This document shows, in pieces, positions 1-36,928 of a DNA stretch of 36,928 bases. The stretch covers positions 1 through 36,928 of the forward strand of contig CALGZA010000069.1 of NCBI GenBank assembly GCA_937934595.1, read 5' to 3'. The notes below the pieces were generated by a model that was given only the letters and a program-made list of their open reading frames with translations, was not told the DNA's origin and made no database searches. How positions within the stretch are numbered: the stretch's first letter is position 1; each line of letters starts with the position of its first letter. The position numbers and the translations under genes are program-made. The stretch comes from an uncultured Verrucomicrobiales bacterium. GTDB taxonomy: Bacteria > Verrucomicrobiota > Verrucomicrobiia > Verrucomicrobiales > Akkermansiaceae.

Positions 1-39
1 CTCGTGCAGCAGCATCTCTAAAACACCTTAACTCATGTT

Positions 40-250
40 TAATAACATTTGAACCGTTAGAATAGATTGATAGCACAACAAGATAGCAAGAGTAGCAAGG
101 CAAGAGGAAAGCGCATAGTAGACTACGCAACTGACGAATAACTTAGCTAATCTTGATATATTGTTTTGCACTTCAAAAAATCAGCTCTCCTGCTGTTTCC
201 ATATGTATTGAAACTACTATCAGCCCTGGATAACTGTGAAAGCGGTATAA
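40..250 (+). repeat. 211-bp inverted-repeat element, copy 1
   Basis: First of four copies of a dispersed element (others at 11629, 21544 and 30715). It begins TAATAACATTTGAACC and ends in the imperfect complement, AAGCGGTATAA, and shares the internal block with GCACAACAAGATAGCAAG on the left and CTTGATATATTGTTTTGC on the right, which are themselves complementary. The copy is full length, with somewhat degraded ends. It lies 3' of the DUF58 gene that terminates at 385. It has no coding capacity. It is most likely a non-autonomous MITE-like element or a long-hairpin intergenic element. The rest of the interval from 1 to 384 holds no gene I can support. Confidence 0.85.
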
Positions 251-384
251 CCCTCATGAGTTAACTCACCTTAAAACCCACCCCTCTAACAAAAAATCAA
301 ACTCTAGCACTTACGCCAACGCGTATAGAAACAAAAAATCAAGTCTCCCTATCACCAGTTTTAAAACACACAGCCAGAGCAACT

Positions 385-1836
385 CTAAACACCCTCCCTA
401 TCAACAAGATAGCGGTTTGCAAGAGCCACGGGCAAACCCTGTGCCGTAGAATCCACAGTAGAAACCCCATGAACCTCTAACTGACTCATAACAGACCTCC
501 TTTCATCCAAATACATCTGTGTAGCCCCAAGAGTCAAAGCATCATCCAAACCATTAACCTCCCCCTCATAACGTTCTTTCACCCCCTTCTCCTGAAGATT
601 TGCCACCATCACCACATGCTTCTGACGTATCTTTCGAAGCGGCTCTATCAGCTCCTGACCATCTTCACCACGCACATTTGTTAAAACAATAACAAGCGAC
701 CGCTTACGCTGATGAGTCAACAACCTCTCAGCAGCTTCAGTAAAATCACTAGGACTTGGAGTCGTTTTATAATCATATAAATGATTCAACAAAGTAGTCA
801 TCGAATGCACACCCTTAACAGGAGGCAACCACCTCTCAGTCCCTCCAAAGCTCAGAACACCCACATGATCACCCTGCCTAAGCGCCACATAAGACAAAAG
901 CAACATTGCATTGAGACAGTGATCAAACTGCGGAACACCATCATCAATTGCACGCATCCTTCTACCGCAATCTATTACCAGAATAACATTCTGATCCTTC
1001 TGCTCCTGATAATCCCTACTAATAAGAGACCTATGCTTTGAAGAAGCCTTCCAATCAATCTGAGACAACATATCGCCCAACTGATAATCACGAAGCTGGT
1101 GAAACTCCTTACTCATCCCCACCCTATTCTTCATCACTATCCCCATCTGTTCAGGACTACTCTCCATCGTCAAAAGTGCATATCGCACAATCGGCTCATA
1201 ATTAGGGTAAACCTTCGTCTCAACCTCATCTCCAGTCCTAACCTGCCGTGACCACATACCAAGCCCTGTACGATACTCCAAATAAGACTTCTCCACCACA
1301 GTATCCCCTCTCTCATTTAACTCTAAGGGGTAAACTATCTTATTAAAACCCTTTGAAGGAAGAACCCCAGACCAAGGCAAACCATCACAAATAGCCTCCA
1401 TGGGTAACCCATCATGAAACATCACATGCATCTTAAATGCCGAATGATTAGAAATCTTCACCTCCACCTCATTCAAAACACCACTAGCAAAACGACCCGG
1501 TATTTCCCTATCACTACTCGGCGCAGGCAACAAAACCAAAACACAAAAATCAAGTAATACAAACCCAGCAAAAAGCATTAAACCATACTGCCATAAATAC
1601 CTCAAAGCAAGCTCCAGATCCACTCCAAATGTTAAATCCAAACTAAACGCTACCTTCCAACCCAACCACAGCAGAATCCACAAAAATATGCCCACTACTA
1701 TCTTCTTGGTTGGTCTAACCCTCAGCCTACTCCATAAAAACGTACACAGAATAATAGGCGCAACTACATACAACCCAAGATTTCTCAAAAAATCTATATA
1801 CACTTCAGCGAGCATAACTGGAAAATAATCGAACAA
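385..1836 (-). CDS. DUF58 domain protein (von Willebrand A-like), last gene of the MoxR operon
   Basis: The 483-residue protein has hydrophobic segments at about residues 22-38, 47-65 and 80-104, then a beta-rich middle region. The DUF58 signature lies around 249-266 (RDYQLGDMLSQIDWKASS), followed by a vWA-like strand with a metal-site-type motif, VIDCGRRM, at 287-294. DUF58 proteins are the usual partners of MoxR ATPases and are thought to be client or adaptor proteins held at the membrane. The start is TTG at 1836, preceded by GAGGG at 8 nt spacing inside the end of the MoxR gene. An ATG seven codons later (1815) has no visible ribosome site and is the alternative. It lies 3 bp after the MoxR stop and is clearly cotranscribed. 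Substrate and process are unknown. Confidence 0.9.
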   Translation of the reverse strand: MFDYFPVMLAEVYIDFLRNLGLYVVAPIILCTFLWSRLRVRPTKKIVVGIFLWILLWLGWKVAFSLDLTFGVDLELALRYLWQYGLMLFAGFVLLDFCVLVLLPAPSSDREIPGRFASGVLNEVEVKISNHSAFKMHVMFHDGLPMEAICDGLPWSGVLPSKGFNKIVYPLELNERGDTVVEKSYLEYRTGLGMWSRQVRTGDEVETKVYPNYEPIVRYALLTMESSPEQMGIVMKNRVGMSKEFHQLRDYQLGDMLSQIDWKASSKHRSLISRDYQEQKDQNVILVIDCGRRMRAIDDGVPQFDHCLNAMLLLSYVALRQGDHVGVLSFGGTERWLPPVKGVHSMTTLLNHLYDYKTTPSPSDFTEAAERLLTHQRKRSLVIVLTNVRGEDGQELIEPLRKIRQKHVVMVANLQEKGVKERYEGEVNGLDDALTLGATQMYLDERRSVMSQLEVHGVSTVDSTAQGLPVALANRYLVDREGV

Positions 1837-1839
1837 AAC

Positions 1840-2994
1840 TTACACCCTCGGAGCCTCAACACTATTAATAATAACCTCAAGAGCATCATCAACATTCTGT
1901 CCACTGATGGCCAACTCAGGTGATAGCTGAACTCGATGCCTCAACACCGGAACAGCAGCATACTTCACATCATCCGGCGTCACAAAATCCCTACCAGACA
2001 TGACTGCAATAGCCTTACCAACCTTAATCAAACTTATCGCACCTCGAGTACCTGCTCCTAAACTTATCCCCTGTGCATTACGCGTCGCTCTGGCTATATG
2101 CACAGCATACTGCACCACCTCTTCCACACAACGAACTTGCGTAACTCGCTCCTGCGCCTCAACAATAGTCATCGGATCACATACAGTCTCTATATCAGCT
2201 GGATTCAAGCCCTCGCCACGAGTCACCTGATCCACCACCGTAATCTCATCAACATCCTCAGGATAATCTATTATCACCTTCATCAAAAATCTATCTAACT
2301 GTGCCTCAGGCAATGGATACGTCCCCTCCTGCTCTATAGGGTTCTGTGTCGCTAAAGTCATAAATGGCGAGGCTAATGCATGACTACTCCCATCTATCGT
2401 TACCTGCTGCTCCTGCATCACCTCCAGAAGCGCAGCCTGTGTCTTAGCCGGTGCACGGTTAATCTCATCAGCCAAAAGTAAATTAGTAAACACCGGCCCC
2501 TTCTTTACCTGAAACGTCTGACTCTGCATATCATACAGAGTAAAACCCGTCACATCACTCGGCATAAGATCAGGAGTAAACTGAATCCGGCGGAATTCAC
2601 CCCCAAACGTATTCGCCAGCGCCACCACCAAATGCGTCTTACCCAGTCCAGGCTTACCCTCTAACAATAAATGACCACCAGCCAAAAAAGTAGCCAAAAC
2701 CTGATCCACCACAGTATCTTGTCCAAAAAACACCCTATTCAACTCACCTCGGATGCGCGTCATAAGCAACTTAACAGGATCATCCTCTACCTCCAAAACA
2801 CCACCCTCAGCAACTACATGAGAAACATCAGACGCAGAACCAACTACAGGATCCAATACTCCAGGTATAACAGAAGGACCAGATACAACCTGAGACACAG
2901 TATCACCACCAACAGAAGCTCCAGCCACAGTTGAACCAAGCGCCGGCATTGTCGCTTCATCATTCTCAACATTCATTTTTTCGTATTCATTCAT
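1840..2994 (-). CDS. MoxR-family AAA+ ATPase (MoxR1)
   Basis: This is a 384-residue AAA+ ATPase of the MoxR type. Walker A is GKPGLGKT at residues 113-120, Walker B is LLLADE at 172-177 followed by INRAPAKTQAALLEVMQE, and a sensor-type segment LATQNPIEQEGTYPLPEAQLDRF is present. The first 70 residues are a low-complexity V/S/G/P/E-rich extension not needed for the fold and absent from the paralogue at 8847. MoxR proteins use ATP to remodel or activate partner proteins, commonly vWA or DUF58 proteins. The start ATG overlaps the stop of the DUF4350 gene in an ATGA arrangement, with no separate ribosome site, so translation is probably coupled. The stop is 3 bp from the DUF58 start. Confidence 0.93.
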   Translation of the reverse strand: MNEYEKMNVENDEATMPALGSTVAGASVGGDTVSQVVSGPSVIPGVLDPVVGSASDVSHVVAEGGVLEVEDDPVKLLMTRIRGELNRVFFGQDTVVDQVLATFLAGGHLLLEGKPGLGKTHLVVALANTFGGEFRRIQFTPDLMPSDVTGFTLYDMQSQTFQVKKGPVFTNLLLADEINRAPAKTQAALLEVMQEQQVTIDGSSHALASPFMTLATQNPIEQEGTYPLPEAQLDRFLMKVIIDYPEDVDEITVVDQVTRGEGLNPADIETVCDPMTIVEAQERVTQVRCVEEVVQYAVHIARATRNAQGISLGAGTRGAISLIKVGKAIAVMSGRDFVTPDDVKYAAVPVLRHRVQLSPELAISGQNVDDALEVIINSVEAPRV

Positions 2995-4214
2995 AATGAT
3001 TTTAATATCGTTTGTAAATTCTTCGTGATCCTGACCATATCGCCAGCCTCATTAACATGATCCCTTGTTAGAGCTTCCAGCACCTCCTCAACATCCAATC
3101 CACTCTTCTCAGAAAATGTCTCTACCATAGCCCCCTCAACCTGACCATCTGCGCCAAACATACCACTACGCCGCAATACATTCTCCCTCATTGACCTAAG
3201 AAGCACACCAGAGCTCTTATACTTCCACAAGAACCTACCAGTGTTCCTCACTGACTGTAAATAATCTCGCGCATGACTTTCAGGCATCTCTAACAGTGGA
3301 CCAAAACGCGGAATATTCTTCCACAACCAAAACACCAACAACACAAAAACTCCCAACAAAGCAGGCCCAGCATTGTGAATCATCAGTGCCCAAAAACCAC
3401 GACGGCTACCATATGAAAAAACAATATCCCCATAAGCATCATAACTCATCCTCTCCAGCATCGCTGCATGATCGCTCATACCCAAATACGGATTTCTAAA
3501 TAAACGTCCATCCGTCACAAAGTAAATCCGACCCTCACCATAATCTAAACCTAAAAAACGATGATAATCTCCTCCATCAGACACAGAATCATAAAACGAG
3601 GAACCATCACGCTTTACTACCTTAGTCCCCCCTATCTGTAATTCATACTTTTCATCACCATCTCTAACATACACCGTCTCCACCAAAGGCAACTCATCCC
3701 CCAAAACCACAGGATGCTTGGGATCCCCATAGTAACTCTTACCCCCAGTTGTCTTCCCCGTCGGATCATCCTCCAGACTAACACCCAGTCTTCCTAAAAG
3801 ATAATTTACAGGATCCGTGCCTACACCATCACTATCATCCCGTCTCTTAAACCACTCATCAGTATCATGGTCACAAGATTCACCCACATCCACCCAATGC
3901 TTCCCCCCACGCTCCAATAAACAAACATAAACACCACCATTACTTACCCACTGCAGCATCTTATCCACCACTACATCAGAACCCACAGTAGAAGCAGGAG
4001 CGATAACCATCCCAGTGTCATAATCATACTTCAAAAAACCATTCTTAACCTTAACCTCACCATCATGAACCTCACGCAAGAACGCCTGCGCAGCCATATA
4101 AGGATTAAGCTCAGCTAAACCCTTATAACCATCAGTCTTATCCACCGTCACCTTAGTCCGCTTATCACAGCCAGTTAACACTAAAACCATCAAAAACAGC
4201 AATAAAGAGCGCAT
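2991..4214 (-). CDS. DUF4350-domain lipoprotein
   Basis: The 407-residue protein starts with a short signal sequence and lipobox (LTGC, Cys16), predicting a lipidated, exported N-terminal half. Residues from about 35 to 240 resemble DUF4350 (LNPYMAAQAFLRE, later a Rossmann-like segment with APAST and LLERG). One membrane helix at about 281-297 is followed by FGPLLEMPESHARDYLQSVRNTGRFLWK, a C-terminal segment typical of this family in MoxR/DUF58 clusters. The family has no established biochemical role. Translation probably starts at ATG 4214, preceded by GGAGGG 8 nt upstream. The start overlaps the DUF4129 stop (TAATG). The combination of a lipobox and an internal helix is odd. Either the signal is uncleaved or the protein is tethered at two points. 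Confidence 0.8.
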   Translation of the reverse strand: MRSLLLFLMVLVLTGCDKRTKVTVDKTDGYKGLAELNPYMAAQAFLREVHDGEVKVKNGFLKYDYDTGMVIAPASTVGSDVVVDKMLQWVSNGGVYVCLLERGGKHWVDVGESCDHDTDEWFKRRDDSDGVGTDPVNYLLGRLGVSLEDDPTGKTTGGKSYYGDPKHPVVLGDELPLVETVYVRDGDEKYELQIGGTKVVKRDGSSFYDSVSDGGDYHRFLGLDYGEGRIYFVTDGRLFRNPYLGMSDHAAMLERMSYDAYGDIVFSYGSRRGFWALMIHNAGPALLGVFVLLVFWLWKNIPRFGPLLEMPESHARDYLQSVRNTGRFLWKYKSSGVLLRSMRENVLRRSGMFGADGQVEGAMVETFSEKSGLDVEEVLEALTRDHVNEAGDMVRITKNLQTILKSL

Positions 4215-5728
4215 TACTTCACCCTCCCATCTACATCAAAAGGCCAGCTATCACATATCCCAGTCACCCTTGAATCATGAGGCAGCATCTTTCCATAAGC
4301 CAAACCCACCCACACCTCAGTCAAATCACGGAAAAACAAATCCCTACCATCCTCCATACTAATACCCATCACACGCCTTACACAATCAGCCTCAGTATCA
4401 CTCTCTAGTATAGGCACTCCACCTCGATTCACCATCCACGATATCGCACCCCTATACAGTAAACTCAGAGCTAATTGATGATCCCCACGTAACCACGCAT
4501 CTCTAGCTTCCTCAGATAATGCTTTAGGTAAACTTTCTGGCGTCACATCCATACCCATCACTGACTTAACAGCAGGCCGACTCTCCTCATCCTTCATACT
4601 ATTCACCATATGAGTTGCATGCCTATTTTTTACAATAACCCAGATAATAACCCCTACCACCAAGACAACCAACGCCACAAAAACAAATAAACTCCCCCCC
4701 TGAAACAAAGCCAACCCAGAACCAGATGATCCACCAGACACACTACCAAAACTCGAACTAGAACTAGAACTAGAGCTCGAACTAGAAGTCGAACTACTCT
4801 CATACTTCACCTCCGTCCGCTGATGCACGATGTAATCCTCACCTGAAGTAATTCTCTCCACACGCTCCTTAGCACTCTCAGCCCCCACTTCGCCCACAGT
4901 TAAAAAAGAAAAAACTAAACAAAAGAACAAAAAAAGAAAACCCTTAGAAGCAAAATTACGATTCAACCTCTCTGACAACCTCTTAAAAGACAGCTCAATA
5001 TCCCACCCCTCAGTCAAAGTCCTACTATTCACATACATCGCAAAACCCGCTCCCACAAACAAAGGCTCAATAACACTCAACGCAATCACATAAAAAAGCA
5101 AAAACAACCAAGTATCTGCATAATCGTCACCATACAATGACAAATCCTCAAAAAAACGTAACATTAAATCACTCTCACCATAAAACTGACCCACCATAGC
5201 CAGAAAAAAACAACAAGCTAACACCATCACTATGACCAACAAAAAACTAACCAACGCCGCCTGAAAAGCCCCATCTCCACCATTCCTCACCAGCAACTGA
5301 ACCCTAGCCTTATAAGCATGACCTTTCAAACCCTCAAGCTCAGACACAGGCAAAGACAAGCTCCTATTACTCGAAAAACGCCTCCAAAAACCACGCCAAA
5401 AATGACCAACAAGCATCCTAGGCCATAACTTCACCACTCCCCACACAGATACCCTCTCACCAAATAATTCACGGCTTATCACATACAAAGGCAACTTACT
5501 CGCTACACCAAGACTAAACCACACCCACAAAAAAGAACAAAAAACATGCCAACCACCAACCATACATTCCCCTAACAACACAATGCCTAATACCCACATA
5601 GGCCAAACACAAATCAACCATGACAAAAGTATGGTCACATAACTTCGCCTAACCATAGCACAACCTATATCTATGCTTTCCCATCGTGCCCTCGGCCTAA
5701 TCTTTGCTGTAACCGCCTCTAACTTCAT
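4214..5728 (-). CDS. Membrane protein with C-terminal DUF4129 domain and poly-Ser linker
   Basis: From ATG 5728 this is a 504-residue protein. The N-terminal half has several hydrophobic segments and a basic loop. A middle segment (FLFLFFCLVFSFLTVGEVGA) could be a helix or an internal signal. A low-complexity run of about 15 serines plus Gly/Ser follows, then another helix (LFVFVALVVLVVGVIIWVIV). The C-terminal cytoplasmic domain matches DUF4129 (DAWLRGDHQLALSLLYRGAI, late AYGKMLP). I prefer ATG 5728 over an in-frame upstream start at 5800 because a strong GGAGG-type site sits 9 nt before it and it overlaps the SpoIIM stop by ATGA. DUF4129 proteins co-occur with MoxR, DUF58 and DUF4350 genes. 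The molecular function is unknown. Confidence 0.82.
   Translation of the reverse strand: MKLEAVTAKIRPRARWESIDIGCAMVRRSYVTILLSWLICVWPMWVLGIVLLGECMVGGWHVFCSFLWVWFSLGVASKLPLYVISRELFGERVSVWGVVKLWPRMLVGHFWRGFWRRFSSNRSLSLPVSELEGLKGHAYKARVQLLVRNGGDGAFQAALVSFLLVIVMVLACCFFLAMVGQFYGESDLMLRFFEDLSLYGDDYADTWLFLLFYVIALSVIEPLFVGAGFAMYVNSRTLTEGWDIELSFKRLSERLNRNFASKGFLFLFFCLVFSFLTVGEVGAESAKERVERITSGEDYIVHQRTEVKYESSSTSSSSSSSSSSSSFGSVSGGSSGSGLALFQGGSLFVFVALVVLVVGVIIWVIVKNRHATHMVNSMKDEESRPAVKSVMGMDVTPESLPKALSEEARDAWLRGDHQLALSLLYRGAISWMVNRGGVPILESDTEADCVRRVMGISMEDGRDLFFRDLTEVWVGLAYGKMLPHDSRVTGICDSWPFDVDGRVK
4751..4798. repeat. Hexanucleotide-type tract encoding poly-Ser
   Basis: Several near-identical GAACTA units (TAGTTC on the coding strand) lie in tandem here and encode alternating AGT/TCT serine codons of the DUF4129 protein linker. 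The units are six bases long, so slippage would change linker length in frame without disrupting the gene. The tract separates two membrane-proximal regions and probably forms a flexible spacer. Confidence 0.75.
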
Positions 5729-6708
5729 GACCTTGTTCCCTCCTCCCTTATACCGCCACCTCTCCCCGCAAAAACAAAATAAACCAGCAATAAAAACCAC
5801 CCCACATAACCCACCATATACTTCAAATCAGCAGGAAAATCCTCAGCAGACCAAAACCCCTCAATAATCGCCGCTAAAAAAGTTAACGCACAAGCCCCCA
5901 TAATTAAAGGTAAACCCTGCTTCCCACTCTCCATTAGCGCCCTGCCCCTAGAAAGCTGACCAGGCTTTATCATAGCCATACCTATGCGCATCCCAGCCAT
6001 CCCCGCCACTATCATACCCAATAGCTCATAAGGCGCATGTCCAGAAACAAAGCTCAACAACCGCTCCGGAGAACCCTCATGCATAACATACGCCATAGCC
6101 GCACCCATCTGCAGACCATTAGACAAAACAACAAATAAACTCCCCACACCAGCCAATGCTCCTCCAGCCACTATCAAAAGATCTATACCTATATTATTAT
6201 TAATATAATGACCAAACATCGCAAAGTTAGAGCCAAACTCATCCCTCATACCACCCTTACTATCCTTCCCATACCAAGCATCCATATTCGCCCGCTCAGA
6301 CTCACCTAAAAGACTATGAACCCACTCAGGATCATGCTCATAACTCCACCATATCCCAAAAAATGGAACCAGAAAAAACAACCAGCATACGATCAGTAAC
6401 CGCCACTCACGTCGCATAGCCTGAGGAAATCCAGCTACAAAAAAATGCACCACCTTCTCCCACATCCCACTCTCAGACTTAGCCATCACATGATGACCAC
6501 GTGTCACCTGATAATTCAACAGATCACACACCCTTGACCCATAGACTCGATATCGCGCCAACGACAAATCCAAACAACGAGATCGCACCTGTGCAGGCAC
6601 CTGTGAAATATCTACATTACCCACATCACCCTTCTCCACCACCTCCATCATAGCATTATACCTTAACCACTCAGCATTATTCTTCTCTTTAAAATCCTTC
6701 TCGTTCAT
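5725..6708 (-). CDS. SpoIIM/DUF95 family membrane protein
   Basis: The 327-residue integral membrane protein has a soluble N-terminal region of about 100 residues, a helix near 103-122 (LLIVCWLFFLVPFFGIWW), a long loop, and at least four more helices. The segment FVSGHAPYELLGMIVAGMAGMRIGMAMI is the conserved signature of the SpoIIM/DUF95 family. In spore formers SpoIIM belongs to the engulfment complex. In non-sporulating bacteria, relatives sit beside RDD, MoxR and DUF58 genes with unknown function. Translation starts at ATG 6708 with GAGG about 10 nt upstream, 4 bp after the RDD stop. No sporulation genes are nearby, so a sporulation role is not suggested. Confidence 0.85.
   Translation of the reverse strand: MNEKDFKEKNNAEWLRYNAMMEVVEKGDVGNVDISQVPAQVRSRCLDLSLARYRVYGSRVCDLLNYQVTRGHHVMAKSESGMWEKVVHFFVAGFPQAMRREWRLLIVCWLFFLVPFFGIWWSYEHDPEWVHSLLGESERANMDAWYGKDSKGGMRDEFGSNFAMFGHYINNNIGIDLLIVAGGALAGVGSLFVVLSNGLQMGAAMAYVMHEGSPERLLSFVSGHAPYELLGMIVAGMAGMRIGMAMIKPGQLSRGRALMESGKQGLPLIMGACALTFLAAIIEGFWSAEDFPADLKYMVGYVGWFLLLVYFVFAGRGGGIREEGTRS
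5738..5747 (-). promoter_or_regulatory. Strong Shine-Dalgarno that fixes the DUF4129 start
   Basis: On the minus strand this reads GGGAGGAGGG, 9 nt before ATG 5728. It lies inside the 3' end of the SpoIIM-like gene and argues for the 504-residue form of the DUF4129 protein rather than the longer in-frame reading from 5800. Confidence 0.75.
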
Positions 6709-6712
6709 CTCC

Positions 6713-7471
6713 CTACTTCCTCTCTTTTATCCACTTTGCCATACCCAGTAACTTAACCATACCCGCCATCCCATTCTGCCTTGTAATCCCATACGCATGA
6801 TCAGACAGCTCTATCCGCCTAGCCTCACTCCACATCCCAGCCCTATTATAATATTCCGCCAAAGCCACCTGCTCCTCCCTTGTCAAGGCCACCCCAGGCG
6901 CAGCCGCATCCACCTTTGGCTCCTGGCCTGTCATCAACAACTCAGGATCCGTATATACTACCAAAGTATTCGCCACCAAATCACCTATCCGCTGAAACTT
7001 CCTAGTAAACAAACAACAAAAAAAACCTAACCCAAAACTACCCACAAGAACACCAGTCGCAGTCGTAGGTATCCCCGGTAACATATCAACCAAACGTAAT
7101 ATATTTCGCACAAATGACTGACCCTTAGTAATATTATTACCAGAACGATCTATCACCCTCAAACCAAGAACTCGCTTCCCCACAGTCGCACCTCGCTTCC
7201 CAGCCTCAAAAAACGTAAAATACCCCCAAGACATAAAAAAACTAATAATCAAGAATACCCCCTGAGCAACCATAACACTAGATAAAGCCAAAGCACTTAC
7301 CAACAATCCAACTAAGATCATAACACCACCCAAAATAAGCATATCCAAAAGTAACGCCAAAGCACGTGGAAACGGCCCCGCTATTCGCAGTTCTATCTCC
7401 ACACCCTCACCTAATTCAATACTCTGACGAGTATCCAACAACCGTATATCCTTATTAGCCATGAATAACAT
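6713..7471 (-). CDS. RDD family membrane protein, first gene of the MoxR operon
   Basis: This 252-residue protein has the RDD fold: IAGPFPRALALLLDMLIL in the first helix with the Arg and Asp, two further helices, then GATVGKRVLGLRVID and later FQRIGDLVANTLVVY. RDD proteins are small membrane proteins, some implicated in transport, but most are uncharacterised. The C-terminal 70 residues form a soluble helical tail. It is the promoter-proximal gene of the operon running leftward to 385. ATG 7471 has a GGGA 5 nt upstream. ATG 7462 (MANKDIRLL) is an alternative start. Confidence 0.88.
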   Translation of the reverse strand: MLFMANKDIRLLDTRQSIELGEGVEIELRIAGPFPRALALLLDMLILGGVMILVGLLVSALALSSVMVAQGVFLIISFFMSWGYFTFFEAGKRGATVGKRVLGLRVIDRSGNNITKGQSFVRNILRLVDMLPGIPTTATGVLVGSFGLGFFCCLFTRKFQRIGDLVANTLVVYTDPELLMTGQEPKVDAAAPGVALTREEQVALAEYYNRAGMWSEARRIELSDHAYGITRQNGMAGMVKLLGMAKWIKERK

Positions 7472-7601
7472 GAAGTCCCATAACTAAAACCATCATAAGA
7501 CAACCACAAAAAAAACTAAACAACCACTAACAAACAGTAAAGCACAATCATCAATACACATTTAGATTGCAAAATAACACCACAAATCACACCTTAAACC
7601 C
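7472..7601. promoter_or_regulatory. Divergent intergenic region between the MoxR operon and lipB
   Basis: This 130-bp A/T-rich gap separates the first gene of the minus-strand operon from lipB on the plus strand, so it must contain both promoters. I see no convincing -35/-10 pair, operator or riboswitch, and the call rests on gene arrangement alone. Confidence 0.5.
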
Positions 7602-8234
7602 ATGAAAATCTCCGCCCACTGGCTCGGTAACAACATCAGCTACGCAGACGCTCTAGCGATACAAAAAACCAAACAAGCAGAAGTCATCAGCGGTGAATCT
7701 CCAGACACACTCCTCTCTCTAGAACACGCTCCCATCTACACCATAGGAAGAACAAGAGATAAAAGCTCCCTCATCGACCCATCACTACTACCTCACCCTC
7801 ACATCGAAATCAGCCGCGGCGGACAAGCCACCTACCACGGACCAGGACAGCTCGTCGGCTACCTCATCATCGACCTCAAAAAAAGAGGCAAAGACCTCCA
7901 CAAATTCATCCACGCCATCGAACACGCCCTCATACTAACCTGCCGCGAATTCAATGTAAACGCATCCACAAAAAATGGCCTCACAGGTGTTTGGGTCGGC
8001 AACAAAAAACTAGCATCCATCGGAGTTGGAGTAAAAAAATGGGTCTCCATGCACGGATTCGGTATCAACATCACCCAAGAATCACTAGCAGGATTCAAAC
8101 ACATCACCCCATGCGGTATCCAAGGCGTCGCCATGACCAACATCTCACATGAAGCCAAAAAAGAAATCACCACCGCTCAATTCGCTCAAGCAGCACAGCC
8201 AAAACTAGAATCCGTTCTCTCAAACCTCAAATAA
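7602..8234 (+). CDS. lipB: Octanoyltransferase LipB
   Basis: LipB moves octanoate from acyl carrier protein to lipoyl domains of 2-oxoacid dehydrogenases and the glycine cleavage system, forming an acyl-thioester intermediate in the cytoplasm. The 210-residue protein has the usual length. It shows LEHAPIYTIGR (40-50), the RGGQATYHGPGQ signature (72-83), the conserved lysine in NKKLASIG (K136) and the catalytic cysteine in ITPCGI (C171). No lipA is visible next to it. No Shine-Dalgarno precedes the ATG (upstream is CACACCTTAAACCC), as for all plus-strand genes here. coaD follows after 59 bp. Confidence 0.96.
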   Translation: MKISAHWLGNNISYADALAIQKTKQAEVISGESPDTLLSLEHAPIYTIGRTRDKSSLIDPSLLPHPHIEISRGGQATYHGPGQLVGYLIIDLKKRGKDLHKFIHAIEHALILTCREFNVNASTKNGLTGVWVGNKKLASIGVGVKKWVSMHGFGINITQESLAGFKHITPCGIQGVAMTNISHEAKKEITTAQFAQAAQPKLESVLSNLK

Positions 8235-8293
8235 TAACTACAAATTAAAAAAAATCCTGCTGACAAACTCAAATATATAGACAAGATAACCAC

Positions 8294-8779
8294 ATGCGCA
8301 CCGCAGTCTATGCAGGGTCATTTGACCCACCCACTAATGGCCACGTCTGGATGATCGATCAAGGACTCAAACTCTTTGACCACCTCTACGTTGCCATCGG
8401 ATCAAACCCATCTAAAACCTACACATTTAACGTAGACGAAAGACTCAAAATGCTCCGTGAAAGCATCCCATCATGTGAACGACTCACCATCGCACACTTC
8501 GATAACCGATACCTAGTAGACTACGCCAACGAAGTCGGCGCACAATACATACTCAGAGGAATCAGATCACCAAACGACTACGAATACGAGCGCGTCATGC
8601 GCCACATCAACGCAGACATGTCACCAGACATCACCACCACATTCCTCATGCCACCCAGAGACATCGCAGAACTCTCATCCAGCATGGTCAAAAGCCTCAT
8701 CGGCCCAGAAGGTTGGGAAGACCCCGTCCGCAGATACGTCCCACCATGCGTATTCGAACAACTACAGCTCAAAAAATAA
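8294..8779 (+). CDS. coaD: Pantetheine-phosphate adenylyltransferase
   Basis: CoaD adenylates 4'-phosphopantetheine to dephospho-CoA, the penultimate step of coenzyme A synthesis. The 161-residue protein matches the family length and carries the nucleotidyltransferase motif GSFDPPTNGH (8-17), RGIRSPNDYEYE (88-99) and the late SSSMVKSL helix (128-135). The C-terminal stretch GPEGWEDPVRRYVP differs from the common GGDVSxxVP form, so a divergent subtype or a related cytidylyl- or adenylyltransferase is possible, though less likely. It lies between lipB and a MoxR gene with short gaps, probably in the same transcript. Confidence 0.85.
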   Translation: MRTAVYAGSFDPPTNGHVWMIDQGLKLFDHLYVAIGSNPSKTYTFNVDERLKMLRESIPSCERLTIAHFDNRYLVDYANEVGAQYILRGIRSPNDYEYERVMRHINADMSPDITTTFLMPPRDIAELSSSMVKSLIGPEGWEDPVRRYVPPCVFEQLQLKK

Positions 8780-8846
8780 AAAAACAACAACACCCTAATC
8801 ACAAAAAAACTAACCATTTCAAACGCTCACCCGTTACCTAAGTCAT

Positions 8847-9830
8847 ATGAACCACGAAGAATTCGCCGAACTCGTCCTACAACAATCATCCTGGACCAAA
8901 TCACTCAAAACAGAAATGGCCAACGTCCTCGTAGGACAAGATCAACTCGTAGACCAACTCATCATCGGACTCCTCAGCGGCGGCCACATCATCCTAGAAG
9001 GCGTCCCAGGACTAGCTAAAACGCTCGCCATCAACTCACTCGCAGGATGCCTAGATACCGGGTTTTCAAGAATCCAGTTCACCCCAGACCTACTCCCCGC
9101 TGACCTCCTTGGCACACTCATCTACAACCCCCAAGAAATGACCTTCAGCCCCAAGCTAGGGCCCATCTTCAGCAACCTCATTCTAGCTGATGAAATCAAC
9201 CGAGCACCCGCAAAAGTCCAGTCAGCTCTCCTAGAAGCCATGCAGGAAAAACAAGTCACCATCGGAGACACTTCATACCCACTCCCTAATCCATTTCTCG
9301 TCCTAGCCACACAAAACCCAATAGACCAAGAAGGAACCTACCAGCTACCTGAAGCTCAGCTAGACAGATTCCTACTCAAAGTCAACGTAGACTACCCCAC
9401 CAAAGAACAAGAACTCATCATCCTTGATCGCATGGCAACCTCAGAGAAAATAAAAACTACAAACAAAGTCATCTCAGCAGAAAAAGTCGCTGAATGCCGC
9501 AGCACCGTCAATAACATCTACATTGACGCTGCAATAAAAGAATACATCGTAGACCTAGTACAAACCACCCGTAACCCAGAAAAAGCAGATCCATCACTAG
9601 CTCCTCTCATCCGCTCAGGCGCATCCCCGCGTGCCACCATCAACCTCGCACTAGCTGCTAAAGCTAAAGCATTCATGGAAGGAAGATCATTCGTCACACC
9701 ACAAGACATCAAAGACCTAGCCACAGACATATTCCGCCACCGCATCCTACTCAGCTATGAAGCAGAAGCAGAAAATGTAACCCCAGATGAAATAATCCAG
9801 CGCATACTAAAACGAGTTATCGTTCCATAA
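8847..9830 (+). CDS. MoxR-family AAA+ ATPase (MoxR2, orphan)
   Basis: This 327-residue MoxR protein without an N-terminal extension has Walker A EGVPGLAKT near 50-58, Walker B LILADEINRAPAKVQSALLEAMQE near 111-134, and LATQNPIDQEGTYQLPEAQLDRF. It is clearly paralogous to the protein at 1840-2994. Unlike that gene it has no DUF58, vWA or membrane partner adjacent. Its neighbours are coaD and a secreted esterase. It may act on the DUF58 system at 385 or on a partner elsewhere. It is encoded on the C-rich strand and is visibly richer in Ile, Thr and Asn where MoxR1 has Val. No Shine-Dalgarno is visible. Confidence 0.93.
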   Translation: MNHEEFAELVLQQSSWTKSLKTEMANVLVGQDQLVDQLIIGLLSGGHIILEGVPGLAKTLAINSLAGCLDTGFSRIQFTPDLLPADLLGTLIYNPQEMTFSPKLGPIFSNLILADEINRAPAKVQSALLEAMQEKQVTIGDTSYPLPNPFLVLATQNPIDQEGTYQLPEAQLDRFLLKVNVDYPTKEQELIILDRMATSEKIKTTNKVISAEKVAECRSTVNNIYIDAAIKEYIVDLVQTTRNPEKADPSLAPLIRSGASPRATINLALAAKAKAFMEGRSFVTPQDIKDLATDIFRHRILLSYEAEAENVTPDEIIQRILKRVIVP

Positions 9831-9874
9831 TTTTTTGCTACTCTTATCATAAAATACAGATTACTCTATAGTTT

Positions 9875-11587
9875 ATGAAAATAACACACACTCCCCTCCT
9901 CATATATTCTCTACTCTTCCTCTCTACCATCTCACTCACAGCAGCTGACCTCAAAGTATTCCTCCTAGGTGGTCAGTCAAACATGTCAGGACTCGGAATT
10001 ACAAATGACCTCCCCACATCTCCCATTAACTATCAACTACCACAGAACAACATCCCCTTCTTCTACGCTGACTATGAACAAAATATTCAGCCACTCACCA
10101 CACTCAGACCAGGATCAGGCTGGCAAAATGCAGTCGGCTGCGAAGTCTCATTCGGCCGCACAATAGCACTCCTAGACCCCTCTTCAAACTACGCCATCAT
10201 CAAACACGCAGAAGCTGCAACTGCACTCTACAACGACTGGAGCCCCAATACAAACCTAAGCTACTCACGTTTCCGTAATACCGTCACCCAAGGAATAGCA
10301 GCACTCCAAGCAGCAGGACACACAGTCGAAATAGTAGGCATGCTCTGGATCCAAGGTGAAAGTGATGCACTCGAAGCCCAGCAAGATAACTACCAAGCTA
10401 ACTTCACAGCATTCCTTGCTGACATCCGTATCCGCTACGGAGCCAACCTCCCCATCCTCACCGCTGAAATTAACCGAACTACAGCTGCCCTAATCACCGT
10501 CAACAACGCCCAAATCGCTGTTGCTAACAACGACCCACTCACCACATTCATCCCCACCGCAGACCTCACCTTCCGTGACGCATATCACTTCGACACACCT
10601 GCCCTCATCACCATCGGCGAACGTTTCGCTAACACCTTCCATAACCTAAACTCAACCACACCAGGAAATGATCTGCCCATCACAGGAGTATCCATCGCAG
10701 ACCACTCCTCACAATTCAACACTAACCGCCCAGCAACAAACCTCATCGATGGAACAGGTTTCAATGAAACCACAGGAACTCACATAAACTCTGACACAGG
10801 CCTTTGGAATAACACAGGTGAAGGCATTTTCCCATCTAACATCAGCGACCCACTCCCCATTCACGTTACCTTTGACCTAGGTAACAACTACAACCTTAAA
10901 TCCACTAAAATCTGGAACTGGAATGACGCCGGAACACTAAACGCAGGAGCAAATCATATCCAAATATTCTCATCCCAAGGACCTAACTCACCATTCACAT
11001 CCATAGGTAACTTCATCCTAAACAAAGCTCCTGGTAACAACACCACAGACTTCGGCCAAACCATAGACCTAGCAGGAAACCCATCACAAAACGTCAGACT
11101 CATACGCATCGAAATCACATCTAACCATGGATTCAGCTTCAGCCTCGCAGGCCTATCAGAAGTCAGATTCTATAAAACCACATCCATCAATAACTACGCA
11201 TCCTACATTTCAAACCCCATATTCAACCTACCCACAAACCAACAAGGCTCATCCGATGACCCAGATAAAGACAACTTACCAAACGCAATAGAAGCATGGC
11301 TCGGCACTAACCCCAACACCTTCACCCAAAGCCCCATCCTCTCAAAACAATCAAACAATAACCAATGGACACTCATCCACCCCACTAACTCTAACCCACC
11401 CATTGACCTCACCGCCACATACCAATGGTCTCCAGACCTCATCAATTGGTTCGACAACGGAACAGCACCCACCAACAGCACTCCCACTACTTTCACCACA
11501 ACCACAAACTCAGGAAACACAGACGTCTCCATCACCACAGGAAATAACAATAACTTATTCTTCAGAATAAAAGTCTCCCAGAACTAG
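9875..11587 (+). CDS. Secreted sialate O-acetylesterase-like (SASA/SGNH) protein with discoidin-like domain
   Basis: A signal peptide covers about residues 1-24 (LLIYSLLFLSTISLTAA). The SGNH-type esterase domain follows, with GQSNMSG (33-39, nucleophile Ser), WIQGESDA (158-165) and DAYHFD (235-240, the catalytic Asp/His pair), the pattern of carbohydrate acetylesterases in the sialate O-acetylesterase family. Residues of about 265-435 look like a carbohydrate-binding beta-sandwich of the F5/8 or discoidin type. A Ca-binding thrombospondin-3-like spacer follows (DPDKDNLPNAIEAWLGTNP, 462-480), then a short beta-rich tail. It probably removes acetyl groups from complex glycans outside the cell, and the true substrate may not be sialic acid. 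Repeat copy 2 begins 41 bp after the stop. Confidence 0.85.
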   Translation: MKITHTPLLIYSLLFLSTISLTAADLKVFLLGGQSNMSGLGITNDLPTSPINYQLPQNNIPFFYADYEQNIQPLTTLRPGSGWQNAVGCEVSFGRTIALLDPSSNYAIIKHAEAATALYNDWSPNTNLSYSRFRNTVTQGIAALQAAGHTVEIVGMLWIQGESDALEAQQDNYQANFTAFLADIRIRYGANLPILTAEINRTTAALITVNNAQIAVANNDPLTTFIPTADLTFRDAYHFDTPALITIGERFANTFHNLNSTTPGNDLPITGVSIADHSSQFNTNRPATNLIDGTGFNETTGTHINSDTGLWNNTGEGIFPSNISDPLPIHVTFDLGNNYNLKSTKIWNWNDAGTLNAGANHIQIFSSQGPNSPFTSIGNFILNKAPGNNTTDFGQTIDLAGNPSQNVRLIRIEITSNHGFSFSLAGLSEVRFYKTTSINNYASYISNPIFNLPTNQQGSSDDPDKDNLPNAIEAWLGTNPNTFTQSPILSKQSNNNQWTLIHPTNSNPPIDLTATYQWSPDLINWFDNGTAPTNSTPTTFTTTTNSGNTDVSITTGNNNNLFFRIKVSQN

Positions 11588-11628
11588 CAAAAAAACAAAT
11601 AAAAGCACCAAACCATAACCTAGCCGAC

Positions 11629-11839
11629 TAATACCATTTGAACTGTACTAATGGATTGATAGCACAACAAGATAGCAAGAGTAGCAAGGCAAGAGGAAAG
11701 CGCATAGTGGAATATGCAACTGACCAATAACGAAGCTAATCTTGATATATTGTTCTGCACTTCAAAAAATCAGCTCTGCTGCTGTTGCCAAATATATTGA
11801 AACTACTATCAACCCAGAATAACTGGGAAAATGGTATTA
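11629..11839 (+). repeat. 211-bp inverted-repeat element, copy 2
   Basis: A full-length copy. The left terminus (11629-11662, starting TAATACCATTTGAACTG) is the imperfect reverse complement of the right terminus (11806-11839, ending AAAATGGTATTA). Inside, 11662-11679 (GCACAACAAGATAGCAAG) pairs imperfectly with 11741-11758 (CTTGATATATTGTTCTGC). It has no open reading frame. It lies between the esterase gene and the AsmA-like gene and accounts for most of the 358-bp gap. Confidence 0.9.
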
Positions 11840-11888
11840 CTCAAAAACAAGCCAAGATAGACTAAAATGATCTTCAAGCACATATAAA

Positions 11889-11942
11889 TTTGCAAACAAT
11901 GCTCGGAATGGTAAACTTTCACACCACCACGTTTGCAAACGT
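11889..11942. promoter_or_regulatory. Two TTTGCAAAC sites 43 bp apart before the AsmA-like gene
   Basis: TTTGCAAAC occurs at 11889-11897 and again at 11932-11940. The second is the centre of a perfect 14-bp palindrome ACGTTTGCAAACGT (11929-11942) that ends 3 nt before the ATG. Spacing near four helical turns and the dyad symmetry suggest an operator pair. The sequence resembles LacI-family operator halves, but no such regulator gene is in the window. Confidence 0.45.
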
Positions 11943-11945
11943 TTC

Positions 11946-14900
11946 ATGATCATTCGCCGCCTCATCATAAAACTACGTATCGCTCTCACGATACTTTTTG
12001 TCCTCGGCATCATTGCCGTTGTCAGCGGAGTTTTCTACCTTAATAGCACCGGCCTCAACAAAGAAATACGCGCACACATCTCCACAGAACTAGAACTACG
12101 GGGAATTTTCGTTGAATTTGACAGCCTCAAATACCAAGTCCGTGACGGCCTCGTTGCTAAAAACGTAAACGTATACAGCAACAAACAAAGAACCACAAAA
12201 ATAGCATCACTCCCAAAAGTATCTGTAAACCTAGACAAAACAAAACTCCTCAGAGGAATCAGAAAAATAAACAGCCTATCACTCACAGACGCAGACATCA
12301 TACTCCCCATCAACCCAGGCCAAAAAAAATCCCCAAATATCAAACTCCGAAACATCACCGGAAATATAGAATTCCCAAATGCAGGAGCCATCTCCACATC
12401 CAAAATCACTGCTCAATACCTAGGCATCAACATCACACTCACCGGAAACCTCTGGAGAGACATAAACAAAAATAAAACCAAACCATCTCCAGAAATCGCT
12501 CAAAAACGAGCAGATGCATACCAAAACTTTCTAGACCACCTCCTCCAATGGCAATGGGACCCCACTTCACCACCTAACATTTCTCTATTCCTAGAAGGCA
12601 ATATCAATGCACCAGAAAAAATCAAACTAGAATTCGACATCGATGCAACAAACATCGAATACAATAACTACCAACTCAACAACCTAAAAGCATCAGGAGA
12701 CATCAGCCATAACCTCCTTACCATAGACAACCTCGAATTCTACAACGACGGAAAAAACGCCAACATCACCATGGACTACGACTTCACCATCAGAGACGGC
12801 AGATTCGACGTCTCAAGCAAAGTCCAAATCCAAAAATTCGTCAAAACATTCTTTAACCGCCAACTACTCAAAGGATTCGACATCACAGGAACATCACAAG
12901 TCGACGTAAAAGGATACTTCAAACTCCCATCTAACATCAAAGACAAATCCCTCACCGCACTTCTGCCAGCATTCGTTAACCCACACACCAAACTAGATAT
13001 CAAAGCAATCGGCAAAGCAAAACTCTCCTCATACCAATACCTCGGCTCAAAATTCGACTCCTTCAGCTCAGAATTCTCATGGAACAACGGCAACATCTAC
13101 CTAGACAAGCTAATCATGACAAACCCAGACGGATACCTCAAAGGCAGACTTCTATTCAAAAACAAAATCATCACCTACGAGACAGAAACCACACTACCAA
13201 AACGCACATTCTCACCATTCATCAAAAAAGGAACCAAAGTAGAAACCGCCATCAAACAAATCAAACTAAACCCAAATTCAAAAGTATTCTTCAAATCTAA
13301 CGGAACCATTAACGCCAATGACCTCACTGACTGGGTCTCTGAAGGACAAATCTCACTCACAAAAGTCACATACAATGGACTCTACGCAGAATCCATAAAA
13401 TCAAAATTCCGCTGGCTAGACGAAACCCTCACAGCCAATGCCAAAATCAAAAACACTACATTCAAAAACAACGCATGCCAGACCCTAAACGCAGCCATCA
13501 TCTGGAAAAACAACACCCTCAATGCAAACATAATCGCAACCAAAGCAAAACTACAATCACTCAACTTACAATCACTCAAAACATCCCTCAGCCTAAAAAA
13601 TAAACAAATTAAACTTACCAAAATCATCGCCAAACACAAAACAGGCAGCCTCACGGGAACATTCCACACCACAAAAAAATACTTCCACTTCGACTTAGTA
13701 TCATCACTAGACCCATACTCCTTCATACCATTCATTAAAAACAAACAAACAACAGAATTCCTATCCCAAGCTAAAATCCACCCAAAAACCAAAAGCTTCA
13801 TCACCGCTAAAGGAAAACTCAACCGCACTGACATCAAAGACTGGGAATCCCACGGCCAAGCCACTTTCACAGAACTACAGTTCAACGGAGTCGACCTACA
13901 CTCCATTAAATCAAACTACAAAATAAACCACCAAGGACTACTAGCTACCAATAGCCGCATCGTATTCGATTACACAAACTACGCACTACACAAGCTATTC
14001 AAAGGATCTCCCAGAGGAGTCGCAAACATCGACAGAACCTACATCGACAATAATCAAAAAACAGCCACTCTCACCGGCATCAAAGGACGCGCATTCCCAG
14101 CCCAGATCGCCAGACTCTTCCACAAAGAAGTCGCAGACCACATAGAAGAATACCAATTCAATAACATCCCTACTCTCATCGCCTCAGGTGTCTTCGACAC
14201 CGTAAAACGTAAAACCAAAAACCAAAAAACAAACTTCATCTGCAGCATCTCATGCCCCACTGCAACCACAAGATACAAATTCCTAGACGGAAACCTCGAA
14301 CTAGATAATTTCTCAGCAAGCATCCATATCATCAAAAACAAAATCAACGTCAGAAAAATCTACGCACAGCTATTCGGTAACGGCATCGCCAAAGGAAACC
14401 TATACTTCACCATCCCAGATAATGGACCACTCAAATACCACGGAAACATAAACTGGCAAAACATCGACTTCAGAAAACTAGGCATCACCTACAACTTCGA
14501 TGAAGTCCAAAAAGGAAAACTACGCGGTAATATCCAGTTCACAGGTATAGCAGACAAAATCAACACACTAAACACCAAAAAAGGAACCATGGGAACATTC
14601 GCACTCGAAGACAGTAACCTCGTTTCCATACCAGTCCTCGGACCAGTCAGCATCATCGTCAACCCCTTCATCGCACCCATCGCAGGTAACAAAGCTCTCA
14701 ACGAAAGACTAAAAGACATCTCTGCCAGATTCAAAATAGTCAACGGTGTCATCATCACAGATGACATCCAGTCACTCACTCCAAGCCTCACCTTCTTCGG
14801 AGAAGGTGCCGTCAACCTCAACAACGACAAAATAGACATCACCATCAGAGTCAACTACAGAGGACTACTAGGTAAAGCCATGGAACTCGGCGCAGAAATA

Positions 14901-15104
14901 ATCAAACTCCCCATACACATGCTCAGAGCACTCTTCCTAAACAAAAAACCCGCAGAAACCGGCCTCATCCAAGTACGAGGTCGCGGACACTACAAAAACC
15001 CCATCTGGAAACTAGTCCCATTCGACCCCCCGCGCGACTTCAACGTCCCCCTGTTCAAACCAGGAAAAGCACAAACCATCCCCCAAGCCACCACCGTTGA
15101 ATAA
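11946..15104 (+). CDS. AsmA-like inner-membrane-anchored protein
   Basis: The 1052-residue protein has a single N-terminal membrane helix (about 11-33) followed by a long periplasmic region of repeated beta-strand segments. The N-terminal region (STELELRGIFVEFDSLKY, then SLTDADI) and the C-terminal region near 880-990 (GTFALEDSNLVSIPVLGP, AVNLNNDKIDITIRVNYRG) are typical of AsmA/TamB-related proteins. That family forms hydrophobic grooves thought to carry phospholipids between the membranes of Gram-negative envelopes. The protein is extremely rich in Asn, Lys, Thr and Ile, as expected from the C/A-rich coding strand. No Shine-Dalgarno is visible. A palindrome lies directly before the start. 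Confidence 0.78.
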   Translation: MIIRRLIIKLRIALTILFVLGIIAVVSGVFYLNSTGLNKEIRAHISTELELRGIFVEFDSLKYQVRDGLVAKNVNVYSNKQRTTKIASLPKVSVNLDKTKLLRGIRKINSLSLTDADIILPINPGQKKSPNIKLRNITGNIEFPNAGAISTSKITAQYLGINITLTGNLWRDINKNKTKPSPEIAQKRADAYQNFLDHLLQWQWDPTSPPNISLFLEGNINAPEKIKLEFDIDATNIEYNNYQLNNLKASGDISHNLLTIDNLEFYNDGKNANITMDYDFTIRDGRFDVSSKVQIQKFVKTFFNRQLLKGFDITGTSQVDVKGYFKLPSNIKDKSLTALLPAFVNPHTKLDIKAIGKAKLSSYQYLGSKFDSFSSEFSWNNGNIYLDKLIMTNPDGYLKGRLLFKNKIITYETETTLPKRTFSPFIKKGTKVETAIKQIKLNPNSKVFFKSNGTINANDLTDWVSEGQISLTKVTYNGLYAESIKSKFRWLDETLTANAKIKNTTFKNNACQTLNAAIIWKNNTLNANIIATKAKLQSLNLQSLKTSLSLKNKQIKLTKIIAKHKTGSLTGTFHTTKKYFHFDLVSSLDPYSFIPFIKNKQTTEFLSQAKIHPKTKSFITAKGKLNRTDIKDWESHGQATFTELQFNGVDLHSIKSNYKINHQGLLATNSRIVFDYTNYALHKLFKGSPRGVANIDRTYIDNNQKTATLTGIKGRAFPAQIARLFHKEVADHIEEYQFNNIPTLIASGVFDTVKRKTKNQKTNFICSISCPTATTRYKFLDGNLELDNFSASIHIIKNKINVRKIYAQLFGNGIAKGNLYFTIPDNGPLKYHGNINWQNIDFRKLGITYNFDEVQKGKLRGNIQFTGIADKINTLNTKKGTMGTFALEDSNLVSIPVLGPVSIIVNPFIAPIAGNKALNERLKDISARFKIVNGVIITDDIQSLTPSLTFFGEGAVNLNNDKIDITIRVNYRGLLGKAMELGAEIIKLPIHMLRALFLNKKPAETGLIQVRGRGHYKNPIWKLVPFDPPRDFNVPLFKPGKAQTIPQATTVE

Positions 15105-15136
15105 CGTAACGTAATTAGAAATATCTACACCACACA

Positions 15137-15313
15137 CTAATCATCCATACCGATAGCATATGCATCATCAGCCGATACTATAACCCGCATCGGCCGACAA
15201 CAAACCTCACAATCATAATCCATCTCCACCACACCACCATCAACATCACACAAAGTAAACCCAAACCACTCAAAGCAGCTTGGACACTGAATATCTATCA
15301 TCCCATCAGACAT
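15137..15313 (-). CDS. CPxCG cysteine-rich zinc-ribbon miniprotein
   Basis: This 58-residue protein shows IDIQCPSCFEWFGF and later DYDCEVCCRPMRVIV. Two Cys pairs (C10/C13 and C35/C38, with an extra C39) match the small CPxCG-related cysteine-rich family, predicted zinc ribbons whose role is unknown. Only the last residue of the family's CPxCG signature is changed (CPSCF). The start ATG at 15313 has AGGAATAT just upstream and lies 6 bp after the stop of the HerA-like gene, so the two genes form one transcript. It is convergent with the AsmA-like gene, whose stop is at 15104. Confidence 0.82.
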   Translation of the reverse strand: MSDGMIDIQCPSCFEWFGFTLCDVDGGVVEMDYDCEVCCRPMRVIVSADDAYAIGMDD

Positions 15314-15319
15314 ATATTC

Positions 15320-17761
15320 CTAACCTAACAACACACTTCCCCTCTCATCAAAAGGCACCCAGAGCAATGAAACACTCTGCACATCTATATCCTTCTTATA
15401 AGGCTTAACCTGAACCACCTCCAGATCCAATGCCGTCGGATCAAAACGATTCGAAAGTTCATCCAGCTCCTCACGCATCTCAGCCTCCAGATCCGCTATC
15501 TCATCACGCAGATCATCCACCCTACCCTCAGCTCGCCTCACATCCCCACTCTGCTTCCTTGACCTACTATAAGAATTAGCAGCCGTCCTCCCCCTACTTA
15601 TAGTTGTCGCACTCAGCTTCCGCTTACCAAATATCATCCCAAGAACAGCCCCCACCACATTCCCCGTAACCTGCATCTTCGCATTAGATGCCTCTGACTT
15701 CTCCCTATCTAAACTAGCCTCAGCCCTATCCAGCTGACCCTCCTTCGTCTCTATCTTCTTCTCCAGCTTCTTACGTAAAACCTCCACAGCAGCATCCCGC
15801 ATCTCACGCGCCTCATGAGACAAACGCCCACGGAACTCCCCCTCACTCTCACCCATCTTCGAATACTCCTTCAACAACTCAGAATAATAAACATCCACCC
15901 TCTCATTTCGATACACCCAATCCGCAAAATCCTTCTCCACCCCCTTATAATTATCCTCACTCATCGCAAAACCAGGTAACTCATCATAACCAGCCTCCCG
16001 CCTCGGCTCCCTATCAAACTTCACCAAAGGCAAATGACACTCCACATTCTCACCCCAGTCCACTCCCTCATCACGCATCGCATTGATAAACCTCACACGC
16101 CTTGCACCCTCCACCCCTGTCTTCGTAGAACTAAAATGAACCATAGCCTCACGCAGCAAATGCGGCCTATAAACCACTCCATCAGCATCACCAGAAAATG
16201 GCAGAAAACTCTCACTCACTCCACTACCCACAGCAGGCCGCTCCACAGACCTCTTATCCACCACTCCACCAGCAGACGGCATCCCCATCGGATTAGATCC
16301 GGCAGCCACCACAGAATCAGACACCTCAAACAAACCACGCTTAGGATCCATCAACGTCTTAATCTGCCTCCGCGTCATCGGCCCACGTAAATAACTCATC
16401 ACCCACCGCACATGAAACACCACAGGACCATCCTCATGAACATTATTCATCAAAAATACCCTACTACCCATACCAGCCAAAAGCTCCTCCATTCCCCGCC
16501 TATCAAACCCGCCATCCTGACTCGCAGCAGCTCCCTCCAAACCATCCAGAACCCGCGCCTTATCTCGCTCAGTCTGTAACCTACCCAGCCACCATGTTCC
16601 AATGTTAGACAACGCCTTATAATCCAAATCAACAGGATTCTGAGTCGCCAACAAAACCCCAAGACCATAAGCCCTAGCCTGCTTTAACATCGTCATCATC
16701 GGCTTCTTACTTGGTGGATTCGCCGTCGGTGGCAAATAACCATAAATCTCATCCATATACAACATCGCACGTAAACTCGTCGTCCCACTCTGTGCTCGCA
16801 TCCAACCTAACATCTGATTCAACAACAAACTCACAAAAAACATCCGCTCACTATCATTCAAATGAGATATAGAAAAAATCGACACCCTAGCTCGCCCATC
16901 ATCATGATACATCATCTTCTGAATGTCTAATGAAGGACCTTCCATCCACGTTGAAAAACCAGGACTCGCCAACAAATTATTAAACTTCAATGCCAACTGC
17001 TGACGCTTCTTACTCGGATAAAAACTCTCCAAATCAATAATCCCAACCTTCCCAAACCTAGGCTTCTGAATATTCCTAATCAATGACTCAATGCTCAAAC
17101 CCTCATCAGCCATCCACGAATTCTGGAAAATAGAACCCAGTAATATAGCCTCAGCACTCTGAATCGGATCCGCATCCACCCCCACCAGAGACAATAATGA
17201 ACTTACCGTACTCTCTATCCTCTCACCAAGCATCTCACCATCATCCAGCACCTCAAACGGAGGAACATCCAATGAACCCAGTATACTCACAGGCACACCA
17301 GCCTTACTACCAGGAGTAAAAACATTCACATCCACCTTATCCCTAAACTCCCTCACTCGCTCCTTACCCTGCCCCCACTCCCCTAAACCATCCTCCCACA
17401 TCCTAGCCGTCTTCTCTGCATGCTCATCAGCAGAACGCCCCTTCTTCGCAGCATCATCCTCATTAATCCACGGCCTAAAATCCTCACCCCTAAACTCAGG
17501 AAAAGCCAACATCATATTCGCTATATCACCCTTAGGATCAATCACAATTGCCGGAATATTATCCATCGCAGCCTCCTCCAATAACCCAATACAAAGCCCA
17601 GTCTTACCAGAACCAGTCATACCCAAAACCACTCCATGAGTCACCAAATCCTTAGAATCATACATCACCAACTCATCCTCAACCTCAGACCTCTTTATAT
17701 CATACTCACGCCCCAAATAAAACTGCCCTAACTTCTCATAATCAGATCTCTCAATTTTCAT
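15320..17761 (-). CDS. HerA-like / DUF87-type ATPase with C-terminal coiled coil
   Basis: From ATG 17761 the protein has 813 residues. Walker A is GMTGSGKTG at about 47-55, followed by AIVIDPKGDIANM. A Walker B region is YMDEIYGYLPP, and LLATQNPVDLDYKALSN is a sensor-like segment. This is the RecA-like fold of HerA/FtsK-type hexameric ATPases. The C-terminal 170 residues are coiled coil, interrupted by a Gly/Ala stretch (VVGAVLGMIFG) that looks like a membrane-seeking or glycine-zipper hairpin. No nuclease gene (NurA or Sir2) is adjacent, so a DNA-end-processing or defence role is not shown. The start is uncertain: ATG 17773 and TTG 17803 are also in frame, none with a clear ribosome site. 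Confidence 0.8.
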   Translation of the reverse strand: MKIERSDYEKLGQFYLGREYDIKRSEVEDELVMYDSKDLVTHGVVLGMTGSGKTGLCIGLLEEAAMDNIPAIVIDPKGDIANMMLAFPEFRGEDFRPWINEDDAAKKGRSADEHAEKTARMWEDGLGEWGQGKERVREFRDKVDVNVFTPGSKAGVPVSILGSLDVPPFEVLDDGEMLGERIESTVSSLLSLVGVDADPIQSAEAILLGSIFQNSWMADEGLSIESLIRNIQKPRFGKVGIIDLESFYPSKKRQQLALKFNNLLASPGFSTWMEGPSLDIQKMMYHDDGRARVSIFSISHLNDSERMFFVSLLLNQMLGWMRAQSGTTSLRAMLYMDEIYGYLPPTANPPSKKPMMTMLKQARAYGLGVLLATQNPVDLDYKALSNIGTWWLGRLQTERDKARVLDGLEGAAASQDGGFDRRGMEELLAGMGSRVFLMNNVHEDGPVVFHVRWVMSYLRGPMTRRQIKTLMDPKRGLFEVSDSVVAAGSNPMGMPSAGGVVDKRSVERPAVGSGVSESFLPFSGDADGVVYRPHLLREAMVHFSSTKTGVEGARRVRFINAMRDEGVDWGENVECHLPLVKFDREPRREAGYDELPGFAMSEDNYKGVEKDFADWVYRNERVDVYYSELLKEYSKMGESEGEFRGRLSHEAREMRDAAVEVLRKKLEKKIETKEGQLDRAEASLDREKSEASNAKMQVTGNVVGAVLGMIFGKRKLSATTISRGRTAANSYSRSRKQSGDVRRAEGRVDDLRDEIADLEAEMREELDELSNRFDPTALDLEVVQVKPYKKDIDVQSVSLLWVPFDERGSVLLG

Positions 17762-17932
17762 GCCATAATCCATACCTAAAAAAGCCCGTATGAAAAGCCA
17801 CAAGATACTAAATTTTTAATAGCACACCACTAACAACCTACTCAAAATAACAAACCTAACCCATTATTATGTGGCTAAAATGTCACCATATGTAAAATGT
17901 AAATATACAAAAATAAAGAACCCTGTTCATAC

Positions 17933-18610
17933 ATGCAAACCATCCTAATCATAGAAGACGAAATCGATATCGCAGAACTCATCACCTTCAACCTAGAACG
18001 TAATCAATTCATCGCAGAATCCGCTCACGATGGCCAAGCCGGCATCGACTCTGCATTCCAAATTCTACCAGACCTCATCATCCTAGACCTCATGCTCCCT
18101 AAAAAAGACGGCTTCACCGTCTTCAAAGAACTCAGAAATGACGACCGCACCAGACAAATACCCATCCTCATACTCACCGCAAAAGCACAAACAGAAGACC
18201 GCATCGCAGGACTCGAAATCGGTGCAGATGACTACCTCACTAAACCATTCAGCCCCAAAGAACTAATCCTCCGTGTCAAAGCCATCCTCAAGCGTCACAA
18301 CAAAGCATCCAGCTCATCCACCTTCGAATGCCCACCATTCAAGTTCAATAAAAGCACACTCCAGCTCTTCGCTGAGAACCAACTCATCGAACTAACCGCC
18401 ACAGAATTTAAACTCATGCTCTACCTCTGTGAGCGCTCAAACGCACCCCAAGACAGATACACCCTTCTCAAAGAAGTCTGGGGATACCACGATGAAGTAA
18501 ACTCACGCACCCTAGACACACACATGAAAAGACTACGTCAAAAAATAGGAACCCACGCCAACCTCATCGAAACCGTCCGCGGTGTCGGTTACCAAATCGT
18601 ATCCCAATAA
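17933..18610 (+). CDS. phoB: PhoB/OmpR-family response regulator
   Basis: The receiver domain has acidic residues EDE (8-10), phospho-acceptor D52 in LILDLMLP, T82 and K104 in LTKPFSP. The C-terminal winged helix (about 130-225) ends in ETVRGVGYQIVS, the usual OmpR/PhoB wing. The partner kinase follows 18 bp downstream. PhoB-type regulators activate phosphate-starvation genes, but no pst or phoU gene is in the window, so the symbol is based on family resemblance. It is divergent from the HerA-like gene across a 171-bp gap. Confidence 0.85.
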   Translation: MQTILIIEDEIDIAELITFNLERNQFIAESAHDGQAGIDSAFQILPDLIILDLMLPKKDGFTVFKELRNDDRTRQIPILILTAKAQTEDRIAGLEIGADDYLTKPFSPKELILRVKAILKRHNKASSSSTFECPPFKFNKSTLQLFAENQLIELTATEFKLMLYLCERSNAPQDRYTLLKEVWGYHDEVNSRTLDTHMKRLRQKIGTHANLIETVRGVGYQIVSQ

Positions 18611-18628
18611 ACACGCCATAATAAACTA

Positions 18629-19867
18629 ATGGAACCCGCCACCATCATCCTAACTATTATCTCCATAGCAGCACTCACAAGCTGCATCATCATCTGGAGT
18701 CACCTCACAAAACGGATCTACTCAAACCAACAATCATACTCAAACAAAAGAGAACAACACGAAAATATACTCACCAAAACAGAAGCAGAAAGAAGTGAAC
18801 TTAAAATACTCCTAAACTCATTCGATGACGCACTCATCATCACAAACAAAGCAGGCATCATCCAAGTCTCTAACAAAGCAGCCAACAAACTCTGCCAGCG
18901 TAGCAACATACGCGGAAAATCTATCTCATCCACTCTCCTAGATCACGAAATCTGCGAATCTATCACCAAAGCAATAAAAAATAACAAAGCAAAAAAACAA
19001 AAACTCATCCTCACCAGCTCAAGCTTCGGACAAACAGAAACCATCGAAAACTCAGCTTGGATAATAGACTACTCTCCACTACCAGTTGATTGTAAAACCC
19101 CACTCCACAGAATCATCATCAGAAACGTCACCTCAGAACACCGCACAGACCAAGTCAAAAGAGAATTCGTTGCTAACGCCTCACACGAGCTACGCACACC
19201 ACTTGCCATCATCAACGGATACCTCGAAAACCTCATCGATGACGACATCCTAGAAAACCCAACCATCGCCAGAAAAGCCCTCACCACCATGCGCAAACAC
19301 AGCGACAGGCTAGCCCAGCTCATCGAGGAAATGCTCATTATCTCAAAACTAGAATCAGGAGCTACAACTCAGCTTAATAAAGAACCATTCCTGCTTAATG
19401 AAACCATCTCCACAGTCATAGACAGACTCTTACCCCTAACCCAAAAACAAAACGCCAACATCACAACTCACTTCAAACCTGAACACATCCCATTCACAGG
19501 AGACGCATTCTACTGGGAACAAGCCATTTATAACCTCATCGAAAACGCCCTCAAACAAAACGCCAACACCCCCATAAACATCAAAGTACACGCCGAAGTA
19601 ACAAATACAAAAAAAGACAACGACTATAAAAAACTAACCATAAAAATAACAGACAACGGCAAAGGAATCCCCGCAGCTCACCTCCCATATATATTTAACC
19701 GCTTCTACCGCGTCCAAAAACACCACTCACAGAATCAAGTCCGTGGAACAGGACTCGGCCTCAGCATCGTCAAACACGCCATCGAAGCTCACGGAGGAAA
19801 TATCATAGCATCATCAACACCAGGCATAGAAACCACCTTCAAAATAACCTGCCCCATCAAAGAATAA
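18629..19867 (+). CDS. phoR: PhoR-type sensor histidine kinase
   Basis: The 412-residue kinase has one N-terminal membrane helix (5-25), a coiled linker, a PAS-like domain (about 55-170, DALIITNKAGIIQVSNKAANKL), HisKA with the phospho-acceptor in NASHELRTPLAIINGY (H186), and an HATPase domain with the N box NLIENALKQN (302-311), DNGKGIP (342-348) and GTGLGLSIVKHAIEAHGG (373-390). Only one helix precedes the PAS domain and there is no periplasmic loop. This is the PhoR arrangement, in which signals come from inside the cell or the membrane. It shares a transcript with the regulator upstream. Confidence 0.87.
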   Translation: MEPATIILTIISIAALTSCIIIWSHLTKRIYSNQQSYSNKREQHENILTKTEAERSELKILLNSFDDALIITNKAGIIQVSNKAANKLCQRSNIRGKSISSTLLDHEICESITKAIKNNKAKKQKLILTSSSFGQTETIENSAWIIDYSPLPVDCKTPLHRIIIRNVTSEHRTDQVKREFVANASHELRTPLAIINGYLENLIDDDILENPTIARKALTTMRKHSDRLAQLIEEMLIISKLESGATTQLNKEPFLLNETISTVIDRLLPLTQKQNANITTHFKPEHIPFTGDAFYWEQAIYNLIENALKQNANTPINIKVHAEVTNTKKDNDYKKLTIKITDNGKGIPAAHLPYIFNRFYRVQKHHSQNQVRGTGLGLSIVKHAIEAHGGNIIASSTPGIETTFKITCPIKE

Positions 19868-19901
19868 TCCACACCAACAAAGCGTCAAAAACATCCACAC
19901 A

Positions 19902-19928
19902 CTGTAAAATACAAACAGCATTTTACAG
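19902..19928. other. 9-bp stem-loop after the phoR-like gene
   Basis: CTGTAAAAT (19902-19910) and ATTTTACAG (19920-19928) are perfect complements around a 9-nt loop, 35 bp after the kinase stop. There is no following T-run on either strand, so it is not a typical intrinsic terminator. It may be an mRNA 3' hairpin or a protein-binding dyad upstream of the GH20 gene. Confidence 0.4.
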
Positions 19929-19993
19929 AATAGTATGACAAAAAGAGAATAGAATTTAATGTCTATATCTAAATTTAATTGTTATATGACCAT

Positions 19994-21514
19994 ATGCAGC
20001 AAATTTTATTCAACAAGATATGTTTCAGTCTCACTCTATTGTTTTTATCGCTAAATAGCGCAATAGCAGTAAAGATTAAGAAAGAATTGCCCCTCGTCCC
20101 CTACCCAAAATCCCTTGAACTAAAAAAAGGCACATTCACACCCAATAATAATCTTATCTTCACTTATGATAAAAGTGAAAAATCCATACACCAAACAGCT
20201 CACACTTGTGCCGATGACTTTTCAGCTCTAGGCTATACAGTAGCTCATAACAAACGTGTATTGCGTGAAAAAGATCTTGAAATAAAACTCATCTTAAATG
20301 ACGAAAAGCAACTTGGTGATGAAGGTTACAAGCTAAATACTCTAGGGAACATTTCTATCACTGCCAATAATAACAATGGCTTGTTCTGGGGCACCAGAAC
20401 ACTACTGCAATTATTAGCAAACGGCCCAGGTAAGCCCGTCCCCCATCTAGAGATAAAAGATAGCCCAGAGTTTGAATACAGAGGCCTCATGGTAGATAAT
20501 GCCAGGCATTTCCATAGTATAGAATTCCATCTGAAAACGATTAAAAAAATAGCTTCCTATAAACTTAATAAATACCAAATCCATTTTAGTGATCACCAAA
20601 GCTACACCTTACCCAGTGATCTATTTCCCTCACTACCAACTAAAGGTAGACACTATACGAAAAAGGAAGTTAAACTACTCGTTGAGACCGCTAAAAAATA
20701 CCACGTAGAAATAATACCAGAGATCGATGTCCCAGGACATGCGGGTGCCTTAAATAGAAGTTTAAATTTACGCTGTAAAGGCGGCGGCCACAGGAAGCTC
20801 TGTATCGGTAAAGAAGAAACATATAAAGCACTTGAGAAATTATTCGCAGAAGTCATGGCCATGATCCCCGGTAAATACTGGCATCTGGGAGCTGACGAGG
20901 TTCATTATGACGGCAAAAGTTGCACAGACTGTGTCGCTGGCATGCAGAAAAAAGGCTTTAAAACAGGTGACCAGCTTTTCAATAACTTCATCAACCGCAT
21001 GCATAATCTCATTAAAGCTGACGGCCGTAAAATGCTTGTATGGGAAGGTTTTAATCCAAAGGTATCACCACTTGTTCATAAGGATATCATAGTTTGCCCC
21101 TTCGACATAAAGCACAAAGGACGCATGCCTAACCATTATTTTGAAGCAGGCTATAAATTATTAAACACCTCATGGACACCACTCTATGTAGCAGACAATA
21201 TTTATGTAACCACGCCAGAGATAATAGCAAAATGGTCACCATATATGTTCGGCGCGGGCCGCAGTCCACAGCCCTACGCATATTGGAAAAAGTATAACCC
21301 AGATCAGTATAAAGGAATAATCCTTGGCGCTCAAATGTGCTCCTGGGATATTGAGGAAAAAGCAGAGGAAGGCCTATTATTTGGATCAGGTCCCGGCTTT
21401 CATAATTACGGCAGACCAGGCCCTAGAGTTCAAATCATGGCCGAACGCGTCTGGACAGGCTCAGCCACCAGCCCCAAAAGCCTATTAGAAAGAGTGCATG
21501 CTCACTACTGGTAG
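19994..21514 (+). CDS. Secreted GH20 beta-N-acetylhexosaminidase
   Basis: From ATG 19994 the protein has 506 residues with a signal peptide (CFSLTLLFLSLNSAIA). An N-terminal GH20b-type domain runs to about 155. The (beta/alpha)8 catalytic domain begins at EYRGLMVDNARHFHS and contains EIDVPGHAGALNRS and the catalytic Asp-Glu pair in WHLGADEVHY (D301/E302). GH20 enzymes release terminal GlcNAc or GalNAc from chitin fragments, glycans or glycoproteins, using the substrate acetamido group as nucleophile. Base composition differs from all neighbours: for example 20981-type C excess is absent and 20881-20940 has 20 G and 12 C on the plus strand. Repeat copy 3 begins 30 bp after the stop. This suggests later acquisition. 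Confidence 0.92.
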   Translation: MQQILFNKICFSLTLLFLSLNSAIAVKIKKELPLVPYPKSLELKKGTFTPNNNLIFTYDKSEKSIHQTAHTCADDFSALGYTVAHNKRVLREKDLEIKLILNDEKQLGDEGYKLNTLGNISITANNNNGLFWGTRTLLQLLANGPGKPVPHLEIKDSPEFEYRGLMVDNARHFHSIEFHLKTIKKIASYKLNKYQIHFSDHQSYTLPSDLFPSLPTKGRHYTKKEVKLLVETAKKYHVEIIPEIDVPGHAGALNRSLNLRCKGGGHRKLCIGKEETYKALEKLFAEVMAMIPGKYWHLGADEVHYDGKSCTDCVAGMQKKGFKTGDQLFNNFINRMHNLIKADGRKMLVWEGFNPKVSPLVHKDIIVCPFDIKHKGRMPNHYFEAGYKLLNTSWTPLYVADNIYVTTPEIIAKWSPYMFGAGRSPQPYAYWKKYNPDQYKGIILGAQMCSWDIEEKAEEGLLFGSGPGFHNYGRPGPRVQIMAERVWTGSATSPKSLLERVHAHYW

Positions 21515-21543
21515 AGCTTTCTTTATGAACTTAACCAGACTAG

Positions 21544-21754
21544 TTATACCATTTTAACTGTTAGAATGGATTGATAGCACAACAAGATATCAAGAGTAGC
21601 AAGGCAAGAGGAAAGCGCATAATGGACTATGCAACTTATGAATAACGAAGCTAATCTTGATATATTGTTTTGCACTTCAAAAAATCAGCTCTCCTGCTGT
21701 TTCCAAATATATTGAAACTACTATCAACCAAGAATAACTGTAAAAATGGTATTA
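21544..21754 (+). repeat. 211-bp inverted-repeat element, copy 3
   Basis: This is the best preserved copy. Its left end TATACCATTTTAACTG and right end CTGTAAAAATGGTATTA are near-perfect complements, extending with some mismatches to about 34 nt (GAATGGATTGATAG against CTATCAACCAAGAA). The internal arms GCACAACAAGATATCAAG and CTTGATATATTGTTTTGC pair closely. It lies directly 3' of the GH20 gene. Confidence 0.92.
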
Positions 21755-22022
21755 CTCCAACAAATGAAACAAATCAGACAACCAGATAAAACGTTTTATT
21801 CCTATCATGGAGTGCCTAAAGAATCAAGCCGTCATCATGACTGAGTAACAAACCAGATCGCAGAAAAAATGCCAACATCCACTCTACACGTGAAACACCT
21901 TCTAAAAGACCTCACTACTAACATTTACCAGCCCAGTTTTGCCAATTAGTAGAACATAAATAAGAATATTCACCCTCCCAACAAAATATTTACCACACGC
22001 CCCCACTCATCAAAATAAGTGA
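21755..22022. other. Intergenic stretch without recognisable features
   Basis: Between repeat copy 3 and the stop of the ftsB-like gene, 268 bp remain. I found no open reading frame, RNA gene, hairpin with a T-run, or repeat. It separates convergent genes, and a terminator would be expected but is not evident. Confidence 0.5.
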
Positions 22023-22394
22023 TTACCTATCATCAGGACTGTAAGGAGGAAAAACCAATATCCTCTCACCAGGCTTACTCCACTTCAACCTCTCTCGCGC
22101 TTTTATCTCTAAATAACGAGGATCCTGCTGTATCGCCCTATACTCCCTGTCAGCACTATCTTTAGCATCAGTAGCCACCTTAAGCTTGTCCATCCACTCA
22201 CCGTGATAAGTATCCTCCAAACTATCAGATTCCGCCAAACTAGGTAAAGCAGTCACAGGTAAAATCGCACAGACAACAATGATCAACAAACAAAGCGCAA
22301 TACGATTAATCATCGCCATCTGCGCGTTTCTTGCACGCAGACGTTGATGACGAACGTACTGTTCCATTTGTTGATCTGTCTCTTCTTGACCCAT
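22023..22394 (-). CDS. ftsB: FtsB/DivIC-like septum formation protein
   Basis: The 123-residue bitopic protein has a cytoplasmic basic N-terminus, one membrane helix (about 27-46, ALCLLIIVVCAILPV) and an extracytoplasmic helical region. The C-terminal motif DPRYLEIKARERLKWSKPGERILVF is characteristic of the FtsB/DivIC family, where the segment before GE contacts FtsQ and FtsL. It lies immediately after eno, the same neighbour as in many bacteria. The coiled coil is short and not strongly heptad-like, so the assignment is by motif and synteny. AGGTG stands 5 nt before the ATG. Confidence 0.72.
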   Translation of the reverse strand: MGQEETDQQMEQYVRHQRLRARNAQMAMINRIALCLLIIVVCAILPVTALPSLAESDSLEDTYHGEWMDKLKVATDAKDSADREYRAIQQDPRYLEIKARERLKWSKPGERILVFPPYSPDDR

Positions 22395-22440
22395 GTTGCA
22401 CCTGAAATAAATAACTTAATTATTAAGCTATCTAAAAATT

Positions 22441-23745
<1,305 letters not shown>

Positions 23746-25560
23746 TTACTTGTAAGCCTTTATTCCCTTTACCGTCATTGACGTCTTAACCACATCAACA
23801 GTGTCTCCCACCTTGGCCCCTAACAAAGACTTCGCCATCTCTGAAAGATAAGAAATCACATTATTATCAGGATCAGAGTCCCACGCACCTAAAATAGTGA
23901 TCTCCTTCTTCTCACCAGATGCATCCAGATTCACAACCGTACCTATCTTCACTGCATCAGGCTCCACATCCTTAAAGTCCGTCCCCTTCACATTACTCAG
24001 TGACTTCTCATAGTCAGCCTTACGCCGCATTAATACCTTCTGGTTGTCCTTAGCCATATGATACTCAGCATTCTCCCGTAAATCGCCATAAGACTTAGCT
24101 ATCTTAATGTCCTCCCTATTCTGCGGAATCTGATTATCTACCAAATCCTTATACTCAGCCTTCTTACGGTCAATACTATCCCATGAAGAAATCTGACCAC
24201 TGTTAGTCTGCTCTGAATCAGCACCATTTAATAACTCCTGAGTCTCAGGTGCCACCTTAATAACACGTGCCATCAAAGACTTCCTATCCAGCTCAGGAAA
24301 AATCTGTCCCTGATTCAACTTACGCCCAAAGTTCTTAGACTCATTCACATCAGCCTTCTCAAGTAAATCAGCAATAAGATCCTTTTCATCTATAAAATAA
24401 GTCTGCAAACGTGAACTCTTACGCGGCCCATCATCCATAGCATCCCTCTCAAGCAAACTCAAAATCGCATTCCCCACCTCATGATCAAAAATTGGCGCTG
24501 CCAGCTTTGCCCTCTCACGACATATCCATAAAAGAGAATCAGGCCCCAAAGTCCGCCCAGTAACATGCCCCCTCAAATAAACATATAGAAATTCACTCTT
24601 CTCATTCTCAATCAACAATTTAGCTATCTCAGCAAGACCACGCGGCCCCACTATATCAAATATAGCCAAAATCTCCTTCACCCAAGTATCTCCAAACGCA
24701 GCTGGATAAGCCTCAAATACCTTGCGCTGTCGCGCCGCAGGCAAAGAACCTAACTCACTCCCTATCTTGGAACTCTCAGTCTGCACAAGATCACTCAACC
24801 GTAAAGCCGAATCCTCCAAAACCAAATTATCAGAAACCTCCATCAAATCATCCCGGCCTACTAACAAATCTAAAGCCTGACCCAAATGTAACTTTATCCC
24901 CTTACGAACAGTCGAATCAATATCAGATGCTATCTTAGCCTGTGACTCAGCATCCTCACTAACATGACTAAAATCCTTTATAATAGCCTCCAGCGCACGC
25001 GCCTTAGTCTTCAAATCCTTTGCCTCAAAATAATCAGAAACAAGCGACTCCCCAGCTGTCAAACTCTCATCCCTCAGCACCAATGGATCAGTCCTCTTAG
25101 TAGGAACCACAGCAGCGCGGCTCTCTCTCAGTGCCTTCTTAGCTCCCTCCCACCACTTCTTGTAATTAGCCTCTGGTATCACAGACCCCACTAACTCACG
25201 CTCCAACTGATCCAACTTAAGCGAACCACCAAGACTCTTTAAAATCCTAACCACCAAACCTACTGGATCCTTATCCACCATCCCTCTAAGCTCACCCATA
25301 GACTCTAACTTCTGTGCACGGAAATGATCCCCATCAAGCTCAGTCGTCTTCTGTAAAGCAAGCTTCAAACCCATCTCCTGACCCTCATTATACTCAAAAT
25401 CAATAACCAACTTACCACCCTGTAAATCCCATGACTTAACCTTACCCGCTCCCCAGTTCTTATGTAAGCAAAACTTTCCAGGTGCCAATTGGGACAATCT
25501 CTCTCCGACTTCATTTGAAATCCGGCCTGCTTCAGTTAATTTAGCTACTTCAGGGTGCAT
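23746..25560 (-). CDS. greA: GreA/GreB-type elongation factor with long N-terminal extension
   Basis: The last ~155 of 604 residues form a GreA-like module. The coiled-coil segment KAEYKDLVDNQIPQNREDIKIAK is followed by SYGDLRENAEYHMAKDNQ, the conserved acidic tip region that rescues backtracked RNA polymerase, and then the FKBP-like C-terminal domain (ITILGAWDSDPDNNVISYLSEMAKSLLGAKVGDTVDV). GreA is normally about 158 residues. The 450-residue extension begins with a beta-rich segment (PGKFCLHKNWGAGKVKSWDLQGGKLVIDF) resembling CarD/Tudor-type RNA-polymerase-binding folds, then a mainly helical region. Long GreA forms of this style occur in Verrucomicrobiota. A GCAGG stands about 8 nt before the ATG. 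eno follows 21 bp downstream. Confidence 0.85.
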   Translation of the reverse strand: MHPEVAKLTEAGRISNEVGERLSQLAPGKFCLHKNWGAGKVKSWDLQGGKLVIDFEYNEGQEMGLKLALQKTTELDGDHFRAQKLESMGELRGMVDKDPVGLVVRILKSLGGSLKLDQLERELVGSVIPEANYKKWWEGAKKALRESRAAVVPTKRTDPLVLRDESLTAGESLVSDYFEAKDLKTKARALEAIIKDFSHVSEDAESQAKIASDIDSTVRKGIKLHLGQALDLLVGRDDLMEVSDNLVLEDSALRLSDLVQTESSKIGSELGSLPAARQRKVFEAYPAAFGDTWVKEILAIFDIVGPRGLAEIAKLLIENEKSEFLYVYLRGHVTGRTLGPDSLLWICRERAKLAAPIFDHEVGNAILSLLERDAMDDGPRKSSRLQTYFIDEKDLIADLLEKADVNESKNFGRKLNQGQIFPELDRKSLMARVIKVAPETQELLNGADSEQTNSGQISSWDSIDRKKAEYKDLVDNQIPQNREDIKIAKSYGDLRENAEYHMAKDNQKVLMRRKADYEKSLSNVKGTDFKDVEPDAVKIGTVVNLDASGEKKEITILGAWDSDPDNNVISYLSEMAKSLLGAKVGDTVDVVKTSMTVKGIKAYK

Positions 25561-25873
25561 CCAAACAACCTGCTAAAAAAATATATAATTTGCAAGGTAA
25601 TAGCATAATTATTTCAAGACATCAAACCCATAATCAAACAATCCAAAAAACTAATAATCATACAACCTCGCACCAATAAAATACACACAACTCCATACCC
25701 ACCAACAAACCAACAAAAAAACAACAAATAATAAATGCATAAACCTCTATACCCCCTAAACCACGCAAACTAAGATCAATGCCTCACCTAAACTAGTAAT
25801 AGCACCTTCCATAGAATGAAACTAGTCAGACAAAAAACGCCCACAGCTCTCCAGCTAACAAAATCACTCCAAA
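25561..25873. other. Intergenic region upstream of the greA-eno-ftsB cluster
   Basis: This 313-bp region is rich in A and C and G-poor, with no open reading frame or RNA gene that I recognise. It must hold the promoter for the minus-strand greA-eno-ftsB group and the end of the thiG transcript. No hairpin with a T-run was seen. Confidence 0.5.
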
Positions 25874-26659
25874 CTAATCATCTAAAAAACCAGTCAACGG
25901 ACTCGTAGCAGACGCCCTATCTTGCTGCTCAGGAAGCCCCATTTCATAAGCAGCTCTACCTGATTCCACTGCATACTTAAAGCACTCGCCCATCCGCTCC
26001 GGATCACTAGCTATCGCTATCGCAGTATTCACTAATACAGCATCAGCACCCAGCTCCATTGCCTCAGCAGCATGACTAGGCGCTCCAAGCCCCGCATCAA
26101 TAACCACCGGAACTGTAGCCTGATCAATAATAATCTGCACAAGATCACGCGTCACCACCCCCTTATTAGAACCAATAGGCGCCCCCAGTGGCATGACAGC
26201 TGCCGTCCCCACCTCCTGTAAACGCTTCGCTAAAACCGGATCAGCATTAATATAAGGTAACACCACAAACCCCTCTTTAACCAAAACCTCAGCAGCCAAT
26301 AACGTCTCAACAGGATCAGGCAAAAGATAAGTCGGATCAGGATGAATCTCAAGTTTGATCCACTTAGGTAACCCAGCAGCCTCAGCCAACCTTGCCAACC
26401 TAACCGCCTCACCAGCATTCATCGCACCACTAGTATTCGGCAAAAGAAGATACTTATCAGAATCAATATATTCTAAAATATTAGCAAACGGATCATTTTC
26501 ACCACTCAAATCAGCCCTCCTCAAAGCCACAGTGACAATCTCTGTCCCACTAGAAGCCAGCGCATCACGCATCACCTCATTAGACGCAAACTTCCCCGTC
26601 CCCAACATCAAACGTGAATCAAACTCCCTACCAGCAATAATCAATGGCTCATTTTTCAT
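25874..26659 (-). CDS. thiG: Thiazole synthase ThiG
   Basis: ThiG forms the thiazole phosphate of thiamine from 1-deoxyxylulose 5-phosphate, dehydroglycine and ThiS thiocarboxylate. The 261-residue (beta/alpha)8 protein shows [37 protein letters not shown], the Schiff-base lysine in WIKLEIHPD (K102), [29 protein letters not shown] and [28 protein letters not shown]. It has normal length. It is isolated from thiS, thiF, thiC and other thiamine genes. No TPP riboswitch is visible in the 18 bp separating it from the SMP-30-like gene, so it is probably read from that gene's promoter. Confidence 0.96.
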
Positions 26660-26677
26660 ATTATATAAATCTCTATT

Positions 26678-27529
26678 TTAACCCCTATAAACATGAGCCC
26701 TCTGCCCCCTTACACCCAAACCAGTCACCTTGAAAACTTTCCCCGCATGCTCCTCTTCCTCAGTCTTATGAATACCAGTAGTCACATACAAAATATCCAA
26801 ACCCTCACCACCAAACGCACAAGCAGTCGTCTCCAAACACGGCAAATCAACACGCCTTAACTCATCTCCAGTCCTACCATCATAACATATCACACACCCG
26901 CCATGACAAAAAGCTACCCATAGATTATCATCCTCATCTATCGCCATACCATCAGGAGATGCTCCCACACTAGCCGTATCCACCAGCTCTCTTCGATTAG
27001 ATATCTCACCATCTTCGTAATCAAAAGCCAGAACCTTCAACTCCGGTGTATCTATATAAAACATCACACCACCATCAGCTGACCACGCCAACCCATTCGA
27101 ATTAGTCACACCAGAATAAACCTCAGTAATCTCACCACCACGTGACAACCTATACAAACTAGCATCCCCCTTCTCCTTAACTAAACTAATCGTACCAGCA
27201 AAAAAATGCCCGTCCGGTGAACACTTCCCATCATTAAACCTATTATTCTCCTTACCAGACTCAGGATCCCCAATTCTAACCAACTCGCCACTCTCAGCCA
27301 AATAAGAAAAACCACCATCACCAGCTATCACCATTCCACCAGACTCCCTCGGCACCACAGTACCCACACGCTCTCCCACTGACCACATCTCCTCACCACC
27401 CGGATTATCCGGATCCAGCCGGATCACCTTATGCCCCTCTATATCCACATAAAAAAGCGCTCCATTATACCATAACGGGCCTTCGCCCCACGTTGAAATG
27501 TATCCGTCGATAGGTTCTACTTGATGCAT
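26678..27529 (-). CDS. SMP-30/gluconolactonase-like beta-propeller
   Basis: From ATG 27529 (MHQVEPIDGY) the protein has 283 residues and an SMP-30/gluconolactonase/LRE pattern: GEGPLWYNGALFYVDIEGHKVIRLDP at the N-terminus, NRFNDGKCSPDGHFFAGTI (Asn and metal ligand region), TNSNGLAWSADGGVMFYIDTP, and ASPDGMAIDEDDNLWVAF. Members are calcium- or zinc-dependent lactonases for sugar-acid lactones. An open extension of 49 codons upstream overlaps the divergent promoter and looks non-coding, so the internal ATG is preferred. It is divergent from a PAS-AraC regulator and has no signal peptide. Probable role: cytoplasmic sugar-lactone hydrolysis. Confidence 0.85.
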   Translation of the reverse strand: MHQVEPIDGYISTWGEGPLWYNGALFYVDIEGHKVIRLDPDNPGGEEMWSVGERVGTVVPRESGGMVIAGDGGFSYLAESGELVRIGDPESGKENNRFNDGKCSPDGHFFAGTISLVKEKGDASLYRLSRGGEITEVYSGVTNSNGLAWSADGGVMFYIDTPELKVLAFDYEDGEISNRRELVDTASVGASPDGMAIDEDDNLWVAFCHGGCVICYDGRTGDELRRVDLPCLETTACAFGGEGLDILYVTTGIHKTEEEEHAGKVFKVTGLGVRGQRAHVYRG

Positions 27530-27575
27530 GACTACATTTAAGTCATAGATTATGCTACTGTCCAGCCAGCACCTT

Positions 27576-27589
27576 GATAAATATTTATC
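27576..27589. promoter_or_regulatory. 14-bp perfect palindrome in the SMP-30/AraC divergent promoter
   Basis: GATAAATATTTATC is fully self-complementary and lies in the 72-bp gap between the two divergent starts (27529 and 27602), 12 bp before the AraC-type gene. It could be an operator or overlap a -10 region. The A/T-rich content makes chance symmetry plausible. Confidence 0.4.
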
Positions 27590-27601
27590 CCACACATATT
27601 C

Positions 27602-28363
27602 ATGCCAGATAGCCCAAGAGAACATTTCCTCAGCAACCTCGCCACCCCACTCATCAGCGAGAAACTTTTTGAACAAGTACCAGACATCGTTTTCTGCATC
27701 AAAAACCTCAACGGAACCTACATCTCAGCAAATCAAGCATTCGCACACAGACTAGCCCTCACATCATACAGAGACATCATCGGCAAAACAGCCAAACAAC
27801 TATTCCCAGAATACCTCGCTAAAATCTACGAACAACAAGACCAAACCGTATTCTCTACAGGAACTGAAATCAACGATCAACTCGAACTAGTAAACACCAG
27901 AAACCAATCCATGGGCTGGTACCTTGCCACTAAAATCCCACTCAAAGACAACAAAGGAAACATCATAGGACTCGCATCCATCTCACGCGACCTCCAAAAA
28001 CCAGCATATGATGACCTCAAATTCACAGATCTACTTCAAACCGTTAACTATATCCAAAAACAATTCTCAGAACATATCAAAATCTCAGAACTAGCATCCA
28101 ATATAAACCTCTCAGTCGTCCAACTCGACCGCAGAATGAAAAAAATATTCAAACTATCAACCGCACAATTCATCAGAAAAACCAGAATCGGTGCCGCCTC
28201 CAAAATGCTCCAAACCTCAGACAAATCAATCGCACAAATTGCTCAAGAATGCGGATACGCTGACCAATCAGCATTCACACGCCAGTTCAAACTCACAGTA
28301 GGAATGACCCCAAACAAATACAGAATCCATCAATCTAACTTCTCTCCACACTTCCGGCAATAA
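27602..28363 (+). CDS. AraC-family regulator with N-terminal PAS domain
   Basis: The 253-residue protein has a PAS domain at about 20-135 (LFEQVPDIVFCIKNLNGTYISANQAF, later WYLATKIPLKDNKGNIIGLASISRDL) and an AraC-type double helix-turn-helix at about 150-245 (IKISELASNINLSVVQLDRRMKKIF, then SIAQIAQECGYADQSAFTRQFK and MTPNKYR). A PAS sensor in place of the usual cupin sugar-binding domain suggests a small-molecule or redox signal. The divergent position implies control of the SMP-30-like gene and perhaps thiG. The 3' end overlaps the K+ channel gene tail-to-tail by 34 bp. Confidence 0.9.
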   Translation: MPDSPREHFLSNLATPLISEKLFEQVPDIVFCIKNLNGTYISANQAFAHRLALTSYRDIIGKTAKQLFPEYLAKIYEQQDQTVFSTGTEINDQLELVNTRNQSMGWYLATKIPLKDNKGNIIGLASISRDLQKPAYDDLKFTDLLQTVNYIQKQFSEHIKISELASNINLSVVQLDRRMKKIFKLSTAQFIRKTRIGAASKMLQTSDKSIAQIAQECGYADQSAFTRQFKLTVGMTPNKYRIHQSNFSPHFRQ

Positions 28364-29178
28364 TTCGCATCAGCCAAATGACCATGCACACCACAAGCCC
28401 CACATGCCCGAGACGTCTCATCAGGCTGATTATCCGCCTGCATCATAGCACTACTCACTATACCAGTAGGCACCGCTATTATTGCATATCCAGCTAAAAT
28501 CATACACGTAGTCAAAAACCTTCCAAGATCAGTAGCCACAGTTATATCACCGTAGCCCACCGTCGTAATAGAAACAATCGCATAATAAATACTAGCAGGT
28601 ATACTAGTAAACTGAGTATCAGCCTCGCGCCCCTCCACAAAATACATCAAAGTCCCAGCTATCACCGAAAACACCAAAACAGCAAAAAAGAAAACCGTAA
28701 TCTTAGCCTTAGATTTCCGCAAACCAGACGCTATCACCTGCGCACCCTTAACATGCTGAACCATCTTCAACACCCTAAATATCCTCAATAAACGCAAAAT
28801 CCGAATCACCGCAAATCCATGCGTCCCCGCAAAAACCATCGCAAGATACGTCGGCAAACAAGACAACAGATCAATCACACCAAAAAAACTAGTAGCATAC
28901 TTAATCGGCCGCCTAGATACCCACAACCTAGTCACATACTCAATCGTAAAGAAAATCGTAAAAAACCACTCAAACACATTGAGCAACGAACCATACCTCT
29001 GCTGAAAAGGCACAACCGTCTCCAGCATCACAGCCAACACACTAAAAAAAATCGCCCACAGCAAAACCACATCAAAGACCTTCCCAGACGGTGTCTCCGC
29101 CTCGAAAATAATCTCCCATACCCTCTGCTTCAAGCCATCCCTCTCACCCTCAACGCGCTCTCTTTTTTCTCTTCTCAT
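28330..29178 (-). CDS. Voltage-gated-type potassium channel with C-terminal zinc ribbon
   Basis: The 282-residue six-helix channel (counting from ATG 29178) has an S4-type helix with regularly spaced arginines (RILRLLRIFRVLK, 126-138), a pore helix and the K+ selectivity filter TTVGYGD (205-211), then S6 (CMILAGYAIIAVPTGIV). This is the Kv/KvAP architecture. The last 25 residues form a Cys4 zinc-ribbon (CGACG and CRKCG), an unusual cytoplasmic tail. TTG 29181 lies one codon upstream, but ATG is preferred. It follows the methyltransferase gene by 12 bp on the same strand. Physiological ion preference is inferred from the filter. Confidence 0.92.
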   Translation of the reverse strand: MRREKRERVEGERDGLKQRVWEIIFEAETPSGKVFDVVLLWAIFFSVLAVMLETVVPFQQRYGSLLNVFEWFFTIFFTIEYVTRLWVSRRPIKYATSFFGVIDLLSCLPTYLAMVFAGTHGFAVIRILRLLRIFRVLKMVQHVKGAQVIASGLRKSKAKITVFFFAVLVFSVIAGTLMYFVEGREADTQFTSIPASIYYAIVSITTVGYGDITVATDLGRFLTTCMILAGYAIIAVPTGIVSSAMMQADNQPDETSRACGACGVHGHLADANYCRKCGEKLD

Positions 29179-29190
29179 CAAAACTATAAA

Positions 29191-29907
29191 TCACTTTCGC
29201 CTCCAATGACTCACCTTAGAAACACCCAACTGAAATTTCCTAACATGATCCCGGATTGTAAACACCTCATCAGCATGCCTAATGCACTCAAAATCAGGCG
29301 ACAACACACCCTGAAGCCACTCCCAGCTATCCCCATCCGGGATATTCTCCTTTAAAGTAAATTCCTCAGACCACGAAAAAGGAGTAGCCAGAACCAACTC
29401 GCCACCCTGCTTTACCAAATCAGGTAAACGCCCCAAAAACTTCATCGGATCCGGTAACCTACAAACCAAATTAGCCGCATGCACACGGTCAAAACCCCTA
29501 AACCCATCCGGCAAATTCATCGCATCACCCTCAGCAAAACTCACACTCTCCCTCACAGAACCCTCTGGAACCCTCGCAGTAGCCGGAAGAAAATGAACAC
29601 CCTCCTCCTGATACTCATACCCCATCTCACCATTCTCCTGCAAATAATTAGCAGTATCGATAAACAACTTAGAAAAATCTATCCCTATCACCTTACCAGA
29701 AGTCTTACTCAAATGAAACGCTGAAGCACCAACAGCACAGCCAACATCTAAACTCAAATCAACCCGCTTCTGTGTAAAATAACTCACAGTCTGCAAAGGA
29801 AAATCCAAAGCCGCTAACTTACCAAAACTCCACGGCATGCGCTGATCATGCTCACCATAATGCATCAGTAAATAATCACTCAGCACCTTCTTCGATTCAT
29901 AATTCAT
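29191..29907 (-). CDS. Putative 4-mercaptohistidine N1-methyltransferase (OvoA C-terminal type)
   Basis: From ATG 29907, preceded by AGAGG at 8 nt, this is a 238-residue class I SAM methyltransferase. It starts NYESKKVLSDYLLMHYG, then has MPWSFGKLAALDFPLQTV, the SAM motif DVGCAVGASAFHLS, VIGIDFSK, FAEGDAMNLPD, HAANLVCRLPDPMKFLGRLPDLVKQGGELVL and a tail IRDHVRKFQLGVSKVSHWRR. These segments match the stand-alone form of the OvoA C-terminal methylase that makes ovothiol from 4-thiohistidine. No sulfoxide synthase is in the window. An in-frame hydrophobic extension from 30000 is probably not translated. Confidence 0.82.
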   Translation of the reverse strand: MNYESKKVLSDYLLMHYGEHDQRMPWSFGKLAALDFPLQTVSYFTQKRVDLSLDVGCAVGASAFHLSKTSGKVIGIDFSKLFIDTANYLQENGEMGYEYQEEGVHFLPATARVPEGSVRESVSFAEGDAMNLPDGFRGFDRVHAANLVCRLPDPMKFLGRLPDLVKQGGELVLATPFSWSEEFTLKENIPDGDSWEWLQGVLSPDFECIRHADEVFTIRDHVRKFQLGVSKVSHWRRK

Positions 29908-30196
29908 AAACCAATCCTCTCTAACTGAACCCCAAAACTCAAGCTCAATTAATCCCCCAACATAAACCAACACACAAACTACCACAATACGCTCAAACAA
30001 AACACCAACCGCCCACTTTCGCTCATCTAGAAATCAAATTCTCCCCAAAAAAATGATACCAATCTTGCTAAAAAAACTAACATCAATTCATAAAGAAAAA
30101 TATACTACAAACAACCTGAAACACAATCAAAAGCAACAATCAACACTTGCTAAAAAACCTCAACCCTATACACCACAAGCCATCAACATCAAAACC

Positions 30197-30249
30197 ACTA
30201 CCTTACGACTAGCAACCAGCTTAAGATGTGACATCACATCAAAGGTAGT
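30197..30249. promoter_or_regulatory. Nested dyads in the 29908-30319 intergenic region
   Basis: GATGTGACATCACATC (30225-30240) is a perfect 16-bp inverted repeat with a 2-nt centre. It lies within an outer ACTACCTT (30197-30204) / AAGGTAGT (30242-30249) pair. It could be an operator or fold as a hairpin. No T-run follows. The remainder of this 412-bp gap, between the methyltransferase start and the next gene, shows no supported gene. Confidence 0.45.
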
Positions 30250-30319
30250 GATCTAATACTGTTCACTTAAAAATCACATACTCAGATTCATTATAATATT
30301 TTTTCTCTGTTTTACCTGT

Positions 30320-30670
30320 TTGAGTTTTTCAAACACCAACGAAAAAAATCATATAGCAACGCTCCAAAAACAAGTTGAGCATTTAGAAGCAAGGCAAAAG
30401 GTTTTAGAAAGTGAAATGGAGAAAGATGATTTTTTGCGTCAAGAAAAAGAGAGAAATCATGCAAAGAAATTCACAACAAAACTTAATCAACCAGGATTAA
30501 TCTTACTTCTCAGTGCTGCGTTTTGCTCACTATGGGCTCAATATACACAAAGATCATCAATCCTCTGGTTTGCCCTCGGCTTTTTCTTAGCTCCCATTAC
30601 TATTATCGTATTACTGTATAAAAGTTCTAACGATCTCAATAACGGCAAGATGAAACCCTGGGACCAATAG
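30320..30670 (+). CDS. Small coiled-coil membrane protein of unknown function, start uncertain
   Basis: I do not recognise the family. The 116-residue reading from TTG 30320 has an N-terminal coiled coil (HIATLQKQVEHLEARQKVLESEMEK) and two hydrophobic helices near 58-72 and 80-100. Upstream in the same frame, from 30257, there is a typical signal-peptide-like run (NHILRFIIIFFLCFTCLSFS) but no ATG, GTG or TTG start before it. The real N-terminus may thus use a rare start such as ATT, or the gene may have lost its start. Unlike its neighbours it is G-rich on the plus strand (30421-30480: 11 G, 7 C). Repeat copy 4 starts 45 bp after the stop. Confidence 0.55.
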   Translation: MSFSNTNEKNHIATLQKQVEHLEARQKVLESEMEKDDFLRQEKERNHAKKFTTKLNQPGLILLLSAAFCSLWAQYTQRSSILWFALGFFLAPITIIVLLYKSSNDLNNGKMKPWDQ

Positions 30671-30714
30671 GCAACAAACCAATAAAATCAGTGAATAAAT
30701 AAGCTAACAGGTTC

Positions 30715-30858
30715 TAATACCATTCAAACTGTTAGAATGGATTGATAGCACAACAAGATAGCAAGAGTAGCCAGGCAAGAGGAAAGCGCATAGTAGACTA
30801 TACAACTGACGAATAACGAAGCTAATCTTGATATATTGTTTTGCACTTCAACAAATCA
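30715..30858 (+). repeat. Inverted-repeat element, copy 4 (right end missing)
   Basis: This copy matches the other three from the left terminus (TAATACCATTCAAACTGTTAG) through the internal arms to TTGCACTTCAACAAATCA, then similarity stops, so about 67 bp including the right terminus are absent. It lies between the small membrane-protein gene and the M42 peptidase gene. Truncation implies it can no longer be mobilised and that a complete palindrome is not essential for persistence. Confidence 0.88.
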
Positions 30859-30939
30859 TAAAAAACTTTCACATTTCGCTTGAATCACCCCACTCACCCT
30901 TCAACCTCCTCCACCTAAACTAACAACTAAATAATCATT

Positions 30940-32166
30940 ATGGCTACTAAGAAAACTAAACCTGTATGGGAAAAATCCATGCCCGAAAAACAATTCCAAT
31001 GGATGAAAGAAATAATCGCAGCTCCCAGCCCAATAGGACTAGAAGCAGCCATGTCATACGGAGTACTAAAACCATTCTTTGAAGATATAAAACCTAAATC
31101 CTGGGCCATCCACCAGTTCAAAGGAAACGCAGGTATAGTCCTAGACTCCCACCCAGGTGAAGATGACCGCACATCCGTTATGATTATCGGACACGCTGAT
31201 AAAATCCGCCTCCAAGTCCGCAGCATCGGAAGCGATGGAAAAATCTGGGTGAATAGCGACTCATTCCTCCCCTGCACACTCATCGGACACGAAGTCAAAC
31301 TCTTCTCTCAAGACCCTAAAAAACCAGGTAAATACAGACTCATCCAAGGCGGAACCATAGAAGCTCTCGGCGCCATCCACTTCTCAGAACCAGGACAACG
31401 CACAGGCGACAAAGGCATTAAACCTACACAGCTATACCTAGAACTCCAAATGCACGGTGAAAAATGTAAGGAAAAAATTGAAAAACTCGGCATCCGTGCA
31501 GGTGACCCCATCATTCTAGACAGACCCATCCGTAAAGGATTCACTAAAGATACATACTACGGCGCATACCTAGACAACGGTCTCGGCTGCTTCATGGTAG
31601 CAGAACTAGCTCGCATCTTTGCCAAAAAACCACTCAAAAATATCCGCATCCTCTACACCATCGCCACTCACGAAGAAATCGGCAGATTCGGAGCCACCGC
31701 CATCGCAGGTGAAATGAAACCAGACATCCTCATCGGCGCAGACGTAAATCATGACTATGATGCAGCTCCAGGACTCGGTGCTAAAAAAATGAACCCGCTC
31801 ACAATGGGTAAAGGATTCTCCATCACCGGAGGATCCATCACCAGTGACTACATCTCATCACTCATAGAAAAAGCATGCCAAGCAAATGAAATCCCATACC
31901 AAATGGACATGTCAGGAAGAGACACCGGCACAGACGCCATGGCCGCAGCTCTCGCTGGTTTCGATAGCGCAGCCATCTCAGTCGGATTCCCTATCCGTAA
32001 CATGCACACCATCTCAGAAACAGGACACACATTGGATATCCTCGCAGCCATCGCAGGCATGGAAGCCACATTCCTAGAACTCGATAAAATGAACCGTAAC
32101 AAAGGCATCTCACGTGACGACCTCAAAAATAATCACGCCAGACTTGATAACGTTTCAACTCTCTAA
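30940..32166 (+). CDS. M42-family metallo-aminopeptidase
   Basis: The 408-residue protein has the M42 (tetrahedral aminopeptidase/glutamyl aminopeptidase) pattern: PSPIGLEAAM near the N-terminus, metal ligand H85 in IIGHADKI, bridging D212 in AYLDNGLG, catalytic E245 and metal-ligand E246 in THEEIG, D268 in GADVNHD, and H355 in RNMHTISET. A PDZ-like insert lies at about 90-205. The family trims short peptides in the cytoplasm. It carries its own strong terminator 27 bp downstream and is preceded by repeat copy 4. No Shine-Dalgarno is visible. Confidence 0.88.
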   Translation: MATKKTKPVWEKSMPEKQFQWMKEIIAAPSPIGLEAAMSYGVLKPFFEDIKPKSWAIHQFKGNAGIVLDSHPGEDDRTSVMIIGHADKIRLQVRSIGSDGKIWVNSDSFLPCTLIGHEVKLFSQDPKKPGKYRLIQGGTIEALGAIHFSEPGQRTGDKGIKPTQLYLELQMHGEKCKEKIEKLGIRAGDPIILDRPIRKGFTKDTYYGAYLDNGLGCFMVAELARIFAKKPLKNIRILYTIATHEEIGRFGATAIAGEMKPDILIGADVNHDYDAAPGLGAKKMNPLTMGKGFSITGGSITSDYISSLIEKACQANEIPYQMDMSGRDTGTDAMAAALAGFDSAAISVGFPIRNMHTISETGHTLDILAAIAGMEATFLELDKMNRNKGISRDDLKNNHARLDNVSTL

Positions 32167-32192
32167 CACAGATAAATAATTAAAATCATCAC

Positions 32193-32247
32193 AGACTAAG
32201 CATAACACGTCTAATCAAATCGTTGTTGTGCTTAGTCTTTTTTGTTT
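32193..32247 (+). terminator. Rho-independent terminator after the M42 peptidase gene
   Basis: AGACTAAGCATAACA (32193-32207) pairs with TGTTGTGCTTAGTCT (32224-32238) with one mismatch over 15 bp, with a 16-nt loop and then a T-rich run (32239-32247). It is by far the clearest terminator in the window. Confidence 0.9.
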
Positions 32248-32338
32248 GCTAGCCTCCACCTAATAAATAAAATCACATCAAACAAAAATTACATCATCCC
32301 CATATCAGCGAACTAACAGTCATCCAACTCAAGACAAC

Positions 32339-34294
32339 ATGAAAAAAAAAGCCACTAAATCACCCAAGATTAACGAAAATACTGAGCTGAAGCCATCAAA
32401 AGAATTTTCTAAAAATGCTCGCGTCAAAAGCATGGCTCAATACAAAAGGATGTACAAAGAATCCATCGAAAAACCAAACACCTTCTGGGCTCGCGAAGCC
32501 AAAGACCTAAAATGGCAAAAAAAATGGGACTCCGTTCTACAATGGAAAGCACCAAACGCAAAGTGGTTCAGTGGCGCTAAACTTAACGTCTGTGAAAACT
32601 GCGTTGACAGACACGTCGAAGAAGGAAGAGGAAACAAAGCAGCCATCATCTGGGAAGGAGAACCCGGAGACAAACGTGTCATCACCTACCGTCAACTCCT
32701 ACGTGACGTCTCAAGATTCGCTAACGCACTAACAGCTCAAGGAATCAAAGCAAAAGACAGCGTCCTCATCTACATGCCTATGACTCCCGAGGCCACTATT
32801 GCCATGCTAGCATGCGCCAGAATCGGTGCCGTGCACTCAGTTGTATTCGGAGGATTCTCAGCTGAATCCATCAAAGACAGACTCGATGACTCAAAAGCCG
32901 TTGCTGTCATCACATGCGATGCCGGATGGCGCAGAGGATCCACAGTACCACTCAAAGAAAATGTAGACAACGCACTCAAAGGAAACAAAACAGTCAAAAC
33001 CGTTATCGTCCAAAAACGTATCGGAAACGAAGTCAAAATGAAGCGTGGACGTGATAAATGGTGGGATGATGTTACCAAAGACATGCCCGCCACACACAAA
33101 CCAAAAGGATTTAACGCAGAACACCCACTATTCATCCTCTACACTTCAGGATCCACAGGAAAACCAAAAGGCATCCTACACACTTCCGCTGGATACATGG
33201 TAGGCACATACACCACCTCAAAATACATCTTCGACATGAAAGAAGATGACGTCTACTGGTGCACAGCAGACGTCGGCTGGATCACTGGCCACTCATACAT
33301 CACATACGGCCCACTCCTCAACGGCGTAACACAGATCATGTACGAAGGCGCTCCTAACTACCCAGACTGGGACCGCTTCTGGAACATCATAGAAGAATAC
33401 GGAGTATCCATATTCTATACCGCGCCCACAGCCATCCGCGCATTCATTAAAGCAGGTGACCAACACGTAGATAAACATGACCTCTCATCACTCAGACTTC
33501 TTGGCACCGTCGGTGAACCAATAAACCCAGCTGCTTGGCTCTGGTACCATGAAAAAATCGGGGGCGGCAGATGCCCTATCGTAGACACATGGTGGCAAAC
33601 AGAAACAGGCGCAGCCATGATATCTCCTCTCCCAGGTTGCACACCCATCAAACCAGGAACAGCTACCCTACCATTCTTCGGTGTCGATGTCGCCATACTC
33701 GATGAAAACGGCAACGAGTGCAAACCAAACACTCCAGGAAAACTAGTCATCAAAAAACCCTGGCCATCCATGCTCAGAAATATCTACGGTGACAAAAAAC
33801 GCTACAAAGACACATACTGGAGTGACTACAAAGGATACTACACAGCCGGTGACGGAGCACTCAAAGACAAAAAAGGGAACATCTACATCGTCGGCAGACT
33901 AGATGATGTCCTAAACGTCTCAGGACACAGACTCGGAACCGCAGAAATCGAAAGCTCACTCGTAGCCCACAAATCAGTCGCTGAAGCAGCCGTCGTAGCC
34001 AAACCACACGAAGTCAAAGGAGAAGCCATCGTCTGCTTCGTTACCCTCAAAACAAACATCACTCCATCACCCGCTCTTAAAACCGAACTCAGAAACCACG
34101 TAGGTAAAATCATCGGAGCCATTGCCAAACCAGACAGCATCCACTTCGCCCCCGCTCTCCCTAAAACACGATCAGGAAAAATCATGCGCAGACTTCTCAA
34201 AGAACTCGTCAAAACCGGAAATGTCACAGGCAACATCACCACTCTCGAAGACCCAAACGTCATCGAACAACTCAAAAATATCATCAAAGAATAA
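32339..34294 (+). CDS. acs: Acetyl-CoA synthetase (AMP-forming)
   Basis: Acs activates acetate to acetyl-AMP and then acetyl-CoA. The 651-residue protein has family-typical length, with [31 protein letters not shown], the phosphate loop [11 protein letters not shown] (268-278), [37 protein letters not shown] and the C-terminal [12 protein letters not shown] motif. K614 there is the lysine acetylated by Pat/AcuA-type enzymes in other bacteria, so post-translational control is possible. The N-terminal 20 residues are a lysine-rich extension. It is preceded by a terminator, so it has its own promoter, and followed after 6 bp by a coiled-coil gene. No Shine-Dalgarno is visible. Confidence 0.97.
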
Positions 34295-34300
34295 TACACC

Positions 34301-35155
34301 ATGACGAAACGACAGTTCATCATAGCCTCCCTCCTAAAAAAAATAGGAATCCAGAGAAAACAAAAACGCCTGCTAGCCGCAGCAGATGAACTCCACCTGC
34401 TCAAACAAGCCGGCATCGTTCTCGGCCGTAATGTCTGGCAAAATCTCGAAAATATTGAATATTACAAAGTCAACTACTGGAGCATCGACAAAATCCAACA
34501 AGAAATCAATGTCTACGACCAAAAAATCAAAGACATCGAAGAAGAAATTCAAAACATCAAAAAACAACAAAAAATCAACTACAACCAAGTCGAAAAATCA
34601 GACCCAATAGTAGAACAACAATACAAAGAACAAAAAACACTAGTTGATGAAATAACTACCGAAATAAAAGCAATCAGCAACGAAGCCACATACATCAAAA
34701 GAAGCTTCGACGGAGCCATGGCTAAACTCAAAGCCATGACCGAAAATGATAATATCAACCAAGAACAAGAAAACATCGAACAACTAAAAACCAAATTCCT
34801 AGAACTCAAAAATAGAAAACACGAAGCTGACCAAAACCTCGCTAAAGAATCTGCTACCCTCAAACAATTATCTACTCAACTAAGTAAATCAAAAAAAACA
34901 TACAAAGACATCTCCGCTGATAACCACGATGTCATGGCGAAAGCCAACCAATCACTCAATACCTATAAATCCAAAATAGGACACCTCGAAAACGAAGCAT
35001 CTAACCACTACTTCGAAATCGGAGAAAACATCAGCGTTGACTGCTTCATAGATAATGACTGCCGCATAGCAGTTAAACAACAATTCAAACTCTGTAAAAT
35101 AATCAGAGCACTCAAAAAATCAATCGACTACAACAGCATCCTAGCCGACAGATAA
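34301..35155 (+). CDS. Coiled-coil protein of unknown function
   Basis: I do not recognise a family. The 284-residue protein has a basic N-terminus (KKIGIQRKQKRL), then almost continuous coiled coil from about 63 to 230, rich in Lys, Glu, Gln and Asn with heptad-like spacing. It ends in a compact segment with two cysteines near YFEIGENISVDCFIDNDCRIAVKQQFKLC. There is no signal peptide or membrane helix. The start is 6 bp after the acs stop, so it is almost certainly cotranscribed and perhaps translationally coupled with acs. High Lys/Asn content fits the strand bias. It is probably a structural or scaffolding cytoplasmic protein. Confidence 0.75.
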   Translation: MTKRQFIIASLLKKIGIQRKQKRLLAAADELHLLKQAGIVLGRNVWQNLENIEYYKVNYWSIDKIQQEINVYDQKIKDIEEEIQNIKKQQKINYNQVEKSDPIVEQQYKEQKTLVDEITTEIKAISNEATYIKRSFDGAMAKLKAMTENDNINQEQENIEQLKTKFLELKNRKHEADQNLAKESATLKQLSTQLSKSKKTYKDISADNHDVMAKANQSLNTYKSKIGHLENEASNHYFEIGENISVDCFIDNDCRIAVKQQFKLCKIIRALKKSIDYNSILADR

Positions 35156-35320
35156 TTGCACAGTAGCTGTAAATTTCAAATCATCTGATAAATTAGAGGC
35201 GCAACCTGTCAGACCAAGTCACGCTCTTTACAACTAAAACAGCGGTAGACTATCGGCTATTGACTAGCCCCCTCATCAAACTGAACCTGCGGTTCTACCG
35301 CATCTAGCTTTCCGAAGTAG

Positions 35321-36865
35321 TTCTTCAACTTACTTTCGAGTTCACCTAGCCCAGAAGAGCAATTTTCGGAAGTAGATATCGCCTCCCTACAACAAATAAA
35401 ACCCCGCTCTGTAGGGGCTGAACACGCCTCACTAGAAGCCCTCAATAAACTTGAACTCACAGAAATCCTCCAAGAAGCAGGCTTCAGTCAACGCCAAACA
35501 AAAGAAGCACTCGCCAACATCATAGGCCGCATGTGCGCCCCACGGAGTGAACGAGCAACAGCTCAATGGCTCAAGTCAAAAAGTGCTCTTGGTGAACTAC
35601 TTGAATACAACTTCTCAGCCATGCCTCTCATGCAACTCTACCGAGCCTCTGACCGGCTATTAGCCAAGAAAAGCATGATCGAAGACAAACTCTTCAGCCG
35701 AGTCCAAGACCTCTTCGAGCTATCCTCCACCATCACCCTCTACGACCTCACCAATACCTATATGGAAGGCGAAGCCATGGCGAAAAATCCGAAAGCAAAA
35801 CGAGGAAGATCCAAAGAAAAACGTAGTGATAGCCCACTCATCACCCTTGGAGCAGCGCTCGATCCCAGCGGGTTCCTCAAACGGACAGAGATCTTTGAAG
35901 GCAACGTCAATGAGGCCTCCACACTACCCAAAATCCTCGAGCAACTCCAAGCCAGTAAAAACGCAACAATCATTATGGACGCAGGCATTGCCAGTGAAGA
36001 GAATCTCCAATGGTTACTAGAAAACAACTACAACTACCTCGTTGTTAGCCGAGAAAGGAAACGCAGTATGGACAAGGAAAAAGCCATCACCATCCAATCC
36101 GCAGGCAACCAAAACATTCATCTACACCGTCAACTCAGAAGCCACGAGGAAGAAATTAAAATAGCCTGTTGGTCAGAACAGCGAGAAGCAAAAGAAAAAG
36201 GCATCATTAGCACCAAGAAAACCGCATTTGAATCGGCCCTCAACAACATCAAAGAAGGACTGCAGAAACCACGAACCACCAAAAAACAAGGATCCCTCAA
36301 CCAGCGCATTGGACGGCTCAAAGAAAAATACAAAACCGTCTCCGGCCACTACCACATCGACCTAGAATTAGACGAAAGCAAAACCATAGTCACTGAGCTA
36401 CACTGGAAATACCAACCAAAGCAAGAAAGTAAAGCCACCGATCCGGACGTATACACACTACGCACTACACACAAAGACTGGGGAGACGAAAAAATTTGGC
36501 GCACCTACACCATGCTCAACGATCTCGAATCCGTCTTTCGGAGTCTCAAGTACGATCTCGGCATGCGTCCCATCTATCACCGTCAAGAAGGCCGCTGTGA
36601 TGGGCATATATTTATCACCGTCCTCGCCTATCAAGCCGTGCAAGTCATACGTCGCCAACTCAAAGAACACGGCATCAATAGTAGTTGGACTAGCCTTCGA
36701 GAAATCCTCAATCAGCAACACCGCATCACCGCAACCTTTAAACAACGAAACGGAAAAACCCTCCACATTCGACAATCCACAAAGCAAGAAGAAGAGCTAA
36801 GTCATATCTACAAAACGCTCAATATAACCAGTAGCCCAGGAGGGCTTCAAAAAGTGGTAAATTAA
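35321..36865 (+). pseudogene. IS1634-type transposase, N-terminus missing
   Basis: The open frame begins after a TAG at 35318 with no start codon for its first part. Its reading (EVDIASLQQIKPRSVGAEHASLEAL) already matches the interior of IS1634/IS4-superfamily transposases, so about the first 95 residues are absent. The first ATG is at 35531. Counted from it, catalytic residues are D72 (YDLTNTYMEG), D150 (IIMDAGIASEEN) and E333 (NDLESVFRSLKYDLGMRPIYHR), all intact. The catalytic core is complete but the N-terminal DNA-binding part and left IS end are lost, so it is probably inactive. Use of the internal ATG cannot be excluded. Confidence 0.85.
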
Positions 36866-36928
36866 CAAAAAATCACAAAATGTAGTGCCAGACGAACAAT
36901 AAAAACCTCTTAACTCCTTAACAGTTAG
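35321..36928 (+). mobile_element. 5'-truncated IS1634-family insertion sequence
   Basis: The element comprises the broken transposase gene and a 3' non-coding tail after 36865 (AAATGTAGTGCCAGACGAAC and onward) that resembles the right-end region of IS1634-type elements. No complementary left terminus is found between 35156 and 35321. The window ends inside or close to the right terminus, so target duplications cannot be examined. Confidence 0.75.

Follow-up and report, generated by a model that had tools for sequence, protein, structure and literature searches.

What does a GreA module do at the end of a protein in which it is preceded by some 450 further residues? The question is raised by a gene in a stretch of 36,928 nucleotides from an uncultured Verrucomicrobiales bacterium of the Akkermansiaceae (contig CALGZA010000069.1); this whole stretch is referred to below as the window.

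Genomic Context of the Long greA Gene

The gene lies on the minus strand (25560–23746; an earlier note on this sequence had named no strand), and the minus-strand gene order across positions 22023–25560 of the window is long greA, enolase, DivIC-like gene:

23746–25560, minus strand: long-form GreA, 604 aa (open reading frame with ATG start, Pfam matches, relatives in other genomes)
22441–23724, minus strand: enolase, directly downstream of long greA (Pfam)
22023–22394, minus strand: DivIC-like gene, after enolase (below the Pfam cut-off)

Enolase and long greA are probably co-transcribed; eno adjoins long greA in 25 of the 29 relatives' loci compared (L003–L031), and one of the four loci without this adjacency (L023) is truncated by the end of its contig. 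The upstream neighbours (positions 26678–30000) are ordinary and include genes for an SMP-30/gluconolactonase, an ion channel, and a methyltransferase.

Only two Pfam families were found above cut-off in the 604-residue protein, GreA_GreB_N (PF03449; residues 461–524, 54.4 bits versus a cut-off of 24.5) and GreA_GreB (PF01272; residues 535–594, 57.1 bits versus a cut-off of 26.9), in agreement with the earlier description of a 604-residue protein carrying a GreA module. The figure of about 450 residues preceding this module was also borne out, as the match to E. coli GreA (1grj) covers residues 454–603. Relatives of the long GreA are encoded in 56 of the 58 genomes searched, the bacterium's own included; the relatives are near full length in 55 genomes and split over two contig pieces in one (G028), and none contains an internal stop. 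The 604-residue frame is a real gene.

Domain Layout

An AlphaFold2 model of the protein, built on an alignment of 61 sequences, presented a mean pLDDT of 91.5 and a pTM of 0.57, the low pTM meaning that the placing of the parts relative to each other is unsure. The predicted order is two short helices, a five-stranded barrel, an alpha-solenoid, a linker, and GreA, with the following features:

25336–25488, minus strand: Tudor-like barrel, residues 25–75 (AlphaFold2, sequence profile, fold searches), with strands at residues 30–33, 37–45, 50–55, 61–64, and 72–75 in the AlphaFold2 model
24214–25323, minus strand: alpha-solenoid of HEAT-like arrangement, residues 80–449 (AlphaFold2; generic solenoid matches, best Z 8.3)
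24202–24219, minus strand: low-confidence linker, residues 448–453, pLDDT < 50 (AlphaFold2)
23992–24195, minus strand: GreA N-terminal coiled coil, residues 456–523 (Pfam, AlphaFold2, fold search)
24073–24084, minus strand: acidic tip of the coiled coil, D493-L-R-E496 (both acidic residues in 37/37 rows of alignment A1)
23755–23961, minus strand: GreA C-terminal domain, residues 534–602 (Pfam, AlphaFold2, fold search)

The structure prediction of the N-terminal region, which had been proposed as a check, thus yielded a Tudor barrel resembling polymerase-interaction Tudor domains. The earlier note had likened the first 60 residues to a CarD/Tudor-like fold; the Tudor-like barrel stands, but its true span is residues 25–75, and the bulk of the extension is the alpha-solenoid (residues 80–449), which that note did not mention. 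Assignment of the solenoid to a family was tried and rejected; it matched COPI, AP-2, SF3b, importin, and PUF-like structures with a best Z of 8.3, a range common for helical repeats, and no TPR or HEAT family was matched by Pfam on the long-GreA members.

The GreA Module and Its Acidic Tip

Gre factors insert their coiled coil into the secondary channel of RNA polymerase, with the C-terminal domain placed at the mouth of the channel. Residues 454–603 superpose on E. coli GreA (1grj; VIA Z 15.8, rmsd 2.9 over 148 residues), and both the coiled coil and the C-terminal domain fold of Gre factors are present. At the tip of the coiled coil, D493 and E496, which we take to be equivalent to E. coli D41 and E44, are kept throughout alignment A1 (37 sequences recruited without the tip pattern); the tip residues are also found in 61/61 sequences of alignment A2, a count that we set aside because A2 was largely recruited with the tip pattern. 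The likeness to E. coli GreA and GreB (PF03449 plus PF01272) is therefore one of fold and acidic tip, and the difference lies in the roughly 450 extra N-terminal residues; against the model for classical short greA (TIGR01462), the protein scored 114.6 bits, below the cut-off of 139. The complete module and intact tip suggest that the long GreA acts as a cleavage factor.

Identity of the N-Terminal Barrel

A profile of the barrel (A3; 53 sequences, residues 22–84) gave nine matches at E ≤ 10 among all PDB chain sequences; the best was a UvrD Tudor (E = 0.0013), and further UvrD/PcrA Tudors were found at ranks 2 (E = 0.13) and 9 (E = 0.97). When the 53 barrels were compared singly with Pfam, 35 matched DUF3553 (best E = 0.00019), 13 matched PcrA_UvrD_tudor (best E = 0.0055), and nine matched CarD_TRCF_RID (best E = 0.00028), all of them weakly; in a control, DUF3553 was found in nine of 10 barrel members and any family in none of 10 shuffled sequences. 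The barrel encoded in the window matched DUF3553 alone (E = 0.021) and presented no match to PcrA_UvrD_tudor (PF21196) or CarD_TRCF_RID (PF02559) at E ≤ 1; for the full protein, PcrA_UvrD_tudor gave a single weak match (E = 0.1), which lies outside the barrel, within the C-terminal domain of GreA.

Comparisons of structure used a model of the isolated barrel (pLDDT only 71.6) as well as the full model. In Foldseek, UvrD/PcrA Tudors filled ranks 1–6 of 350,542 chains for the isolated barrel (E = 0.017–0.042, probability 1.00), with no match under E = 0.001. The first four ranks in VIA were likewise UvrD/PcrA Tudors, namely 7egs (Z 7.4; a UvrD Tudor in a crystal structure with the lobe of E. coli polymerase), 7egt (Z 7.3), 9dqs (Z 7.0), and 5dma (Z 7.0), followed by a mouse histone-reader Tudor (Z 6.5), CarD (4kbm, Z 6.2), and Mfd (2eyq, Z 5.7), where a Z below 8 can arise from a commonly seen arrangement and rows that differ by no more than 1 count as tied. 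The full model aligned to all 47 residues of 7egt with an rmsd of 1.2 (Z 6.8). When the whole genome of the bacterium was scanned with A3, the best match after the barrel itself was the polymerase-interaction domain of Mfd (E = 0.11); hhalign of the barrel against this domain gave a probability of 91, as compared to 1.4 and 0.2 for two control segments, the C-terminal domain of GreA and a helicase stretch of Mfd, respectively.

The protein encoded in the window thus contains a five-stranded Tudor barrel of the PcrA/UvrD type, with modest scores. Because the PDB, Pfam, fold, and own-genome comparisons converge while simple controls are empty, the barrel is predicted to be a bacterial Tudor of the polymerase-interaction type, each single score being weak. 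Its best-ranked fold and sequence matches are the C-terminal Tudors of PcrA/UvrD (5dma, 7egt, 7egs, and 9dqs), but these sit at the C-terminus of a helicase and the one described here at the N-terminus of a Gre factor. The CarD/Mfd polymerase-interaction domain (PF02559) has the Tudor fold in common with the barrel, and the bacterium's own Mfd domain was recovered by the barrel profile; however, the likeness is weaker than that to PcrA/UvrD, and PF02559 did not match the barrel encoded in the window. CarD was considered and rejected as the closest relative, since CarD and Mfd presented the same fold but ranked after PcrA/UvrD, with differences partly within ties.

Binding Face and RpoB Motif

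The PcrA residues mutated for polymerase binding, according to PMC5397179, are H681, W684, K712, and L714. H33 and W36 of the barrel, spaced alike, are the counterparts of H681 and W684; among the 37 A1 sequences, 31 have the histidine and 34 the tryptophan. The positions of K712 and L714, which were placed by alignment and are less sure, are occupied by Gln61 (Gln in 20/37 and His in 13/37 of A1) and Met63 (Met in 34/37). By this comparison, the histidine and tryptophan of the PcrA/UvrD binding face are kept in the barrel, and the key lysine, as placed by alignment, is not.

According to PMC8318588, the target of PcrA's Tudor in RpoB is a TGE hairpin motif. The strict published pattern of this helicase interaction motif ([VIL]Dxx-TGE-[VIL][VILT]) was found in none of 18 full-length RpoB sequences from the bacterium's own genome and its relatives, nor in one partial RpoB (L180); relaxed look-alikes, VAASTGEMI near residue 673 of the bacterium's own RpoB and V-N-x-x-TGE near residue 945 in the RpoB of some relatives, were not counted. 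A DNA pattern for the motif was found at seven places in the whole genome, versus one for a backward control, and at none on the contig with rpoB (C15). If the barrel binds polymerase, it would therefore use another site or a diverged motif.

Distribution of the Long Form and Other GreA Genes

In the genome, which is 95.9% complete, PF01272 was found in no protein other than the long GreA; this answers a further check proposed earlier, a search for a separate short greA, and the refuting case named with it, a separate GreA doing all the work, does not apply to this genome. Within the family, PF01272 was found in 77 of 79 genomes, with exactly one match in 68; in 65 of these 68, the match lies in a frame of at least 570 aa, and the others lie in frames of 453, 286, and 198 aa, the 286-aa frame being a piece cut by a contig end. 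Across the phylum, 190 of 194 genomes contain PF01272 and, among the matches listed, 136 genomes have exactly one and 54 have two or more; at least 12 one-contig genomes have a single match, in a frame of 620–710 aa. All 20 short PF01272 proteins checked among 30 phylum loci (L032–L040, L043, L045, L047–L050, L052, L055–L057, and L061) are without the GDxxEN tip and hence do not look like cleavage-competent GreA; they resemble GreA C-terminal-domain or Rnk-like proteins.

A genome scan that used the tip pattern yielded at least 80 loci and, among the matches listed, long forms in which barrel, solenoid, and GreA are aligned were found in Verrucomicrobiota, Kiritimatiellota, Lentisphaerota, Chlamydiota, Spirochaetota, Fibrobacterota, and Acidobacteriota. 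The long GreA is the sole PF01272 match in 13 of 19 genomes from this multi-phylum scan. In an unrooted tree, from which two contig-cut long proteins (L116 and L138) were left out, a single branch separated the 61 long from the 21 short proteins in 93% of 200 bootstrap trees. This is compatible with one origin of the long form but, as the tree is unrooted and most members were recruited by the tip-pattern scan (60 of the long proteins and 15 of the short), does no more than allow it. At one locus (L079, positions 68–5410, minus strand, genome G150), an open frame of 1781 aa has a stretch of about 1150 residues, without a Pfam match, ahead of its long GreA part. At another locus (L141, positions 5074–5973), a spirochaete long GreA is extended at its N-terminus by roughly 300 residues with TPR-like repeats.

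The long-form fusion is already annotated, occurs in several phyla, and is not peculiar to this genome. Two NCBIfam models describe members of the long-GreA family, as proteins of this family pass the cut-offs of both. A Chlamydiales protein (L147) passes that of NF004969/PRK06330, a "transcript cleavage factor/unknown domain fusion protein" of 718 positions; residues 22–602 of the protein encoded in the window are co-linear with positions 134–714 of this model (arm plus GreA; E = 4.3e-46), but the N-terminal 110 or so residues of the model have no counterpart, and the score of 157.9 bits is below the cut-off of 697. The spirochaete protein L141 passes the cut-off of NF011309/PRK14720, a long "transcription elongation factor GreA" of 906 positions; the barrel and GreA parts match this model (E = 1.2e-59), and the barrel alone matches positions 307–361 (E = 2.8e-8), but the score of 202.3 bits is below the cut-off of 714, and the additional N-terminal residues of the spirochaete protein are a further difference. 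No study of the arm of the long GreA was found in the open-licence literature, which is weak evidence of absence; "greA" is absent from the main text of PMC12283558 and from PMC2474590, and chlamydial GreA appears in PMC3899948 only in an appendix listing. The new part is the predicted nature of the N-terminus of the long GreA.

Helicase Tudors in the Phylum

UvrD-type helicases are present in the bacterium's own genome, and two of them end, as judged by eye, without a Tudor-like tail. PcrA_UvrD_tudor was not matched in this genome at E ≤ 10, as compared to positive results in 10 of 14 control genomes; over the Pfam cut-off, it was found in none of 115 phylum genomes (four weak matches) versus eight of the 14 controls. 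Among genomes with a long GreA, matches over the cut-off were found in none of 13 PVC members and in four of six others. The helicase Tudor and the GreA Tudor are thus mutually exclusive in the PVC sample but not generally, a correlation within one lineage that may be chance. A speculative reading, which we regard as unlikely, is that PVC bacteria carry the docking Tudor on GreA instead of on PcrA/UvrD, with the link between helicase and polymerase absent or replaced by a tethered GreA that uses a docking site not described so far. Because the helicases of PVC bacteria are without a recognisable PcrA-type Tudor and their Gre factor has one, the rescue of backtracked polymerase would under this reading be held on the enzyme itself.

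Proposed Function and Alternatives

The domain layout, the Tudor fold, the intact tip, the finding of no second GreA-domain gene, and the wide conservation were all obtained by computation. The reading that we prefer, and to which we give an even chance, is that the long GreA is a Gre transcript-cleavage factor with the order Tudor, alpha-solenoid, GreA, whose Tudor-solenoid arm tethers it to polymerase. The GreA module would enter the secondary channel of RNA polymerase, and its acidic tip would stimulate cleavage of backtracked RNA like that of ordinary GreA. The N-terminal arm would remain outside the channel, able to reach the polymerase surface because its point of attachment is the base of the coiled coil; the Tudor would dock on that surface, most likely on the beta subunit, as the Tudors of PcrA/UvrD, CarD, and Mfd do, and the solenoid would serve as a spacer between Tudor and GreA. 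The factor may in this way be held on, or delivered to, the elongating polymerase.

Large solenoids are typical protein-binding platforms, and that of the long GreA would suit such a role in an adaptor, the arm binding a partner other than polymerase (a repair protein, for example UvrB, or DNA or the ribosome) and bringing it to stalled polymerase via GreA. UvrB is also bound by PcrA's Tudor (PMC8318588), the solved relative 7egt is a UvrD Tudor with UvrB, and non-specific DNA binding by UvrD's Tudor is reported in PMC7585439. The motif bound by PcrA's Tudor, not found in any of the 18 full-length RpoB sequences, also points in this direction, but its absence does not exclude polymerase, because the CarD and Mfd relatives bind polymerase without a TGE motif; we consider an adaptor somewhat unlikely. 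The arm could also cover or position the coiled coil and limit GreA until a signal arrives, or the whole protein could act as an inhibitor like Gfh1. The pTM of 0.57 and the low-confidence linker (residues 448–453) suggest that the position of the arm relative to GreA is variable, and Gfh1 inhibits although its acidic tip residues are kept (PMC4598747); the fold does not decide between GreA and Gfh1, since their Z scores (15.8 for 1grj versus 14.5 for Gfh1, 3aoi) are not clearly separated. However, the long GreA is the sole PF01272 protein found in the genome, and exactly one is found in 68 of 79 family genomes, so that, if this protein were purely inhibitory, the cell would have no Gre factor; a regulatory role of this kind appears quite improbable. 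That the arm is an ancient fusion kept for stability or for a task unrelated to transcription would fit the finding of no reported arm function in the open-licence literature, but barrel and solenoid have stayed joined to GreA in several phyla and the relatives of the barrel are polymerase-interaction domains, which makes this the case only with very low probability.

Under the preferred reading of a Gre factor tethered by its arm, the consequences reach beyond this bacterium. For whole bacterial groups, Chlamydiota among them, a search for PF01272 often finds the long form alone, whereas current models of GreA are built on the short protein. Should the arm tether the factor to polymerase, then in these groups Gre activity would not depend on a freely diffusing factor that competes for the secondary channel. 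Reading the domains in this way turns an "unknown domain fusion" into a testable Tudor hypothesis, to which the helicases without a Tudor may add a second link.
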